A stretch of 64,000 nucleotides of DNA from Pyramidobacter piscolens W5455. Its GTDB lineage: Bacteria; Synergistota; Synergistia; Synergistales; Dethiosulfovibrionaceae. The position numbers and the translations under genes are program-made. The notes under the pieces are model-generated. The model worked only from the letters and a program-made list of their open reading frames with translations, was not told where the DNA came from and did not search any database. The DNA lies in NCBI RefSeq assembly GCF_000177335.1, contig NZ_ADFP01000051.1, forward strand, positions 1 through 64,000. Reading direction: 5' to 3'. Below, in pieces: positions 1-64,000 of the stretch (positions are counted from its first letter, which is position 1; every line of letters starts with the position of its first letter).

Positions 1-67
1 CCGTCAGCTTTTGCGGCATACCTGCTTTAGGACGCGCCAGTTTAACGCCCTTCGGCTTGCTTCCCAT
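1..67 (-). CDS. Partial CDS at left edge, unknown
   Basis: The first 22 codons of a minus-strand gene are visible; the rest lies outside the window. The ATG (65-67) follows a strong Shine-Dalgarno GGGAGGTGA. The visible N-terminus is basic and proline/lysine rich (MGSKPKGVKL...), which fits a DNA-packaging or other phage protein, but that is a guess. It would be transcribed from the repeat-rich region 100-590, in the same direction as the helicase and prim-pol genes. Confidence 0.5.
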   Translation of the reverse strand, partial: MGSKPKGVKLARPKAGMPQKLT

Positions 68-106
68 AGTCTCACCTCCCATGTATGTAAATATTCAAAT
101 AAATGT

Positions 107-148
107 TGCGTAACGTTCGCGTAACATGTGCGTAACGTTCGCGTAACA
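107..148. repeat. Tandem 20-bp direct repeat
   Basis: Two exact copies of TGCGTAACGTTCGCGTAACA at 107-126 and 129-148, period 22 bp. Each copy holds two GCGTAAC half-units about 11 bp apart. It lies just upstream of the partial gene at the left edge, so it could be an operator for that gene or an initiator binding site. Confidence 0.8.
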
Positions 149-185
149 CTTACACTTGCACACATGGCCTGCTGAATACTTGATA

Positions 186-217
186 ATCAAATGTCATTAC
201 ATGCAATGACGTTTGAT
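186..217. repeat. 13-bp inverted repeat
   Basis: ATCAAATGTCATT (186-198) and AATGACGTTTGAT (205-217) form an inverted repeat with one mismatch around a 6-nt spacer. It is part of the origin-like region between the partial gene and the helicase gene. Confidence 0.7.
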
Positions 218-228
218 ATTCAATCTTT

Positions 229-272
229 GTTCAATTGAACAGAGTTGAACATTCATTGAACAAATGTTGAAC
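229..272. repeat. Helically phased TTGAAC boxes
   Basis: TTGAAC occurs at 235, 245, 256 and 267, that is, every 10-11 bp, so all boxes face the same side of the helix. The first box is half of the perfect palindrome GTTCAATTGAAC (229-240). This spacing is typical of cooperative protein binding, by a replication initiator or a repressor. Confidence 0.7.
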
Positions 273-305
273 ATATGCCAATAATCAAACCAAAACTTGT
301 TTTCC

Positions 306-589
306 ATGGCGACCTATGGCGACCATGGCGACCTTATGGCGACCTAAAAGGCCAGGTTGCCATAGCCTAAACCGTTGGAATAGCTAGCTTGATGGCATTC
401 TATGGCGACTATGGCGACCTAAACCGCCGTTCTCTCTCTATATATACACATATTCTAAGATTCTTATTTTTTCCTACGCGTACAGAGAGAGAGTAAAGAG
501 GTCGCCATAGTCGCCATGGTCGCCATAGTCCAGTGTTTGCAAGGCATTACGCTATGGCAACCTAAAATTCAGGTCGCCATAGTCGCCAT
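306..589. repeat. Iteron array, candidate replication origin
   Basis: A 9-bp unit ATGGCGACC (or ATGGCGACT) is repeated on the left arm at 306, 316, 325, 336, 402 and 411. It is repeated in reverse (GGTCGCCAT/AGTCGCCAT) on the right arm at 500, 509, 518, 572 and 581. Degenerate copies lie at 355 and 554. The arms flank an AT-rich core (about 431-491) bounded by the inverted repeat TCTCTCTC/GAGAGAGA. Opposed iterons around an AT-rich core, directly downstream of helicase and prim-pol genes, are the usual form of a plasmid or satellite-phage origin. The origin role is inferred. Confidence 0.7.
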
Positions 590-592
590 AAC

Positions 593-2164
593 TCAGTCAT
601 TGACTGTGTTCGTCATTATCCCCCCATCCGTCGGTACAAAAATATAGAGCCGCTTCGTCATCGTTTTCCGTCTTTCCAGCTTGTAGCCATAGCTCAGCAA
701 GTCCAGCTCATGTCTTTGAACGGCCATCCCCATACTGCGCGGACTATCCGGCAAACTGCGCTGCTCCTGTGGTGTGGAAAACTCCAACATCTTCCTGAAA
801 ATGTCTTCCGCCGTCCCCTCGCCGTCAAAACGGGCAACAGCCAGAATGGCCTTCATCACCGGATCGTCGGCCGTCACGTCCAGCCGCGCCTCTTTCTGCG
901 AAGCGATCAAAAGGCGCTGGAACGTGCCCTCTTCCCACGGGAACACACCGGCCCGCTCAGCCGCCGTTACGGCCTTTACCGCGTCGCCCATGCGGTGATC
1001 TACGCCGCTTACCTCGTCTCTATATCTCAGCACAGCGCTCAGGGCGTCGCATATCACGCGCATGAGAGCCGGAGCCAGTGTGTCAAAGGCCGCCTGCATC
1101 TCGCTGCGTGTGCGTCTCTGGCCGCCCTCGAACGGTCGCAGCTCGATCTGGATAACTCGCTCTGCTAAGTCAGAACGCCGCAGCTGGAGCGCGATGCCGT
1201 TGAAGATCAGGCTGCTATGAAGTCGGATGCTGACCGTCCCCACGTTCGTGTACAGCTTGCGCATGGACACCGTCGCCCCCGTAGCGATACGGCAAAACGT
1301 GTCTGACAGTTCTGATTTTATGCTGGTGAGGTTGTCCGCTACGAAGACGCGCCGGTCAGCGCACACAGCGGCGACGTCAGCTTCCCGCTCCGGCGGCTTG
1401 CTCGTCAGCTCGCCGGGGTCGGTGAGTGCTTGAAGCATCTCCGTGAGGAACGTCTTGCCCGTGCCCTGTCCGCCAGTGATGGATAAGCCAACGCGGTCGC
1501 AGCGGTCGCTCAAAAACGTCTGGAGCATCCAGCCGCACAGCAGCTTGAAATCGTCATCCGAAACATTTGGAACGAGCTGTCGGAATAACATGGCGTCCGG
1601 CTTCTTGTCGTCCCTGACGGGCCGCGGATAAGGTCGCTGGCCGTCGATGCGGCGGAACAGGATACCTTTGTCGGCAAGCCGCGTATCGCCGGGCACGATC
1701 TTCCACGTCCCCGGGCCGATCTCTATCACGTCGCGCGTGTCGTCGCCGATATCGATATAGATGAAGCCGTCTCTTTCAGCCACGCGAAGCGCTGTCGTGA
1801 CCTGTCTCCCGGTCATCGTCGCCTCCGACCACAGGGCGCGGCGCGCGTCGTTGAGGCATGTAAGCGTGGGCACGTAGCCCTCGGTGTTCTCAGAAGCGCT
1901 CATGAAAAGGTGCGTCATGTAGGCTGTGACATGCTCAGACGCTAGCGGCCACGACTCCGTCCGGTCGACCTGCCCATTGCCGTCCCTGTGAGGGATACTG
2001 ATCACAAAGCCTGATGCGGTATCCTGGTACACGATCGCTCCGTCCTCATCTACAAGACGCTTCAGCGTGCTGGCCGCGGCGTCAGCCCGGAATGCCGCTC
2101 CAGGCCGTGCCGTATTGTCACGACTGTGCGCCATGTAGGCGCTGAAAGGGCCGGCGCTAGGCAT
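593..2164 (-). CDS. P4/D5-type replicative helicase (SF3-like)
   Basis: A 523-aa protein with a Walker A motif GGQGTGKTF near residue 230 and a Walker B-like segment (RRVFVADNL) about 45 residues later, followed by an ELR-RVIQIEL region typical of D5/primase-C-terminal AAA helicases of phages and satellites. Such proteins unwind the element's origin. The start ATG overlaps the stop of the prim-pol gene upstream (ATGCCTAG) and follows GGGGAG, so the two are translationally coupled. Its stop lies against the iteron array. Walker motifs are seen; the helicase role is inferred from family and context. Confidence 0.8.
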   Translation of the reverse strand: MPSAGPFSAYMAHSRDNTARPGAAFRADAAASTLKRLVDEDGAIVYQDTASGFVISIPHRDGNGQVDRTESWPLASEHVTAYMTHLFMSASENTEGYVPTLTCLNDARRALWSEATMTGRQVTTALRVAERDGFIYIDIGDDTRDVIEIGPGTWKIVPGDTRLADKGILFRRIDGQRPYPRPVRDDKKPDAMLFRQLVPNVSDDDFKLLCGWMLQTFLSDRCDRVGLSITGGQGTGKTFLTEMLQALTDPGELTSKPPEREADVAAVCADRRVFVADNLTSIKSELSDTFCRIATGATVSMRKLYTNVGTVSIRLHSSLIFNGIALQLRRSDLAERVIQIELRPFEGGQRRTRSEMQAAFDTLAPALMRVICDALSAVLRYRDEVSGVDHRMGDAVKAVTAAERAGVFPWEEGTFQRLLIASQKEARLDVTADDPVMKAILAVARFDGEGTAEDIFRKMLEFSTPQEQRSLPDSPRSMGMAVQRHELDLLSYGYKLERRKTMTKRLYIFVPTDGGIMTNTVND

Positions 2165-3317
2165 TGGACTGCTCCCCGCTCATGGCCAGCTGGAGCGTGC
2201 GCCGCCGGTAGTCCTCGCGCTCCCACTTGCCGCGGTACAGCCCTGAGCGTCGGAAAAGGCGATCCACCTGCCCGGCGTCGCTGGTATAGCACGCCAGCAC
2301 GCCGCAGAGCGCCAAGTCTGCCTCGCTCTGTGAGCTGTACACGCTCTGCCAGTCGCCGCTGAACAGCTGCCGCCTCGCCTCTCCACGAGGGCGTTTGCCG
2401 CCGTCCACGTCGCGCTCCAGCGCCTCTTTCAGTACCTCGTCGTCGTCGTGCGGCGTCTGAGCAAAGGCGGAGCGTGCACAGTGCCCGTCGGTCGGCATGG
2501 CGGCTGCGTGTCGCAGCTCGTCAAAGATGAAGCGCTTGAAGGCCTCGGCCATGCCCTGACGCTCAGCTACGGGCCGCGGCTTTCGGAAAGACCGGCCCGT
2601 GACGGTCATAAAATGGCAACCGTACATCTCCACGCCGCCCCAGCGCTGGCCTTTCAGGAAGGGCGCTTTGTCCGCCACCCTGAACACTATGTGCAGCCCC
2701 TTGCCTGAGACGCTCCTTTCCGTGTAGGTACAGAACTCGCGCACGGTATCGTTCACGAGCGCCCGACACTCAGGTATGACGCCCCGCCCGCCGTCGTTCA
2801 AGCAGCCGTCCATGTCGATGAACACATAGGGGTCGTTCTCTGTCATACAGAAGGCGACGCCATGCGCCTTCCCTGCCTCGTAGAGCGCCCACGCGGCCTC
2901 AAAACTGCTCCACGTGCTGGCGTCCGTTGAAGAGGCATGCCGCTCCGGATCGTGAACGCAGAACAGCCGCTTCCCCGGCTTGCCCTCGGCGTTCTTTCTC
3001 GTCATGTCCCAGCTCCACGCTACCCACTGCGGCAAGGCCTTCAGCTCTTCGGGAATACCGTCGAGCTTTGGCCGCAGGAAGGGTACGGGGTCGCCCAGGT
3101 AGTAACGTGCCACAGGGCGCACGCCGCCGCAGTCAATGCTTTCGCTTTGGATGTTATAGCCTGCTTTCCGCAGCTCGCAAACACGAGTGGGAAGGTTCCA
3201 AATGTGGAAGTTTTGAAGCGCCTCTTCCCGCGTCAGACTTCTGCCGCTCTGGAGGATCGCCAGCACGAGGCCGCGCTGGTCGGTAGCCGCCGCGTAGTCA
3301 ATGCCCTGCGCGCTCAT
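2157..3317 (-). CDS. AEP-type primase-polymerase with N-terminal HTH
   Basis: A 386-aa protein. Residues about 5-55 form a winged-helix-like domain (RGLVLAILQSG... VCELRKAGYNI) found in phage replication genes. The rest looks like an archaeo-eukaryotic primase/polymerase: acidic FIDMDG motif, then SGKGLHIVF (the sGxGxH nucleotide-binding motif). It resembles the NrS-1 phage polymerase group. The start at 3317 is chosen because a perfect AGGAGGT lies 6 nt upstream; an ATG further upstream lacks one. It overlaps the stop of the upstream small gene and the start of the helicase gene. It probably primes and copies the element from the nearby origin. Confidence 0.8.
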   Translation of the reverse strand: MSAQGIDYAAATDQRGLVLAILQSGRSLTREEALQNFHIWNLPTRVCELRKAGYNIQSESIDCGGVRPVARYYLGDPVPFLRPKLDGIPEELKALPQWVAWSWDMTRKNAEGKPGKRLFCVHDPERHASSTDASTWSSFEAAWALYEAGKAHGVAFCMTENDPYVFIDMDGCLNDGGRGVIPECRALVNDTVREFCTYTERSVSGKGLHIVFRVADKAPFLKGQRWGGVEMYGCHFMTVTGRSFRKPRPVAERQGMAEAFKRFIFDELRHAAAMPTDGHCARSAFAQTPHDDDEVLKEALERDVDGGKRPRGEARRQLFSGDWQSVYSSQSEADLALCGVLACYTSDAGQVDRLFRRSGLYRGKWEREDYRRRTLQLAMSGEQSNA

Positions 3318-3802
3318 GCCGCCACCTCCTGCCGGGAAAAGGGTACAAAAAAACGACCACAAGACCCCGCGCCGCTATGCAGCTGGAGTTGTGCTCGCAC
3401 TGTAGGTGATACTATAGATTTTCCCTGCTCAAACTCTACGGCGGCACAGCCCCGACCAAAGTTGGCAAGCGCTGGACGCCTAAAGCTATGTCTGTGACAG
3501 TCTCCTTCCCCTTGTCCTCCATCCCCATCGTCTGAACCGCCGCCGTCGTCGCCGGAGTCTGCACCCTGCTCGACATGGGCACGCACAGCCTCTCTGCGCA
3601 CACGCACGCGAACCGGCGTAAAGCGCCGCAGCTGTGCGCGCGCAGCCTTCACAGCAGACCGCAGGAACGGCATCGGATCGGCCGCGGCGTCAAGGCCCGC
3701 CACGTCTTTGAACACGGGGGCGCTCCGCGAGGGAAGGACTAAGACGCGGCTCACGCGAGCGCTTACAGCCCTCCTGAACTCAACGTTATTTTGGAGTTGC
3801 AT
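3314..3802 (-). CDS. Hypothetical protein, first gene of rep operon
   Basis: Not recognised. A basic N-terminal half is followed by an acidic Gly/Asp-rich linker (around residues 95-115) and a short C-terminal tail. The stop overlaps the prim-pol start (ATGA). Two starts are possible: ATG 3802 with AAAGG 6 nt upstream, or ATG 3832 with AGAAGGAAGG 11 nt upstream. The 3832 site is covered by the probable antisense RNA, so the start choice matters for regulation. It may be a replication accessory or purely a leader cistron. Confidence 0.55.
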   Translation of the reverse strand: MQLQNNVEFRRAVSARVSRVLVLPSRSAPVFKDVAGLDAAADPMPFLRSAVKAARAQLRRFTPVRVRVRREAVRAHVEQGADSGDDGGGSDDGDGGQGEGDCHRHSFRRPALANFGRGCAAVEFEQGKSIVSPTVRAQLQLHSGAGSCGRFFVPFSRQEVAA

Positions 3803-3825
3803 TTTCAACCTTTTTACGCTATAAT
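3797..3825 (+). promoter_or_regulatory. Sigma-70 promoter of antisense RNA
   Basis: TTGCAT (3797-3802), 17-bp spacer, perfect TATAAT (3820-3825). It points to the + strand, inside the 5' end of a minus-strand gene. No + strand protein gene follows, but a T8 terminator does. Confidence 0.65.
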
Positions 3826-3831
3826 TATTCA

Positions 3832-3895
3832 TATAAAAAACAACCTTCCTTCTAATTGACCGCCATCAGGCCCGTGCCTGAGCGGTCTTTTTTTT
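3832..3895 (+). ncRNA. Candidate antisense RNA over rep leader
   Basis: A transcript of about 64 nt is predicted from the + strand promoter (start near 3832) to a rho-independent terminator: GACCGC (3858-3863) and CAGGC pair with GCCTG and GCGGTC (3882-3887), followed by eight T. The RNA contains CCTTCCTTCT (3844-3853), the exact complement of the AGAAGGAAGG ribosome binding site of the minus-strand leader gene. This is how counter-transcribed RNAs limit plasmid copy number. The sequence elements are seen; the function is inferred. Confidence 0.6.
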
Positions 3896-3899
3896 GTCC

Positions 3900-4118
3900 T
3901 CACGCCATCATCAACGGCGCGCCCCGGTCGTCGGCGATCATAGCACGCGGTACACCGATGCACGCAGATACGCCCACCAATTCGTCATTGGTCAAGTAGC
4001 GACTCCTATCCCCCCTCTCAAAATTCCTGTACCGTGCCGCGTCAATGCCCGTCTGCTCCGAGACCGCCTTCACCGAAATATCACGCCGCATACGTTCGAA
4101 CTTTGCCACTGTCAACAT
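3900..4118 (-). CDS. Small XRE/Cro-CI family repressor
   Basis: A 72-aa single-domain protein with a helix-turn-helix: KFERMRRDISVKAVSEQTGI followed by a recognition-helix region. The start follows GAGAGGTGA at good spacing. It sits between the rep operon and the edge of the element and probably controls lysogeny-like or replication genes. The AT-rich region 4119-4254, with the palindrome GCAATTGC near 4164, is the likely operator/promoter region. Confidence 0.75.
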   Translation of the reverse strand: MLTVAKFERMRRDISVKAVSEQTGIDAARYRNFERGDRSRYLTNDELVGVSACIGVPRAMIADDRGAPLMMA

Positions 4119-4254
4119 TTTTCACTCACCTCTCTTTCGTACTTTTATACCATATATAGAGCAATTGCGCAAGAGTTTTCCACTAAATAAGGCACTCCAT
4201 AAACCTTCCTTTTTGTGGTAACATGAGTAATCATACGGATCAAGGAGGTGAGTA

Positions 4255-4329
4255 ATGGATAGTCAGAAAAATATAATTTTTATTAAATGTAGAGACTCAA
4301 GGCGCAACACAGGAATGTTTACAACTTGA
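4255..4329 (+). CDS. 24-aa ORF with perfect SD, possible gene remnant
   Basis: AAGGAGGTG lies 5 nt before an ATG that opens only 24 codons (MDSQKNIIFIKCRDS... to TGA 4327). It is divergent from the XRE repressor. A ribosome binding site of this quality on so short an ORF suggests either a real small peptide or the 5' end of a gene cut off at the element boundary. Confidence 0.35.
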   Translation: MDSQKNIIFIKCRDSRRNTGMFTT

Positions 4330-4367
4330 AATACACGTTCGGCTTCCCAGCAGCAACTGATTCATAC

Positions 4368-4424
4368 AAAAAAGCGCCGGAACGCAGTCCATGAACAACA
4401 TACATGGAAACGTTCCGACGCTTT
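4368..4424 (-). terminator. Terminator after tRNA-Ser(CGA)
   Basis: A 14-bp stem (AAAGCGCCGGAACG with CGTTCCGACGCTTT, one mismatch) carries a small inner stem CCATG/CATGG in its loop. On the minus strand it ends in a T-run, so it terminates the tRNA transcript. Confidence 0.8.
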
Positions 4425-4436
4425 GAAATCACTGCA

Positions 4437-4526
4437 TGGCGGAGGGAAGAGGATTTGAACCCCCGAGGGGCGTGAACCCCTGGCTGATTTCGAGTCAGCT
4501 GCCTTCGACCACTCGGCCATCCCTCC
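4437..4526 (-). tRNA. tRNA-Ser(CGA)
   Basis: A 90-nt class II tRNA with acceptor GGAGGGA/TCCCTCC, discriminator G and encoded CCA, a long variable arm, and anticodon loop CTCGAAA (CGA). Its 3' end faces the mobile element on the left, a common integration arrangement. Confidence 0.95.
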
Positions 4527-4565
4527 GCAGACGAAGGGTATTATAGCACAACCCGAAGAGCTTGC

Positions 4566-5066
4566 CTAGTTGTTTCTGCCGTCGAGGAGCCGACCGAACG
4601 AGCGATTTTTCTCCCGGCATTCCCGAAAAAAATCCTGAAGGAGCGCGCGGCATTCCTGTTCCATTACGCCGGGGACGACCTGCAGACGATGAAAAAGACG
4701 CGTGTCGCGCGTTAAATCGTAGAGGGTGCCGCAGGCGCCGGCTTTCGGATCGGTACAGCCATAGACGAGGCGCGAAACGCGCGCTTGAACGAGCGCCCCG
4801 GCGCACATGGGGCAGGGTTCAAGCGTCACGTAGAGGGAACAGCCGTTCAGGTTCCAAACGCCCAGATTTCGGGCGGCCTCACGCAAGGCGACCACTTCGG
4901 CGTGCGCGGTGGGGTCATGTTCAATCCGGCGCCGATTGCGTCCCCTGCCGATGATCTCTCCGCAAGGATCGACCACGAGCGCGCCCACGGGGATGTCGCC
5001 TTCGCGCGCCGCCTGGAGCCCCAGTTCGAGGGCAAGGTTCATGTACTCTTGATCGCTTGTGAGCAT
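4566..5066 (-). CDS. tadA: tRNA adenosine(34) deaminase TadA
   Basis: A 166-aa zinc deaminase that converts A34 to inosine in tRNA-Arg(ACG). Motifs: HAEVVALREA (His zinc ligand and catalytic Glu) and PCPMCAGAL (two Cys ligands). The start at 5066 has GGAGG 6 nt upstream; the reading frame stays open further upstream only through the tRNA-Arg gene and is not used. Its neighbours are two copies of its substrate tRNA-Arg(ACG), a fitting context. Confidence 0.95.
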   Translation of the reverse strand: MLTSDQEYMNLALELGLQAAREGDIPVGALVVDPCGEIIGRGRNRRRIEHDPTAHAEVVALREAARNLGVWNLNGCSLYVTLEPCPMCAGALVQARVSRLVYGCTDPKAGACGTLYDLTRDTRLFHRLQVVPGVMEQECRALLQDFFRECREKNRSFGRLLDGRNN

Positions 5067-5095
5067 GAAAAGCCTCCGTTCGCAAAATACAAAAC

Positions 5096-5121
5096 AGGGG
5101 AGCTTCTCACGAAGCTCCCCT
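5096..5121 (-). terminator. Terminator of tRNA cluster
   Basis: Perfect 11-bp stem AGGGGAGCTTC / GAAGCTCCCCT with loop TCAC, followed on the minus strand by a T-rich stretch. It lies between tRNA-Arg and tadA. Confidence 0.8.
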
Positions 5122-5136
5122 GGCTCTTCTCCAAAA

Positions 5137-5213
5137 TGGCGCGCCATGCAGGATTCGAACCCACGACCTCCTGGTCCGTAGCCAGACGCTCTATCCAGCT
5201 GAGCTAATGGCGC
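5137..5213 (-). tRNA. tRNA-Arg(ACG), copy 1
   Basis: 77 nt, acceptor GCGCCAT/ATGGCGC, discriminator G, encoded CCA, anticodon loop CTACGGA (ACG). Read as ICG after TadA action; tadA is the next gene. Confidence 0.95.
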
Positions 5214-5253
5214 GCAAAAAAACACCGCACGACTGAGGAGCCAAACGAAAAAC

Positions 5254-5330
5254 TGGCGCGCCATGCAGGATTCGAACCCACGACCTTCTGGTCCGTAGCC
5301 AGACGCTCTATCCAGCTGGGCTAATGGCGC
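5254..5330 (-). tRNA. tRNA-Arg(ACG), copy 2
   Basis: Nearly identical to copy 1, with the same anticodon, acceptor and encoded CCA. Differences are confined to single positions in the D arm and anticodon-stem region. It is a tandem duplication 40 bp apart. Confidence 0.95.
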
Positions 5331-5348
5331 GCATCGTTATTTTTAAGA

Positions 5349-5438
5349 TGGCGGAGAGAGAGGGATTTGAACCCTCGAACCCGAAACCGGGTTACACACT
5401 TAGCAGGCGTGCGCCTTCGGCCACTCGGCCATCTCTCC
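5349..5438 (-). tRNA. tRNA-Ser(GCT)
   Basis: A 90-nt class II tRNA with acceptor GGAGAGA/TCTCTCC, discriminator G, encoded CCA, a long variable arm and anticodon loop CTGCTAA (GCT). Confidence 0.95.
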
Positions 5439-5547
5439 GTCCTCAATCGAACAGGTCACATTCTAACGCGGCGGCTCACTCCTGTCAAGCGGGAAATCGC
5501 CCTCGTGCCGGAAAATGCAAACTGAAGAAACTCCTTTTTTCCACGGC

Positions 5548-6603
5548 TCAATCCGACCCGGCGCAAGCCGCCGCGGATGGCTCCGTTTTCCGTTTTCTGC
5601 GGCAGGAGCGACTTTTGGCGGCGCTCTCCTTTTTCGCTTCGCGGCCTTCCAGCCCTTCGAACCTGACGTCCGCCCTCCGGTACAGGCGGCACCCCTGCGC
5701 GCGCAGGATCTTCCACAGCTGCGCCAGCACAGGCAGCGAAATGTTGTCGGCGACGCGCAGATTCGACAAATACGCTTGCCAAAGGCACTCGCGATGGCGG
5801 TCCATAAACTTGTCGACCGCCTCGGGAACGCTGCCTGCGAAACGCACTTCGACGCAGATTTGCTTCCTTGCGTGCCACAGGTGGATTATCGCGGCTTTTT
5901 CGTCGCCCGCCTCGAAAACCGGAAGGCTGTTGTAATCGACAACGCGACTGGACGTCTTTTTCGCCGTCCCCTTTGTGCTCTTCCGGGGCGGCTTCTTGGG
6001 ATCGTTCTTATGGGCGAAATCGTGCAGCACCTGTATCCTTTCGGCGTCGGGCAATCTCTGCGCCGCGTCGTGAAGGATCTGGTACAGCCGGGCGGTCGTG
6101 CGGCAGTCGGCCTCGGCCCGATGAAAAGTCTGCGCGTCGATCACAAAATGCTCCGCCAGCGCCTTCAAATTGTAATGTCCGGTCCCCAGCGCCGGAAAGA
6201 GCGCTTGAGCCCAGTAGAAAGTATCTACGTACAAGTTTTCAAGCCGGGCGTGATAAAGCTCCTGACAAAAGTGGTCGATAATGGGAAGATCGTTTTCCGC
6301 CACCGCATGCCCGACGATCACGCTGTCGCCGATGAAATCGCGAAGCGAACCGATCACTTCACGGGGAAGCGGCGCACGGCGCACCATGTCGGTGGTAATG
6401 CCGGTCAGATCGGAGACGTAACGAGACACCCTCGCCACCCGCGGGCGCACAAGAGAGCTGTACGCGTCAAGGCACTGTCCGTCAGGAGCGAAGCGGACCG
6501 CGGAAATTTCGATCGGACAAAAACGGGCGTAGCCCTGGGATTCGACGTCGAGCACCACGTAACCTTTCTCCGCCGGAAGAAAAATATCCGCTTCTCTGTT
6601 CAT
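5548..6603 (-). CDS. DnaQ-like 3'-5' exonuclease
   Basis: A 351-aa DEDDh-family exonuclease. ExoI motif VVLDVESQG (residues about 16-24, Asp and Glu metal ligands), ExoII GHAVAENDLPII (near 98), ExoIII HRAEADCRT (near 140, His and Asp). The fold occupies the first ~180 residues; the basic C-terminal ~170 residues match no domain I know. It could serve in DNA repair, proofreading or RNA turnover. It lies upstream of the tRNA-Ser(GCT) gene on the same strand. Confidence 0.8.
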   Translation of the reverse strand: MNREADIFLPAEKGYVVLDVESQGYARFCPIEISAVRFAPDGQCLDAYSSLVRPRVARVSRYVSDLTGITTDMVRRAPLPREVIGSLRDFIGDSVIVGHAVAENDLPIIDHFCQELYHARLENLYVDTFYWAQALFPALGTGHYNLKALAEHFVIDAQTFHRAEADCRTTARLYQILHDAAQRLPDAERIQVLHDFAHKNDPKKPPRKSTKGTAKKTSSRVVDYNSLPVFEAGDEKAAIIHLWHARKQICVEVRFAGSVPEAVDKFMDRHRECLWQAYLSNLRVADNISLPVLAQLWKILRAQGCRLYRRADVRFEGLEGREAKKESAAKSRSCRRKRKTEPSAAACAGSD

Positions 6604-6988
6604 TTTCGCTCCCCCTCCCCGCTCACAATTTATTATTCTATAACTGAAACGCCGTTCTGTGAACCGTTGAATGCGAGATTGCAGCCAACTTCAGAACGAT
6701 CTTATACCGGACCTTGTTAAAAGGGAAATGACCGAGGATGATCAAATGGCGGTTTTGTATTTGCTGTACTGACGAAAGGAAGATGAAGCGCCCTTTCCCT
6801 GTCGTCAGAAACGTACTGCTGAGGAATGAAAAACAAAATCCAGATCAGGAAAAGTGCGCAGAAGTCATAGAGCAAGGAAGAACTTTGATGTATACTCCAG
6901 CGTTTATTCTGCGGCTAAAGTAAAACAGCGTCTGCTGTGCGATTAAGACAAGCACGGCAGACGCTGTTCTGCTTTTTTGAAAAAATTT
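6604..6988. other. Intergenic region before CoA-transferase
   Basis: No convincing gene. A 61-codon + strand frame (6738-6923) has no ribosome binding site and unusual composition. The right end holds the terminator at 6924-6968. The DnaQ promoter should lie in the left part. Confidence 0.5.
6924..6968 (-). terminator. Terminator of ior operon
   Basis: Stem AACAGCGTCTGC / GCAGACGCTGTT with a 21-nt loop that can extend the pairing (TGTGC/GCACG). It lies 20 bp past the stop of the acyl-CoA hydrolase gene. Confidence 0.75.
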
Positions 6989-8326
6989 CTATCGTTTCGC
7001 GCTCGCTCGCCAGATGTTTTGCTTCCGCGCGGCGGCGACGAGTTCGTCGCGGAAGTCGGGATGGGCGATCGAGATCAGACGCTCGGCCCGTTCCCACGCG
7101 GAAGCTCCGGCCAGGTTGACGGCGCCGTATTCGGTGACGATGAAGTAAGCCTGGCTTCTGGGGTCGGTGACGATGTCGCCGCAGAAGTGCGGCACGATAC
7201 GCGATCTGCGCTCGCCGGTTTGGGTCACGAACGACGAGGTCATGCAGATGAAGGCCGCTCCCCCGCGCGACATTGCGGCTCCCGTGAGGTAGTCGAGCTG
7301 TCCTCCGGTGCCGCTGATGTGGCGCAGGCCGGCGGACTCGGCGCCCACCTGGCCGTAGAGGTCGGCTGAAACGCAGCTGTTGATGGAGATCATCCGGTCG
7401 TTGCGGGCGATCACGGCAGGATCGTTGATGAACTCAAGCGGCTCGACGACGACGCCGGGATTGCGGTCGACCCAGTCATACAGCCTCTGCGTGCCGAGGA
7501 TGATGCCAGCCACGCCTTTACCGCGCTGAAAACTTTTGCGGCGATTGGTCAGCTTGCCGGCTTCGTACAGGTCGAGGTAGGCGTCGCCGCACAGTTCGGT
7601 GTGCATGCCAAGGTCTTTCAGATCGGACTTTGCGATGAGCGAGCCGACGGCGTTCGGCATGCCGCCGATGCCAAGCTGGAGCGTGGCGCCGTCGCCGATG
7701 TGTTTGACGATGTGGGCGGCGATGGCCTCGTCCTCGGGCGTCGGCGCAGGGACAGGGAGCTGGGGCAGGGCACCGTGCGCCCCTTCGACAACGAAGTCGG
7801 CCTCGCTGATGTGGACGCTCTCACCAAAGCCGCCATAGACGACGGGCAACGACTCGTTCACTTCAAGGATGACGACGTCGGCCTTTTCAAGGATGGCGCG
7901 TCCCACGCCGGCGGCGCACGAAAGGTTGAAATATCCGTGCTTGTCCATCGGCGCAACACTCATCATGGCGACGTTGACGGTCAAAAACTCACGGTAGTAC
8001 CAGGCGAGGTTGCGGAAGACCATGGGGATGTAGCTGCACAGTCCGCGGTCGCACAGCCTGCGCTCGTAACCGGAGCAGTGCCAGCTGTTGTAGGTGAAGT
8101 GCTCGCGCGCAGGGTCGCTCTCGACGGTTCGCAGCGGCCCGAAGATGAGGTTGCCGCGGATCTTCACATCCGTCAGTTCCTCGCGACGGTCGGCAAGGGC
8201 GGCGTCGCACAGCGCGGGGAAGCCGACGTTGGTCGTGTAGTCCACCCAGTCGCCGCTTTTGACGATCGACACGGCCTGCTGCGGCGTACGCAGTTTTGCC
8301 CGGTACTCGTCGAAAACGTTCATCAT
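6989..8326 (-). CDS. Acetyl-CoA hydrolase/transferase family protein
   Basis: A 445-aa member of the 4-hydroxybutyrate/acetate CoA-transferase family. Motifs: LGIGGMPNAVG (CoA-binding) and GMHTELCGD, whose Glu is the catalytic thioester-forming residue. The start is 8326 (or the adjacent ATG at 8323) and overlaps the iorB stop (ATGATGA). In this operon it probably moves CoA from the arylacetyl- or acyl-CoA made by IorAB onto acetate, or hydrolyses it, completing oxidative amino acid fermentation. Acceptor and substrate are inferred from context. Confidence 0.85.
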   Translation of the reverse strand: MMNVFDEYRAKLRTPQQAVSIVKSGDWVDYTTNVGFPALCDAALADRREELTDVKIRGNLIFGPLRTVESDPAREHFTYNSWHCSGYERRLCDRGLCSYIPMVFRNLAWYYREFLTVNVAMMSVAPMDKHGYFNLSCAAGVGRAILEKADVVILEVNESLPVVYGGFGESVHISEADFVVEGAHGALPQLPVPAPTPEDEAIAAHIVKHIGDGATLQLGIGGMPNAVGSLIAKSDLKDLGMHTELCGDAYLDLYEAGKLTNRRKSFQRGKGVAGIILGTQRLYDWVDRNPGVVVEPLEFINDPAVIARNDRMISINSCVSADLYGQVGAESAGLRHISGTGGQLDYLTGAAMSRGGAAFICMTSSFVTQTGERRSRIVPHFCGDIVTDPRSQAYFIVTEYGAVNLAGASAWERAERLISIAHPDFRDELVAAARKQNIWRASAKR

Positions 8327-8916
8327 GCTTTCGCGGCGGCGAGGTCCAGTCCGGCTTCGAGACAACGCAGGTTATCCTCGAAGAATTCCGGTTTGACGCA
8401 GCCTCGAAGCGCCCGCGTCCAGTCGGCTCCGTCCACGCCGATGGCGGAGATCAGCGCGCCCAGCAGCACGACGTTCATGCCGCGGGGCATGCCGAGGTCG
8501 GAGGCGATCTTCACGGCATCGATGGCGAGGGTGTCGGCACGCTTTTTCAGCTCGTCGACGATGCCGTCGGGATACTCGCGCTCTCCGCTGAGGACGGGCA
8601 ACGGGGGCATCCGATACGTGTTGACGATGACTTTGCCGCTGGGCTTGAGGAACGACAGGCAGCGCATCGCCTCCATCGTCTCGAAGGAAACGAGCACGTC
8701 GGCTTCGCCCTGGCCGATGAGGGGCGACCAAACCTTTTGACCGTAGCGCACCTGCGTGGTGACGGAACCGCCGCGCTGGCTCATGCCGTGAACTTCGCTC
8801 ATCTTCACGTCGTAGCCGGCGTCGATGAGGCCGGTGGTGAGCACTTTGCTGGCGAGGATGGTCCCCTGTCCGCCGACGCCGACGAGGAGGACGCTTTGAG
8901 TGTCGAGCCTTTTCAT
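8323..8916 (-). CDS. iorB: Indolepyruvate ferredoxin oxidoreductase, beta
   Basis: A 197-aa gamma-type 2-oxoacid oxidoreductase subunit: VLLVGVGGQGTILASKVL near the N-terminus, MSEVHGMSQRGGSV near residue 40. It partners with IorA in the oxidative decarboxylation of aryl 2-oxoacids (indolepyruvate, phenylpyruvate) to arylacetyl-CoA with reduction of ferredoxin. The start at 8916 overlaps the iorA stop (ATGA) and follows AAAGGAG, so the pair is coupled. Confidence 0.95.
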   Translation of the reverse strand: MKRLDTQSVLLVGVGGQGTILASKVLTTGLIDAGYDVKMSEVHGMSQRGGSVTTQVRYGQKVWSPLIGQGEADVLVSFETMEAMRCLSFLKPSGKVIVNTYRMPPLPVLSGEREYPDGIVDELKKRADTLAIDAVKIASDLGMPRGMNVVLLGALISAIGVDGADWTRALRGCVKPEFFEDNLRCLEAGLDLAAAKA

Positions 8917-10706
8917 GCCTTTTTCGCTCCTTTCACGATGGCCTGCCGGGGGCAGACCTGCGCGCAGACGGTGCAGCCGACGCACTGCATGGGGTCGATG
9001 ACGGCCTTTCTCTCGCGCGTGTCGAACGAGAGCGCGGGGCAGCCGGTGGACAGGCATTTCTTGCAGCCGATGCACTTTTTTCGGTCGATCGTGCACTGAG
9101 CCGGCGTCATGCGGAACTCGCGACGATCCTCGGCGGACAGGCGCTTGAGCACGCACGGCCAGCGCGTGATGAGCACGACGGGGCCTTCGCGCACTTCCGT
9201 ATAGGCCCAGTCGAGGGCCTTCTTCATCTCGTCGAGACGGAGCGGGTTGACGGTGCGCACGCGCTCGAGTCCGAGGGCGCGGACGATCGTCCCGATGTCC
9301 ATGATGGTGGCCGGCTCGCCCTTGAGCGTGTAGCCGGTGCCTGGATTCTCCTGATGCCCGGTCATGCCGGTGATGCGGTTGTCGAGGACGCAGCAGATCA
9401 GGTGCGAGTCGTTGTAGATGACTTCTTCCAGCGCGTTGATGCCGGTGTGGAAGAACGTGGAATCGCCCATGCAGGCGACGACGATCTTGTCCTGGCCGCT
9501 GAGGGCGAACGCCTTGCTGAGTCCGTGGCCGACGGAGAACGCGGAGCCCATGCAGTTGGCCAGATCTTTGGCGTTGAGCGGCTCGTTGCCGCTGAGGGCG
9601 TAACAGCCGATGTCGCCGACGATGACGGTGTCCTTGCGCTTGGCCGCCTCGTAAAAAAAGCCGCGGTGCGGACAGCCGGCGCAGAGTGCGGGCGGACGGG
9701 GAACGACGAGCTTGGGATCGCCCTGTACGCCGCGCGCTTCTTCGCCAAGCAGCGCCTTGCGGATAATGTTGGGGTTCAGTTCGTCGATGGCGGGGATCTT
9801 GTCCTTGCCGATGCAGTCGATACCGGCCGCCTTGATCTGGTTTTCCATGTACGGGTCGAGCTCCTCGATCACGTACATCGTCTCGACGCGGGCGCGAAAC
9901 TCGCGGATCAGGTCGATGGGCAGCGGGTTGGTGAGTCCCAGCTTGAGATACGACACGGAGTCGCCGAACACCTCTTTGGCGTACTGATACGAGACGCCGC
10001 TGGTGACGATGCCGACTTTCCCGCTGCCGCTGTACTCGGCGCGGTTGTACTCGCAGTCGTTGGACAGCTCCAGCAGCCTGCGGTCGCGCTCGGGCATCTT
10101 CAGACGGTTGCGCTTGGCCGCGGCCGGCACGTCGTCGAACTTGGCGCGGTTCTTGACATATGGGATGGCGGCGAAGGGATGCCGTTCCCCCGGCTCGACC
10201 AACGATTTTGAGTGGCACACGCGCGTGGTCATGCGGAACATCACCGGCGTGTCGAACCGCTCGCTCAGGTCGAAGGCGTCGCGGAACATGTCCTTGGCCT
10301 CCTGCGAGTCGGACGGCTCCAGCATGGGGATCTTGATGAACGGCGCGTAGTTGCGGTTGTCCTGCTCGTTCTGCGAACTGTGCATGCCCGGATCGTCGGC
10401 GGTGACGAAGACCATGCCGCCCGAGACGCCCATGTAGGCGAACGTGAAGATCGGGTCGGCGGCCACGTTCAGTCCCACGTGCTTCATCGCCGCCATCGAG
10501 CGCACGCCTCCCATCGACGCGCCGATGGCCGCTTCCATGGCCACTTTTTCGTTGGGCGCCCACTCCGCGACGATCTCCTTGTACGTTCCCACGTTCTCCA
10601 GGATCTCCGTGCTCGGAGTGCCCGGATACGCCGAAGCGAACGCCACGCCGGCCTCCCATGCCCCGCGCGCGACGGCCTCGTTGCCCGACATCAGCTGTTT
10701 TGTCAC
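8913..10706 (-). CDS. iorA: Indolepyruvate ferredoxin oxidoreductase, alpha
   Basis: 597 aa. The N-terminal half is the pyrimidine-binding domain (GVAFASAYPGTPSTEI), then a TPP-binding domain (GDIGCYAL ... GDSTFFHTGINAL), and the last ~60 residues carry two [4Fe-4S] motifs, CIGCKKCLSTGCP and CVGCTVCAQVCP. Chosen start: GTG at 10706, preceded by GGGGGGA, which gives the usual family N-terminus TKQLMSGNEA. It heads the ior operon and is divergent from a LysR regulator that probably controls it. Confidence 0.95.
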   Translation of the reverse strand: MTKQLMSGNEAVARGAWEAGVAFASAYPGTPSTEILENVGTYKEIVAEWAPNEKVAMEAAIGASMGGVRSMAAMKHVGLNVAADPIFTFAYMGVSGGMVFVTADDPGMHSSQNEQDNRNYAPFIKIPMLEPSDSQEAKDMFRDAFDLSERFDTPVMFRMTTRVCHSKSLVEPGERHPFAAIPYVKNRAKFDDVPAAAKRNRLKMPERDRRLLELSNDCEYNRAEYSGSGKVGIVTSGVSYQYAKEVFGDSVSYLKLGLTNPLPIDLIREFRARVETMYVIEELDPYMENQIKAAGIDCIGKDKIPAIDELNPNIIRKALLGEEARGVQGDPKLVVPRPPALCAGCPHRGFFYEAAKRKDTVIVGDIGCYALSGNEPLNAKDLANCMGSAFSVGHGLSKAFALSGQDKIVVACMGDSTFFHTGINALEEVIYNDSHLICCVLDNRITGMTGHQENPGTGYTLKGEPATIMDIGTIVRALGLERVRTVNPLRLDEMKKALDWAYTEVREGPVVLITRWPCVLKRLSAEDRREFRMTPAQCTIDRKKCIGCKKCLSTGCPALSFDTRERKAVIDPMQCVGCTVCAQVCPRQAIVKGAKKA

Positions 10707-10773
10707 TTGAATCCCCCCGTTTTGTTTTTGCGAATATATTATTTCCGACTCTATTTGTATTTTATAAAAAAAC

Positions 10774-10811
10774 TTGAAAATATGGAAATACTTTTCTATA
10801 ATGGCGTTATA
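10774..10811 (+). promoter_or_regulatory. lysR promoter with overlapping palindrome
   Basis: TTGAAA (10774-10779), 17-bp spacer, TATAAT (10797-10802) drives the LysR gene. The -10 is one arm of the perfect palindrome TATAA-TGGCG-TTATA (10797-10811), a plausible LysR box for autoregulation and control of the divergent ior operon. Confidence 0.6.
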
Positions 10812-10851
10812 AGGGAAATAAATAACCGCAGCATAAAAGGGGGGGATCGCG

Positions 10852-11736
10852 GTGACGATCACGCAGGTCCTGTACGCGCTGACGATGGAGCAGCACTTGA
10901 ACTTCTCGGCGGCGTCGCGGGCACTGTTCATGTCACAGCCGGCGCTGTCGCTTCAGATCAAGGCGCTGGAATCGGAGCTGGGCTACAGGCTGTTTGAGCG
11001 CACCACGCACGGCGTAACGCTGACGGAGTGCGGCCGCGCCTTCTGCGAGGCGGCCCGGCCGCTCGCCGCCGCGTGGGCGGACTTCAAGTCGCGCATCAGC
11101 GGGGCGGCGGGCGCGCGCGTCCTGCGCATCGGCCTTGGGGCGCGCGTGTATTCCAACCGACTGTTCAGAAAGATCGTCGCGTTTCTCGACAGCCATCCCG
11201 AGATCGAAGTATCGTTCGTCACCGAAGCAGGACACGATTTTTTGAGCGCTCTGCGCGAGGGAGCCCTCGACCTGGCGCTCGACCGTTTGCCGCCACCGTC
11301 GCTGCTCGACGGCGCGGAGCAGTTCGCGAGCTGGACGCTGATCGAGGAGCCGCAGTGCATTTTGCTCCCCCGAAACGATCCTCGCGCGCACAAAAACGAA
11401 TTCCGCTTTTCCGAACTGCAGGGGTACGCCATCATCACCAGCCTGGAAAACACGATGGAAGATCGCACGCTGCGCTATCTGTGCAAGGAGCACGGCTTCG
11501 CGCTCAACCGCCTCTACCGCTCCGACAGCATGAAGACGAACATGGACCTGCTGAGAAGCGGCAAGGGCGTGATCATCGGGCCCAAGTCGTTCGCCAGCTA
11601 TTTCGGCGTGGCGGCCGTGCCTCTGTCGCCGTCGACGACCGCGTCGCTGGATTTTATCTGCCTGAAGAAAAACGCCGACCGGCCGGAAGTTTCGACGCTG
11701 CGAAGATATCTGCAGAAGCTGTGCGCGGGCCGATGA
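10852..11736 (+). CDS. LysR-family transcriptional regulator
   Basis: 294 aa, the normal LTTR length. N-terminal winged HTH: NFSAASRALFMSQPALSLQI. A periplasmic-binding-like effector domain follows from about residue 85. The GTG start at 10852 has GGGGGGA upstream. It is divergent from iorAB with a 145-bp shared control region, the classical LTTR layout, so it probably senses an aromatic keto acid or amino acid. The effector is inferred. Confidence 0.9.
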   Translation: MTITQVLYALTMEQHLNFSAASRALFMSQPALSLQIKALESELGYRLFERTTHGVTLTECGRAFCEAARPLAAAWADFKSRISGAAGARVLRIGLGARVYSNRLFRKIVAFLDSHPEIEVSFVTEAGHDFLSALREGALDLALDRLPPPSLLDGAEQFASWTLIEEPQCILLPRNDPRAHKNEFRFSELQGYAIITSLENTMEDRTLRYLCKEHGFALNRLYRSDSMKTNMDLLRSGKGVIIGPKSFASYFGVAAVPLSPSTTASLDFICLKKNADRPEVSTLRRYLQKLCAGR

Positions 11737-11769
11737 GCCCGGGAGCGTTTCCGACGCCCCCAAAGAATA

Positions 11770-11817
11770 GACAAAGCGCCTGAAAGCTGGAGAATTCCAA
11801 CTCTCAGGCGCTTTGTC
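11770..11817. terminator. Bidirectional hairpin after lysR
   Basis: GACAAAGCGCCTGA (11770-11783) pairs with TCAGGCGCTTTGTC (11804-11817), a perfect 14-bp stem. It closes the lysR transcript and marks the likely left limit of the accessory region that follows. Confidence 0.75.
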
Positions 11818-11949
11818 GTGCACGCAAATGCGTTGATCGTACTTCCACGCCATATAAATCACGAACAGCAGGGCGGCTATCCATGTCAGGACTTCAAGCC
11901 GCCACCCAATTTCAATGAAAAGCAAAAGCAGAAGGCCCAACAGTTCCAT
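11818..11949 (-). pseudogene. Truncated small membrane protein ORF
   Basis: From ATG 11949 the frame reads a very hydrophobic stretch (MELLGLLLLLFIEIGW then TWIAALLFVIYMAW), two likely membrane helices. It then runs without a stop straight into the lysR terminator hairpin. The frame stays open much further only as an antisense shadow of lysR. It looks like a phage-type small membrane gene whose 3' end was lost at the island edge. The ribosome binding site is weak. Confidence 0.35.
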
Positions 11950-12000
11950 ATCCCCGCCCCGTTTCTTTCGGCTCCGACGCCGTGAACATGCGCGCGGCGC

Positions 12001-12330
12001 TTACAGTATTTCAATTTCCATGCCGACAAGCTGCACGACCCGCGCCAGAATGTCGGACAGCGCGCGCTCGACGACTTTATACCCCCACGCCTCGATGTCG
12101 AGGGCTTTCACATGCTCGCAGAGGATAACGCCCGTCGTGCGCGTCCGCCCGTCGAGCGGCACGTGCAGCGGGAATTTGTTGTCGGCGTTGGTCACGGGAC
12201 AGACAATCGTCATTGATGTTTTCTCGTTGAACACGTCGTTGCTGACCACCACGGCCGGACGTTTGCCCGCCTGTTCGTGCCCCGACTGCGGCGTGAAGTT
12301 GACAAGAACGATGTCGCCTTGCCTTACCAT
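12001..12330 (-). CDS. mazF: MazF/PemK-family endoribonuclease toxin
   Basis: A 109-aa toxin: MVRQGDIVLVNF start, KRPAVVVSNDVFN (conserved PAVVxS), GVILCEHVKALDI near residue 75. It cleaves mRNA at short motifs when free of antitoxin. Start 12330 is chosen for the match to the family N-terminus and AAGGA 8 nt upstream; it overlaps the antitoxin stop. It is the second gene of a MazEF pair on the island near selC. Confidence 0.92.
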   Translation of the reverse strand: MVRQGDIVLVNFTPQSGHEQAGKRPAVVVSNDVFNEKTSMTIVCPVTNADNKFPLHVPLDGRTRTTGVILCEHVKALDIEAWGYKVVERALSDILARVVQLVGMEIEIL

Positions 12331-12563
12331 GCTTCTTTTCCTTCGGGCTTTCCCCAATCCACGGCCTCGCAGCGGTACGCGCCGCCGTAACCGGCGAACA
12401 AATCGGCAATGGTCTGCCGCGGCCGGGCGCGGCGGATTACGATGCTGTCGTTTTCGGCCGTGATTTCGACAAGCTCGCTGTCCGTCCAGTTCAGGCGTTC
12501 AAGAACAGTTTTGGGAATCCTGACGCCGCGGCTGTTTCCCCACCGGCTGATGGTCACAGGCAT
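12324..12563 (-). CDS. mazE: MazE-family antitoxin (AbrB fold)
   Basis: 79 aa; the swapped-hairpin AbrB N-terminus is clear: VTISRWGNSRGVRIPKTVLE. It binds DNA and neutralises the adjacent MazF. The start at 12563 follows GGAAAGGGGC. Its stop overlaps the mazF start (translational coupling), which keeps antitoxin synthesis ahead of toxin. Confidence 0.92.
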   Translation of the reverse strand: MPVTISRWGNSRGVRIPKTVLERLNWTDSELVEITAENDSIVIRRARPRQTIADLFAGYGGAYRCEAVDWGKPEGKEAW

Positions 12564-13104
12564 TGGACATCGCCCCTTTCCAGAGTATAAACTTAGTATA
12601 TCCTTCCACGAAAAACAAAGCAAGCGATTTTTCACGAAAGCGACCGCCGAAAAAAACGCCGACGCGAAAGCAGAATTTTTCCCCGACGTTCAAAGCTGAT
12701 TTGACGCTCGAAAATCAAACCGTTTGTTTTTGCCCTTAATCCTCATTTCCCCTTCTGAGAATATAGTTCTATATATTCTACTTAGACTGTAAATGGCACA
12801 GGGTTTTTTGTCAGATAAAAAGGGTTTTTCTGTGAAAGTGTCAGGAAAAAAGGGTTTTTCTGAGACAGTATGAGAACTGGCGGACGACAAAATCATACTC
12901 TCAGCATGGCGCACAAAATCGCCGATTTGCCATATACGGCGCGCACTGTACCCCTAAACTTTGTTTTTTGGCACCCGAGTATCGCTTGGGCGTTGAATGT
13001 CATCCTGACGCGAATTTTTTACGATTTTATTTCAACCACCGCCCCCGAACGGGAAAAAGCTGCTGGGCACGCCTGCGCTTCCGGCGCGGAATGCCGCGGG
13101 GCCG
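12564..13104. other. Gene-poor stretch between mazEF and higBA
   Basis: About 540 bp with no supported gene. The left part (12564-12780) is AT-rich and should hold the mazEF promoter (TATACT/TATAC elements around 12590-12600). The middle holds the AAAAAGGGTTTTTCTG repeats. The rest shows no coding signal and may be decayed DNA. Confidence 0.5.
12817..12862. repeat. Two 16-bp direct repeats, 30-bp period
   Basis: AAAAAGGGTTTTTCTG at 12817-12832 and 12847-12862, with a degenerate third copy (CAGGGTTTTTTGTCAGA) near 12798. The 30-bp period, about three helical turns, could suit protein binding. They lie in the gap between the two toxin-antitoxin modules. Confidence 0.6.
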
Positions 13105-13164
13105 CCGAACGAAAAGCGCGCCGTCCCGGTCTTCCGACGTCGGGGCGGCGCGCTTTTCGTTCGG
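13105..13164 (-). terminator. 19-bp perfect hairpin after higA
   Basis: CCGAACGAAAAGCGCGCCG (13105-13123) pairs perfectly with its complement at 13146-13164. It starts 1 nt past the higA stop. The U-rich segment sits inside the stem, so it may act as terminator or as 3'-end protection. Confidence 0.7.
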
Positions 13165-13165
13165 T

Positions 13166-13450
13166 TCATTTCAGGTCTACGACGGCCAAGGTCTTCCCCA
13201 AGGGGGCCAGCAGTTTTATCACCGTGTCCAGCTGGGGATTGGTCGTGCCTTTTTCCATTCTGGCAATGACGGGCTGCTTCACGCCGGACAACTCTTCAAG
13301 CTTTCTTTGCGTGAGGCCGCGCGCCTGACGGGCCTTGATGAGTTCGCCGATAATGGCCACGCGGACGTTGCTTTCGGCAATCTCTTCCGGCGTCAGCAGT
13401 TCCCGTTCCAGTTCTTCAAGGCTCATGCCCACAGCGCTATTCCTGTTCAT
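13166..13450 (-). CDS. higA: HigA-type XRE antitoxin
   Basis: 94 aa with an HTH at residues about 40-80 (ARGLTQRKLEELSGVKQPVIA). It represses its own promoter and neutralises HigB. Start ATG 13450 follows AAAGGAG with an 8-nt spacer and overlaps the end of higB by 14 bp. Toxin-first gene order is typical of HigBA. Confidence 0.88.
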   Translation of the reverse strand: MNRNSAVGMSLEELERELLTPEEIAESNVRVAIIGELIKARQARGLTQRKLEELSGVKQPVIARMEKGTTNPQLDTVIKLLAPLGKTLAVVDLK

Positions 13451-13820
13451 GGTGAACGCTCCTTTCGACGAAGTCCGCCAGTTCCCTTTTAGCCTGCTCG
13501 ATTTCACGGCGCGGCGTCTTCTGAGTCTTCTTCACGAAAGCATGAAGCAGCACAAAACCGCCGTCAACCCACGCGGCAAAAAGAATTCGGTCGCGCAGGG
13601 GGCGCAGTTCCCAAATCGGCCCGTCAAGATGCTTGATATAGGGTTCCCCGGCGCGCGTGCCGTATTCCGCCAGAATTTTCATGAAGTCGATGACTTTATG
13701 AAGCCTGATGCGGCTGGCTTTGTCCGATTTCCCTTTCAGCTCCCGCAGGATTTCGGGGATAGGCTCGCGCCCCTTTCGGTCGCGGTAGAAATGCACAGCA
13801 TATTTATAAACGCGCTCCAA
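13437..13820 (-). CDS. higB: HigB/Gp49-type RelE-family toxin
   Basis: 127 aa from TTG 13820 (MERVYKYAVHFYRD...). Conserved WELRPLRDRILFAAW and HAFVKKTQKTP, the phage-derived Gp49-like HigB signature. It probably cleaves ribosome-bound mRNA. The start is decided by the promoter: the -10 box ends at 13850, so transcription begins near 13843, and an upstream ATG at 13844 would be leaderless, whereas TTG 13820 has AAGGGGG 8 nt upstream. Confidence 0.85.
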   Translation of the reverse strand: MERVYKYAVHFYRDRKGREPIPEILRELKGKSDKASRIRLHKVIDFMKILAEYGTRAGEPYIKHLDGPIWELRPLRDRILFAAWVDGGFVLLHAFVKKTQKTPRREIEQAKRELADFVERSVHHEQE

Positions 13821-13849
13821 CGTAAAAGCCCCCTTGGTCTCCACATCAC

Positions 13850-13893
13850 ATTATACTTTTAAGTTATCACTTGTCAATGCTTAAAAGTTATCA
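13850..13893 (-). promoter_or_regulatory. higBA promoter and operator
   Basis: Consensus promoter on the minus strand: TTGACA (13877-13872), 16-bp spacer, TATAAT (13855-13850). It is overlapped by the inverted repeat ACTTTTAAG (13855-13863)/CTTAAAAGT (13880-13888) and the direct repeat AAGTTATCA (13861 and 13885). This is a strong candidate HigA operator. Confidence 0.75.
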
Positions 13894-13948
13894 TGAGTCT
13901 TTGAACGCTCTCTATAGCAAGATTCAGTTCGTTATCTCGACGATGATG

Positions 13949-13978
13949 AAAAAGGGGTGTGTTCAGTAAACACCCCCT
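13949..13978 (-). terminator. Integrase terminator
   Basis: GGGGTGT-GTT pairs with AACACCCC around a short loop and is followed on the minus strand by TTTTT. Confidence 0.7.
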
Positions 13979-14013
13979 TATTCGTTTATTTCCATGCTGA
14001 AACAGGCCGCACT

Positions 14014-14064
14014 GGGTACAATTTTTTTCGGCGGCTCGCGCTGGGTACAATTCTGGGTACAATT
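14014..14064. repeat. GGGTACAATT repeats 3' of integrase
   Basis: GGGTACAATT occurs at 14014, 14043 and 14055; the last two are exactly 12 bp apart (GGGTACAATTCT unit). The same unit appears on the other side of the integrase gene. Candidate arm-type integrase binding sites. Confidence 0.65.
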
Positions 14065-14073
14065 TTTACAAAG

Positions 14074-15375
14074 TCATTTCGTCGCAGTCAGAGGCCTGTT
14101 TCTCAGCACGTCGGCAAAGTCAATTACCCGTTCGGCGCTTTTCGGCGCGGAACTCTCCGGCGCGTTCCTCGTGCAATTGTCAAGCCAGTCCGCCCAAAAC
14201 TGCATGAGGGCGCGGCGGTCGTCCAGCAGTTCGGAGTTGTTGTATATCAGCCGGATTCGGTCGGCGTCCAAGTGGGAAAGCTGAATTTCTATCAGCTCGC
14301 CGCCTTGGCGCTCTTCGTTCAGTATCGTTGACGCCATCGAACGCAGGCCGTGAACGGTCATCTTCGGGAACGGCTTCAAGCCCGCCGCGGCCCGTTCCGG
14401 ATTCCGTTTCAACGCTTCCCGAAACGGGCGCAGCAATGACATGTCGGTGAGTATCCCGCTGGACGACGACCGGCCGGTGAGGCCGCTGACGAATATCAGC
14501 GATTCAGGGCCGGAACAGCTCAGGGGCTTCATCTCTTCCAGCAGAGCCAGAGCCTGACGGGATAACGGCACTTTGTGGGCGATACGGCGCTTCATGTGCT
14601 CGGCCGGGATTGTCCAGAGGCGCGCTTCGAGGTCGATTTCCCGCCACCGCGCCCGCCTCGCTTCGCCGGAACGGACGAAGGTCAGGGCGATAAATTCAAG
14701 GCACCGCGACACGGCGAAGCCGCGGTAATCCCGGATGCACTCCATCACCTGACGCACGTCTTCGGGCTTGGAGACGGTCGCGAAATGTTCCGTCTTCGTC
14801 TTCGGCAATACCCGCGACAGGGACGCGGCCGCCAGCGCGCCGCCGCCGGGAAGGATGCCCGCGTCTTCGGCGTACTGGTAGATTTGCGACAGGATAACGC
14901 CGACGCGGTGAGACGATTCGACAATGCCGCGTTTGGCTACGCCTTCGACGACGGCCACCAGTTCGGCGCGCTGGATTTGTTCCAGCGGGCGCGCCCCAAG
15001 GGGCGGAATGAGATAGCATTCCAGACGTTGGCGAATCGTTTCAAGGTAACGAGGAGCAAGTCCCCGTTTTTTCTGCTTTTCGTACCAGCGCCGCGCCACT
15101 TGCTCAAAGGTCAGCAACGCAGTATCCTGCGGCGCTTCGCCGCGTAGGATACGGGCCCGCGTCGCTTCTTTTCGTTCGCGAGCTGCCGCCATGTCCAGGG
15201 CCGGATACTCGCCTAACGTGACTTTGCGTTCTCTTTCGCCTTCGTCCCGGTAGCGGTAAAGCCAGACTTTGCGCCCATTTGGACATACTTTCAAGTACAA
15301 TCCGCCGCCGTCGTTCAGCAGATACGGCGCGTCTTTCCCTGTCGACCGCTCGATTGCCGTTATGTTCAACGCCAT
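14074..15375 (-). CDS. P4-type tyrosine integrase (DUF4102)
   Basis: A 433-aa recombinase. N-terminal DUF4102 arm-binding domain (YLLNDGGGLYLKVCPNGRK ... LGEYPALDMAAARE), a core-binding domain, then a catalytic domain with Arg in RSGEARRARW, HGLRSMAST (H-x-x-R), LSH, and nucleophile Tyr in RIRLIYNNS near the C-terminus. Start 15375 has AAAGGGGG upstream. P4-type integrases insert islands at tRNA genes; this one lies about 320 bp from selC. The enzyme looks intact. Confidence 0.93.
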   Translation of the reverse strand: MALNITAIERSTGKDAPYLLNDGGGLYLKVCPNGRKVWLYRYRDEGERERKVTLGEYPALDMAAARERKEATRARILRGEAPQDTALLTFEQVARRWYEKQKKRGLAPRYLETIRQRLECYLIPPLGARPLEQIQRAELVAVVEGVAKRGIVESSHRVGVILSQIYQYAEDAGILPGGGALAAASLSRVLPKTKTEHFATVSKPEDVRQVMECIRDYRGFAVSRCLEFIALTFVRSGEARRARWREIDLEARLWTIPAEHMKRRIAHKVPLSRQALALLEEMKPLSCSGPESLIFVSGLTGRSSSSGILTDMSLLRPFREALKRNPERAAAGLKPFPKMTVHGLRSMASTILNEERQGGELIEIQLSHLDADRIRLIYNNSELLDDRRALMQFWADWLDNCTRNAPESSAPKSAERVIDFADVLRNRPLTATK

Positions 15376-15472
15376 GATGAAGCCCCCTTTCATGTGCAAA
15401 CAATTTCAATCCATTGCCGCCCAATATTTAACAACTTTCAACACGAACCAATTATTACGAAAATGATAAAAC

Positions 15473-15588
15473 AGGTACAATTCTAGGCACACTTTTCAGA
15501 GCAACACCTTCCAGCGCAAAAGGTTGCGGCTTTGGGGCGTTTTTATATCATAACTTTTATAACAGGTACAATTCTAGGTACAATTAAT
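15473..15588. repeat. AGGTACAATT repeat pairs 5' of integrase
   Basis: AGGTACAATTCT-AGGTACAATT at 15564/15576 and a degenerate pair at 15473/15485 (second copy AGGCACACTT), all with 12-bp internal spacing, like the pair on the other flank of the integrase gene. Confidence 0.65.
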
Positions 15589-15628
15589 GTGTAAACTATA
15601 CATGTATTTAGCTTTTACCCTATACAAC

Positions 15629-15668
15629 AAAAAAATCGCGAAGCCCGCATTTTACAGGCTTCGCGATT
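15629..15668 (-). terminator. selC terminator
   Basis: AATCGCGAAGCC pairs with GGCTTCGCGATT (12 bp), loop 11 nt, followed on the minus strand by seven T. Confidence 0.85.
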
Positions 15669-15695
15669 CATTTTAATTCCTTGATTTTCTAGTTA

Positions 15696-15794
15696 TGGCG
15701 GAGGCGTGTGCGAATCGAACACACCAAGGACGATCAGAATCGCCCCTCACGCGGGTTTGAGGCCCGGGGCAGCCACCGGACTGCATCCGCCTCC
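15696..15794 (-). tRNA. selC: tRNA-Sec (UCA), selC
   Basis: A 99-nt tRNA with an elongated acceptor (GGAGGCG.../...CGCCTCC plus G-CCA), a long D stem with TCCGGTGG loop as in E. coli selC, anticodon loop CCTCAAA (TCA) and a very long variable arm. These are the marks of bacterial selenocysteine tRNA. The organism therefore should decode some UGA codons as Sec; no selenoprotein gene is evident in this window. Confidence 0.93.
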
Positions 15795-15895
15795 GCAACG
15801 TGGAGTATTTTACTCTATTCTCTCCCTTTAGGCAAGCCGCTTTTTTACAGCACTCCGGGCGCTTTTGCGCGGCGGATTTCAAATGGATCGACGCC

Positions 15896-16282
15896 TTACA
15901 TGCCGCGCTGGCGTTTCAGTTCCTCGTAGGCGCCCTGGATCTGTTCGAATTTCTTCGCCGCCAGGCGCGTGAACTCGGGATCGTTCAGGCCGGCGAACTT
16001 GTCGGGATGGTATTTGGAGATGAGTTCCCGATAGCGCGCCCGGATCTCGTCGTCGCCGGCGCTGCGCGGCAGGCCGAAAATTTCGTAGGGCGAACGCGGC
16101 GCGCCGCCCGGCGCGGCGGGGTCCGCAAAGCCGCGCCCGTTTTCCCCGCCGCTCTGCCAGTCGCGCCGCGGACCGCCTCTATTTCCCATGCGGCGGAACA
16201 GGTCGGCGAAAAAAGAGCGCATCAAAGCCAGAAAGAGCAGCGGCACGATGAGGCGCTGAACGATTTTAAACAGGAATCCCAT
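15896..16282 (-). CDS. Membrane-anchored J-domain protein
   Basis: 128 aa. An N-terminal hydrophobic segment (residues about 3-25) is a likely membrane anchor, then a Gly/Arg-rich linker, then a C-terminal J domain (SPYEIFGLPRSAGDDEIRARY ... YHPDKF) with the intact HPD motif that stimulates DnaK ATPase. It probably recruits DnaK to the membrane. Start 16282 has AAAGGGA upstream. It is the last gene after xerD and punA. Confidence 0.85.
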   Translation of the reverse strand: MGFLFKIVQRLIVPLLFLALMRSFFADLFRRMGNRGGPRRDWQSGGENGRGFADPAAPGGAPRSPYEIFGLPRSAGDDEIRARYRELISKYHPDKFAGLNDPEFTRLAAKKFEQIQGAYEELKRQRGM

Positions 16283-16296
16283 TTTTCCCTTTCGGC

Positions 16297-17136
16297 TTAA
16301 TCCGCCCTGCCCAGCAGCTCAAGGAATTTGCCCACAAGCGCCGAAATGCGCGCGGCGGCGCGTCCCATCTCGGAGAGCACCTCTTCTTCCGACAGCTTGA
16401 CGGGGCGCATGCCCGCCGCCAGGTTGGCGACGCAGGAGACGCCGCAGACTTCCATGCCCATGTGGTTGGCGACGATCACTTCATGCACGGTTGACATGCC
16501 GACGAGATCGGCGCCCATGGCGCGGGCCATGCGGATCTCGGCCGGCGTCTCGTACGAGGGGCCGGCCAGGCCGATGTAGACGCCGCGGCGCGTCAGCAGT
16601 CCCAGCGATTGGGCGGATTCTTCCAGCAAGGCGACGAGGCGGCGGCTGTACGGCTCGCTCATGTCGGGGAAACGCGCGCCCCACTCGGGATTGTTGGCGC
16701 CCCTCAGCGGATTCATGCCGGTCAGGTTGATATGGTCGGTGATCAGGGCGACGTCGCCGTTGGCGTACTCGTAATTGATGCCGCCGGAAGCGTTGGTCAC
16801 GAGCAGCGTTTTGACGCCCCACTGGCCGAAGACGCGGATCGGGAAGGTCGTCTCCTGCGGCGTGTAGCCTTCGTAGCAGTGCAGGCGTCCCTGCATGACC
16901 ACCACCGGCACGCCCGACAGCGTTCCGCACACGAGGCGCCCGGCGTGCCCCGGCGCGGTCGAGGTCTTCCAGTGCGGGATTTCCGCGTAGGGAATGACGA
17001 CGGGATCTTCCACGGCTTCGGCCAGCATGCCCAGCCCGGAGCCGAGGATCAGCGCCGCCCGGGGCACGCCGCTCACTCTCGCTTCGATCGCTTCAAGCGC
17101 TTCCGTCACCTGACGGGCGTATTCTTTCATGTCCAT
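16297..17136 (-). CDS. punA: Purine nucleoside phosphorylase
   Basis: 279 aa, trimeric PNP family: ALILGSGLGMLAEAV (phosphate-binding GSG), HAGRLVCGTLSG, MQGRLHCYEGY, GPSYETPAEIRM and MSTVHEVIVANH. It splits purine nucleosides with phosphate for salvage. Start 17136 has AAAGGAAG at 8 nt. It follows xerD by 32 bp. Confidence 0.95.
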   Translation of the reverse strand: MDMKEYARQVTEALEAIEARVSGVPRAALILGSGLGMLAEAVEDPVVIPYAEIPHWKTSTAPGHAGRLVCGTLSGVPVVVMQGRLHCYEGYTPQETTFPIRVFGQWGVKTLLVTNASGGINYEYANGDVALITDHINLTGMNPLRGANNPEWGARFPDMSEPYSRRLVALLEESAQSLGLLTRRGVYIGLAGPSYETPAEIRMARAMGADLVGMSTVHEVIVANHMGMEVCGVSCVANLAAGMRPVKLSEEEVLSEMGRAAARISALVGKFLELLGRAD

Positions 17137-17168
17137 AGGGATTCTTCCTTTCTTGCGCCCGGCGTCCG

Positions 17169-18062
17169 TCAGGCCCGGGGATGGGCACGGTCGTACACGT
17201 CGCGCAGTTCGAGATCGAAATGCAGATATTTCTCCGTCGTGGCGATGGAGCTGTGTCCCAAGAACTCCTGCAACGTGCGCAGGTCCATGCCGCGGCGCAG
17301 CAGATGCGTGGCGATGGAATGCCGCAGCACGTGGGGAAAAAGCCGCTCTTCCGGCACGGAGGCCATTTTGCCGCGCTTCTGCACGATCCGCCACAGGTCG
17401 ACCCGGCTCAGAGGCTCCCGGCGCGAAGAGAGGAACAGCATTTTCTCCGTCTCGTCGCCGTCGAGGAACTCCAGCCGCTTTTGCAGATAGATCTGAAACT
17501 GCCTTTTCAGGTCTTCGGCAAAGGGGATCTGCCGCTCTTTGCTCCCCTTGCCGAAGACGATCAGATTCTTGTCGTCGAGATTCAGCGAGCCGACTTTCAG
17601 CCCGCACAGTTCGCTGGCGCGGACGCCGCAGTTGGCCAACGTTTCCAGCGCCGTGCGGTCGCGGCAGTCGTAATAACCGGGTCCGTCACAGGCGTTGAGG
17701 ATGCGCTGGATCTCCCCCTCGGTGAGGATCTTGGGGAGCTTCTTGGCTTTCGCGGGAAGCACCGGGATCCACGTGTTCATCGGCAGATCGCCGTTGAGGA
17801 CGCGGAACTTCACCCAGCTCCTCAGGCCGGCCACGATCAGCTGGATCGACGAGCCGGCGCGCCCCTGGCCCTTCAGCGCGTGAATAAACGTGGAAAGCGC
17901 TTCCTGAGCGACGTCGAGCGGGTCCAGTCCCGCCGCTTCGCAATAGCCGCGCCAGAGCTCCAGGCCGCGGCGATACGTCTCCGCCGTATTTTTGCTGTGC
18001 CCGCGCTCCAGCAGGATGTAATCCTCAAAAGCGGCGCGCGACGTTTCGAAGGATGCGGGCAT
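17169..18062 (-). CDS. xerD: Tyrosine recombinase XerD-like
   Basis: 297 aa. A SAM-like N-terminal core-binding domain (LLERGHSKNTAETYRRGL) and a catalytic domain with Arg (GVRASELCGL), Lys (FGKGSKERQIP), H-x-x-R (PHVLRHSIATHLL), His (LGHSSIATTEKY) and Tyr. Probably chromosome-dimer resolution at dif. The GGAGG ribosome site lies 9 nt before the start. Distinct from the P4-type integrase of the nearby island. Confidence 0.9.
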   Translation of the reverse strand: MPASFETSRAAFEDYILLERGHSKNTAETYRRGLELWRGYCEAAGLDPLDVAQEALSTFIHALKGQGRAGSSIQLIVAGLRSWVKFRVLNGDLPMNTWIPVLPAKAKKLPKILTEGEIQRILNACDGPGYYDCRDRTALETLANCGVRASELCGLKVGSLNLDDKNLIVFGKGSKERQIPFAEDLKRQFQIYLQKRLEFLDGDETEKMLFLSSRREPLSRVDLWRIVQKRGKMASVPEERLFPHVLRHSIATHLLRRGMDLRTLQEFLGHSSIATTEKYLHFDLELRDVYDRAHPRA

Positions 18063-18087
18063 ACTCGTTCGCCTCCATGCAAAAAAT

Positions 18088-18113
18088 AAAGACCGGCCCG
18101 TGAGCCGGTCTTT
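18088..18113 (-). terminator. Terminator of def-fmt-NUDIX operon
   Basis: AAAGACCGGC / GCCGGTCTTT, 10 bp, loop of 6, T-run on the minus side, placed just before xerD. Confidence 0.85.
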
Positions 18114-18136
18114 ATCATATCATGTTTTGTGAAAAA

Positions 18137-18664
18137 TTACTTGGCTCGCGCGAAGTACCACGCCAGCGCCATCAGCGTTTTCGCGTCCTGCGGCTCGGTC
18201 GAGTCGAGCAGCGCCCGGGCCTGCCCGTCGTCGAAGCGCAGCAGCGCAATGTCCTCGTCGTCGTCCGGACGGAGAGGATCCCAGGCAAGTTCCTCGGCCA
18301 GAAAGACGAACAGCTTTTCGTCGGAAAAGCCCGGCGACGAGTAAATCGCCGGCATCGGCGTCCATTTGGCGGCCCGGTAGCCGGTCTCCTCGCGCAGCTC
18401 CCGCTGCGCCGACTGCAACGGCTCTTCGCCACGCTCCATCACCCCGGCCGGGATTTCGATGATCTCCGCGTTCAAGGGATAGCGGAACTGGCGCACGAGC
18501 AGAAAGCACCCTTCGCCGTCGCGCGCCAGGACGGCCACGTCGCTGCGGTGCTCGATCACTTCGCGCGTGGCGCGGCAGCCGTTTCGCGACACTTCCACCT
18601 GATCGACGCGCAGGTTGAGGATCTTGCCCTCGTAAAGACGTTTGGAAGAAAGACAGCGTTCCAT
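18137..18664 (-). CDS. NUDIX hydrolase, ADP-ribose pyrophosphatase type
   Basis: 175 aa. Nudix box: GVMERGEEPLQSAQRELREE-TGY (GX5EX7REUXEEXGU). The upstream FLLVRQFRYPLN and EIPAGVME segments are typical of ADP-ribose pyrophosphatases (NudF type). Start 18664 has GGGAGGT 6 nt upstream. It follows fmt in the def-fmt operon; the substrate is inferred from motif style. Confidence 0.85.
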   Translation of the reverse strand: MERCLSSKRLYEGKILNLRVDQVEVSRNGCRATREVIEHRSDVAVLARDGEGCFLLVRQFRYPLNAEIIEIPAGVMERGEEPLQSAQRELREETGYRAAKWTPMPAIYSSPGFSDEKLFVFLAEELAWDPLRPDDDEDIALLRFDDGQARALLDSTEPQDAKTLMALAWYFARAK

Positions 18665-18699
18665 AGAACGACCTCCCGTCAAAAAGTCACGCTGATCGG

Positions 18700-19632
18700 T
18701 CAGGCGTCGAGCGTCTCGCCTTTTTCGAGGCGCAGCCCCTTGCCCCAGTCGCCCGCCGCCATCGGCTTTTTCCCTTCCGGCTGGACCGTCAGCAGTTCCA
18801 GGGCGCCCTGCGGCGTGCCCAGAAACAGCCGGCCGTCTTCGGCGAAAAGTTCTCCCGATTCGGCATCGGAACGGCGCGCCACGCGGGTCTCGAGAATCTT
18901 CACGCGCCTGCCGCGGAACGTCACGTACGCGCCCGGCACCGGGCACAGGCCCCGTACCAAGTCATGGAGTTTTCGCGCGCCGAGCGCGAGATCGAGCCGT
19001 GCTTCGCTCTTGCCGATCTTGGCGGCGACCGTCGCCAGCGCCTCGTCCTGGGGCGTCAGCGCGGCCGTTCCGTCCAGCAGCGAGGCGACGTTCTCCGTAA
19101 AGAGGCGGGCCCCCGCGACAGCCATGCGTTCCAGCAACCCGCCGGCGTTCTCCTCGGGATCGACCGCGCAGCGTCCCTGCAGCCACACCGGACCGGCGTC
19201 CATCTTCTCCACCAGCCGGAACAGCGACACGCCCGCCTCCGTCTCGCCGTTCATCAGCGCCCGCTGTACGGGGGCCGCGCCGCGATAGCGCGGCAACAGC
19301 GAAGGATGGATGTTGATGCAGCCGCAACGCGGCCCGCTCAGCCACGGCTCGCCGATCTTCTGGCCAAAATCAATCACCAGGATCAGCGCCGGTTTCTCGC
19401 TTTCGTAAAGCCGGATCAGCTCTTCGTCGCGATTCACCGCGGCCGCATGGCGAAGCGGCAGTTCAAGCTTCAGCGCCGATTCCTCCACAGGCATGCTTCG
19501 CGTCTTCAACCCGCGGCCGGCAACGCTCGGCGGCGCGGTCACGACGAGCTGCGGCCGGAGCTTCGAGGCAATTTCCTCCAGGCAGCGGGCCGCAAAGCCC
19601 CCCGTCCCGAAAAACCAGATCTTCGCCGTCAT
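18700..19632 (-). CDS. fmt: Methionyl-tRNA formyltransferase
   Basis: 310 aa, normal length. Formyl-THF binding and catalytic region: CINIHPSLLPRYRGAAPVQRAL with the Asn/His pair; C-terminal OB-like tRNA-binding domain. It formylates initiator Met-tRNA. The start overlaps the def stop (ATGA) with AGGA upstream. Confidence 0.95.
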   Translation of the reverse strand: MTAKIWFFGTGGFAARCLEEIASKLRPQLVVTAPPSVAGRGLKTRSMPVEESALKLELPLRHAAAVNRDEELIRLYESEKPALILVIDFGQKIGEPWLSGPRCGCINIHPSLLPRYRGAAPVQRALMNGETEAGVSLFRLVEKMDAGPVWLQGRCAVDPEENAGGLLERMAVAGARLFTENVASLLDGTAALTPQDEALATVAAKIGKSEARLDLALGARKLHDLVRGLCPVPGAYVTFRGRRVKILETRVARRSDAESGELFAEDGRLFLGTPQGALELLTVQPEGKKPMAAGDWGKGLRLEKGETLDA

Positions 19633-20108
19633 TTCCTCTTCATCAGCCGCTTGCGGATCAGTTCCCGCTTCATCGGCGAGAAATGATCGATCAGCAGCTT
19701 GCCTTCCAGATGTTCGATCTCGTGCTGGAACGCGCGGGCGACAAAACCTTCCGCCTCGTGCCGGCGCTTGGCGCCCGTTTCGTCCTGACACTCCACCACG
19801 ACACGCTCGGCGCGCTCGACCTCGCCGAAAATGCCGGGGAAGCTCAGGCAGCCCTCTTCGCCTCGCTGCGTTCCCGTCGCTTCCACAATGACGGGGTTGA
19901 CCAGCACGTAGCGTTCGCCCTCAAAGCAGACCACGGCCACCTTCTTGGACACGCCGACCTGCGGCGCGGCGATACCGACGCCGTCGTCGTCTTTCATGAC
20001 GATCGTCATCTCGTCCACAAAAGTCTTCAGCGCCTCGTCGAAAACAGTCACGGGCCGAGTCGCCCGTCTCAAAACAGGATCGGGAAATTCTACGATTTTC
20101 AGCTGCAT
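19629..20108 (-). CDS. def: Peptide deformylase
   Basis: 159 aa. Three family motifs: GVGIAAPQVG, EGCLSFPG, and QHEIEHLEG (HEXXH metal site). It removes the N-formyl group added via Fmt. ATG 20108 matches the usual N-terminus (MQLKIVEFPDPVLR); GGGAGGAA lies about 11 nt upstream, and an in-frame GTG seven codons earlier is possible but less likely. Confidence 0.95.
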   Translation of the reverse strand: MQLKIVEFPDPVLRRATRPVTVFDEALKTFVDEMTIVMKDDDGVGIAAPQVGVSKKVAVVCFEGERYVLVNPVIVEATGTQRGEEGCLSFPGIFGEVERAERVVVECQDETGAKRRHEAEGFVARAFQHEIEHLEGKLLIDHFSPMKRELIRKRLMKRK

Positions 20109-20228
20109 TGGATCACATGTTCCTCCCACAATATTTTGTTTCTATTCTAGCCGTTTTGCGCTTTTTCTGCATCTGTTTTTTCCCAGACGAGAAACTTTGC
20201 GCAACGCGCTTCCATAAAAACGGTACGA

Positions 20229-20258
20229 AAAGAGCCATCCCGTGCGGGATGGCTCTTT
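20229..20258 (-). terminator. rpsA terminator
   Basis: AAAGAGCCATCCC / GGGATGGCTCTTT with loop GTGC; ends the long efp-to-rpsA array. It can act in both directions. Confidence 0.85.
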
Positions 20259-20270
20259 CTTCACAAATCC

Positions 20271-21827
20271 TTACTTTTCTTCGAGGTTGATGCCGCTGAA
20301 GAGGTCGCCGAGCGTCACGCCGGTGTCTTCGCTGAAGCCGGAGAACTTTTCGCCTTCGGGCCGGCGGCGGGGCTTGGAATTTCTTTCGCTTCTGGAGGCC
20401 AAACCCTCATGTCGAGGCGCTTTCTCTCCTTGAGCCGGGGAGTTCTTGCCGCGCTCGGCGGCCTTCTCGCCGGCCTCGATGGCGCTGATGCTGAGGCGGA
20501 TGCGGCGCTCGGCGGGGTTCACCTCGAGGACGCGGGCGGTCACTTCCTGACCTTCCTGGAGCACGTCGCCCGGCTTTTCGACGCGGTGCGTGCTGAGCTG
20601 GCTGATGTGGATCAGACCCTCGACGCCTTTCTCGATCTCGACGAACGCGCCGAAATCGGCCAGGCGCACGACCTTGACGGTGATGTCCTGTCCCTTCGTG
20701 TAGCGTTCCTCGATGCCCTTCCAGGGATCGTGCAGCTGCTTGTAGCCCAGGCTCATGCGCTTCTTTTCGGGATCGATCTCGAGCACGATGGTCTCGACTT
20801 CCTGTCCCTTGTGCAGCACCTCGCGGGGATGCTTGATGCGGCTCCAGCTCAGGTCGCCGATGTGGATCAGTCCCTCGATGCCGGGTTCCACTTCGACAAA
20901 GGCGCCGAAATCGGTGACGTTGGTGACGACGCCCTTGGTCTGCTGGTCCTTCTGCCAGCGCTCCATCACGGTATCCCAGGGATTGCCCTGGGCCTGGCGG
21001 ATGCTGAGGCTGATCTTGTTGTTCTCCTTGTCGATGCCGATGACTTTGACTTTGACGGCATCGCCTTTTTTATACGTTTCGCGGGACTTGGAGCTGCGCT
21101 GCCAGGAAACTTCGCTGACATGCACCAGCCCATCGAGGGGACCGACATTGACGAACAGGCCAAAGGTGGTCACGCTGCTGACCGTGCCGTCGAGCACATC
21201 GCCCACGTTGACCTCGCTGTAGAACTTCTCGCGCTTGGCGGACAGGTCCTCGTCGAGCAGGCTTCTGCGGGAGAGCACCAGACGGCGCTTGCGTTTGTCC
21301 ATCTCGAGCAGGCGGACCTGGAACTCTTCGCCTTCGAAGCGGCCGGGATTGACGCCGCGGCCTTCTTCGGCAAGATGCGAAATCGGGATAAAGCCCTCGA
21401 GGTTAAAGCAGTTGACCATCAGCCCGCCCTTGACCTTGCGAATGCCCTTGACGGTGATGATGTCGTTCGCCTTCACCTTGGACTCGAGTTCCGCCCAGCG
21501 GCGATCGAACTCGCAGCGCCAGCGGCTGACGAGAAGCTGCGCTTCTTCGCCGTCGCGCTTGCTCGTCACCTGAACTTCGATCTTGTCGCCGATTTCGGGA
21601 GCGGGCTTGTCGTCGACAAGGATGTGATGAGTCCACTCGCGCTCGGGCAGGAAGCCTTCGCACTTATATCCTACGTCAACAAGCCAACCGCCGTCGGTCT
21701 TCTCGACCACCGTACCCTCGATGACCTTGCCGCGCGCAATTTCTTCCGAAGCCGCGTCGTACTGGGCCATAAGAGAGGCCATATCCATGCTTTCTTCTTC
21801 AACCTGGTTCTTAACTTCTTCACTCAT
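20271..21827 (-). CDS. rpsA: 30S ribosomal protein S1
   Basis: 518 aa with five S1/OB domains, seen as repeats of the [29 protein letters not shown] pattern; the last three are canonical, the first two more divergent. It binds mRNA on the 30S subunit. Start 21827 ([12 protein letters not shown]) has GGGGGA 8 nt upstream and overlaps the ispH stop. A basic tail ([18 protein letters not shown]) ends the protein. In many Clostridia ispH and S1 are fused; here they only overlap. Confidence 0.92.
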
Positions 21828-22701
21828 TCCTGACATCCCCCTGACGTCCTGCGATGTTATGAATCGCGTTATGTAGTTGTTCGATAAGCCAGTCAGGCGT
21901 GCTCGCCCCGGCCGCAATACCAATCACCCGTTTCTCCAGCACCCACCTCCTGTCGAGCTGACCGGCGTGCTCGATCCACACTGCGTCGCAGCTCGAATCG
22001 CGCGCGATGCGACACAACTTGCCGGTATTGGCGCTGTTATGTCCGCCGATGACGATCATGCCTTCAACCTGAGACGCCAATCGTCTTACGGCCTCTTGGC
22101 GTTCAATCGTGGCACGGCAGATGGTGTTGTAGATCCTGAGCTCGTCGGCCACGCCGAGGGCCGCCTTGGCCGCTTCAGCGAGGAGACTTTCTTCCTGTGT
22201 TGTTTGAGACACCAATCCCAACTTATGGATTTTAACAGACGATTTGAATATTGTCGAGGAAAAAAGTGACGGAATCGTCGAAATCACCGTCGAAGGTCCG
22301 CGGACATAACCTCGGATACCGACCGTCTCGGGATGTTTCTCGTTCCCGAGGATCAGAACGTGATAGCCGGCCTCGGACAATTCCCGCGCATGCCCCTGTG
22401 CCGCGCGCACGAAGGGGCACGTGCCGTCGATGACGCTGACGTTTCTTTTCCTCAGATTTTCCAGCACGCCGGGGGCCGCCCCGTGGGCACGGATCAACGC
22501 CGTCGCGCCGGCGGGGATCTCCGTCTCGGATTGGACGACGCGCAGCCCCATCTTTTGCAGACGCTCGACCTCCTGCGGATTGTGGATCGGACTGCCGAGC
22601 GCGTAAACAGGCGCCGTTTGCGCCAGCGCTTTTTCCACGAAACCGATCGCCCGTTTGACGCCAAAGCACAGCCCTGTCGGCGCCGCGACGAGAATTTTCA
22701 T
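21820..22701 (-). CDS. ispH: HMBPP reductase IspH (LytB)
   Basis: 293 aa. Three Cys for the [4Fe-4S] cluster: [24 protein letters not shown]. It makes IPP and DMAPP in the MEP pathway. Start overlaps the miaA stop (ATGA). Conserved HG, GNEKHPE and GGHNSANT segments are present. Confidence 0.95.
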
Positions 22702-23624
22702 CGCGAGCCCTCGTCAAGGTGCTTTCTGGCCCGGTCGATCAGCCATTTTTCGTTTTCCGCCGGCGTCTTCTGCGACAGATCGCACCAGACGGCCGGCGCG
22801 AATTTTTTGAACCAGGTCATCTGCCTCTTGGCGAACTGCCGCGTGGCGACGACGTCGCCCATGATCGCTTCTTCCAAAGTCATCCGCCCCTGATGGAACA
22901 GCGCCAGTTCTTTGTAACCGAATCCCTGCATCGACGGCAAACCGGGGGAATAGCCGTGGTCGAGCAGCCATTTCACTTCCTCGGGATAGCCCGAAGCGAA
23001 CTGCCGGCGCACGCGCCGTTCGATGCCGCTTACGAGGATGTCGCGCGGCTTGAACAGGCCCAAATAGAGCACGTCATAAGGCGATTCCGACGGGCGTTCG
23101 CGGTACCATTCGGAAGCCGGACGTCCGGAAAGAAGAAAGATCTCCAGCGCCCGGGAGACGCGGAATTTATCGTTGGGATGAAGTCTGGCGGCGCTTTCGG
23201 GATCGGAAGTTTTCAGCCGGCCGTAGAGTTCGTCCGCTTCGAGGGCAAAAAGTTCGGCGCGCAGTTTTTCGTCCGTGGGCACGTCGATGGACAGCAGCCG
23301 GCTGAAAAGCGCCTGATAGTAAAACGGCGTGCCGCCGACGAAAAGCGGCGTCCGTCCCCGCGCCATGATCCGCTTGACGCAGTCCGCCGCCTGAGCGGTA
23401 AAATCGGACGCCGTGTAAACCTGATCGGGACCGGCCACGTCGATGAGATGATGCGGGATCTCCCGGCGCACTTCCCGGGAGATTTTGTCCGTGCCCACGT
23501 CCATATAGCGATAGACCTGCCGGGAGTCCACCGAGATCACCTCGGCGTTCAGCGCGCGGGCGAGATCGAGGCTCATGGCCGTTTTGCCGACGGCCGTCGG
23601 CCCGATCACCGCGACGATGGGCAT
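22698..23624 (-). CDS. miaA: tRNA dimethylallyltransferase MiaA
   Basis: 308 aa. P-loop GPTAVGKT, then SVDSRQVYRYMDVGTDK, and the FVGGTPFYYQAL region. It adds dimethylallyl to A37 of UNN-reading tRNAs using DMAPP, whose synthesis depends on the next gene, ispH. The start at 23624 lacks a strong SD and is 14 bp after the mutL stop. Confidence 0.95.
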   Translation of the reverse strand: MPIVAVIGPTAVGKTAMSLDLARALNAEVISVDSRQVYRYMDVGTDKISREVRREIPHHLIDVAGPDQVYTASDFTAQAADCVKRIMARGRTPLFVGGTPFYYQALFSRLLSIDVPTDEKLRAELFALEADELYGRLKTSDPESAARLHPNDKFRVSRALEIFLLSGRPASEWYRERPSESPYDVLYLGLFKPRDILVSGIERRVRRQFASGYPEEVKWLLDHGYSPGLPSMQGFGYKELALFHQGRMTLEEAIMGDVVATRQFAKRQMTWFKKFAPAVWCDLSQKTPAENEKWLIDRARKHLDEGSR

Positions 23625-23638
23625 TTTTTTCGCGCCGC

Positions 23639-25468
23639 TCACAGCCCCAATCTCCCGAAATGCCTGTCCAAAGCGCCGCCGGTCAGCCGCAGCACGGTCG
23701 GCCGCCCGTGGGGACAGGCGTTGGGCTGGTCGCAGCGCTCCAGTTCGGCCAGCAGTTGATAAGCTTCCGCCGCTTCCAGCCGCGTCGTCAGCTTGACTGA
23801 AGCCTTGCAGGCCTTGGTCGCGAAGACGTTGACCAGCGAGTCGGAATGTTCCCGGCGCTCCCCGATCGCGTTCAGCGCGCTGCGCAGCAGATCGACGGGC
23901 GAAACGCCCACGACTTTGGCGTGCACGGGCAGCCGCGACAGAGAGCCGTCTTCGTCGATCGCGAAGTTCAGTTCGGCCAGTTTTCCGCGGTTCGCCATCG
24001 CGTCGTCTTTCAAAGTCGGCGGCAGCGGAATGGGCATGATCAGCTTTTCCTGCCCGCGCGGATCGGCGCAGGCCTTCAGGATCCGCTCGTAGTTGACGCG
24101 CTCGTGGGCGGCGTGGGGATCGACGATCAGCAGGCCGTCCGGCGTGGAAAAGACCAGATAGCCCTGAGGCAGCTGCGCGAGATAAAGTTTCCCGTCCGGC
24201 GCGGCGCTCTCCGCAGCGGAAGTCTCGCCGGACGACGAGGCTGGAGCGGTCTGACGGTAAGAAGAAAAAGGCAGGCGCTCGCCGCTCGCTTCCTGCGAAC
24301 CGCGCGCTGCAAACGCGTTCGGCGAGGCGGCGCGGAACACTGGCTCTTCCAAGCGCGAAAACGGGTGCGGCTCGCGTTCGGGCGGGCGGCGCCACGCCGC
24401 GGAACCGCCCTGCGCCGTCGTCCCGCCGGCGGGAAAAGATTCTGCCGGCGCGTCGAACGAAGGCGAAGAATCCGGCATGCGACCGACGCGCCCGAGGATC
24501 GGCGCGTCGGAAAAACCTTTGGCAAGACGTTCCGCCGCTTTGCGGACCAGATCGTAAACTTCGCCGGAGCGGCGGAACAGGATCTCCGACTTCGCCGGAT
24601 GGACGTTGACGTCCACGTCTTCCGCCGGCAGCGCAAGCATGACCAGCCAGTTGCCGCGCGTCGCCCAATGGAAGCCATGGATCGCCGAACGGATCACCGC
24701 GTCGCTGACGCGGCGTCCGTTCACGAACGAGATCAGCTGAAAACGGCTCTGCGGCCCCAGGTCCTGCCACCACAGCCGCACGGACGACGTCGCGGTCTCG
24801 GAAGCGGAAGCGCGGATCTCGGGCTCGTCGCCCCACATCCGCGCCAGCAATTTCTCGACGCCGCCGTCGCCCGAGCTCTTGAAGACGTTCTTGCCGTCGT
24901 GAGTCAACGAGAACGCGACCGCGGGATAGGCGAACGCGTAGTCCTGGACCAGGCGCGAAATGCGGCGGAACTCCGCCGCGGCCGTTTTGAGGAACTTGCG
25001 CCGCGCCGGCAGGTTATAGAAAAGATCCTTGACGACCACCGTCGTGCCGGGACGCAGCGGCACCGCCGTGACGCGGGGCGCGCCGTTTTCGTAATGCAGA
25101 GAGGCGCCTTCGGGCAAGTCGGGACGGCGGCTGTAGATCTCGAAATGGCTGACGGCGCAGACGCTGCTCAGCGCTTCGCCGCGATACCCCAGCGTGGCGA
25201 TCGCTTCAAGGTCCGCCTCGCTGCTGATCTTGCTGGTGGCGTGTTTTTCCACGGCCAGGGGCAGCTCTTCCGGGACGATGCCGCCGCCGTTGTCCTTGAC
25301 GGAGATCAGCACCTTGCCGCCCTGTTCCAGTTCTACGTCGATGGCTGTCGCTCCGGCGTCGAGACTGTTCTCGATCAGTTCCTTGACGACGGAAAGCGGC
25401 CGTTCGATCACCTCGCCGGCGGCGATTTTGCGCGAAAGCCCGTCGGGCAGTCGATGAATTCCCATCAT
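23639..25468 (-). CDS. mutL: DNA mismatch repair protein MutL
   Basis: 609 aa. GHL ATPase N-terminus: AAGEVIERPLSVVKELIENS, DNGGGI, ATLGYRGEAL. The C-terminal dimerisation domain ends with QPNACPHGRPTVLRL, and a Ser/Ala-rich linker separates the two. The CPHGRP segment is shared with endonuclease-type MutL; a clear DQHAxxERxxxE motif is partly kept as DPHAAHERVNYE. Start overlaps mutS stop (ATGATG). Confidence 0.93.
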   Translation of the reverse strand: MMGIHRLPDGLSRKIAAGEVIERPLSVVKELIENSLDAGATAIDVELEQGGKVLISVKDNGGGIVPEELPLAVEKHATSKISSEADLEAIATLGYRGEALSSVCAVSHFEIYSRRPDLPEGASLHYENGAPRVTAVPLRPGTTVVVKDLFYNLPARRKFLKTAAAEFRRISRLVQDYAFAYPAVAFSLTHDGKNVFKSSGDGGVEKLLARMWGDEPEIRASASETATSSVRLWWQDLGPQSRFQLISFVNGRRVSDAVIRSAIHGFHWATRGNWLVMLALPAEDVDVNVHPAKSEILFRRSGEVYDLVRKAAERLAKGFSDAPILGRVGRMPDSSPSFDAPAESFPAGGTTAQGGSAAWRRPPEREPHPFSRLEEPVFRAASPNAFAARGSQEASGERLPFSSYRQTAPASSSGETSAAESAAPDGKLYLAQLPQGYLVFSTPDGLLIVDPHAAHERVNYERILKACADPRGQEKLIMPIPLPPTLKDDAMANRGKLAELNFAIDEDGSLSRLPVHAKVVGVSPVDLLRSALNAIGERREHSDSLVNVFATKACKASVKLTTRLEAAEAYQLLAELERCDQPNACPHGRPTVLRLTGGALDRHFGRLGL

Positions 25469-28047
25469 TCACACCTCAGCTTTCTGGCCCGGGAGACCAG
25501 CCGGTAGATCCGGCCGAGCGCGTCCCGCGGCGTCATCCGATCGGGGTCGAGCGAAGCCACTTCTTCGATGAAAGCGTCCCCGGAAAGATCGAACATGCTC
25601 ACCTGCGCCGACGGCGCAAAACGATTCGCATCATTGTGCGGTTCCGACGGTTCGGCCTCGAGCCGTTCGAGGATCTCATGGGCGCGCCGGAGCACCACCC
25701 GCGGCAGCCCGGCGATGCGGGCGACCTCGATGCCGTAGGAGCGATCGGCGGGACCGGACTGTATCTTGTGCAGAAAACGCACGCCTTCCTCGGTCTCCTC
25801 TACGCCCATGCTCAGGTTGAACAGGCCGGGCATGGTCTTCTCGAGGTCGGTCAGCTCGTGATAATGCGTGGCGAAAAGCACGAACGGCTGGACGCCGCAG
25901 AGATTGTGCAGATACTCGATCACGGACCAGGCAATGCTCATGCCGTCGTACGTCGAGGTGCCGCGCCCGATCTCGTCGAGGATGACTTCGCTGCGGGCCG
26001 TGACGTTGTGGAGAATGTTCGCGGTCTCCATCATCTCGACCATGAACGTGCTGTTGCCGCGCGCCAGCTCGTCGCGCGCGCCAATGCGGGTGAACAGCCG
26101 GTCAGTCAGCGGCAGGCGGGCAGACGCCGCCGGCACGTAGCTGCCGGCCTGCGCCATGATCTGCAGAATCGCGGCCATGCGCAGATACGTCGATTTGCCC
26201 GCCATGTTGGGCCCGGTGACGATGGCCGTCCGCCGCGACAGATCCATTTTCAGGTCGTTCGGTATGCAGGGCTGACCGCGCAGCGCCCGTTCGACCATCG
26301 GATGGCGTCCCTCGCGGATCTCGAGAACCCGCTCTTCGACGACCTCAGGACGACAGTAGCCGCGTTCCCGCGCCGTGCGCGCGAAAGAGTTCAGCACGTC
26401 CAGTTTGGACAGCGCATGACCAAGCCGCTGAATGGCGTCGGTCCGTTCGAGGCAGGCCGCAGTCAGCTCGTCGAAAATGCGCTGTTCGATCTCCGCGATC
26501 TTTGAATCCGCCTGCAGCCGGCGCTCCTCGTATTCTTTCAGTTCGGGGGAAATATATCGCTCGGCGTTGACCAGCGTCTGTTTGCGGACGTACTCCGGCG
26601 GGATTTCCGTATTTTCCGCTTTGGCGCGGGAGATTTCGATGTAGAATCCGTAAACTTTGTTGTACCCGACTTTCAGCTTGGCGATGCCGAGGCGCTTTTT
26701 CTCCCGTTCCGCAAAATCTTCGAGCCAGGCGTCGCCGCTGTCGCCGAGAGAGCGCCACTGGTCGAGCTCTTCGTCGCACCCGGGGGCGGCGATGGCGCCC
26801 AAACTCAGGGAGCGCGGCAGCTCCGGCAGCAAAAACCGGTCAAGCCGGGCGCGCAGCTCCGCCAGTTCGCCGGGAGCCGGCAAAGCCGCCGAGCGGCACA
26901 TTTCGCCCAGGGCCGCGCCGATCTCCGGATGTACGTCCAGCGTGTCGCGGATCGCGCCGAGGTCGCGCGGATTGGCGCTTTTCATGTGCAGGCGAGCGAT
27001 GGCGCGCTCCACGTCGCGGCATTTTTCCAGCAGTTCGGCCAGAGCACGCGAAATGTCTTCGTGGGCGTACAGTTCCTGAACGGAATCAAGACGTTCGTTG
27101 ATTTTCTCGATCGAACAGAGCGGACGGGCGATCCAATCGTGGAGCAGTTTTTTGCCGAACGGCGTCGCGCACTCGTTCATGCACTCGAACAACGACGCCT
27201 CCCCGCCCCAGAGGTCGAGATTGTTCTGCGTGTGCCAGTCGAGGTGCATAAAACCCTCCGGCAGGATCTGGGAAATGCTTCTGATGTGAGCCGCTTTCGA
27301 GAAGCTGGTCTCCTCCGCGTAGCTCACCAGCGCGCTGACGGCGCCGATACGCGGGTCGCCGCGGCGCAGGCCGAAGCCCTCGAGGGAATTGACGTTCCAG
27401 AGCTGGCACAGACGCGCCAACCCGATTTCGGGATCGAAGTCCTCCGCCGACATCTCGGAATACGCCCAGCCCGGATTGGCTTCGACCTTTTCCCGATACC
27501 CCCGTCCTCGCGGGATCAGAATCTCGCGCGGCGCAAAGGACAGCAGCACCGACCAGGCCTCCTGCGGGGAAAACGTTCCCACCTGCACCGTCGAGGCGCT
27601 CGGCGTCAGAAAGCCGACGGTCCATCGATCCTGCCCCAGCAGCAGCGAGGCCAGCGACGAGTCGACGGTTCCTTCTTCGGGAATGAAAGTCCCCGGCGTC
27701 AGGATCTTGACGACTTCCCGGTCCACCAGCGTGCGTCCGTCGGGCGGCGTCATCTGTTCGCAAACGGCGATCTTGTAGCCCTTTTCGATCAGGCGCGCGG
27801 CGTACTGGTCCACCGCATGATGCGGCACGCCGGCCATCGGCATGTTTTTGTTCGCGTCGCGCGCGGTCAGGGCAATGTCGAGTTCGCGCGACACGAGCTT
27901 GGCGTCCTCGAAGAAACATTCAAAGAAATCCCCCATGCGGAAAAAAAGCACGCAGTCGGGGTATTTGTTTTTCCAATAAAAGTACTGTTCCAGCATCGGC
28001 GTCATCTTGGCGGGCCTCTGCTGGGCAGGCGTTTTGGGTTCCGTCAT
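25465..28047 (-). CDS. mutS: DNA mismatch repair protein MutS
   Basis: 860 aa, the standard MutS1 length. Mismatch-binding FFRMGDFFECF (Phe-x-Glu style motif), Walker A GPNMAGKSTYLR, Walker B region SEVILDEIGRGTSTYDG. The annotated start lies 14 nt after AAAGGAG; ATG 28005 (MTPMLEQYF) is an alternative. Adjacent to ruvX and mutL with near-zero spacing. Confidence 0.95.
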   Translation of the reverse strand: MTEPKTPAQQRPAKMTPMLEQYFYWKNKYPDCVLFFRMGDFFECFFEDAKLVSRELDIALTARDANKNMPMAGVPHHAVDQYAARLIEKGYKIAVCEQMTPPDGRTLVDREVVKILTPGTFIPEEGTVDSSLASLLLGQDRWTVGFLTPSASTVQVGTFSPQEAWSVLLSFAPREILIPRGRGYREKVEANPGWAYSEMSAEDFDPEIGLARLCQLWNVNSLEGFGLRRGDPRIGAVSALVSYAEETSFSKAAHIRSISQILPEGFMHLDWHTQNNLDLWGGEASLFECMNECATPFGKKLLHDWIARPLCSIEKINERLDSVQELYAHEDISRALAELLEKCRDVERAIARLHMKSANPRDLGAIRDTLDVHPEIGAALGEMCRSAALPAPGELAELRARLDRFLLPELPRSLSLGAIAAPGCDEELDQWRSLGDSGDAWLEDFAEREKKRLGIAKLKVGYNKVYGFYIEISRAKAENTEIPPEYVRKQTLVNAERYISPELKEYEERRLQADSKIAEIEQRIFDELTAACLERTDAIQRLGHALSKLDVLNSFARTARERGYCRPEVVEERVLEIREGRHPMVERALRGQPCIPNDLKMDLSRRTAIVTGPNMAGKSTYLRMAAILQIMAQAGSYVPAASARLPLTDRLFTRIGARDELARGNSTFMVEMMETANILHNVTARSEVILDEIGRGTSTYDGMSIAWSVIEYLHNLCGVQPFVLFATHYHELTDLEKTMPGLFNLSMGVEETEEGVRFLHKIQSGPADRSYGIEVARIAGLPRVVLRRAHEILERLEAEPSEPHNDANRFAPSAQVSMFDLSGDAFIEEVASLDPDRMTPRDALGRIYRLVSRARKLRCE

Positions 28048-28470
28048 CTAAAATCGGTCAGCTCCTTTCGTATCCATATAGCTTTGCAGAATCACCGCGG
28101 CGGCGATCTTGTCGACGGACTGTTTTCGTTTGCGGCGCGACACGTTGCCTTCGAGCAGATAGCTCGTAGCGGTGCAGGTGCTGTAGCGTTCGTCCCAATA
28201 TCTCACGGTGACCATGGGAAAGCGCCGCTGAATCTCCTTCACCACGTCCTGCACGTGCTGCGCCGAAGGGCCGATCGTTCCGTCTTCGCGGATCGGCAGC
28301 CCGACGAGCAGACAGCCCGTGTCGTAACGCTCGAAGGCGCGCTCCAGTTCGTCCAGCCAGGGGCCGTCCGCTTTCCAGACAGCAATCCCCTGAGCAAACA
28401 TGCCCAGGGGATCGCTGACTGCCACGCCGATTCTCACGGTTCCGACGTCGAGGCAGATAATTCGGGGCAT
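28048..28470 (-). CDS. ruvX: YqgF/RuvX Holliday-junction resolvase-like
   Basis: 140 aa RNase H-fold protein: ICLDVGTVRIGVAVSD (first Asp), LVGLPIREDG, YWDERYST, DKIAAAVILQSYM. Required for 16S rRNA 5' processing in E. coli. Start 28470 sits 9 nt after the alaS stop region and uses the GGAGC inside alaS. Confidence 0.92.
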   Translation of the reverse strand: MPRIICLDVGTVRIGVAVSDPLGMFAQGIAVWKADGPWLDELERAFERYDTGCLLVGLPIREDGTIGPSAQHVQDVVKEIQRRFPMVTVRYWDERYSTCTATSYLLEGNVSRRKRKQSVDKIAAAVILQSYMDTKGADRF

Positions 28471-28472
28471 CG

Positions 28473-31121
28473 TCAAGCTCCGATAAATTTTGCAACGATA
28501 TCGACGGCGGCGGCGATCGCCTCGTCGATTTTGCCCGGCTCCCTACCGCCGGCCTGAGCCATGTTCGGACGTCCGCCGCCGCTTCCGCCGACCAGTGCGG
28601 CCAGTTCCTTGACGATCCTGCCGGCATGGAGCTTTTTCTTCTGCGCTTCTTCGCCGAGCATGCAGAGGATCTGCACCTTGTCTTCGGCCGCCTTGGAAAA
28701 AATCACGAACACGGCCTTGGGATCGCCGTCCTTGAACTTGTCGCCGGATTCGCGCAGCAGATCCATGTCCTGTCCGTCCACGCGTCCGATATAAAGGTTG
28801 ACAGCCCCGCCGGCCAGCGTCTTCTTCGCGATCAGTCCGTCGATGCTGCCGGCGAGTTCGGCGCGGGACATCTCGTCGATCTGGCGTTTGAGCGCCTTGA
28901 TCTCTTCTTCCATTCCCTTGACCTTCTCGATCAGCAGCGGCCGTTTGACGGCCAGGCGGGTGGAAAGTTCGTCGGCGGTGCGGCTCAGTTCCTGGAGCAG
29001 GCGCACCGTGGTCATGCCGGTCACCGCCGTGATGCGGCGGATCCCGGAGCCGATGCTCTCTTCGCCGACGATCTTCAAAGAACCGATCGTGCCCGAGGAC
29101 GGAACGTGGGTGCCGCCGCACAGCTCGCTGGAAAAATCGCCGACGGAGACGACGCGCACGGTCTGGCCGTATTTCTCTTCGAACAGCGCTTTGGCGCCGC
29201 TGGCTTTGGCCGCTTCGAGATCCGTCACGACGGTCGTGACGGGGCGGTCGGTCAGGATCGCGGCGTTGGTCAACGTCTCGATCTCCTCGAGCTGTTCGCG
29301 GCGTGGCGCTTCGTAATGGGTGTAGTCGAAGCGCAGGAAACGGTCGGACACGAGCGAGCCGTTCTGGCGCACGTGCCCGCCCAGCACTTTGCCGAGCACG
29401 GCGTGGAGGATGTGCGTGGCCGTGTGGTTGCGGGCGATGGCAAGATGGCGGTCCATATCGATCTGCGCGAGGACGCCCTGGCCGACGCGGAGCGCTCCCT
29501 TGGTGACGGTGACCGTCTGCATGTTCAGCTCGCCGAAGGGATGCGTGCTGTCCTTCACGACCGCGAGAACGCCGTCGGCCTTGATCAGCCCCGTGTCGCC
29601 GATCTGGCCGCCGCGCTCGGCATAGAACGGCGAACTTTCGAGCAGGACCATGCCCTCCTCGCCTTCATCGAGAGCGTCGACTTTCCGTCCGTCCCTGACG
29701 AGCGCGCGGATCTTGGTATTGCATTCGCTCTTTTCGTAACCGACGAAATCCGTGGCGCCGAATTCGTTGGCCAGCGCGTTGAACACGTTCCCCTTGATGA
29801 CGTTGTTGGCGATCTGCTTGCTGGAGCTGCGGGCGCGCTTGCGCTGCCGCGCCATCTCCGTCTTGAATCCCTCTTCGTCGACCGACACGCCGTGCTCGGC
29901 GCAGATCTCGCGGGTCAGCTCCAGCGGGAAACCGAACGTGTCGTACAGCTGAAAGGCCACGGCGCCGCCGAGAGTTTTTCCGGCGCTTTCGAGCGCCGCC
30001 TTGACCTCTGCGTCGAGCAGCTCGCTGCCCTGGCGGATGGTTTTGCCGAAGCCGTTCTCCTCGATCTCGACGATCTTCTCGATGGTGAGACGGTTCTCCC
30101 CGAGTTCGGCGTAGGGATCGCCCATCAGTTCGATCACGGCGGGAATCACGTCGTTGATGAACGGTCTGTCGATGCCGATCAGGCGTCCGTAACGGGCGGC
30201 GCGGCGGATCAGGCGGCGCAGCACGTAGCCCTGGCCGTCGTTGGCCGGCAGAATGCCGTCCGCGATCATGAAGCAGACGGCGCGGACGTGGTCGGAAATG
30301 ACTTTCAGAGCCAGGTCGCTCTGATCGTTCTCACCGTATCTGACGCCGGCGATGTCGCCGGCTTTTTTCATGAGCGGCGCGAAGAGATCCGTCTCGAAGT
30401 CGTTGCGCACGCCCTGGATCAGCGAGGCAAGACGCTCGAGCCCCATGCCGGTATCGATGTTCTTGCGGGGCAGCGGCTTGAAACTGCCGTCGGCCTGCCG
30501 GTCGTACTGCGTGAAAACGTGGTTCCAGATCTCGAGAAAACGGTCGCAGTCGCAGCCGGGATGGCAGTCGGGGCCGCAGGAAAACTCTTTTCCCTGATCG
30601 TAGAGGATCTCGGAATCGGGACCGCACGGTCCCTGAGGCCCCATGAACCAGAAATTCTCGTCTTCGCCGTTGAGGACGAGATGGGATTCGGGCATGCCGA
30701 TCTCCTTGGTCCAGATGTCGAAGGCCTCCCGGTCGTCCTTGTAGATCGTCGCGTACATGCGGCTGCCATCGAGGCCCAGGACCTGCGTGAGGAACTCCCA
30801 GCCCCAGGTCAGCGACTCGCGCTTGAAATATCCGCCCCAGGAGAAGTTTCCCAGCATTTCGAAAAACGTGTGATGCCGTGCGGTACGGCCGACGTTCTCG
30901 ATGTCGTTGGTGCGCACGCACTTCTGCGAGGTCACGGCGCGGGCGTACTCCGGTTCCTCGAGGCCGAGGTAATACTTTTTGAAGGGCACCATGCCGGCGA
31001 TGGTGAACAGAAGCGAGGGGTCGTCGGGAACGAGCGAAAAACTCTTGTAATGATGACATCCTTTGGATTCCCAGAAACTTACGAACAACTGACGGATTTC
31101 CTTACCGCTGCGATACTGCAC
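28473..31121 (-). CDS. alaS: Alanyl-tRNA synthetase
   Basis: 882 aa. Class II catalytic core at the N-terminus, editing domain HTATHILHAVLG and CGGTHV (zinc-binding HxxxH/CxxxH), C-terminal domain with GGSGGGRPNMAQAGG. GTG start at 31121 chosen for AGGAGGGA at 6 nt; no upstream ATG fits the family N-terminus. It lies in the same operon as ruvX, as in many bacteria. Confidence 0.95.
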   Translation of the reverse strand: MQYRSGKEIRQLFVSFWESKGCHHYKSFSLVPDDPSLLFTIAGMVPFKKYYLGLEEPEYARAVTSQKCVRTNDIENVGRTARHHTFFEMLGNFSWGGYFKRESLTWGWEFLTQVLGLDGSRMYATIYKDDREAFDIWTKEIGMPESHLVLNGEDENFWFMGPQGPCGPDSEILYDQGKEFSCGPDCHPGCDCDRFLEIWNHVFTQYDRQADGSFKPLPRKNIDTGMGLERLASLIQGVRNDFETDLFAPLMKKAGDIAGVRYGENDQSDLALKVISDHVRAVCFMIADGILPANDGQGYVLRRLIRRAARYGRLIGIDRPFINDVIPAVIELMGDPYAELGENRLTIEKIVEIEENGFGKTIRQGSELLDAEVKAALESAGKTLGGAVAFQLYDTFGFPLELTREICAEHGVSVDEEGFKTEMARQRKRARSSSKQIANNVIKGNVFNALANEFGATDFVGYEKSECNTKIRALVRDGRKVDALDEGEEGMVLLESSPFYAERGGQIGDTGLIKADGVLAVVKDSTHPFGELNMQTVTVTKGALRVGQGVLAQIDMDRHLAIARNHTATHILHAVLGKVLGGHVRQNGSLVSDRFLRFDYTHYEAPRREQLEEIETLTNAAILTDRPVTTVVTDLEAAKASGAKALFEEKYGQTVRVVSVGDFSSELCGGTHVPSSGTIGSLKIVGEESIGSGIRRITAVTGMTTVRLLQELSRTADELSTRLAVKRPLLIEKVKGMEEEIKALKRQIDEMSRAELAGSIDGLIAKKTLAGGAVNLYIGRVDGQDMDLLRESGDKFKDGDPKAVFVIFSKAAEDKVQILCMLGEEAQKKKLHAGRIVKELAALVGGSGGGRPNMAQAGGREPGKIDEAIAAAVDIVAKFIGA

Positions 31122-31186
31122 GGATGTTCCCTCCTGCACTTTTTTAAGAGAAAATAATGACGGCGGCGCGGGCTGCCGGGGATTCT

Positions 31187-32473
31187 TCAGGCGCGAGCCG
31201 CCAACAGCCAGGCGCGCTGCGCCGAACTGCCCGCGCGAATTTCTTTTTCGGCGCGCGGCGCAAAGACCCGATCTTTGACGAGCCAGCCGCCTCCGCAGAG
31301 AACGTGCCTGACGTCGCCGGAACTGCCGGCGTATACGACGTAGCTGGACATGTTGTCCTCGTCGGCGCCAAGATAATGGAGCGCCGTCAGATCGACGGCC
31401 GTCAGGTCCGCAGCCCAGCCTTCGGCGAGCCGCCCCACCTTTTCGTACCCGAACGCCCGCGCGCCCTGATAGGTCGCGCAGTCGATCAACTGCCGCGAGG
31501 AAACGGCCAGCGGATCGCGGCCGACGCCCTTGTGGATCAATGAGGCGAGCCGCATCTCGTCCCACAGATCGAGACGGTTGTTGCTGGCGGCGCCGTCGGT
31601 CCCAAGCGCCACGTGCACGCCGCGTTTCAACATCTCCGGCACTGGCGCCACGCCGCTGCCCAGCTTGAGGTTGGAAGCCGGACAATGCGCCACGGTGATG
31701 TTATCGTGAGCGGCCAGATAGTCGAGCTCGTCTTCCCTGAACTGCACGCCGTGCGCCAGGACCAGGCGCGGCACGGCCGCAAGCCCGGTTTTTTCGAGAT
31801 ACTCGACCGGCGTCATTTTCAGCGTGTCGGAGAGGTAGCCGCGCTCCCATTCCGCCTCGAGGAAATGCGTCTGCAAGGGCAGATTTTTTCTTTTCGCTTC
31901 GGCGGCGCATTCGCAGACGAACTCGAACGGCACGGTGTACGGCGCGTGCGGATCGATGCTGTTGATGATCCGCGGCCCCCGCATCTCCGCAAAATCGCGG
32001 TAAAGCGTCTGTCTGAAGCGGGCCGGATCGCGCACGACGCCGACGGAAACGGAACAGCGCATGCCCAGCTCGTTCACGGCGCGGGCGACCTGATCCATAT
32101 GGTAATACATGTCGGTAAAGCCGGTCACGCCGCACATGGCCATCTCGCACATGGCCTGAACGGCGCCGGCGTAGACCACATCGTCGGTCAAATGCTCTTC
32201 CAGCGGCCAGATCTTCTGTTCCAGCCACTCCATCAGCGGGCGCTCCTCGCCGAGGCCGCGCAGCAGCGTCATCGCCGCATGGCAATGAGCGTTGAAAAAT
32301 CCCGGCATCAAAAGCGTTTCGCCCTTGCCGTCCATCACTTCGCATTTTTCACCACTCAATGAATCCGGGGCGGCGATTTTTTTTATGCGTTCCCCCTCGA
32401 CGAGCAGATCGGCGCGCCGCGCGCGCTCCATCGTGCCGTCGAGAAGATAAACGTCGCGGAACAGGATCGCCAT
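31187..32473 (-). CDS. mtaD: S-adenosylhomocysteine/MTA deaminase family
   Basis: 428 aa amidohydrolase. Metal ligands in NAHCHAAMTLLRG, QTHFLEAEWE, HGVQF and GTDGAASNN. Deaminates 5'-methylthioadenosine or S-adenosylhomocysteine (or related adenosines). It lies 1 nt after ahcY and has no strong SD, so it is probably translationally coupled to it; together they handle the SAM by-product SAH. Exact substrate is inferred. Confidence 0.85.
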   Translation of the reverse strand: MAILFRDVYLLDGTMERARRADLLVEGERIKKIAAPDSLSGEKCEVMDGKGETLLMPGFFNAHCHAAMTLLRGLGEERPLMEWLEQKIWPLEEHLTDDVVYAGAVQAMCEMAMCGVTGFTDMYYHMDQVARAVNELGMRCSVSVGVVRDPARFRQTLYRDFAEMRGPRIINSIDPHAPYTVPFEFVCECAAEAKRKNLPLQTHFLEAEWERGYLSDTLKMTPVEYLEKTGLAAVPRLVLAHGVQFREDELDYLAAHDNITVAHCPASNLKLGSGVAPVPEMLKRGVHVALGTDGAASNNRLDLWDEMRLASLIHKGVGRDPLAVSSRQLIDCATYQGARAFGYEKVGRLAEGWAADLTAVDLTALHYLGADEDNMSSYVVYAGSSGDVRHVLCGGGWLVKDRVFAPRAEKEIRAGSSAQRAWLLAARA

Positions 32474-32474
32474 T

Positions 32475-33725
32475 TTAGTCTTCGCGCCAGTCGGCCATGT
32501 AGGCGCGCTGCTCGTCGGTCATACGCTCGAGGGACAGCCCCATGGAAGCGAGCTTCGTCTCCATGACCGCCGCGTCGATTTCTTCGGGCACATCCATCAG
32601 TCCCGCCTCGAGCGCGCGGCCGTGTTCGTTCACGTAGAGGGCGGATTCGAGCTGGAGCGCGAAGCTGAGATCCATGATCTCGATCGGGTGCCCGTCGCCG
32701 CAGGCCAGATTGACGAGACGCCCTTCGCCGAGCAGATTGAGGCGGCGCCCGTCGGGCAGCGTGAACGTCTCGATATTGGCCCGCGCCAGCTCGTGCTTGA
32801 CGGCCAGCGCCGCCAGTTCATGTTTGTTGATCTCGACGTCGAAGTGCCCCGCGTTGCCCATGATCGCGTTGTCTTTCATGAGCTGGAAATGCTCTGCCCG
32901 GATCACGTGCGTGTTGCCGGTAAAGGTGAGAAAAATGTCGCCCAGCGGCGCCGCCTGGGCCATGGTCATCAGCTCGTTGCCGTCCATGACCGCTTCGAAC
33001 GCGCGGTGCGGATCCAGTTCGGTGACGATGACGCGGGCGCCGAGGGCGCGGGCGCGCATGGCGGCGCCCCGGCCGCACCAGCCGTAACCGGCGATGACCA
33101 CCGTTTTCCCCGCCACGAGGATATTGGTCGTGCGCATGAAGCCGTCCCACACGGACTGCCCGGTGCCGTAGCGGTTATCGAAAAGATATTTGCTGTGGGC
33201 GTCGTTCACGGAGATCACCGCAAAAGGCAAAATCCCCTGCCGCTCCATGGCCTTCAGGCGTTTGACGCCGGAGGTCGTCTCCTCGGAAGCGCCCTTGACG
33301 GCCGGGATCAACTCCTTCATGTCGGAAAGGACCGTCGCCACCAGATCGGCGCCGTCGTCCACGATGACCGAAGGGCCAAAAGCCAGCGTATCGCGCAGAT
33401 AGCGGCGATACTCTTCGCCGCTCATGGCGTGACGGCTGAACACGGAAACGCCCGTATCGACGAGAGCGGCGCAGATATCGTCCTGCGTCGAGAGCGGATT
33501 GCTGCCGGCCGCGCGGACTTCGGCGCCCAACTCTTTGAAAGTCCGCAACAGGCAGGCGGTCTTCGCTTCAAGGTGGAGGCAGGCTGAAAGTTTCACGCCT
33601 TTCAGCGGCTGCAAAGCGGCATAACGCGCTTTCAGGGCGTTGAGCACCGGCATGGAGCGCCACGCCCAGTCCATTTTGGCACGGCCGCCCGGAGCGAGAG
33701 AAAGATCGGCGATTTTATAATCCAT
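32475..33725 (-). CDS. ahcY: Adenosylhomocysteinase
   Basis: 416 aa. AACLHLEAKTA-type N-terminal substrate region (SACLHLEAKTACLL), NAD-binding GYGWCGRGAAMRARALGA, NDAHSKYLFDNRYGTGQS. Splits SAH to homocysteine and adenosine. Start 33725 follows AAGGAGA by 7 nt. The C-terminal extension for NAD is the short bacterial/archaeal form. Confidence 0.93.
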   Translation of the reverse strand: MDYKIADLSLAPGGRAKMDWAWRSMPVLNALKARYAALQPLKGVKLSACLHLEAKTACLLRTFKELGAEVRAAGSNPLSTQDDICAALVDTGVSVFSRHAMSGEEYRRYLRDTLAFGPSVIVDDGADLVATVLSDMKELIPAVKGASEETTSGVKRLKAMERQGILPFAVISVNDAHSKYLFDNRYGTGQSVWDGFMRTTNILVAGKTVVIAGYGWCGRGAAMRARALGARVIVTELDPHRAFEAVMDGNELMTMAQAAPLGDIFLTFTGNTHVIRAEHFQLMKDNAIMGNAGHFDVEINKHELAALAVKHELARANIETFTLPDGRRLNLLGEGRLVNLACGDGHPIEIMDLSFALQLESALYVNEHGRALEAGLMDVPEEIDAAVMETKLASMGLSLERMTDEQRAYMADWRED

Positions 33726-33738
33726 TATGAATTCTCCT

Positions 33739-34998
33739 TCACTGTATATGCGCATCTCTTACGTTCAAGCCGCGCGGTTCCACGGATTCCACATGCCCTG
33801 CAACAGTGCCGTCAAGCATCTGCACGGAGAGGGCGTCGCCGCACCGCGCCTGGGCGCTGGAGAGCAGCGGTCTGCCGCCGCTCATGACCAGGCTGTAGCC
33901 GCGGCGCGCAAGGGCTGCCGGCGAAAGATTCTCCAACGAACGTTCGAACTCGTCGAGCCGGCCGTTCATGAGCCGAAGTTCGGCGCAGGCGCGATACGTC
34001 GTTTTTTCATCGAGATCGTCAAGGCGCTGCGCCGCGTTTTCCAGCGAACGCCCCCAAAAGCGCCTCATGTTTTCTTCGCGGTTGGCGAGTTCCCGCTTCT
34101 CATCGCGCAGGGCGCGGGCCGCGTGCATATGGAGAAGACGGGCGCATTCCGCCAGACCGTCCAATTCCTCCGCGCGATCGGGGAACACCGACGCCGCCGC
34201 GGCCGTGGGCGTCGGTTCGCGCCGGTCGGCGGCCAGATCGCACAGCGACCAGTCGACCTCGTGTCCCACGCCGCACACGACGGGCACGGCACAACGGGCG
34301 ACTTCCCGCACCAGCTCCTCGTCGTCAAACGGATTGAGGTCTTCTTTGGCGCCGCCGCCGCGCACCAGAAGCGCCGCGTCCACGCCGGGCAGAGCCGAAG
34401 CCCGCCTCAGCGCCAAGGCCGCGCTTTCGGCGGCGCGGACGCCCTGCACGAGACACGGGACGACGATCAGCTCGGCGGCGGGAAAACGGGTACGGAATTG
34501 CCTGATCACGTCCCGAACGGCAGCTCCCGTGTCGGAGGTGACGCAGGCCACGCGCCGCGGATAACGCGGCAGGGGCCGCTTGCGAGCGGGAGCGAACAGG
34601 CCTTCTTTTTCCAGCCTGAGACGCAGCTCTTCTTTGGCTCTGGCGGCCGCGCCCAGCCCGAGAGGATACATTTTCTGCGCGTATATCTGCACGGCGCCTC
34701 GCGCTTCATAAAGGCGGACGTTGCCCGAAACGACGACGCGATCGCCAACCGCCGGCCAGAGGAGCATGCCCGCCGCGTCGCCGCGGAACATCACGCAGGG
34801 CAGCGAAGCGTTCTGTCCCTTCAGGACGAAATAAACGTGACCGGAAACGTGCCGTTTGAAGTCGGTCAGTTCGCCTTCGACGACGAGATGAGCGAGCGTT
34901 TCGTCGTAATCGAGCAGATTTTTTACTCTCAAAGCGACTTCGTCGACCGTCAGCGGCGCGGCGGCATTTTTGACGCGAGCGGGACCGTGACGGATCAT
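33739..34998 (-). CDS. xseA: Exodeoxyribonuclease VII large subunit
   Basis: 419 aa. N-terminal OB fold (LVVEGELTDFKRHVSGHVYFVLK), catalytic domain VTSDTGAAVRDVI, LLVRGGGAKEDLNPFDDE, GVGHEVDWSLCDLAAD. The start overlaps the nusB stop (ATGA). The small subunit xseB is not seen next to it. Confidence 0.93.
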   Translation of the reverse strand: MIRHGPARVKNAAAPLTVDEVALRVKNLLDYDETLAHLVVEGELTDFKRHVSGHVYFVLKGQNASLPCVMFRGDAAGMLLWPAVGDRVVVSGNVRLYEARGAVQIYAQKMYPLGLGAAARAKEELRLRLEKEGLFAPARKRPLPRYPRRVACVTSDTGAAVRDVIRQFRTRFPAAELIVVPCLVQGVRAAESAALALRRASALPGVDAALLVRGGGAKEDLNPFDDEELVREVARCAVPVVCGVGHEVDWSLCDLAADRREPTPTAAAASVFPDRAEELDGLAECARLLHMHAARALRDEKRELANREENMRRFWGRSLENAAQRLDDLDEKTTYRACAELRLMNGRLDEFERSLENLSPAALARRGYSLVMSGGRPLLSSAQARCGDALSVQMLDGTVAGHVESVEPRGLNVRDAHIQ

Positions 34999-35519
34999 GA
35001 CAGGGCGAGCGCTTTGACGATGCGAGCGAGAACGCCGTTGACGAAACGGGACGAATCGTCGCTGCCGTACTCTTTGGCCAACCGGACGGCTTCGCTGAGA
35101 GCGACGCCGGGCGGGACTTTTTTCGCGATCACGGCTTCGTACAGCGCTAGGCGGATGATCGTGCGGTCCACCAAGCTCATGCGTTCGGTTTTCCACTCGG
35201 TCGAGTACGTCTCGATCAAGGCGTCGATCTCAGGAAGGGCGCGGCGCACCAAACAGGCGTGCTCGCAGGATCGGCGATAGTCCGCAAAGGGAACCCGCGT
35301 CAACACGCTTTCCTCGTCGGCGTCGGTTTCTCCGCTTTCAGCTTCAGCGCCGTTTTCCGCGACGGCTTCCGGCTCGACGAAAAGCTCTTCCAGAGACGCT
35401 TCCACCTCGAGCTGGTCAAGCTTTTTTCCGCCCAGAGAATCCAGCGCGCACAGAATTTGGAAAAGGCGCACCCGCGCCGCATGAAGCGATTCCTGAGTGT
35501 TATCTTTATTCGTCACCAC
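34995..35519 (-). CDS. nusB: Transcription antitermination factor NusB
   Basis: About 174 aa. C-terminal two thirds match NusB (DRTIIRLALYEAV, VALSEAVRLAKEYGSDDSSRFVNGVL). It binds boxA with NusE in rRNA antitermination. GTG start at 35519 or 35516, after AGAGGT, overlapping the preceding stop. An acidic insertion (roughly residues 50-75, rich in Glu/Ala/Asp) makes it longer than usual. The frame stays open upstream but that part is a shadow of the preceding gene. Confidence 0.88.
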   Translation of the reverse strand: MVTNKDNTQESLHAARVRLFQILCALDSLGGKKLDQLEVEASLEELFVEPEAVAENGAEAESGETDADEESVLTRVPFADYRRSCEHACLVRRALPEIDALIETYSTEWKTERMSLVDRTIIRLALYEAVIAKKVPPGVALSEAVRLAKEYGSDDSSRFVNGVLARIVKALALS

Positions 35520-35971
35520 TGGGTACCTCTTTTCAAAAAGGGCAAAAGATTCTGCAGTTTGGCCCAGCCGCCGCCGGAAATAAGCCACGACGAAAGCAGC
35601 CATGTACAAAACGCCAGACCGGCATAAACGGCCACAGCCCACCAAGAAAGGGCGAAAAAAGCAAAAACGCCGCAGACGCAATTGATCCAGAACGCAGGCT
35701 GCCCGCAGAGAGAATGCTCCAGGTAGGGAGACTCGGCAAGAAAACGGCTCTGTCTGATCCACTGCAATCTGGGCAGCTCCATCCCCAGGGCGCGCAGATC
35801 CTCGGTGATGGCCTTGGCGCGGCGCATATCGTCTTCGCGGCTCCAGAACTCGCGCTTGTCGTTGATCACGACAAGGCACAAACGGTCGTGGCCCCGCAGT
35901 CTGACCGCGCTGCACTGAACCCCTTGAGGGAGATGGCGGGAAACAAGAGAAAGCACCGCCTGCGTATCCAC
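35513..35971 (-). CDS. Membrane protein of asp23-nusB operon, unknown
   Basis: Not recognised. 152 aa from GTG 35971: a soluble N-terminal ~90 residues and two likely membrane helices at about 93-130 (FWINCVCGVFAFFALSWW ... LAFCTWLLSSWLI). The GTG has no SD. A perfect AGGAGG lies at 36022-36027, and the in-frame codon at ideal distance is ACG 36013, which would add 14 plausible residues (TYQDFGRTPYGFIK). The position between asp23 and nusB suggests an envelope-stress or cell-wall role. Confidence 0.6.
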   Translation of the reverse strand: MDTQAVLSLVSRHLPQGVQCSAVRLRGHDRLCLVVINDKREFWSREDDMRRAKAITEDLRALGMELPRLQWIRQSRFLAESPYLEHSLCGQPAFWINCVCGVFAFFALSWWAVAVYAGLAFCTWLLSSWLISGGGWAKLQNLLPFLKRGTQW

Positions 35972-36072
35972 TTTGATAAAACCGTAGGGCGTACGCCCAA
36001 AATCCTGATACGTCGCGCATGCCTCCTTTCTCTACAACGACAGCCGGCCCGAAGACGAGCCGGCTGTTTGTC

Positions 36073-36576
36073 TCACTCTCCGGCAGTAGTCACAGCTGCC
36101 TTTGTTCCAGTTTCTCCCGTTCCTTGATCTTCCTTTGGGGCCTGCTCGCCGAAATAAACGCCCTGAACAAAAATGTTCACGGCTTTGACTTCGTAGCCGG
36201 TCGAGCTCTCCAGCTCCTTTTTCAGGAATTCCTGCAAATCCCAGGCCACGTCGGGAATACGAAGCCCGTAGCGAACGAGAACGTACGCGTCGACGGAGAT
36301 CTGCGACTGCGTCCCCTCTTCCAGCGAAACGCGCACGCCCTCGGGATTTTTCCGTCCCAATCCCAGCACCGACATGCCGACGTTCGCCGGCACCACCGAC
36401 GAAACCCGCGCCAGCGCCCGACGGGCAATTTCCTGAACGACGTCTTCGGAGATGTGAAGCGAGCCATCGTTCGATTTCGGATCCTCCTCGCGAGCTTCCT
36501 CCACGGCGCGTTCCAGATCGAAATCGGATTTGTAGAGCGGCTCGGAAGTCTGATCCAGCTCGTCAATCGGCGTCAT
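36073..36576 (-). CDS. Asp23/Gls24 family envelope protein
   Basis: 167 aa. Asp23 domain from about residue 40: GSLHISEDVVQEIARRAL, VSVDAYVLVRYGLRIPDVAWDLQ, AVNIFVQGVYF. These proteins attach to the membrane via partners and relate to cell-envelope homeostasis. It often precedes nusB, as here. The start overlaps the Zn-ribbon gene end. Confidence 0.88.
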   Translation of the reverse strand: MTPIDELDQTSEPLYKSDFDLERAVEEAREEDPKSNDGSLHISEDVVQEIARRALARVSSVVPANVGMSVLGLGRKNPEGVRVSLEEGTQSQISVDAYVLVRYGLRIPDVAWDLQEFLKKELESSTGYEVKAVNIFVQGVYFGEQAPKEDQGTGETGTKAAVTTAGE

Positions 36577-36988
36577 GATCCTCCGCCTCTAAATCCACGC
36601 TGACCTTTTCCCCGCAGTCGGGACACTCAACGCAGTGATCGTCGGGAGAGAGCATGGACGTCTGGCAGTAAAAATGCAGACCGCAGGACGGACAGGCGAC
36701 TTCCGTGTAATCGTCTTCAAGAGACGCTTCGTCTTCGTCGAGTTCCCCGTCGATGCCCAAACGCGATTCGACGTCGGACAGGTCGGCGTCGAGCTCGCCG
36801 CAGATCGAATAGAGATCGTCAGCCGCGCTCCGCTGCTCCTCCAGCTGCTTTTTCAGCTCGCCGTTCTCGTCCGCCAAAGCGTCCAGCGCCTCGACGACGG
36901 CATCAAAGAGAGAAAGCGCGAGCTTGTCTTCCGGCTTGCCGGCGTCGAGAAGTCCTTTGATATAGGCGATCTTTTCACGTGCGCTCAT
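36563..36988 (-). CDS. Zinc-ribbon coiled-coil protein, unknown function
   Basis: 141 aa. An N-terminal acidic helical region (ALADENGELKKQLEEQRSAAD, likely coiled coil) and a C-terminal zinc ribbon with CPSC and CVECPDC pairs. Start 36988 follows AAGGAGAGA at 7 nt. It lies between efp and asp23 in the array; this gene neighbourhood is conserved in Gram-positive-like genomes but the function is unclear. Confidence 0.75.
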   Translation of the reverse strand: MSAREKIAYIKGLLDAGKPEDKLALSLFDAVVEALDALADENGELKKQLEEQRSAADDLYSICGELDADLSDVESRLGIDGELDEDEASLEDDYTEVACPSCGLHFYCQTSMLSPDDHCVECPDCGEKVSVDLEAEDHDAD

Positions 36989-37107
36989 TGCGAATCTCTC
37001 CTTTTCGAAAACAGGGCCGTGCCCGTCCCGCTCCGCGCAGGCAAACGGACGCCGTCCCGATTTATGCTTCACTGTTCCGCGCGGAACAATGAGACAGACT
37101 CCGATCG

Positions 37108-37683
37108 CTACTTCTTGACGCGTTCGACGTATTCGCCGGTGCGGGTGTCGACGACGACGCTCTCGCCGTTCATGACGAACATCGGCACCGTGATGACCAG
37201 CCCCGTCTCCATCGTGGCTGGCTTGCCGCCGCCGGCGGCCGTGTCGCCCTTGAAGTTGGGCTGAGTGTCGACGATCTTCAGCACCACGCTGTTGGGCAGC
37301 GTGATCCCCATGACTTTGCCCTCGTACATGTCGAGACTGACCTCGAGATTGTCCGTCAGATAATTGAGCGCCGGGCCGAGAGTCTCTTTGGTCAGATAAA
37401 CTTCTTCGTAGCTTTCCATGTCCATGAAGACGTAGTGGTCGCCGTCTTTGTAGCTGTACTGAGCGGGTTTCTCGTCAAAGACGATGCGTTCGAATTTATC
37501 GTTGCCGGACACGAAGCTGTTTTCGGAAATGCTGCCCGTGTCGAGGTTGCGCAGTTTGCACTTGAGCACGGCGCCGCCGCGGCCTTTCATGTGATGCTGG
37601 CAGTCCACCACTTCCCACAAACCGCCCTGCCATTTCAGTTTCATGCCAGGGTAAAACTTACTCGTATCGACGATATCAGCCAT
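37108..37683 (-). CDS. efp: Elongation factor P
   Basis: 191 aa, three-domain EF-P (KOW-like N-terminal domain, two OB domains; C-terminal IDTRTGEY-type signature present as VDTRTGEYVERVKK). It relieves ribosome stalling at polyproline. The tip loop reads HMKGRGGAV: aligned to Lys-type PGKGGAF and Arg-type SGRNAAV sequences, the tip residue is Arg35, with Lys33 two positions earlier. The proline normally two residues before the tip lysine is absent. This points to an Arg-type EF-P, but Lys33 cannot be excluded. Confidence 0.93.
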   Translation of the reverse strand: MADIVDTSKFYPGMKLKWQGGLWEVVDCQHHMKGRGGAVLKCKLRNLDTGSISENSFVSGNDKFERIVFDEKPAQYSYKDGDHYVFMDMESYEEVYLTKETLGPALNYLTDNLEVSLDMYEGKVMGITLPNSVVLKIVDTQPNFKGDTAAGGGKPATMETGLVITVPMFVMNGESVVVDTRTGEYVERVKK

Positions 37684-38165
37684 GTATCACGTAACCTCCC
37701 GAGAATCTGTTTCTCTGCCGCGAATGCAGACAGCCATGACGTTTAATTCTAATGTGTTTTCACTCCATTTGCAAGGTCCGGAATTTACGTTGTCGTCGTC
37801 CAGTGATCACGCCGCTCATAAGCTCCGGCGGCCGAAGCGCGCGGAACGCCCCGGGCCGTCCGCAAAAGGGAAGCGGGCCTGTGGAAGCGCGCAGGCCCGC
37901 TTTGAAGCGCCCATGGAGGCGCGACGTTATCGAAAAAACAAAAACGGTACCGCATGGCGGCATATCCCGTCGGCGCCAAAAGAACCACGCCGCGCCGGAA
38001 GCGCCGAAGGGTAAGAGCGATGCGACGTCGCCCACGCGGCTTCGCCCCGAAACCGGCCGGAGGAACTTTTTGCGCACGGCGCCCACGCCGATTATTTCAG
38101 CACAGAAGATTGCTCATACCCGGCCGCCGCCACACAACGCCGCGGCGAGAGCCGCCGATGGTCGG
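37684..38165. other. Intergenic region upstream of efp
   Basis: No supported gene in 482 bp. The right part is very GC-rich with low-complexity frames. It contains a hairpin at 37871-37902 and, near 37690-37780, the likely efp promoter region. Confidence 0.5.
37871..37902. terminator. Hairpin, probable terminator
   Basis: AAGCGGGCCTG pairs with CAGGCCCGCTT (11 bp, loop 10). It lies between the secreted protein gene and efp; the T-run is weak. Confidence 0.5.
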
Positions 38166-39458
38166 TCAGTGGCCGCAGCCGTCGTGGCCGCCGTTGTCCT
38201 TGTTTTCCCGTTTCGCGTCGCTGGCGGATTCCGCGGCGCGCTTGACGGCTTTTGCCCCTTTGCGCCCGGGGGCCTTGGGATCCTCGGAAGAGTCAAGTAT
38301 CTCCTCGAAATCCGACGACAGCTCCGTAGCGTCGAGAGTGACCTCCAATACCTCACCTGCCGATTCAACTGTCAGCACTCCGACAGCAACATTCACTGTA
38401 TCCAAAGCTACAGTGATCTTCTTCAGGTTTTTCCGATCCTCTTTATGGAGATCTGTGTCGTTCACGACGTCCAAAAAACCTAAAGTCGAATCAACGGACT
38501 TCAGCCCGCCCCCAACAAAACCGCCAACAAAGGTCGATACCGCGGCAACCGTACTTCCGGCCTCTATAGCTGCTACTGTAGCCGGAAGGCTGAGTATGAA
38601 AAGAGCGGCGCCTGCGACAACAACGGTTCCGGCCGCAACTATCTCGCCGCCCCTGGCGACGTAGCCAAGCGTACCCTGAAAGTCTGCTTCGCTCTGGGCT
38701 GCTCTCATTTCAGCTTTTATCTGTTCCCTTCGGCGTTCGGGATTTCGAGCCTCTTCTTCCCGCTGTCGCTCCATCGCCGCTATATGAGCCTTTTTCCTTT
38801 CGATCCGTTCCTTACGGAGTCTGTCGATCTCGGCGGCCGGCATATTGATATCCGGAGTGCCGTCCGCGATGCTGTTGAGTCCCGCCTCGATGCCGTCGAG
38901 ACTGGACAGGTTGAAAGGCGCCGCATAGGCCGGGGTCGCGAACAGGAAGCTCAGCGCTTCGGCCAGCAACGTCCGCTCCTCTTCGTTCATGAAGGATACC
39001 GCCATCCTCTTCGCCACGCGGATGTTGAGGGCGTATCTCTTCGCCACGGAACTCAGTTCCTTTCTCAGCCGCGTCACCTCGTACGCCATGGCGTCCAGTT
39101 CTTCCTGCGAAGGCGTCTTTTTGCCCCGGTAGATGGCGTCGTAGATCCGTTTGCAGTAATACCTGGCGCCCATTTCCGCGTTGACGAACGCCTCGATGTA
39201 CGCGTCGTGCTCTCTCAGGATTTGCGCGGCGTATTTTTTTGGAATGGTGTTTTTCTTCGGCGCTTTTTTCTTCGTTTTTGCGGCATCTTTCTTTTTCACG
39301 GATTTCTTCGCCGCCGGCGCTTTTTTCGCGGCGGGGGCGGCTCTCTTCGTCGCGGCCTCCTCGCCCGCCGCGACGGCCGTCGCGGGAAAGCCCGAGAATG
39401 TCAGCGCGCACATCAGAAGTATCGACGTCAGGGCTCTTGATATTTTTCCAGTTCTCAC
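38166..39458 (-). CDS. Secreted Lys/Ala-rich protein, unknown
   Basis: Not recognised. 430 aa from GTG 39458, with AAGGA 9 nt upstream. A signal peptide (residues 1-31, LTSILLMCALTFSGFPATAVAA) is followed by a histone-like run of AAPAAKK/KKK repeats (about 38-75), a helical middle with charged RRKERIERKK segments, a hydrophobic Gly/Ala/Val stretch (about 265-325) that could insert in a membrane, and a charged tail ending in GGHDGCGH. It stands alone between the pilus operon and efp. Possibly a surface adhesin-like or cell-wall-binding protein. Confidence 0.7.
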   Translation of the reverse strand: MRTGKISRALTSILLMCALTFSGFPATAVAAGEEAATKRAAPAAKKAPAAKKSVKKKDAAKTKKKAPKKNTIPKKYAAQILREHDAYIEAFVNAEMGARYYCKRIYDAIYRGKKTPSQEELDAMAYEVTRLRKELSSVAKRYALNIRVAKRMAVSFMNEEERTLLAEALSFLFATPAYAAPFNLSSLDGIEAGLNSIADGTPDINMPAAEIDRLRKERIERKKAHIAAMERQREEEARNPERRREQIKAEMRAAQSEADFQGTLGYVARGGEIVAAGTVVVAGAALFILSLPATVAAIEAGSTVAAVSTFVGGFVGGGLKSVDSTLGFLDVVNDTDLHKEDRKNLKKITVALDTVNVAVGVLTVESAGEVLEVTLDATELSSDFEEILDSSEDPKAPGRKGAKAVKRAAESASDAKRENKDNGGHDGCGH

Positions 39459-39883
39459 TTTTCATCGTCCTTTCGTTTCTCGTCGTTTTTCGCGAGCCGC
39501 TTTTTGGAAGATCGCGGTCGCGTCTCCGAAACATATCCGCATCGAAAAGTATAACAGAAAAACCGACGTTTCGCACATAAAAAAATATACGTCGGGTCCA
39601 TTTTTCACAGAATTGCTGACACTTTAGGCTTTTGCAAACGCTTTGAATCTTTTCAAAAACAGTGCAAAGACAAAGACTTTCGCCCGCGGAAAGAGCCGCC
39701 TGTGAAAGGGCGCGGGACTCCGCCCGCAGCGTCGTCGCGCGTTCGGGGGGCCTTTTATATGCGCGAGGCCGGACGCACGCGCTCCGGCCACGCCGGCAGA
39801 TCTGCAATCCCAGCGAACGGAACGCGGAATAAAACGCGGAAACTTTCGAGCGGCTCTTTCAATGACCGGTCAAGGCGACGTTC
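39459..39883. other. Intergenic region after pilQ
   Basis: 425 bp with no supported gene. It should hold the promoter of the secreted protein gene. A hairpin CCGACGT/ACGTCGG at about 39557-39589 and another GGCCGGA/TCCGGCC at 39767-39789 may be the end of the pilus transcript. Confidence 0.45.
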
Positions 39884-41584
39884 TCACCGGCCGTCGGCAA
39901 GATCCGGGATTTCAAGAATATAGGGGATGAGGATCATCACGACCTGACTGCGCGTTTTTTTATCGAGTTTGGCTTTGAAAAGCTCGCCGATCAGGGGGAT
40001 GCTGCTCAGAATCGGCACGGACGCGCGCGTGCGCGAGCGGCTTTCCTTGAACAGGCCGCCGATCACGAACGGCTCGCCGTCGCGCACGCGGATCTTCGTT
40101 TCGACGGTGCGCGAGTTCGTCTGCGGGATCTGTTCGCCCTGACCGCCGCGGATCCACTGGATCACCTCGCCCGTCGCCAGAGAGACGCTGACGGTGATCA
40201 TGCCGCTGCGTCCGATCCGGGGCGTCACTTCCAGTTTGGGGCCGACTTCTTCGTCGTCGTAGGTCGGATTCTGGGCGTCGTCGCGCCGTGACACGTATTT
40301 CAGTTTTTCCACGAGCTTCACGGTCGCTTTTTCGCCGTCGAGCACGGTCACCGTAGGATCCGCCAGAACGCGCGCCTTTTTCTGTTCCACCAGAGTGCGA
40401 AGGCGGAAATCAAGCATCCGCGTTGCCGTGCCGGCCAGCTGGACGATGCCGCTGCCGATCTCGCCGGGAAGATTGGCGGAAGTGTCCAGGTTCCCCAGCG
40501 CTCCTTCGGCTGTGCCGGGCTTGCGGCCGCTCTGAGCGAATCCCGCCGAGAGCGCGCCGTTCTGATAGCTGCCCCACCACCAATCATAGACGGCGTTCAG
40601 AGCCGTCTCGAGCTGATCGCTCGCGTCGTCGTTCACTTCGATGATGCGCGCCTTGAGCATCACCTGCCGCCCCGGCGCGTCGAGCAGGCGAAGCGTTCGC
40701 CGCACTTTCTCCTGCTGAAAGGCCGTTCCCGTGACGACGATCAGATTCTGGCGCTCGTCGACGAGCACTCTGTTGGCCGGCGAATGAAGTTCGGCCAGTT
40801 CCTTCAGCAGAGGCGCGGTCTTCTGCGCTTCCGCATAGGCGACGTGATAGCTCTTGGTCGTCAGGCGCCCCGTCAAAAGCCCCAGCGAATTTTTCGCGCC
40901 GACGACGACGGTCCGGCCAACGACGCTGAAACCGAGATTCTGAGAACGAAGCACGAACTGAAACACTTCTTCGAAAGGCGCTTCGCTGAACGCCAGCGTC
41001 ATCCTCGCGTTCTGCGGCACCGAGGCGTCGACGACGATATTCACGTCCGCCATCGCGCCGAGAAGGCGAAAGACGTCCGCAAGATCGCAGTCTTTCAGGT
41101 TCATGGAGATCTTTCGCGACGAAATGCGTCCGGCGTTTTCACCTTCGCGCCAGAGCGGCGTCTGTTCCCGGCTTTCGGCGCGCCCGCCTTTTGTGAAGCG
41201 GATCCGCATATGGCCGCTGCCGGCCCCTCTGACGTCGCCGAGCTGCAAAGGTTCTTCGCAGAAAAGCGTGACCAGCGTGCCGCGGTCGGATTCCTCCGCG
41301 CTGATATGCGGGACCAGCGGCGTATCGAGATCGCGCTCGTAGTTCAGCGCGGGGAAACGCACTCCTTCGAGCGCCAGCGTCAGGGAATTTTCATTTCTGT
41401 AAACCAGTTCGGGGCGTTTCAACGCTTGCCCTTCCAAGGACAACACGATATGCGAATCCCCGGCCTGCTCCACGTGGAGCGCCCAAAGCCGAGGTTCCGC
41501 GCGCGTTCTGGCCGGCAGCTCCGCCGGCTGGAAAAGGGAAAACGAGAACAATGCAAGCGCCACACAATGCTTCTTCGGATTCAT
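39884..41584 (-). CDS. pilQ: Type IV pilus secretin PilQ
   Basis: 566 aa. N-terminal signal peptide, AMIN-like domain, STN/secretin N1 domains (MNLKDCDLADVFRLLGAMADVNIVVD), then a C-terminal secretin domain with VLADPTVTVLDGEKATVKLVEKLKY and VGPKLEVTPRIGRSGMITV and the final SVPILSSIPLIGELFK. Forms the outer-membrane pore for the pilus; its presence means the cell is diderm. Last gene of the pil operon. Confidence 0.93.
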   Translation of the reverse strand: MNPKKHCVALALFSFSLFQPAELPARTRAEPRLWALHVEQAGDSHIVLSLEGQALKRPELVYRNENSLTLALEGVRFPALNYERDLDTPLVPHISAEESDRGTLVTLFCEEPLQLGDVRGAGSGHMRIRFTKGGRAESREQTPLWREGENAGRISSRKISMNLKDCDLADVFRLLGAMADVNIVVDASVPQNARMTLAFSEAPFEEVFQFVLRSQNLGFSVVGRTVVVGAKNSLGLLTGRLTTKSYHVAYAEAQKTAPLLKELAELHSPANRVLVDERQNLIVVTGTAFQQEKVRRTLRLLDAPGRQVMLKARIIEVNDDASDQLETALNAVYDWWWGSYQNGALSAGFAQSGRKPGTAEGALGNLDTSANLPGEIGSGIVQLAGTATRMLDFRLRTLVEQKKARVLADPTVTVLDGEKATVKLVEKLKYVSRRDDAQNPTYDDEEVGPKLEVTPRIGRSGMITVSVSLATGEVIQWIRGGQGEQIPQTNSRTVETKIRVRDGEPFVIGGLFKESRSRTRASVPILSSIPLIGELFKAKLDKKTRSQVVMILIPYILEIPDLADGR

Positions 41585-41593
41585 ACGCCCCTC

Positions 41594-42061
41594 CTATTCC
41601 AGCGGGACGAAAAATTTTTGCCCGCGCCACCGGCACGTCATGCCCGTCTGCCCGATCGTCAGGATCTCCACGCCGTTCAACGACTGCCCGGGGACGACCA
41701 GGACCGTCCGCGCGGAACCTTCGACGGCCACCGCCGCCCACTGTCCGCCGCCGGACAAGACGACGCCGCGCAGCGCCAAAAGGGGACGATTCAAGATGCC
41801 GTCCGGCGAAACATCGTCGTCCCATGGTTCTTCCCACGCCGCCGCACGTTTCAGAACGTCGATCCGCCGTTGCAGGATCCGTTCCAGTTCGGCGCTCCGC
41901 GCGACCGGCATCGGTTCTTCGGGGACCGCCGCCGCGACGGCGATTTTTACGGGACGAAAGAGCTGGCGCTGCCAGAAGGCGGTGGAAATCACCGAAAGGA
42001 TCGCGCAGGCCCAGCAAAAAGCGACGGCCGCCGTCTTGATTTTGCCGAGATTCGCGCTCAC
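41594..42061 (-). CDS. PilP/GspC-like pilus alignment protein
   Basis: 155 aa from GTG 42061 (AAGGAGG 7 nt upstream). One N-terminal membrane helix (TAAVAFCWACAILSVIST), a linker, and a small C-terminal beta domain (VVLSGGGQWAAVAVEG ... GVEILTIGQTGMTCRWRGQ) like the HR domain of GspC/PilP that docks on the secretin. Assignment rests on size, topology and position between PilO and PilQ. Confidence 0.7.
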   Translation of the reverse strand: MSANLGKIKTAAVAFCWACAILSVISTAFWQRQLFRPVKIAVAAAVPEEPMPVARSAELERILQRRIDVLKRAAAWEEPWDDDVSPDGILNRPLLALRGVVLSGGGQWAAVAVEGSARTVLVVPGQSLNGVEILTIGQTGMTCRWRGQKFFVPLE

Positions 42062-42579
42062 GGCGTCGCCTCCTTCCGCAAAAAGGCCGACAGCGTCATA
42101 TCCACGCCGAACGACCGCTCGCCGGTACGGCGCGCCTCCACGCGGTCGATGCAAAAAAACTCGCGGCGTGCCAGCAACTCGCTCAAAAAGGCGCGGATTC
42201 CCTGCCGCTGCGCCCGCAAAGCGACTTCAAGGCGTACGCGTCCCCCCGGATCGGCATCCGGCGGCAGGGAGACGGCGCAGTCGACCTGCGCCGCCAGCGC
42301 GCACTGTTCCAGCGCCGTCTTCAAATCTTCGGACGCGGCCGCCGGAACGACCGGCAGTTTATCGAAACGGTCCCGCTCCGCCTTCAAAGCGGCGATCAGA
42401 GCCGTGAGCGTTTCTGCGCGGGCTCCGCCGCGCTCGGCACGCAGGCGCAGCTCCGCCGTGCGCGTCTTCAGCTCGTCGATGCGGGACACGATCCAGTGCT
42501 GCGCCCACATCACGGCGAGCAGCAGCGCGACGGCCGCCAGCCCGCGAAAAACGGGATCCGTCACCGTAAGTTTTTTCAC
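42058..42579 (-). CDS. pilO: PilO-like pilus assembly protein
   Basis: 173 aa. One N-terminal membrane helix, a coiled coil (RIDELKTRTAELRLRAER), then a ferredoxin-like periplasmic domain. Start GTG 42579 overlaps pilN. Assigned by topology and the PilM-N-O-P-Q order. Confidence 0.8.
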   Translation of the reverse strand: MKKLTVTDPVFRGLAAVALLLAVMWAQHWIVSRIDELKTRTAELRLRAERGGARAETLTALIAALKAERDRFDKLPVVPAAASEDLKTALEQCALAAQVDCAVSLPPDADPGGRVRLEVALRAQRQGIRAFLSELLARREFFCIDRVEARRTGERSFGVDMTLSAFLRKEATP

Positions 42580-43109
42580 CGTCCCCGCCTCGTTCCTTCC
42601 AAATGCAGCAGCAGATTTCCCCCGCCCAGAAGCCGGCGCTCCGTGATTCGCAGCGGCGCGTAGGGCAGACGCGCAAGCTTCGAGAGAACGCGCTCCGCGT
42701 CCTCGCGATCGGCGAGCAGAATCTCGATCCGGCAGAGCTCCCGATCCGCCGCGACGGCTTCCAGTTCCCCCGTCTCCGGCAAAGCGCCGGAGAGCGCCGC
42801 CAGGATCTCCAGCGCCGGCGTCGAGCTTTGCCCTTGCTCGATCATGGCCCTGAGCTGACTGTTATGCGCCTCAAGATCCCCGCACGCTTCGCTCAGACGC
42901 GCCGCGGCCGCCGCCGCTTCGCGCTCCGCGTCCCGGACCGCAGCGTACTGCAACTGCAGGCGCGGCCACAGCGTCAGCGCGCAGACGAAAAACTGCAGAA
43001 AACACAAAAACATCACGACGAACGCCCCGTATTCGCGCAGAAAACGCTTCCATCCCGGTTCGACGGGCTCGAAGTAAGACGCGGGCAGCAGGTTGAACTC
43101 AGTCTTCAT
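42576..43109 (-). CDS. pilN: PilN-like pilus assembly protein
   Basis: 177 aa. Begins with the PilN signature (MKTEFNLLPASY, cf. INLLP), which binds PilM in the cytoplasm, then a membrane helix (FVVMFLCFLQFFVCALTLW), a coiled coil and a periplasmic domain. Confidence 0.85.
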   Translation of the reverse strand: MKTEFNLLPASYFEPVEPGWKRFLREYGAFVVMFLCFLQFFVCALTLWPRLQLQYAAVRDAEREAAAAAARLSEACGDLEAHNSQLRAMIEQGQSSTPALEILAALSGALPETGELEAVAADRELCRIEILLADREDAERVLSKLARLPYAPLRITERRLLGGGNLLLHLEGTRRGR

Positions 43110-44019
43110 GGGCGAACCTCAGCAGCAAGCCGACGACGTCGTACCAACCGGAATCGGCCGGCGGCGCGAGAGCCGCCGGGCAAAGCCCGGCGAAATCGAT
43201 TTCCCGCGCCACCGCGCGCAGATCGCCGGGCGGAAGCGCAACCGGCGCGGACGCGTCCTTTGCGATATAAACCGGAGGCGCGGCCCCGCCGAAGTTTTCA
43301 GCGACGTATTCCAAGGTTCTGTTTATTTCCGCACAGATCTGCGAACTCCAGGCAAATTCTTCGGCCGGGAGGGCGACGCTGCGAAAGACCAGACCGTTTC
43401 CTTCGCACACGAACGCGCAGTGCAACGAATCTTCGCGTTTCGCGGCCAGCAGGAAGCGCTCTTCGGCAACGACGGAAGCGAAAGCGCGCGTCGAGGCGAC
43501 GATCTGCGGTTCAGCGGCGAAGACGCGGGCCCGCGGAGCGCGCAGACTTTCGAGAAACGGCAAAATCTGCGCCTTCGCACAGGCCGTTCCCACAAGGTTC
43601 AACCGGCCGCCGCGCGGCGGGGCGGCGACCTCGCAGAGATCGAACAGCGCTTCGCCGAAGTCGAACGGGAAATAATCGGAAAAACACCACGTCATGGAAG
43701 CGCGCGCCTCTTCCAGATCGGCCGCCGGCAGGGAAAACAGCCGAAAGAGGCAGTCGGCCGACGGGATTCCCACGGCAAAAGGGAGCTTGCCCCAGCGGAA
43801 CGCCAGTTTCTTGCGCAAAAACGCGCCCAGAGCCGCTCCGTTCGCCAGACGCCCGTGGCTGACCAACCCGTCGGGAAGAGGAATTTTATCGGCGTTGACG
43901 AGCCGCGCCCGTCCGCCTTCCCGCAAAAGTTCGGCGTAGCACGCGCAGCGCCAGCGCCGCCCCTGAACGGCGCTCAGTTCTCCGTTTCCACAGCATCGTC
44001 CCGCTCCTTCCCCGGGCAC
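43099..44019 (-). CDS. pilM: PilM-like actin-fold protein
   Basis: About 306 aa. A divergent PilM/FtsA-like ATPase that recruits PilN. Start uncertain: GTG 44019 has no SD, whereas the best SD-ATG (AAGGAGCGGGACG-ATG, about 44000) opens a different frame giving MLWKRRTERRSG, similar to known PilM N-termini. Either a noncanonical start is used or a 1-2 nt indel exists near 43985-44000. Confidence 0.75.
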   Translation of the reverse strand: MPGEGAGRCCGNGELSAVQGRRWRCACYAELLREGGRARLVNADKIPLPDGLVSHGRLANGAALGAFLRKKLAFRWGKLPFAVGIPSADCLFRLFSLPAADLEEARASMTWCFSDYFPFDFGEALFDLCEVAAPPRGGRLNLVGTACAKAQILPFLESLRAPRARVFAAEPQIVASTRAFASVVAEERFLLAAKREDSLHCAFVCEGNGLVFRSVALPAEEFAWSSQICAEINRTLEYVAENFGGAAPPVYIAKDASAPVALPPGDLRAVAREIDFAGLCPAALAPPADSGWYDVVGLLLRFAHED

Positions 44020-44025
44020 ACCGCT

Positions 44026-44373
44026 TCAGCGAATCCGCCTGGATAGTTTGGCTTCGCGCGTTTCTCCCCGCTCCGCCCAAGTCACCAGGACCGTACAGAC
44101 CGTCCCTTCCGCCGAAGGCGACACGTCGACAGAAACGTCAAACGAAGCGATGCCGCCGGAAAAATTCTCCAACAGCTTCTCCTGCGAAGGCACCTTCCCC
44201 CACGCCTCCACCTCCTCGAGGCACGAGAGCGCCCCCCGCCAAGCTTCCTGACGGCGGCGAAGCTCAACGGCGGCGTGCAGATTTTCCGTAAAGGCGGAAG
44301 CCAGCAGCGGCAGAAAAACAGCCGCGAGCGCCGCGGCGATCAGGCACTCGACCAGCAGAAACCCCTTTTTCAT
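44026..44373 (-). CDS. Type IV prepilin-like minor pilin
   Basis: 115 aa. Prepilin cleavage/methylation site KKGFLLVECLIAAALAAVF: Gly before Phe, Glu at +5. A short C-terminal globular domain. Probably a PilV/PilE-type minor pilin. Start 44373 (MKKGF) with GAGGGGCG upstream. Confidence 0.85.
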   Translation of the reverse strand: MKKGFLLVECLIAAALAAVFLPLLASAFTENLHAAVELRRRQEAWRGALSCLEEVEAWGKVPSQEKLLENFSGGIASFDVSVDVSPSAEGTVCTVLVTWAERGETREAKLSRRIR

Positions 44374-44384
44374 CGCGCCCCTCG

Positions 44385-45608
44385 TCATGACAATGACCGC
44401 ACCGCCTGCAAAATCGGCAGAAAGATCGCCGCGACGACGATCGCGGCCGCCAGCCCGACTGCGATGATCAACAGCGGTTCGAGGACTGACGTCAGCCGCT
44501 TGATTCCCTCGTCGAGCGCCCTTTCATGCCATTCCGCGGCCCGCAGCAGCATTTCGTCCATTTTCCCGGTCTGTTCCCCCGCCGCGATCAACGTCGCCGT
44601 TACCGGCTGCAGCAGAGCCAGTTCCCGGGCCCGAGCCGCCAGACCGACTCCGCGGGAAGCAGCGTCGTGAAGCTCCATCAGCGTCCGGGCCATCGCGGCG
44701 TTGTGGGAAGTTTCCGCGCTGAGCTCGAGCGAACGCAGCAGCGGCACGCCGGATTTCAGCAGCAGCCCCAGACTGCGCAGCGAGCGTGCCAGCGCCGCCT
44801 TCGCCCGCAGCGCGCCGACGACGGGAACCTTCAGCCGCAGACGGTCGATCGCCAGACGCGCCCCGGGCACCCGACGCAGTCCCCAGATCGCGCCGGCGGC
44901 GGCAGACACACAGGCAAGCAGGAAAGACAGGATCAGCGGAAGATGTCCGCTCACGTAAAAAAGTTTGGCGGTCAGCGCCGGCATGGGAATTTTCAGGCGC
45001 GCGAAGATCCCGTGGAACTTCGGCAGAACGAAAACGAACATGACCAGAAGCACCGCAAGAGAGAAAAACAACACCAGCGCCGGATAGGCCAGCGCGGAAA
45101 GGATTTTGGAGCGCAGCCGTTCGCGGCGCTCGTACCGTTCCGCCACAAGCGTCAGCGATTCGGAAAGCCGCCCGGTCTCTTCGCCGACGGAGAGCATCAT
45201 CCGGTCGACCGGCTCGCAAAAACGGCCGTCTCGCATCGCCCGGCTCATGGATTGTCCGCCGTTGACTCCCCGGCACACCCGCCGGATCTTTTTGATCATC
45301 GGAACGCAGCGGCTCGTCTCCGCAAGCCGCTGCAGGGAAACGCTCAGCGGAATTCCCGCCGCGGTGAAGAGCGCCAGCTCCCGGAAAAACAACGCTTTCT
45401 GCAACAGCGGGACCGTGCCGATGGAACACAGTTTACGCCAGAGCGACGCCGCAGGCCGCGCCGCTTTTTCCGAAGCGCCGGCTTCGATCGCAAGCGGCAG
45501 CAGGCTCTGCCGGCGCAAAAGCCGCGCCGCTTCCCGCGCGTCCGCGCACTCGACCACGCCCGTTCGCAGCTCTCCGGCGGAAGACCGGGCCCGATAGGAA
45601 AATTTCAT
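44385..45608 (-). CDS. pilC: Pilus inner-membrane platform protein PilC
   Basis: 407 aa GspF/PilC family. Two T2SSF repeats, each with cytoplasmic helices and membrane segments (VLFFSLAVLLVMFVFVLP; a final IIAVGLAAAIVVAAIFLP). First repeat: FFRELALFTAAGIPLSVSLQ, EETGRLSESL; second: ARSLRSLGLLLKSGVPLLRSL, EQTGKMDEML. Confidence 0.93.
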   Translation of the reverse strand: MKFSYRARSSAGELRTGVVECADAREAARLLRRQSLLPLAIEAGASEKAARPAASLWRKLCSIGTVPLLQKALFFRELALFTAAGIPLSVSLQRLAETSRCVPMIKKIRRVCRGVNGGQSMSRAMRDGRFCEPVDRMMLSVGEETGRLSESLTLVAERYERRERLRSKILSALAYPALVLFFSLAVLLVMFVFVLPKFHGIFARLKIPMPALTAKLFYVSGHLPLILSFLLACVSAAAGAIWGLRRVPGARLAIDRLRLKVPVVGALRAKAALARSLRSLGLLLKSGVPLLRSLELSAETSHNAAMARTLMELHDAASRGVGLAARARELALLQPVTATLIAAGEQTGKMDEMLLRAAEWHERALDEGIKRLTSVLEPLLIIAVGLAAAIVVAAIFLPILQAVRSLS

Positions 45609-46690
45609 GACGGCATCGACCGCCCGTCCAAAAGACGCTTCATCTCTTCGCCGTCAAACGCGCCGGCAAGGGCGGCTTCCGGCGCGATGCGTTTCTGCTC
45701 GACGAGCTTCAGCAAAGACTGCTCCATCGTGTACATGCCGTCGCGCCGCGACGTTTGCAGTATCGTCTTCAGCTGCGCCGTGCGCGACTCGCGGATCGCG
45801 CTTCGAACCGCCGGCGTGGCGACGAGCATTTCCGTGGCCAGACAGCGGCCGCCCGCGCGCTGCGGAACCAGCCGCATCGCGCATACGCCCGCCAGCGAAA
45901 GCGCCGTCTGCGCGCGGACCTGCGCCTGCTGCGCCGCCGGAAAGGCGTCGATGATGCGTTCGACGGCCTGAGGCGCGTCCGGCGCGTGCAGCGTCGCCAG
46001 CACCAGATGGCCGGTTTCGGCGGCCGTAATGGCGGCGGAAATCGTCTCGCCGTCGCGCATTTCCCCGATTCCGATCACGTCGGGGTCCTGCCTCAAAGCA
46101 TCCCGCAGGCCGGCCGCGAAGCTCGGGCAATCGCGACCGATCTGACGCTGGTGAAGCAGCGCCCGTTTGCCCTCGTGCACGAACTCAATGGGATCTTCCA
46201 GCGTCACGATGTGGATGCGGCACGTCTCGTTGAGCCAGTCAACCAGAGAGGCCAGCGCCGTGCTCTTGCCGCTCCCGGACGGCCCGGTGAACAGCAAAAG
46301 GCCGTGGCCTTTCGCGCAGAGTCCTTTCAAAACTGCCGGCAAACCGCACTGTTCCGGCGCCGGGATTCGGGCGGGGATCAACCGGATCGCCGCCGCGGGC
46401 TGCCCCATGCTCCGGAAACAGCTGAGGCGGAATCGCCTCGGCGCGGAGGGAGCACCGAATTCATGCGCGGCGCTGACGCTTTTATTCAGTTCCCAGTCGT
46501 CCCATTCCGCCGCGGAGAGCATCCGCCTGATGGACGCCAGCAGCCATTCCCGGCCGACCACGGCGCGCCCGCCGTCCTCGAGCCGGCCGTCGACGCGGAA
46601 CAACGGCGCGCGGCCGCAGGAAAGATGAACGTCGCTGGCCCGGCGTTCCGCCGCTTCGTCAAACAAAGCCCACAGATCAGGTTCCGGCAT
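45605..46690 (-). CDS. pilT: Pilus retraction ATPase PilT
   Basis: 361 aa. Walker A GPSGSGKSTALASL, Asp box LEDPIEFVH, Walker B DPDVIGIGEMRDGET, His box LVLATLHA. N-terminal SDVHLSCGRAPLFRVDG is typical of PilT. Start 46690 chosen for GAGGTGA upstream; the open GTG further up overlaps the pilB stop. Confidence 0.9.
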   Translation of the reverse strand: MPEPDLWALFDEAAERRASDVHLSCGRAPLFRVDGRLEDGGRAVVGREWLLASIRRMLSAAEWDDWELNKSVSAAHEFGAPSAPRRFRLSCFRSMGQPAAAIRLIPARIPAPEQCGLPAVLKGLCAKGHGLLLFTGPSGSGKSTALASLVDWLNETCRIHIVTLEDPIEFVHEGKRALLHQRQIGRDCPSFAAGLRDALRQDPDVIGIGEMRDGETISAAITAAETGHLVLATLHAPDAPQAVERIIDAFPAAQQAQVRAQTALSLAGVCAMRLVPQRAGGRCLATEMLVATPAVRSAIRESRTAQLKTILQTSRRDGMYTMEQSLLKLVEQKRIAPEAALAGAFDGEEMKRLLDGRSMPS

Positions 46691-46695
46691 GGCAA

Positions 46696-48210
46696 TCACC
46701 TCACGTCGATGGCGCCGAAAACTTCTTCGTAACTCGTCACGCCGGCCAGCGCTTTGGCGATGCCGCCACGTTCCAGCGTCCTCATCCCTTTGCGGACGGC
46801 CGCCTTGCGCAGCGCGGAGACGCTTTCCTCGCGCGCGATCAGAGCGGAGATTTCTTCGTCGACGGCGAGGACCTCAAAGATCGCCGTCCGTCCCGCATAT
46901 CCCCGGCCGTCGCACCGCGGGCAGCCGACAGGCCGGTAAAACACGCTGCCGCGCGGAAGTTCCAGGCGCTCGCATTCGCGTTCGGGCAGAGCGTAGGGCT
47001 GCCGGCAATGAGGGCAGAGTTTGCGCACCAGGCGCTGAGCCATCACGCCGCGCAGCGCCGAAGCCACGAGGAAGGCGGGCGCGCCCATGTCGATCAGGCG
47101 CAGCGCCGCGCTGGCGGCGTCGTTGGTGTGCAGCGTGCTGAGGACGACATGACCGGTCAGCGCGGCGCGGACGGCGAGCAGCGCCGTTTCGCCGTCGCGG
47201 ATCTCTCCCAGCATGACGATGTCAGGATCCTGGCGCAGGATGGAACGCAGCGCCGCGGCGAAACTCAGCCCGCTGCGCTCGTTGACCTGCACCTGAGTGA
47301 CGCCGGGAATGTCGTATTCCACGGGATCCTCCACGGTCACGGCGTTGAACTCGGCGAGGTTCAGCCGCTCCAGCATGGCGTACAGCGTCGTGGTCTTGCC
47401 GCTGCCGGTGGGACCGGTGTTGAGGATGATGCCGTTGGGGATCTTCAGCAGATTCTTGATCCGCGCCAGCTCCGCGCCCTCGCATCCCAGCCCTTCGAGC
47501 CCGCGCAGCGCCCGCTCGCGGTCGAGAAGGCGCAGGACCGTTTTCTCGCCGCGGACGGAGGGAAGCGTGGAAATGCGGAAATCGACTTTGCGCCCGTCGA
47601 CGTCCCGTAAAATGCGGCCGTCCTGGGGAAGGCGGCTCTCGGCGATGTCCATTCCCGCCATGATCTTGACGCGCGCCGTCACGGCCCGGTGGATCGCCGC
47701 CGGGAAACGGACCGCGTCCACAAGCCGGCCGTCGATGCGAAAACGGACTCGCGACTCTTTTTCGCCCGGTTCGATGTGGATGTCGGAGGCACGTTCGCCG
47801 ATCGCCTGAGCGATCATGCTCTCCACGATCTGGGAAACCGGCGAAGCGTCGTCCAGCCGTTCCGGCGCCGCTTCGTCGTTCCTCTCGTCGTGCAGATAAT
47901 CCGCGGAGAGGCGGGCGATGCGTCCGGAGAATTGATAGGCGCGGCGGATCTCGGCCGCAAGATCGGGAACGGTCGAGGGGATCAGTTCCACCCGCCGGCG
48001 CGTCAGCGTCTGCAGTTCGTCGGCGCAGGGCAGACGCCGCGGCTCCTCCGCCATGACGCGCAGATGTCCGTCGGCAGCGATCGTCAGCGGCAGGACGCAA
48101 AGCCGCGCCGCCGTTTCGAACGAGATCAGCCGCAGCGCTTCCGGCGAAGGATGCAGTCTCGCCAGCGCCACGCGGGACGGCGGCAGAGCGCCGCTCTCGC
48201 TGAGCGTCAT
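46696..48210 (-). CDS. pilB: Pilus extension ATPase PilB
   Basis: 504 aa. N-terminal MshEN-like domain, N2 domain, Walker A GPTGSGKTTTLYAML, Asp box EDPVEYDIPGVTQ, Walker B QDPDIVMLGEIRDGETA, His box, and the tetracysteine zinc site CPHC ... CPRCDGRGY. Start 48210 has AAGGAG 9 nt upstream; ATGs at 48216/48219 are too close to it. Confidence 0.93.
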   Translation of the reverse strand: MTLSESGALPPSRVALARLHPSPEALRLISFETAARLCVLPLTIAADGHLRVMAEEPRRLPCADELQTLTRRRVELIPSTVPDLAAEIRRAYQFSGRIARLSADYLHDERNDEAAPERLDDASPVSQIVESMIAQAIGERASDIHIEPGEKESRVRFRIDGRLVDAVRFPAAIHRAVTARVKIMAGMDIAESRLPQDGRILRDVDGRKVDFRISTLPSVRGEKTVLRLLDRERALRGLEGLGCEGAELARIKNLLKIPNGIILNTGPTGSGKTTTLYAMLERLNLAEFNAVTVEDPVEYDIPGVTQVQVNERSGLSFAAALRSILRQDPDIVMLGEIRDGETALLAVRAALTGHVVLSTLHTNDAASAALRLIDMGAPAFLVASALRGVMAQRLVRKLCPHCRQPYALPERECERLELPRGSVFYRPVGCPRCDGRGYAGRTAIFEVLAVDEEISALIAREESVSALRKAAVRKGMRTLERGGIAKALAGVTSYEEVFGAIDVR

Positions 48211-48223
48211 CGGCATCATCTCC

Positions 48224-49831
48224 TTACCTGTAGAGCGTATAATAAATTCCCGACGACGGCGCCGGCAGAGCCGACGAGACGGGAACGGAGGCCGGCCCGT
48301 CCGCGCCGTTTTCCAGCACCACGACTTTGCCGTCCCGGACCGCCAGACCGGCCGCCTTGTCGGAGAGCGTTTCCGCAGCCGCGAGTTTGCCGGGCGTCAG
48401 ATCGACGACCTGCAAAACGCGGCGCTCCTCTTCCCGCCCCAGGATGTAGAGCAGCCCGTCATAGAAAAGCGCGCTGACGACGTCATGAAAACCTTTGAGC
48501 TCCAGCCACCAGCCCCAGCCGCCGCCGCGCCAGGGGGCCGCGCTCCAGCGCAGATCTTTCAGCCCCGCCGGCGCGGCCGCGACCAGAGTGTCCGCGCCGT
48601 TCTCGCCGACGAAAGCCAGCCACAGCCCGCGGGGCAAAACGCAGGGGATCGGCGCGAAACGGAAATTCAACTTATCGAAGAGCGTTATCTTTTCCAGATC
48701 GATGCGTTCGGAAAACCGAAAGCCTTCCGTCCGGCGCAGAAAAATCTGCACGCCGCCGCGGCTGTCGCAGAGCGCCACGCGCCGCAAACTTGCGGACGAA
48801 TCGTTCAGCCCCAGCGGCGGCAGGCAGAGTTCCGCGTTGCCGCCGCCCTCGCTCTGTCCCGTCAGTTTCCCGCTCAAAGCGTCGTAGCTCAGCAGCCGCC
48901 CCCGCGCGCCGACGCCGGAAGGCACCAGCAGAGACCATTTTCCGGCGAGGGGAAACGCCAGCGGCGCCGCCGCGGCATACCCGAGCGGCGAACGGCCGTC
49001 CTCGGCGCCGCCCCAGCAGAGACAGGCGCCGTTTTCCAGATCCTCGCGCCCCCAGAGAAAAGAAGGCGCGAGGGGATCGGTCACGTCGAGGCAGAAAAGG
49101 GCGCGGGCCCCCAGCCCCAAAGTGCCCCACAGCAAAATCCGTTCCCGCGAGGAAACGGTCACCCGCTCCGCCGTCAAACCGCCGGCCGCCAGCCAGGGCA
49201 GCTCCGTCAGGGACTTCGCCCGCACAAGGGCCTCCGCCCGCGTTCTCCAGCAGAGCTGAGGCGGCGCAAAAGCCCAGCGTTCTTTTCCCGTCACCGCGTC
49301 GAAGGCGCATATCAGCCCGTCGTCGGTCTGGACGTACAGAGAGTTTTCCGCGCCAACCATGGCGGCCGGAAACGGCGCGCCCGGCGTCGTCTCCCGAAGC
49401 CGCGCGCGCCATTCGTCCCAGAGCGCTTCATCGACGCCGAAGTAACTTCCCGCCGCGGGGTCGTACCCGCCAAGCGGACGCAACTCCCCCGCCGCCGGCC
49501 CGTCGCGCCCGCACGGCGCGATGAGTACCCGGCGCGGAAACTCGACGGACGACTCCCAGACGAGCCGTTCGGTTCCGGACGCGTCGCCGAAAAGACGCTT
49601 TTGTATCTTGCCCTCGTCGCCGCGGGGGCTTGGGCGTTCCCGCCGCAGCGGCACGTAACCGCCGCGGCGTCCGTTCTCCCGGAAAGGCAAAGGCGTCCCC
49701 GTCAGTTCCCATTCCGAATTCCGCGAGAAGCTGGAAAGTTCCCGCCGCTTTATCGGCAGCGCCGGCACTTCGGCCCGCAGAGTTTCCGCCGAGAACAACA
49801 ACAGGACTGCGAGAAATCCCACCCACATCAT
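48224..49831 (-). CDS. PilY1-like beta-propeller without vWA domain
   Basis: 535 aa with a signal peptide (MWVGFLAVLLLFSAETLRAE). The body reads as the PilY1 C-terminal quinoprotein-like propeller: SLYVQTDDGLICAFDAVTGKERW, then repeated beta blades and FLWGREDLEN. The N-terminal von Willebrand-type adhesin domain of classical PilY1 is absent. Probably a pilus tip/assembly factor. No clear Ca-binding loop was found. Overlaps the upstream gene. Confidence 0.75.
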   Translation of the reverse strand: MMWVGFLAVLLLFSAETLRAEVPALPIKRRELSSFSRNSEWELTGTPLPFRENGRRGGYVPLRRERPSPRGDEGKIQKRLFGDASGTERLVWESSVEFPRRVLIAPCGRDGPAAGELRPLGGYDPAAGSYFGVDEALWDEWRARLRETTPGAPFPAAMVGAENSLYVQTDDGLICAFDAVTGKERWAFAPPQLCWRTRAEALVRAKSLTELPWLAAGGLTAERVTVSSRERILLWGTLGLGARALFCLDVTDPLAPSFLWGREDLENGACLCWGGAEDGRSPLGYAAAAPLAFPLAGKWSLLVPSGVGARGRLLSYDALSGKLTGQSEGGGNAELCLPPLGLNDSSASLRRVALCDSRGGVQIFLRRTEGFRFSERIDLEKITLFDKLNFRFAPIPCVLPRGLWLAFVGENGADTLVAAAPAGLKDLRWSAAPWRGGGWGWWLELKGFHDVVSALFYDGLLYILGREEERRVLQVVDLTPGKLAAAETLSDKAAGLAVRDGKVVVLENGADGPASVPVSSALPAPSSGIYYTLYR

Positions 49832-50430
49832 CGTTCCACCAGGACAACCCGTTCGAGCGTCACGACATGAAGCGCGTCCGCCGCCGAACGCGGACGCGCC
49901 GTGACCACAACGCGCCAGGCGCCTTTTTGAAAAAGAGGGCGTTCCGCCTGCCCCATCTGAAGCTGCGCGTACGACTGGCGAAAAACCGGCGGCGGCCCGT
50001 CGTCCGCCCACAAACCGCCCACCGCGGGCGGATACGCGGAAACTCTTGCATTCGCATTCAAAGAGGGCGCAACGGTAAAAAGGCACCATTGAACGCGACT
50101 TTCCACCTCCGCGTCAGCCGTGGAGGACCGTCCGATTTCCGCCGGCACGGCGATCTCCAGTTGTTCCGGGCCGACCGCGGGCGAAATCGGCATCACCCCG
50201 TATCCTCCGCGCGGATTTCCCGGTTTACGCTGAAAAATCCACATCGTGGCGCGTTCAAGCGCGTCCCGCGCCGCCGTGTCGAGCTTCGGCTGCAGGATGG
50301 AATCGCCGGCGCCCCGCTGCACCCCGCGCCAGCGCGCGTACTCCAGAGTCAGCATTCCGATCAGGGCCGAGACGACGATCAGCAGGACCGCCAGAGCGCT
50401 GCCCCGCCGCTTCAAAATCCGAGCTTCCAT
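49828..50430 (-). CDS. PilX-like minor pilin assembly protein
   Basis: 200 aa. N-terminal RRGSALAVLLIVVSALIGML with hydrophobic helix as in PilX/GspK-type pseudopilins (the +5 Glu is missing, as in PilX/GspK). Followed by a beta-rich domain. Position between the PilW-like and PilY1-like genes supports this. Confidence 0.7.
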   Translation of the reverse strand: MEARILKRRGSALAVLLIVVSALIGMLTLEYARWRGVQRGAGDSILQPKLDTAARDALERATMWIFQRKPGNPRGGYGVMPISPAVGPEQLEIAVPAEIGRSSTADAEVESRVQWCLFTVAPSLNANARVSAYPPAVGGLWADDGPPPVFRQSYAQLQMGQAERPLFQKGAWRVVVTARPRSAADALHVVTLERVVLVER

Positions 50431-51239
50431 GTCCGCGAGGCCTCCAGCATCCTTTCTCCGGCGGCGAACTGCACTTTGACGCAGAGCAGACGCCTGTCTT
50501 CGTCAAAGCGAAACCCGAGCGCCTGCACGTCGCGAAACACCGGCTGTTCATGACTGCCGTCGTGATAATCGACATAGACCGTTCCATTTTTGACGAAGAC
50601 CGTCATCGCCAAAAGCCGGCAGACCGGAGTTCCCCACGGCACGGCAAGGGATTCCCGCGCCGTCACCGTCGGAGATTCGCCTGCCGCTTCGCGAACGATC
50701 CGCACTGGCACCTCCGTCCCCGGGAACAGAAGCCAGCTGACCGACAGCCTGGCGTCCGCCGTGTTCTCCTCCTTGACGGCGCCGGAGAACAGACTTTTCA
50801 CCGAAACGTTCGCTTCCGCCTGAAGCCTTTTCAGCAAGATGCTTCCCGTCGGCACGCAGGAAACGAGACGGAGCGTGTTCCCCCAGTCGGCGCCGGTGGA
50901 ACGGAAACTGTATCCGCCAACGGAGTCGCCGACGGAAACGCTTTTCTGCCAGAGCGACCAGGGCGGCATGGAGTTCAACGGCAACGGCGGCGAAAACAGA
51001 TCCGCCTGCCAACGCCCGGGCAGCCCGGCGCCGCAATGCTTCACCGGGGTTTCCAGAAAAGCGAAAACGCGTTCCGCGCTGCTCCAGCCGGGTTCCGAGA
51101 GATAATCCTCGCTGCGGTGGAAGGACTCGACGGCATTCTGCATGACGAAAAGAGCGCCGCCGCTCAGCAAAACAAAAAGAGGAAGCGCCGCCAGAACCTC
51201 GACAAGCGTCATTCCTCTTCTTCGTTTTCCGCTTCGCAT
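50412..51239 (-). CDS. PilW-like type IV prepilin
   Basis: 275 aa from ATG 51239 (GGAGGAAC 8 nt upstream). Prepilin signature RRRGMTLVEVLAALPLFVLLSG: Gly before the cleavage site and Glu at +5. Long C-terminal domain as in PilW minor pilins. First gene of the operon that runs to pilQ. Confidence 0.8.
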   Translation of the reverse strand: MRSGKRRRGMTLVEVLAALPLFVLLSGGALFVMQNAVESFHRSEDYLSEPGWSSAERVFAFLETPVKHCGAGLPGRWQADLFSPPLPLNSMPPWSLWQKSVSVGDSVGGYSFRSTGADWGNTLRLVSCVPTGSILLKRLQAEANVSVKSLFSGAVKEENTADARLSVSWLLFPGTEVPVRIVREAAGESPTVTARESLAVPWGTPVCRLLAMTVFVKNGTVYVDYHDGSHEQPVFRDVQALGFRFDEDRRLLCVKVQFAAGERMLEASRTWKLGF

Positions 51240-51442
51240 CGCGCCGTTCCTCCCGGAGTATAAATATATCTTCACTTGAAATGATAAACTAAATAAATTA
51301 ATCATATTCTATAAGAGGCAGACCGTTCTTATCAAGTGGATGCGCTTATATTTTTTACGAAAATACACGAAAAATACACTTTTTCCCCCTCGTTGAACAA
51401 AATACAACGAGTAAACTCTTTTGACCATTCGAGAAAATAAAA

Positions 51443-51476
51443 ATCGCTCCGCAGGATCGGGCGCCTGCGGAGCGAT
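51443..51476 (-). terminator. Terminator-like hairpin, orphan
   Basis: ATCGCTCCGCAGG pairs with CCTGCGGAGCGAT (13 bp, loop 8) and is followed on the minus strand by TTTTTATTTT. No minus-strand gene lies upstream of it in the window. Confidence 0.7.
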
Positions 51477-51486
51477 GAGAGCCCGA

Positions 51487-51524
51487 GTGCAAGTGGCATT
51501 TTCTCGGGACTTCCCGTATAATGA
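51487..51524 (+). promoter_or_regulatory. Promoter block of glycosyltransferase 51605
   Basis: GTGCAAG-TGGCAT (TGGCAT 51494-51499), 17-bp spacer, TATAAT (51517-51522). The block is nearly the same as the one at 53239-53278, including parts of the spacer. Confidence 0.65.
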
Positions 51525-51604
51525 TTGAACCTCACAGATCGTTGTGTCATTTTCATTCCCATGAAGGATTATTCCCATGGTTTGTTCGCAAAGGACAGTT
51601 CAGC

Positions 51605-52360
51605 ATGAATCCAGCGCTTTGCTCGATCATCATTCCAGCTTCGAAGGCGGAAAGGACGATCTCGCTCGCCCTCGACAGCCTGATCGCCCAAACCTGCCCC
51701 GATTGGCGCGCGTACGTCATCGTCGACGGGCCGGAAGGCAACGATGCGACATTAAAGATCGCCAACGGCTACGCAGCGCGCGACCCCCGTTTTGAAGTCC
51801 TGTGCAACCGGCGCAACCTCGGCGCCGCCGACTCCCGCAACCGCGGCGCCCGTGCCGCCAGGACCCCATGGATCGCTTTTCTCGACAGCGACGACGTCTT
51901 CCATCCCGACAAGCTCGAACGGCAGCTTGCCTTGGCGGAGCAAAAAGACGCTTCCTTCCTGTGCAGCGCCTACAACATGATTTCTTACCCGGCGCGGACG
52001 CTGTGCAAAGTGTCGCGGGTTCCCCCGCGGATCGCCCGCGGCGACCTGATCAAATGGAACTCCATCGGCTGCTCCACCGTCATGCTCCGCAGCGAACTGG
52101 CGCGAAAGTACCCCATGGACGCCCGCGCCATTCACGAAGATTACCTGTGCTGGCTCCAGTGCCTCCAAGAGTGCGACTGCTTTGCCTGCCAGGAATCGCT
52201 GACCGATACCCTGATCCTCCCCGGCTCCCGCAACCACAGCAAACTCCGCGCCGCCAGAGGCGTATGGGAAATTTATCGGCAACATCTGGGACTGAGCGCG
52301 CTCCGATCAATAGAGTACATGTGCGGATACGCGATCCGGGGATTCTTGAAATATATCTGA
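51605..52360 (+). CDS. Family 2 glycosyltransferase
   Basis: 251 aa GT-A fold: CSIIIPASKAERTISLALDSL, Asp in VIVDGPEG, and DSDDVFHPDKL (DXD motif). Start 51605 follows AAAGGACAG at 6 nt; the frame is open upstream without a better start. Transfers a sugar from a nucleotide donor in surface-glycan synthesis. Confidence 0.85.
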   Translation: MNPALCSIIIPASKAERTISLALDSLIAQTCPDWRAYVIVDGPEGNDATLKIANGYAARDPRFEVLCNRRNLGAADSRNRGARAARTPWIAFLDSDDVFHPDKLERQLALAEQKDASFLCSAYNMISYPARTLCKVSRVPPRIARGDLIKWNSIGCSTVMLRSELARKYPMDARAIHEDYLCWLQCLQECDCFACQESLTDTLILPGSRNHSKLRAARGVWEIYRQHLGLSALRSIEYMCGYAIRGFLKYI

Positions 52361-52449
52361 ATTCAGGGCGTCCCCGAACAGCCAGCGAGCTTTTTGCCTC
52401 CAGCGTGACCGGCGCCCTTTTTTTCGGACTCTCACGGCAGTAAATAAAA

Positions 52450-52494
52450 AAACGCCCGAGGCGAACGCATTGTGTACGTTCGCCTCGGGCGTTT
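52450..52494. terminator. Strong bidirectional terminator
   Basis: AAACGCCCGAGGCGAACG pairs with CGTTCGCCTCGGGCGTTT (18 bp), loop 9. Serves the glycosyltransferase (+) and the DUF2922/DUF1659 pair (-). Confidence 0.9.
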
Positions 52495-52576
52495 GTCATC
52501 ACGCGCGGAAAGAAAGACTCTCCGCCGCCTCTATTTTTATGGCGGCGTCCCGCGGAGCGCCGCTCTTGTTTTCGGT

Positions 52577-52792
52577 TTATTCGTTGTCCAGCAGCACCGT
52601 GGTGGTGCGCTCGGTCACTTCCGCCTTGAGAGCGCCGGTCAGCGCGTCGTCGAACGCCGTGCCGGCGCCGACGATGGCGTTCATGCAGCCGGTCACCGTC
52701 TCCGCGTTCAAATCGTCCTTCACATCGGACACCGAAATGGTGCGCTTGCCGCCGCTGGCCAGGCCGAATTTCATCGCAAGGGTCTTGGGCAT
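52577..52792 (-). CDS. DUF2922 small protein
   Basis: 71 aa. MPKTLAMKFGLASGGKRTIS start, KDDL and TTVLLDNE end, which fits DUF2922. A perfect AAAGGAGGTGA precedes the ATG at 52792. Function unknown; usually paired with DUF1659, as here. Confidence 0.8.
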   Translation of the reverse strand: MPKTLAMKFGLASGGKRTISVSDVKDDLNAETVTGCMNAIVGAGTAFDDALTGALKAEVTERTTTVLLDNE

Positions 52793-52831
52793 TCCCGTCA
52801 CCTCCTTTCGTTTTTCCCGTCACAAACCGCC

Positions 52832-53056
52832 TTATTCGGCGGAAACCACGTTCTCGTCAACGCGCAGCACTTCCAATACCGGATTGCTGATCACCGTGCC
52901 GATCGCGCCCGCCACGTCGAGCAGCGACTGCCCCTCGGCGCCTTCCCGGATCCCGGTCAGGGAGATGCTCTTTACCTTGTCGGCGCCGTTCTCCAGCGTG
53001 CCGGCCTTGGTTTTGATCCGCAGTTTGCAGTTCGCAAGAACAATCTGTGCAGCCAT
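52832..53056 (-). CDS. DUF1659 small protein
   Basis: 74 aa. AAQIVLANCKLRIKTKAG ... SLTGIREGAEGQSLLDVAGAIGTV, typical of DUF1659. A perfect AAAGGAGGTGA precedes ATG 53056. It is 39 bp upstream of the DUF2922 gene; the pair is a conserved two-gene unit of unknown function, often found in Firmicutes. Confidence 0.8.
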   Translation of the reverse strand: MAAQIVLANCKLRIKTKAGTLENGADKVKSISLTGIREGAEGQSLLDVAGAIGTVISNPVLEVLRVDENVVSAE

Positions 53057-53238
53057 CGTTCTCACCTCCTTTCCCGTCACATCATCAAGAGTGCTTTTTC
53101 ATCATCTTAAATACAACCAGTTTACCTTCCCCGAAAAGAATTTCCTCTTCTGCACTCCGCCGCTTCGCGCGACAGTGCGCCCGCGAAACAAACCAAACGG
53201 CAGACAGCGCGGCAACGCCCCCGACAAAACAGGATCCG

Positions 53239-53278
53239 GTGCAAACTGGCATTTTTCCGGAACCTTTCGTATAATGAG
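53239..53278 (+). promoter_or_regulatory. Promoter block of ABC exporter
   Basis: GTGCAAAC-TGGCAT (53247-53252), 17-bp spacer, TATAAT (53270-53275). About 200 nt before the permease start. Shares most of its sequence with the block at 51487-51524. Confidence 0.65.
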
Positions 53279-53359
53279 CACGTCGTGCCGCGTGCCGATT
53301 TAAGTAAGATCCCCTAAAGAGCCACGCAAGGAGAACCGTTTGCACCTGGCATATGAAGT

Positions 53360-53431
53360 CGCTATAAAAGCGGCTACGGAATCGCCGTCGCCCACAGTTA
53401 TGAGAACATCGCCAGTGCCATTAACACTTAA
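53360..53431 (+). pseudogene. Possible gene remnant before ABC permease
   Basis: The frame ending at TAA 53429 reads SRYKSGYGIAVAHSYENIASAINT with strongly codon-biased GCC wobble positions, like a true C-terminus, but a stop lies just upstream and no start exists. The GYGIAV...N pattern resembles the end of HAD-type hydrolases. A relic is the best guess. Confidence 0.25.
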
Positions 53432-53476
53432 AACTCCGAAAACTGTTAAATATCATGCCAAAACAAGGAGCGCCTC

Positions 53477-54244
53477 ATGCTTGAAAAATACAGAAAACAC
53501 CGTTTTCTCTTCGAGGAACTGGTGAAGCGCGATTTCAAGAAAAAATACAAACGAACCGTCCTCGGAATGGGATGGAGCATTCTTTCGCCGCTCGTGACCT
53601 TGCTGGTCATGCGTCTTGTTTTCACGCATTTTTTTGGACGCACCATGTCGCACTATACCACTTACCTATTCTGTGGCAACCTTGTCTTCGCCTACTTTAA
53701 CGAGTCCACAGCGCAGGGAATGACCTCGCTTCTTGACAATGCCGCAATTTTTACCAAGGTCAACATTCCCAAATATCTATTCATCCTCTCAAAAAACAGC
53801 CAGACCCTGATTAATTTCGGCTTAACCCTTATCGTTTTCTTTATTTTTTGCCTGATCGACCACATTACCTTCATGTGGAAATTTCTCTTTCTCCTCTATC
53901 CCGTCGCACTGCTAATGCTGTTCAATATCGGCATGGGGCTAGTGTTGTCGGCACTGTACGTTTTTTTCCGCGACATTCAATATCTGTGGTCGATTTTTTC
54001 CCAGCTACTCATGTACATGTCCGCCATCTTCTACAGCATCGACAGCTTCAGCCCTGCGTCACAACACGCGTTTCTGCTCAATCCGGTTTATCTTTTCATT
54101 CGCTATTTCAGAAAAATCGTCATCGAAGCCGCCGTCCCCAGCTTCGCTTTCCATCTGCTGATGGCGTTCGACGTTGCCGTCGTCCTTCTTCTCGGCTGCT
54201 GGATGTATCGAAAATACAACACCGAATTCCTTTATTACGTATAG
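53477..54244 (+). CDS. Polysaccharide ABC transporter permease (Wzm/TagG type)
   Basis: 255 aa, ABC2-type membrane protein with about six membrane helices. N-terminal RDFKKKYKRTVLGMGWSIL (amphipathic, typical of Wzm/TagG/KpsM) and C-terminal LNPVYLFIRYFRKIV. AAGGAGC precedes the ATG. With the next gene it exports an undecaprenyl-linked glycan. Confidence 0.9.
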   Translation: MLEKYRKHRFLFEELVKRDFKKKYKRTVLGMGWSILSPLVTLLVMRLVFTHFFGRTMSHYTTYLFCGNLVFAYFNESTAQGMTSLLDNAAIFTKVNIPKYLFILSKNSQTLINFGLTLIVFFIFCLIDHITFMWKFLFLLYPVALLMLFNIGMGLVLSALYVFFRDIQYLWSIFSQLLMYMSAIFYSIDSFSPASQHAFLLNPVYLFIRYFRKIVIEAAVPSFAFHLLMAFDVAVVLLLGCWMYRKYNTEFLYYV

Positions 54245-54256
54245 TGGGTGATCGCT

Positions 54257-55006
54257 ATGTCTGTCATCGAATTAAAGGACGTTTCGATTCGTTACAAAAC
54301 CGGAGATTTCAAAGCGATCGGCCTGAAAGATTACGTGATCCGAAAAATCAAAAAGGACTATCATGTGCAGGAATTCTGGGCCGACTGGCACATCACCTTC
54401 TCGCTTGAAAAAGGCGACATGCTCGGCATTATCGGCACAAACGGCGCTGGCAAATCGACCCTGCTCAAAGCCATTTCCGGCATTATGAAACCCACTGAAG
54501 GCACTGTATACTGTCAAGGCAATATCTCCGCGTTATTGGAACTTGCCAGCGGTTTCGACGAAGAACTGACCGTGCGTGAAAACACCTACCTTCGCGGCGC
54601 CATGCTAGGTTATACCCGCGGCTTTATGAACGACAAATACGACGAAATCATTGCTTTCGCCGAATTGACAGAATTTCATGATCGTCCGTTCAAGCAGCTT
54701 TCGTCAGGCATGAAATCACGTCTGGCCTTCGCCATTGCCTCACTCGTCAATCCCGACATCCTAATCCTTGACGAAGTCCTTTCCGTCGGCGATGGCGCCT
54801 TCCGCAAACGTAGCGAAAAAAAAATGATGGAAATTATCCGTGGCGGCGCCACGACCCTCCTGGTGTCCCATTCGCTCGAACAGGTCCGCGTCCTGTGCAA
54901 CAAAGTTTTATGGCTGCACAAGGGAAAACAAATCGAGTTTGGAGAACAGGTGAATGACATCTGCGCACGCTACCAAGATTTTCTCGACAAAAAGCTTCAG
55001 CTGTAA
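54257..55006 (+). CDS. Polysaccharide ABC transporter ATPase (Wzt/TagH type)
   Basis: 249 aa. Walker A GTNGAGKSTLLK, signature LSSGMKSRLAFAIA, Walker B PDILILDEVLSVGD, His switch LLVSHS. No C-terminal carbohydrate-binding extension, so closer to KpsT/short Wzt. Start 54257 is 12 nt after the permease stop; a GTG at 54248 is possible. Confidence 0.92.
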   Translation: MSVIELKDVSIRYKTGDFKAIGLKDYVIRKIKKDYHVQEFWADWHITFSLEKGDMLGIIGTNGAGKSTLLKAISGIMKPTEGTVYCQGNISALLELASGFDEELTVRENTYLRGAMLGYTRGFMNDKYDEIIAFAELTEFHDRPFKQLSSGMKSRLAFAIASLVNPDILILDEVLSVGDGAFRKRSEKKMMEIIRGGATTLLVSHSLEQVRVLCNKVLWLHKGKQIEFGEQVNDICARYQDFLDKKLQL

Positions 55007-55017
55007 TTGTCAATAAG

Positions 55018-55058
55018 CAAGGCGCTTCCCCGAAAATGCCTATCGGGGAAGCGCCTTG
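55018..55058. terminator. Convergent terminator, exporter/rfbB
   Basis: CAAGGCGCTTCCCCGA pairs with TCGGGGAAGCGCCTTG (16 bp, loop about 9). Ends both converging units. Confidence 0.85.
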
Positions 55059-55084
55059 TTTGCGTTGAACGTTTTCAGCGTTCC

Positions 55085-56095
55085 TCATACCATCTTGGCA
55101 TAGTAATTCCGATATTCGCCGCTGATGATGTGCCGCCACCATTCCTTGTGCGACAGATACCACCGTACGGTTCTGCGAATCCCCTCGTCGAACGTCGTTT
55201 CCGGCAGCCAGCCCAATTCCGCGTGGATTTTGGCCGGATCGATCGCGTAGCGCAGATCGTGCCCCGGACGGTCGGTCACGAAGCGGATCAGGCTTTCCGG
55301 CTTGTCAAGTTCTTTGAGGATCGTTTTCACAACCTGCAGATTCGTCCGTTCGTTATGTCCGCCGATGTTGTAAATCTCTCCCCCGCGCCCCCGGCGCACG
55401 ATCAGGTCGATGGCCGCGCAGTGATCTTCCACGTACAGCCAGTCGCGCACGTTCTCGCCTTTGCCGTACACCGGCAGCGGTTTGTCCGCCAGCGCGTTGG
55501 CGATCATCAGCGGGATCAATTTCTCGGGGAACTGATACGGGCCGTAATTGTTGGAACAGCGCGAGATCGTGACCGGCAGTCCAAACGTGCGGCAGTAAGC
55601 AAGCACAAGCAGATCGGACGACGCCTTGGACGCCGAATAGGGGCTCGACGCGTGCAGAGGCGTGCGTTCCGTAAAAAACAGATCGGGACGGTCGAGCGGC
55701 AGATCGCCATAGACCTCGTCGGTCGAAACCTGATGAAAGCGGGCGATCCCATACTTGCGGCACGCATCCATCAGCACTCCGGTTCCGAGCACGTTCGTGC
55801 GCAAAAACAGCCCCGGGTCAAGGATCGAGCGGTCGACGTGGCTTTCGGCGGCAAAGTTGACGATAACGTCGGGCCGATATCTTTCGAACAGCGCCTCAAC
55901 CTGCCCGCGGTCGGCAATATCGCCCTTGACAAACGAAAAGCGCGGATCGCCGGCCGCTTTCGCCAACGTTTCCATGTTGCCGGCGTAAGTCAGAGCGTCG
56001 AAACAGACAACCCGATCCCCGGGATATTTGTGCAGCAGATAATAGACGAAATTGGCGCCGATAAAACCAGCGCCGCCGGTGACAACGATCTTCAT
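55085..56095 (-). CDS. rfbB: dTDP-glucose 4,6-dehydratase
   Basis: 336 aa extended [21 protein letters not shown] site, catalytic [18 protein letters not shown] (Tyr-x3-Lys). Second step towards dTDP-rhamnose or another dTDP-deoxysugar. Paired with rfbA upstream; rfbC and rfbD are not in the window, so the final sugar is open. Confidence 0.95.
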
Positions 56096-56137
56096 TTTAA
56101 GCGCCTCCGAGTGCGGTATGATGTCAGTGACCAGAGT

Positions 56138-57022
56138 TTACTTCCCGTAGATGAATTTCCCCTCGGCGACAGCCTTCAGGTGGGCCCCATAGGGCGACTT
56201 GCCGTAAAGTTTTGCCGATTCAAGGAGCTTCTCGCGCGCGATCCAGCCGTTGATATAAGCGATCTCCTCCACGGCGGAGATCTGCACGCCCTGCGACCGT
56301 TCGACGACGCGCACGAATTCCGAAGCCTGCGACAGAGCCTCCACGGTGCCCGTGTCCAGCCAGGCGTAACCACGCCCGAGCGTGACGACCTCAAGCGCGT
56401 CTTTTTCAAGATAGAGCCGGTTGAGATCGGTGATTTCCAACTCGCCGCGCGGCGAAGGCTTCACCTGCTTCGCCAGCTCGCAGACGGATGCGTCGTAAAA
56501 ATAGAGCCCGGTCACGCAGTAGTTCGACTTCGGGTGCCGCGGTTTTTCTTCCAGAGAGATCGCTTTCCCCTGCGCGTCAAATTCCACCACGCCGAAACGC
56601 CAGGGATCGTCCACATAATATCCGAACACCGTGGCGCCTTCCGTCCGGGAAGCGGCGGTGCGCAAAAGCCGCCCCAAGCCGCTGCCATAGAAGATATTGT
56701 CCCCCAGGATCATGGCGCAGCCCTGTCCGCCGATAAACTTTTCGCCGATGATGAACGCTTGGGCAAGACCGTCGGGAGAAGGCTGGACGGCGTAGGACAA
56801 CGAGATGCCGAACGCCGAACCGTCGCCAAGAAGACGTTCGAAGTTGGGCAGGTCCACGGGAGTGGAGATGATCAGGATATCGCGAATGCCGGCCAACATG
56901 AGCGTTGAAAGCGGATAATAGATCATCGGCTTGTCGTAGATCGGCAAAAGCTGCTTGGAAGTGACGCGGGTCAGCGGATACAAGCGCGTGCCGGAACCTC
57001 CGGCCAGGATGATTCCTTTCAT
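56138..57022 (-). CDS. rfbA: Glucose-1-phosphate thymidylyltransferase
   Basis: 294 aa, normal RmlA length. [37 protein letters not shown] at the N-terminus (nucleotide-binding GGxGTRLxPxT), [20 protein letters not shown]. Makes dTDP-glucose for the next gene rfbB, 42 bp downstream. Confidence 0.95.
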
Positions 57023-57235
57023 GGGAGAAAGCTCCTTTGGCTTGAGTTATACAATGCGAAGTCATCATTCGATAAATATTCTGCAACGTCGCGACTAGCG
57101 AGCGCTCCTTGGCGCAAGGGCAAAGAACTGGAATAAAAAAGCGCGGCGCTGTACAATTGCAAACGCGGCACCGGTCCCGCCAACGACCGTTCGTTTTTGT
57201 CCAGCGCCGCAACAACGACAGAAAGGGGCTCCCTC

Positions 57236-58192
57236 ATGAGCAACCCGACGATCTCTCTTATTGTGCTGTCATACAACAATTCCCAATATATCCGCGGCAT
57301 GATCGATTCGATCATCGATCAGGACTACCGCGAAATAGAACTCGTTATCAGCGACGACGGTTCCAAAGATTTTTCGGCTCGGGGCATCGAGACATACATC
57401 GCCCGCCGCTCGCCCGCAAGATCCGCAAAGACGCGCGTCAACCACAACACGACCAATCTGGGCATTGTAAAAAACGTCGAGATCGCGCTAAAACTGTGCT
57501 CGGGCAAATACGTCATGACCTTGGCCGCGGACGATGAACTGTACAGCAGCGATACGATATCCCGTCTTGTAAGCGAATTTGAAAAATTCGACGACGACGT
57601 CGGCGTTCTCGCGTCGCAGTCCGTGATGTGCGAAGAAGATCTGCGCGTCACGGACAGACTGTTTACGGAAAAACGCTTCGCGGAAGTCATAAACTCCGAC
57701 GACCTGCCGCTCTTGTTCTCGGAATTGTCCTTACAATGTTTCATCGCCGCGCCGGCAGTCGTCTTCAGGCGTTCCGCGCTCGTCAAAATCGGCACGTTGG
57801 CGGATAAATATACAATGATAGAGGACTGGCCGGCCTATCTGCGCTTGGCGCGGGCGGGAGTCCGGTTCAAATACAGGGACATTCTGTCCGTAAAACACAG
57901 GGAGGGCGGCATTTCGCACGGGAACTCAAATAATACGTTCTCGGCGTACAAAAAATACCGACGCGACTTCATCACGCTCTACGAGAATGAAATCATCCCA
58001 TATTTAAACCTGCTGCCTCAAGAAAAAGCCGCGGAAGCAATGAGAAATTACCACGCGCACAAGCTCCACTACAAATACGTCAGGTACGAAAACATTTTGT
58101 ACGTTTTGGGCATCCGAAAAGTCATACTTCCCCCCTTGCGGTGGATCCTGCATTTCGTCGCCCGTTTTTCGACTCGGACAAAGCAGCCCTGA
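57236..58192 (+). CDS. Family 2 glycosyltransferase
   Basis: 318 aa. SLIVLSYNNSQYIRGMIDSI ... VISDDGSKDF, DXD-like AADDELY. Start 57236 follows AAAGGGG; an upstream in-frame extension lacks an SD. A clear paralogue of the glycosyltransferase at 62677-63861 over the catalytic domain, but without its C-terminal membrane helices. Confidence 0.87.
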   Translation: MSNPTISLIVLSYNNSQYIRGMIDSIIDQDYREIELVISDDGSKDFSARGIETYIARRSPARSAKTRVNHNTTNLGIVKNVEIALKLCSGKYVMTLAADDELYSSDTISRLVSEFEKFDDDVGVLASQSVMCEEDLRVTDRLFTEKRFAEVINSDDLPLLFSELSLQCFIAAPAVVFRRSALVKIGTLADKYTMIEDWPAYLRLARAGVRFKYRDILSVKHREGGISHGNSNNTFSAYKKYRRDFITLYENEIIPYLNLLPQEKAAEAMRNYHAHKLHYKYVRYENILYVLGIRKVILPPLRWILHFVARFSTRTKQP

Positions 58193-58235
58193 CCGTCATT
58201 CACTCAGTGGCGCCATAAACCTATTTCTTTTTTCT

Positions 58236-58284
58236 AAAGAGCGTCTTTTCCTTGCGTCATACAGAGAAAAGAGCTCTTTTTTAT
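58236..58284. terminator. Convergent terminator
   Basis: AAGAGCGTCTTTTC pairs with GAAAAGAGCTCTT, one bulge, followed by T-runs on both strands. It separates the + strand glycosyltransferase from the minus-strand phosphonate operon. Confidence 0.7.
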
Positions 58285-58303
58285 TTTGGCGCAAAAAACG
58301 GAG

Positions 58304-59440
58304 CTACAGCACCTCGCGGAGGATTGCCAGCGCGTCGTCCCGTGAAAACGCGACGGGATTGTTGTCCATCCGCCCGGCGGTAAAAGCGTGATCGCACAGC
58401 ATTTCAAGAGCATCCGCTTTCACGCCGAAAGAAGAAAGACGCAAAGGACGAAATTGCGCGCACACGCCGTCTAGCCACGCCTGAACCCCGCCGTAAGGCG
58501 CAAACAGATCGAAGAGCTCCGCGTCGTCGGGGAAATGCCCCGCGTTTCTCCGCGCCACGGCGCCCAGCGTCATGGCCGCCGCCAATCCATGGGGGACATT
58601 GAAGAACATCGTCAGCGGATACGAAAGCGAATGACACGCCGTCGTCCGCGTCTGCGAAAAAGCCAGCCCCGCCAGCACTGACGCGCAGCAGAGTTTTTCG
58701 CGTAATTTCATATCCTGCGGCCGCGCAAGCAACGGTTCGAGAGAACCGAGGATCATCCCGATCGACTGCGACGCCAGCGCCCGCACCAGCGGAGAAGTGC
58801 GCTTTGACCAGTACGCCTCGACGGCATGCGACAGCGCGTCGAGCCCCGTGCTCAAAGTGACCGGAGGAGAAAGCGTCAACGTCAGTTCCGGCACGATGTA
58901 TGCCGCCCGCGGTTTGAGCATCGGCGCGTCGACCGAATACTTTTTCTTTTCATCGAGATCCCAGATCGTCCCCCACTGCGTGAGTTCCGACCCCGTTCCC
59001 GCAGTGGTCGGGATCGCGACGATCGGAAGAAACGAATCGCGAAGGCGATAGCTGTGCCGCCGAACGCCCTCGACGATCTGCGCTTCGTCAGGGATCGATT
59101 CGGGATCGTAAAAAGCGCTGATGCCTTTGGCAAGATCGATGATGCTGCCGCCTCCGAGCGCGGCAATACCGTCGATCGGCTCGCCGGCGAACTTCAACAG
59201 CGCTTCGCAGATATCTTTCGGCGTCGGATTATTCGCCGACGCGGTTACAACGTTCACGACGGCGCGCTCCCGCATCGCCTCGATGAGCGGCGCCAGCCTC
59301 CAACGCTCCAACGCCGACGGACTTGCCAAAAAGAGGATACGCGAACAGGGAAGAGCCGAAAGTCTGTCTTTCAGCTCTTCCTTGTTCATAAACGCCACGG
59401 CGGCGGCGCACAGCGGATCGAAAAGAGCCTGTCCAGCCAT
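58304..59440 (-). CDS. Iron-type alcohol dehydrogenase, likely phosphonoacetaldehyde reductase
   Basis: 378 aa group III/Fe-ADH fold. NAD site ALGGGSIIDLAKG, IPTTAGTGSELTQW, His metal ligands GLDALSHAVEAYW, ACHSLSYPL and FNVPHGLAAAM. In this operon it most likely reduces phosphonoacetaldehyde to 2-hydroxyethylphosphonate, as PhpC does. Start 59440 (MAGQALFD); the TTG at 59452 or an ATG at 59389 are alternatives. Substrate is inferred from context. Confidence 0.85.
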   Translation of the reverse strand: MAGQALFDPLCAAAVAFMNKEELKDRLSALPCSRILFLASPSALERWRLAPLIEAMRERAVVNVVTASANNPTPKDICEALLKFAGEPIDGIAALGGGSIIDLAKGISAFYDPESIPDEAQIVEGVRRHSYRLRDSFLPIVAIPTTAGTGSELTQWGTIWDLDEKKKYSVDAPMLKPRAAYIVPELTLTLSPPVTLSTGLDALSHAVEAYWSKRTSPLVRALASQSIGMILGSLEPLLARPQDMKLREKLCCASVLAGLAFSQTRTTACHSLSYPLTMFFNVPHGLAAAMTLGAVARRNAGHFPDDAELFDLFAPYGGVQAWLDGVCAQFRPLRLSSFGVKADALEMLCDHAFTAGRMDNNPVAFSRDDALAILREVL

Positions 59441-59452
59441 TTTCGCGAGCAA

Positions 59453-60748
59453 TCACTGCTGCGGGATCAGCGTCAGGATCTCCTTGATGGAGATGCAGTT
59501 GTCGTCCACTTCCTTGCAGCGGTGCGCTTCAAGAATCATCTCGGCCGTTTTCTGCATGGCTTTGAAACTGCTGCGGATCAGGTGATTGGCATAAATGACG
59601 ATATTGACGCCGCGTTTGGCGAATTCCTCTTCCGTAACGGCGTTGAAGGAAGTCGGGACGACGATCAAAGGCGTCGTTCCGTCTTTCTCGCGGAACTTGG
59701 CGCAGAATTCGAAGATCTCGTCAGGAGCTTTTTTGCGCGAGTGGATCATAATTCCGTCGGCACCGGCGGCGACGAATGCAAAAGCTCTCCGCAGGGCGTC
59801 TTCCATGCCCTGCTCGAGGATCAGACTCTCGATCCTAGCGATGATCATGAAGTCCTTGGTCCGCAAAGCCTTTTTGCCGGCGGCGATTTTGGCGCTGAAA
59901 TTCTCGATGCTGTCCTGCGTCTGTTTGACTTCGGTGCCGAAAAGCGAATTTTTTTTCAGCCCCACTTTATCCTCGATGATGATCGCCGAAACGCCCATGC
60001 GCTCAAGCGTGCGCACGTTGTAGACGAAATGTTCCGTCTTGCCGCCGGTATCACCGTCAAGGATGATCGGCTTGGTCGTCACTTCCATGATCTCGTCGAT
60101 CGTCTGCAGGCGCGAGGTCATATCGACCAGTTCGATATCCGGCTTGCCCTTGGCGGTCGAATCGCAGAGACTGGATACCCACATCGCGTCAAACTGGCGC
60201 GCCTGTCCGTTTTCGACCACGCATGTCTTCTCGACGATCAGTCCCGTGATGCCGTTATGCGCTTCGAGAACCGACACGGGCTTTTTGATGGCAAGCAGTT
60301 TCTTCAGACGGCTGCGGCGCACGTCAGGCAGCGAAAGCGTCTCGCGAACACTGGAATCGAGCAGCTTGTGACTTTCGTCGTCGGAATAAGGATACTCGAC
60401 AAGTTCGCCTCCGTACTCTCCAAGCAGAGCGATGACTTCCTCTCGGATTGGCTTCTGCGCCCCCTCCAGCCAATCGTCGCCATGCACGACGTAATCAGGG
60501 CGCAGCCTGCGGACGTTCTCGGCATAGCTCAGAGAATCCTGCGGAACGACTTCACTGACTCCCTTCAGATTTTCAATAATCGACTTGCGTTCCTCGTAAG
60601 GCAGCAGCGGATAACGGCGATAACTGGCAACCGCCGTGTCGGTAAGCACGCCGGCGGTCACGCGCCCCAACTGGGCCGCTCTTTCTAAGATCCTGATGTG
60701 ACCGCCATGAATAACATCGGTACCAAAACAGATATAAACGCTTTTCAT
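59453..60748 (-). CDS. aepX: PEP phosphomutase fused to cytidylyltransferase domain
   Basis: 431 aa, two domains. Residues 1-140: nucleotidyltransferase of the TagD/GCT type with HGGH at 14-17 (HxGH). Residues about 145-431: PEP mutase of the isocitrate-lyase superfamily with the diagnostic EDKVGLKKNS (EDKxxxxxNS), substrate/Mg residues in LDGDTGG, ARIESL. It forms the C-P bond of phosphonopyruvate, the committed step of phosphonate biosynthesis. Start ATG 60748 has AAAGGGCG 12 nt upstream; GTG 60760 is possible. Confidence 0.93.
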   Translation of the reverse strand: MKSVYICFGTDVIHGGHIRILERAAQLGRVTAGVLTDTAVASYRRYPLLPYEERKSIIENLKGVSEVVPQDSLSYAENVRRLRPDYVVHGDDWLEGAQKPIREEVIALLGEYGGELVEYPYSDDESHKLLDSSVRETLSLPDVRRSRLKKLLAIKKPVSVLEAHNGITGLIVEKTCVVENGQARQFDAMWVSSLCDSTAKGKPDIELVDMTSRLQTIDEIMEVTTKPIILDGDTGGKTEHFVYNVRTLERMGVSAIIIEDKVGLKKNSLFGTEVKQTQDSIENFSAKIAAGKKALRTKDFMIIARIESLILEQGMEDALRRAFAFVAAGADGIMIHSRKKAPDEIFEFCAKFREKDGTTPLIVVPTSFNAVTEEEFAKRGVNIVIYANHLIRSSFKAMQKTAEMILEAHRCKEVDDNCISIKEILTLIPQQ

Positions 60749-60766
60749 CGAAGGATACACGCCCTT

Positions 60767-61486
60767 TCATTCTTTTGGCAATTTCGCCATTTTGCTGCGG
60801 ATCAGGAAAAGATCCCGTTCATTGTCGATTTCACAGCAGAGGTCGTCTTTGACGTCCAACGGCTTCAGTTCCAGTTCCGGCAGGACTTCGTTCAGGGCGA
60901 CTTCCGCGTAACACGCTCTTTTGCCGCTCTCGCAGAAGGCAATAATGTTTTCAAGCCAGCGGCGCCAGCTGCTCCGCGACAAACGATACAGCGGCTGCGC
61001 CGTCAGGGCGCTGTCAAAAAATTCAACGCCGACCTTGAGGATACGCCCATTTTGAACGACAGCTTTAAAGTCTTTCTGCGGAAGCGGCGCCGTCGAACTG
61101 ACGGTCATGCAGTTTTCGACGCTGTTCAGCACCGACGCCAGCACGGCATCGGAAAACACCAGATCGCCGTGCATAAGGACGATTTCGTCGTCGAGAAGAG
61201 AACGCGCCTGATAAATTGAATAAATGTAGTTGGTCTGAGCGTACTCCGGATTATGTACGAAATTCAGCTTCAGCGGCAGTTCCAGATCTTTGCAGTAAGA
61301 CTGCAGCAAACGCTCGAACGGCCCCGTAGTGATAACCGCTTCTCTTACCCCCGCGGCCGCCAGCTGGCAGAGCTGGCGGCTGAGGATCGTCTCGCCGTCA
61401 AGCAGAGGCGTCATACATTTTGGATGGTCTTTGACAAGCGTTCCCATCCGTTTTCCGATACCCGAATTCAGTATCAGCGCCTTCAT
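60767..61486 (-). CDS. NTP transferase, probable CTP:phosphonate cytidylyltransferase
   Basis: 239 aa GT-A-like nucleotidyltransferase: LILNSGIGKRMG (LxxGxGxRxG-type, with Ile in place of a second Gly), HPKCMTPLLDG, VLMHGDLVF, CCEIDNERDL. Close to the LicC/PntC style enzymes that activate phosphocholine or phosphonates with CTP. It lies between ppd and pepM, so a phosphonate nucleotidylyltransferase is the best guess. Weak SD; 5 nt after the ppd stop. Confidence 0.8.
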   Translation of the reverse strand: MKALILNSGIGKRMGTLVKDHPKCMTPLLDGETILSRQLCQLAAAGVREAVITTGPFERLLQSYCKDLELPLKLNFVHNPEYAQTNYIYSIYQARSLLDDEIVLMHGDLVFSDAVLASVLNSVENCMTVSSTAPLPQKDFKAVVQNGRILKVGVEFFDSALTAQPLYRLSRSSWRRWLENIIAFCESGKRACYAEVALNEVLPELELKPLDVKDDLCCEIDNERDLFLIRSKMAKLPKE

Positions 61487-61491
61487 ATCCG

Positions 61492-62622
61492 TTACCGCAG
61501 CTCTTTCAGATACGCCATGAAACCGTCGCGGTTCTCCATAGCGCTTGTGGTAGGACGGCCCAGGTCGGCGCGGGCGCCGATCGCCGTCTTCGCCTCGATG
61601 AATGTCAACTCATCGGCGTTTCGGGCGTCCTTCAAGGCTGCATCGAGCTCTGCAAACGTGCCGACGGTTTTGACATTGACATAGCCGCAAGCCTCGGCGA
61701 CCTTGGCAAGACTGGCGGAACGCGCCACAGTCGGCAACCCGCCGACGCTTTCGTGCGCACCGTTGTTGATGACGATGTGCACAAGGTTACGGGGGCGCTG
61801 GGAACCGATCACCGCAAGAGCGCCCATGTGCATCAGCGCCGCGCCGTCGCCGTCGATGCACCAGATCTTGGTATGCGGCTTGCTCAAAGCGATCCCCAAC
61901 GCGATGGAAGAGCTGTGCCCCATCGAACCGACCGTCAGGAAATCGTACTTGTGCGGCTGGCCGTTCCGGACGCGAATTTCAAAAAGCTCGCGCGACGCCT
62001 TGCCCGTTGTGGAAACGATCGGATCTTCTCCGGAAAACGCGGTAATATGACGAATCACTTCTTCGCGTGTCATCGTGAAATCGTTTTTAAAAGAAACTTT
62101 TTCGTCATAAGTTAAGGCTTCTTTGGCGATGACAAACGCCACGCTTTTGCCGGCGGCCAGGAGCGGCTGAAATTCCGCCATTTGAGCCGCAAGCTCCTGT
62201 TCCGTCGTGTCTTTGCGCACGACAAAAGAGGCGATGTCCATGACTTTCAGAAGATCCAGGGTAACCGCGCCTTGAAAAATATGCTGCGGCTCGTCCTTGA
62301 GCCCCGGCTCCCCGCGCCATCCGATCACGAAAACGCAGGGAATTCCGTAAACTTTGTCGTTGAGAAGCGAAGCGACCGGATTGACGACGTTGCCCAAGCC
62401 GCTGTTCTGCATGTAGACGACCGGAACCTTGCCCGTCGCCAGATAATACCCTGCCGCCAGAGCCGTGCAGTTCCCTTCGTTCGCGGCGATGATGTGATCC
62501 GACGAAATACCGCAGTTCTTATAGAGATAGTTGCACAGCGCCTTCAGCTGCGAGTCGGGAACTCCGAGAAAATGGGACGACGCTATTCTTTGGAGCTGCG
62601 CGATGAACGATGAGATTTGCAT
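61492..62622 (-). CDS. aepY: Phosphonopyruvate decarboxylase
   Basis: 376 aa TPP enzyme. Catalytic Glu in AANEGNCTALAAGYYLATGK, TPP motif IDGDGAALMHMGAL ... VINNGAHESVGG. Decarboxylates phosphonopyruvate to phosphonoacetaldehyde, making the unfavourable PEP mutase step irreversible. Start 62622 follows CAGGAG at 7 nt. Confidence 0.95.
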   Translation of the reverse strand: MQISSFIAQLQRIASSHFLGVPDSQLKALCNYLYKNCGISSDHIIAANEGNCTALAAGYYLATGKVPVVYMQNSGLGNVVNPVASLLNDKVYGIPCVFVIGWRGEPGLKDEPQHIFQGAVTLDLLKVMDIASFVVRKDTTEQELAAQMAEFQPLLAAGKSVAFVIAKEALTYDEKVSFKNDFTMTREEVIRHITAFSGEDPIVSTTGKASRELFEIRVRNGQPHKYDFLTVGSMGHSSSIALGIALSKPHTKIWCIDGDGAALMHMGALAVIGSQRPRNLVHIVINNGAHESVGGLPTVARSASLAKVAEACGYVNVKTVGTFAELDAALKDARNADELTFIEAKTAIGARADLGRPTTSAMENRDGFMAYLKELR

Positions 62623-62676
62623 AACATTACTCCTGACCATATTGAAATATTTGACAAAGCATTATTCAAGAGACAT

Positions 62677-63861
62677 TTAACCACCGTCACGAATACAGCG
62701 AATCAATTTTCTTACGTGTATGAACACACATCCCGCCATCAAGACGAAAATGCCTAAATACAGGCTCTCTTTAAATAAACGCTCGAGAGACTTTATATCC
62801 GTACTGAGCACAAACAGAGCGGCTAACATGGCAACAAGCGCAACGTAGATTTTCGTCGCGCTTATGTTTGGAAACAGCAACAGATTCTTAGTGAGTGAAT
62901 ATCTCACAACTTCGCGCCCTAAATCGAATAAAAAATCCGGGCGTCGCACTATAAAGGCCAAGATTTTCAAAAACGATAGTTTTCTGAGAGCCAACAGTCT
63001 TAATTTCGTTAAAGAACGCTGTTCCCATTGCAGCCTCTCAAGAAAGGCCTTTTTGTCTTCGGGCAGAAGCTCGTCCAGATACGGCAGAATCTCCCGCTTG
63101 AACATCAACTGTTTGTCTTTGTAGAATTGTTCGACAACCTCTATCGGATAATCACCTGAATTATTGGCGATTCCTCCTTCAACATGCAGAACGGTACATT
63201 TATCCATGTACACTGGCACGATCCCTTTGCGAGCCATCCGCTGGAACGTGTGCATGTCCTCCGAATATTTATAAGCGGTATCGTAGGCGTCGACTTCCCG
63301 TCCAAAATCCCGTCTGTAACACGAGGAAAGGGAGATCAAAAGACATCTGTGAGAGAGGCGGCTGAAAAGCCGTTTGGCATCTCGCGACAGCAGATCGAGC
63401 TTATCCCGGAACGTCATGTGATAGCCCGTTACGTTCAGCTCGGAATCCGTTTTTGCACACTGCGCGCACACAATCAACGGCTCATAACCGTACATTCTGA
63501 ACGTGAACATATAATCAGAGATGACAGAGTCGTAAGCAAAGAGATCGTCCGCTCCGAGATTGATGTAATAGTCGCCTTGGTATACCGCCAGAGCCTTGCG
63601 CAGATTTTTGACAGTGCCGAGGTTTTTCTGCGCCGTCAGGATTTGGACGTTCTTTATATTTTTCTTCTTATGCGTATCTATGTACTCGCGGGTCGCCTCG
63701 GCAGCCTTCGAATCGAAATCATCCGAGGCGTCGTCCGCAACGATTATTTCAATCGCCGGGTAATCCTGCTTCATGATGGAGTCCAGGCACCTCGTAAGAT
63801 ACCGGCCGTTCTGATAACTCAAAACGATAACGCTGACAAGAGGATATTGAACCTCGCTCAC
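62677..63861 (-). CDS. Family 2 glycosyltransferase with C-terminal membrane helices
   Basis: 394 aa. Catalytic domain: VSVIVLSYQNGRYLTRCLDSI, IVADDASDDF, LGADDLFAY (DXD-like). Two likely membrane helices near the C-terminus (IYVALVAMLAALFVLST and SLYLGIFVLMAGCVFIHV). Overlaps the preceding stop (GTGA). It shares the phosphonate operon and is paralogous to the glycosyltransferase at 57236. Confidence 0.87.
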   Translation of the reverse strand: MSEVQYPLVSVIVLSYQNGRYLTRCLDSIMKQDYPAIEIIVADDASDDFDSKAAEATREYIDTHKKKNIKNVQILTAQKNLGTVKNLRKALAVYQGDYYINLGADDLFAYDSVISDYMFTFRMYGYEPLIVCAQCAKTDSELNVTGYHMTFRDKLDLLSRDAKRLFSRLSHRCLLISLSSCYRRDFGREVDAYDTAYKYSEDMHTFQRMARKGIVPVYMDKCTVLHVEGGIANNSGDYPIEVVEQFYKDKQLMFKREILPYLDELLPEDKKAFLERLQWEQRSLTKLRLLALRKLSFLKILAFIVRRPDFLFDLGREVVRYSLTKNLLLFPNISATKIYVALVAMLAALFVLSTDIKSLERLFKESLYLGIFVLMAGCVFIHVRKLIRCIRDGG

Positions 63862-64000
63862 TTTGCTCTCTCCCTTCGCCCCTCATTCTGCAGGGAAATG
63901 AACAGCGATTCCGCGCGCCGTTGGAGGTCAGCATCCATTTCCTTCAATACATAATCGCAAATCCGCTCGCTCACACGACCGTCCGAATGTCCCAGAATCC
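63858..64000 (-). CDS. C-terminal fragment of upstream gene
   Basis: 47 codons at the window edge, ILGHSDGRVSERICDYVL... to a basic tail. The GHSDGRVSERI stretch is the end signature of CDP-glycerol glycerophosphotransferases (TagB/TagF) and is similar to the end of UDP-GlcNAc 2-epimerase. The stop overlaps the glycosyltransferase start. If it is TagF-like, it could transfer a CDP/CMP-activated phosphonate. Confidence 0.5.
   Translation of the reverse strand, partial: ILGHSDGRVSERICDYVLKEMDADLQRRAESLFISLQNEGRRERAK

Follow-up and report, generated by a model that had tools for sequence, protein, structure and literature searches.

Does the replication operon at one end of the window (the whole stretch of 64,000 nucleotides from Pyramidobacter piscolens W5455 that was analysed, contig NZ_ADFP01000051.1) carry an antisense RNA of its own, and if so, on which gene would that RNA act and in what kind of element? 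The operon runs on the minus strand in the order XRE regulator, ORF172, HTH_39-primase and helicase-like gene, followed by the start of terS, which runs off the contig. Its first gene encodes a small XRE/HTH regulator of 72 aa (3900-4118; HTH_3, E 0.0021, below the curated cut-off). The second, the proposed target gene ORF172 (3314-3832, 172 codons), appears low-complexity, has few relatives, and gave no credible match when its profile was compared with PDB and Pfam. By profile matches the primase (2157-3320) combines an HTH_39 winged helix and a primase with an NrS-1 polymerase-like helix-bundle domain, and the helicase-like replication protein (593-2164) matches the phrog_1156 DNA primase (E 4e-4), with DUF5906 below cut-off. 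The fragment of terS (small terminase subunit; 1-67), also on the minus strand, is cut by the contig end and aligns over 98 bp, at 88.8% DNA identity, with the terS region of a related locus (L006), whose own terS copy is phrog_4102 (E 3e-27).

In the window the stop codon of ORF172 and the start codon of the primase overlap as ATGA, and relatives show a similar overlap, which suggests that the two genes are translationally coupled. The first-pass annotation had taken the gene beneath the RNA to be the first of the rep operon; that has to be amended, as ORF172 comes second, after the 72-codon XRE gene, and its tie to the primase gene is only the apparent coupling. Divergent from the operon, on the plus strand (4256-4330), a short ORF (MDSQKNIIFIKCRDSRRNTGMFTT) served by a strong ribosome site, AAGGAGGTGAGTAATG, lies between the XRE promoter region and a tRNA, and is conserved in two related loci (L006 and L008).

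A promoter and terminator opposite to the operon

On the plus strand, in the gap between XRE and ORF172, a -35 box TTGCAT (3797-3802) and a -10 box TATAAT (3820-3825) are separated by 17 bp and followed by an intrinsic terminator (3858-3895), composed of a hairpin at 3858-3887 with the stem GACCGC..GCGGTC and a T8 run at 3888-3895. The -10 box lies inside codons 3-5 of ORF172 and is invariant in the five Pyramidobacter copies. The -35 box keeps TTG and is otherwise weak (3/6 positions match the consensus), and a strict consensus promoter scan did not call the promoter. The predicted RNA of ~64 nt (3832-3895) folds into a C/U-rich, single-stranded 5' tail of 26 nt, the terminator hairpin and a U8 tail, at -20.1 kcal/mol (z = -5.1). 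Within that tail, CCTTCCTTCT (3844-3853) is fully complementary to AGAAGGAAGG, the Shine-Dalgarno sequence of ORF172, 11 nt before its ATG (3832-3830 on the minus strand). Promoter, terminator and plus-strand RNA layout were thus where the first-pass annotation had put them, as was the complementarity to a ribosome site, and its claim of a dedicated antisense RNA is borne out at the level of sequence; such an RNA is very probably made from this element. Covariance models from Rfam returned only tRNAs and chance matches, and none at the unit, in the window (E up to 1) or in the relatives (gathering cut-off).

The position of the 3' end bears on what the RNA might act upon. The adjacent upstream regulator would be an obvious target, since the OOP RNA of lambda acts in this way on cII according to the literature, and the XRE transcript might then be cut at its 3' end by RNase III. 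We regard this as very improbable: in the window the predicted RNA stops before reaching XRE, 4 nt from its stop codon, and shares no coding sequence with the gene, whereas the OOP terminator lies ~50 nt inside cII. An antirepressor as target, as in the ant/sar pair of P22, is a further reading, for and against which nothing was found.

An integrated PICI-like satellite

The surroundings of the operon indicate that the window holds one end of a PICI-like satellite integrated in tRNA-Ser, helper-phage induction and packaging being putative. A 71-bp att repeat lies in the 3' part of the tRNA-Ser gene (4435-4505), and an identical copy is found at the end of another contig of the same genome (G000:C69:36426-36496), where the flank matches the left flank of a homologous element in a sister genome (G005). 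That element is fully assembled and spans 10.0 kb between 71-bp tRNA-Ser repeats, with genes for an integrase, Fic, an antitoxin-like protein, terS, a primase, an HTH_39 protein, an ORF and XRE, and no capsid genes were seen in its 10.0 kb. The PICI features of an integrase, a specific att site, a small size and no capsid genes are therefore read from the G005 copy; the window copy shares both att repeats, and its integrase end lies outside the assembly. The packaging gene terS, present in some PICIs, is found here as well. As to a master regulator of the Stl/Rpr or AlpA type known from PICIs, what is seen is a small XRE gene, first in the rep operon and on the opposite side of the element from int.

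PICI origins consist of two sets of iterons flanking an A+T-rich stretch, after the primase/rep gene (PMC6092414). The window element has the same arrangement in a putative origin (304-590) just 3' of the helicase gene, between it and terS, with ATGGCGACC iterons at 304-420, inverted GGTCGCCAT iterons at 499-590 and an A+T-rich stretch at 421-480 between them. Of the suggestion that the element replicates as a plasmid or satellite, the satellite half holds, with a replication module of its own, while the plasmid half does not, since the element sits integrated in tRNA-Ser between att repeats. Short repeats of other sequence that are candidate iterons also occur in two related loci, where they are coding repeats, read through in the 3'-terminal part of the primase gene (CGTAAC at 2726-2890 of L006; TTGCAACG at 4214-4351 of L008). 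Two more integrase genes in the window contig (window 14074-15399 and G000:C51:17184-18044) mark further integrated elements, one of the two lying close to a tRNA-SeC gene (15696-15794).

The unit in other Pyramidobacter elements

Five Pyramidobacter copies were compared, namely those of the window, G005, a second element of the window genome on contig C8, G004 and G001; one relative is a contig of Pyramidobacter sp. C12-8. The window and G005 have only 3218-4598 and the terS start in common, and their primase modules differ. In the C8, G004 and G001 elements the N-termini of the ORF after XRE are unrelated to ORF172 and the hairpin is a different one (GACCGTTCCCGG..CCCGGCGAACGGTC), and the gap nevertheless keeps the unit, with an antisense-strand terminator beside XRE and a TATAAT within the opening codons of the gene that follows. 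The C8 element (L008 923-1139) adjoins tRNA-Lys and has its own, different predicted antisense RNA; its XRE gene is frameshifted by one base in a G run, for which reason this copy may be decaying or mis-assembled. A peptide-pattern search with XRE, ORF172 and the primases among IMG/VR viral and GTDB contigs returned only Pyramidobacter sp. C12-8 and an element of the G010 type.

Recurrence across the Synergistota

Among 188 Synergistota genomes, this XRE protein turned up only in Pyramidobacter. Further elements were collected by primase and HTH_39 searches, taking loci with a small HTH gene directly upstream. Counting the window, and across hosts from five families, the unit keeps its position and strand in 14 elements, five of them in Pyramidobacter and nine in other genera (genomes G010, G071, G028, G123, G073, G035, G132, G051 and G055). 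In all 14 the antisense promoter stands 8-110 nt upstream of the antisense terminator, in a gap of 44-94 nt after XRE. Individual promoters range from TTGACT-18-TATCAT in G035, with a hairpin CCGACAGC..GCTGTCGG-T7, through TTGACG-17-TATTCT in G051, where a 30-codon ORF separates XRE from the unit, and TTGCTT-17-TATGAT in G071, to TGC-TATAAT in G010, whose element lies between two tRNA-Gln copies and has an integrase. The unit is absent from four loci that these searches also returned (L072, L074, L075 and L061), the first three belonging to one genus and having the HTH_39 gene right after XRE.

Between genera, XRE proteins mostly share 15-35% identity, and thus the position and strand of the unit are kept without its sequence: units of different genera cannot be aligned, and the hairpin stems differ in sequence between element types while their pairing stays. 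The predicted RNAs are 49-89 nt long and begin between -16 and +10 of the target start codon, so that each covers the ribosome site; the predicted 5' tail is fully open in 5/14 and mostly forms small stems in the others.

The codons of the target gene that coincide with the -10 box spell [NDY]-Y-[ST] in eight elements. All of the first two, [NDY]-Y, codons over the box end in T (16/16), against a usage of 35-38% in these elements, which points to selection on the DNA beyond that on the protein alone; counted by lineage, the figure is 12/12 in six lineages (p about 5e-6). This choice of codons also bears on a reading in which the terminator, the strongest and most constant feature of the unit, just keeps stray antisense transcription out of XRE and the -10 matches upstream are incidental. 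That would leave the codon choice in eight elements and the promoter matches at a similar distance in 14/14 without a role, and we consider it improbable.

Two further loci resemble the unit. A differently organised tRNA-Ser element (G034; L059 6579-6804) has an antisense promoter and terminator before its primase. A search of phage and plasmid records for relatives gave weak terS matches, and HTH_39 matches in Burkholderia phages and in Pasteurella phage Pmp11, where the HTH_39 gene lies between CII and O and a hairpin with a T run follows right after CII on the antisense strand. Its weak OOP-like unit (L102 2445-2545, antisense score 16.5) was left out of the count.

Scoring against background

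A scored scan looked for a promoter and then an intrinsic terminator within 8-110 nt. It was designed after several units had already been noticed, and its figures are accordingly supportive and no blind test. The window unit scores 28.0, more than any other promoter-terminator pair on either strand of the 64 kb, and exceeds 118/118 random segments and 100/100 shuffles. On the antisense strand of the gap, 13 of the 14 elements score 19.9-29.6; the fourteenth, G123, is missed as its T tract begins with AA, and reaches 24.9 under a looser T-tract rule. The sense strand of the gaps downstream of XRE yielded no score in any of the 14 elements with the same scan. A score of 19.8 was reached by 7/1,551 random segments of the same loci, and 2/1,300 shuffled gaps reached the observed score. 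As a positive control, the scan was applied to lambda, where OOP (22.8) ranked above all other antisense units in its region, with the -10 box of its promoter on the O start codon.

A harder control was provided by gaps between same-strand ORFs, 5/27 of which score at least 19.8 (four distinct loci, including one real tRNA gene and one two-way terminator), and for this reason the scan score is no proof by itself. Set against this ORF-gap background (4/26), the units (13/18) are still enriched (Fisher, p 2e-4). A chance meeting of promoter-like and terminator-like sequences would be in keeping with this intergenic background, with the weak -35 box and with the silence of the strict scan, and is made extremely improbable by recurrence in 14 elements with diverged sequence. 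Top score and recurrence in relatives together confirm, as far as sequence can, that the promoter-terminator pair of the window goes beyond chance.

A proposed brake on replication

We infer that the RNA is made and acts by pairing, with replication as the output. Its promoter lies within ORF172, near the start of the gene, and would direct transcription towards XRE. On the joint mRNA of XRE, ORF172, primase and helicase, the open 5' tail would anneal to the Shine-Dalgarno sequence and the start region of ORF172 and so prevent ORF172 from being translated. Primase and helicase would be lowered as well, given the ATGA overlap between the end of ORF172 and the beginning of the primase gene. We hold it to be probable that the RNA acts by such pairing, with a polar effect on the coupled primase; that ORF172 is the rate-limiting factor is our assumption. 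Together with XRE, the presumed repressor of the operon promoter, the RNA would restrain the element at two levels, holding the integrated satellite silent and, after excision, limiting how far it replicates.

The main rival to pairing is interference between promoters, in which polymerases from the antisense and the XRE promoter run into each other, so that less transcription extends into ORF172 and the primase, the RNA itself mattering little. It owes this rank to the literature on lambda pO, where it was proposed and is favoured over an action of the RNA on replication: inactivation of pO raises read-through from pR and lowers replication, and OOP RNA has little effect in trans (PMC3985674). 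The geometry is also that of pO/OOP, with an antisense start at the first replication gene and a stop near the upstream regulator gene. Interference needs no transcript that ends before XRE, however, and the unit is very short and has a strong terminator; moreover, every element examined has its Shine-Dalgarno region covered by the complementary tail. We therefore judge interference unlikely as the main effect, and retain pairing as the preferred mechanism.

Satellite replication control is usually put down to repressors, activators and helper-phage inducers. The unit looks like a general, so far undescribed replication brake of phage-satellite-like elements and, as far as Rfam and the literature searched show, it provides the mobile elements of the Synergistota with a first candidate class of regulatory RNA. 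If conserved, it would mean that chromosomal satellites use the circuit of regulator gene, antisense RNA and rep gene known from plasmids and lambda, and it would offer a simple handle on the silencing, copy number and co-residence of satellites. The window genome has two elements (contigs C51 and C8) whose antisense tails and hairpins differ. It is conceivable, and we put it forward tentatively, that a phylum-wide class of antisense RNAs determines both copy number and incompatibility of PICI-like satellites, each with its own RNA specificity; satellites that differ in their RNA could then live in one cell, and satellites with an identical RNA would exclude each other.

Comparison with known systems

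Antisense RNAs on replication operons are of a known kind; in PICI-like satellites or in the Synergistota, none was found in Rfam or in the literature searched. Neither CI of P4, a same-strand RNA, nor the IIR transcript of PLE lies antisense, in cis, to the ribosome site of a rep operon. Both resemble the window RNA in being regulatory non-coding RNAs of phage satellites that are complementary to leaders, to several of them in the case of IIR (PMC7567579).

OOP of lambda and lambdoid phages is likewise short and antisense, has an intrinsic terminator and lies between an HTH regulator gene and the first replication gene, and it starts at the O start codon as the window RNA does at that of its target. 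In contrast, OOP ends inside cII and acts on it, whereas the window RNA ends before XRE; lambda is moreover a complete phage, and the target genes are unrelated.

The likeness to plasmid counter-transcribed RNAs drawn in the first-pass annotation is apt, as pMV158 and R1 share the order of repressor gene, antisense RNA and gene leading into rep. In pMV158, RNAII (48 nt) is a single hairpin with an open 5' tail of 17 nt, through which it binds, and a U-rich end (PMC4485353). The window RNA has the same three parts, and in both cases a small repressor gene is followed by a gap with the oppositely transcribed RNA and by a replication gene. The two RNAs have no sequence relation, and the settings differ, pMV158 being a free rolling-circle plasmid and the window element integrated. 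The pMV158 regulator CopG is a ribbon-helix-helix protein, where the window element has an HTH regulator; neither a CopG-type repressor nor a RepB rolling-circle initiator was found in that element, which has the HTH regulator, primase and helicase instead. RNAII targets the initiator itself and is placed immediately upstream of atypical initiation signals, whereas the window RNA covers a normal Shine-Dalgarno sequence and would target ORF172, apparently coupled to the primase.

CopA of R1, in the order copB-copA-tap-repA, overlaps the gap of repressor, leader gene and rep, and blocks a leader frame coupled to rep (PMC5717011). The RNA of the window likewise lies in the gap and would block a frame translationally coupled to a replication gene. 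R1 is a theta plasmid with no sequence relation to the element, and Tap is a leader peptide, as against target proteins of 172-260 aa in the Synergistota elements. With tail binding known from pMV158 and a coupled leader frame from R1, each part of the proposed pairing mechanism thus has a precedent.
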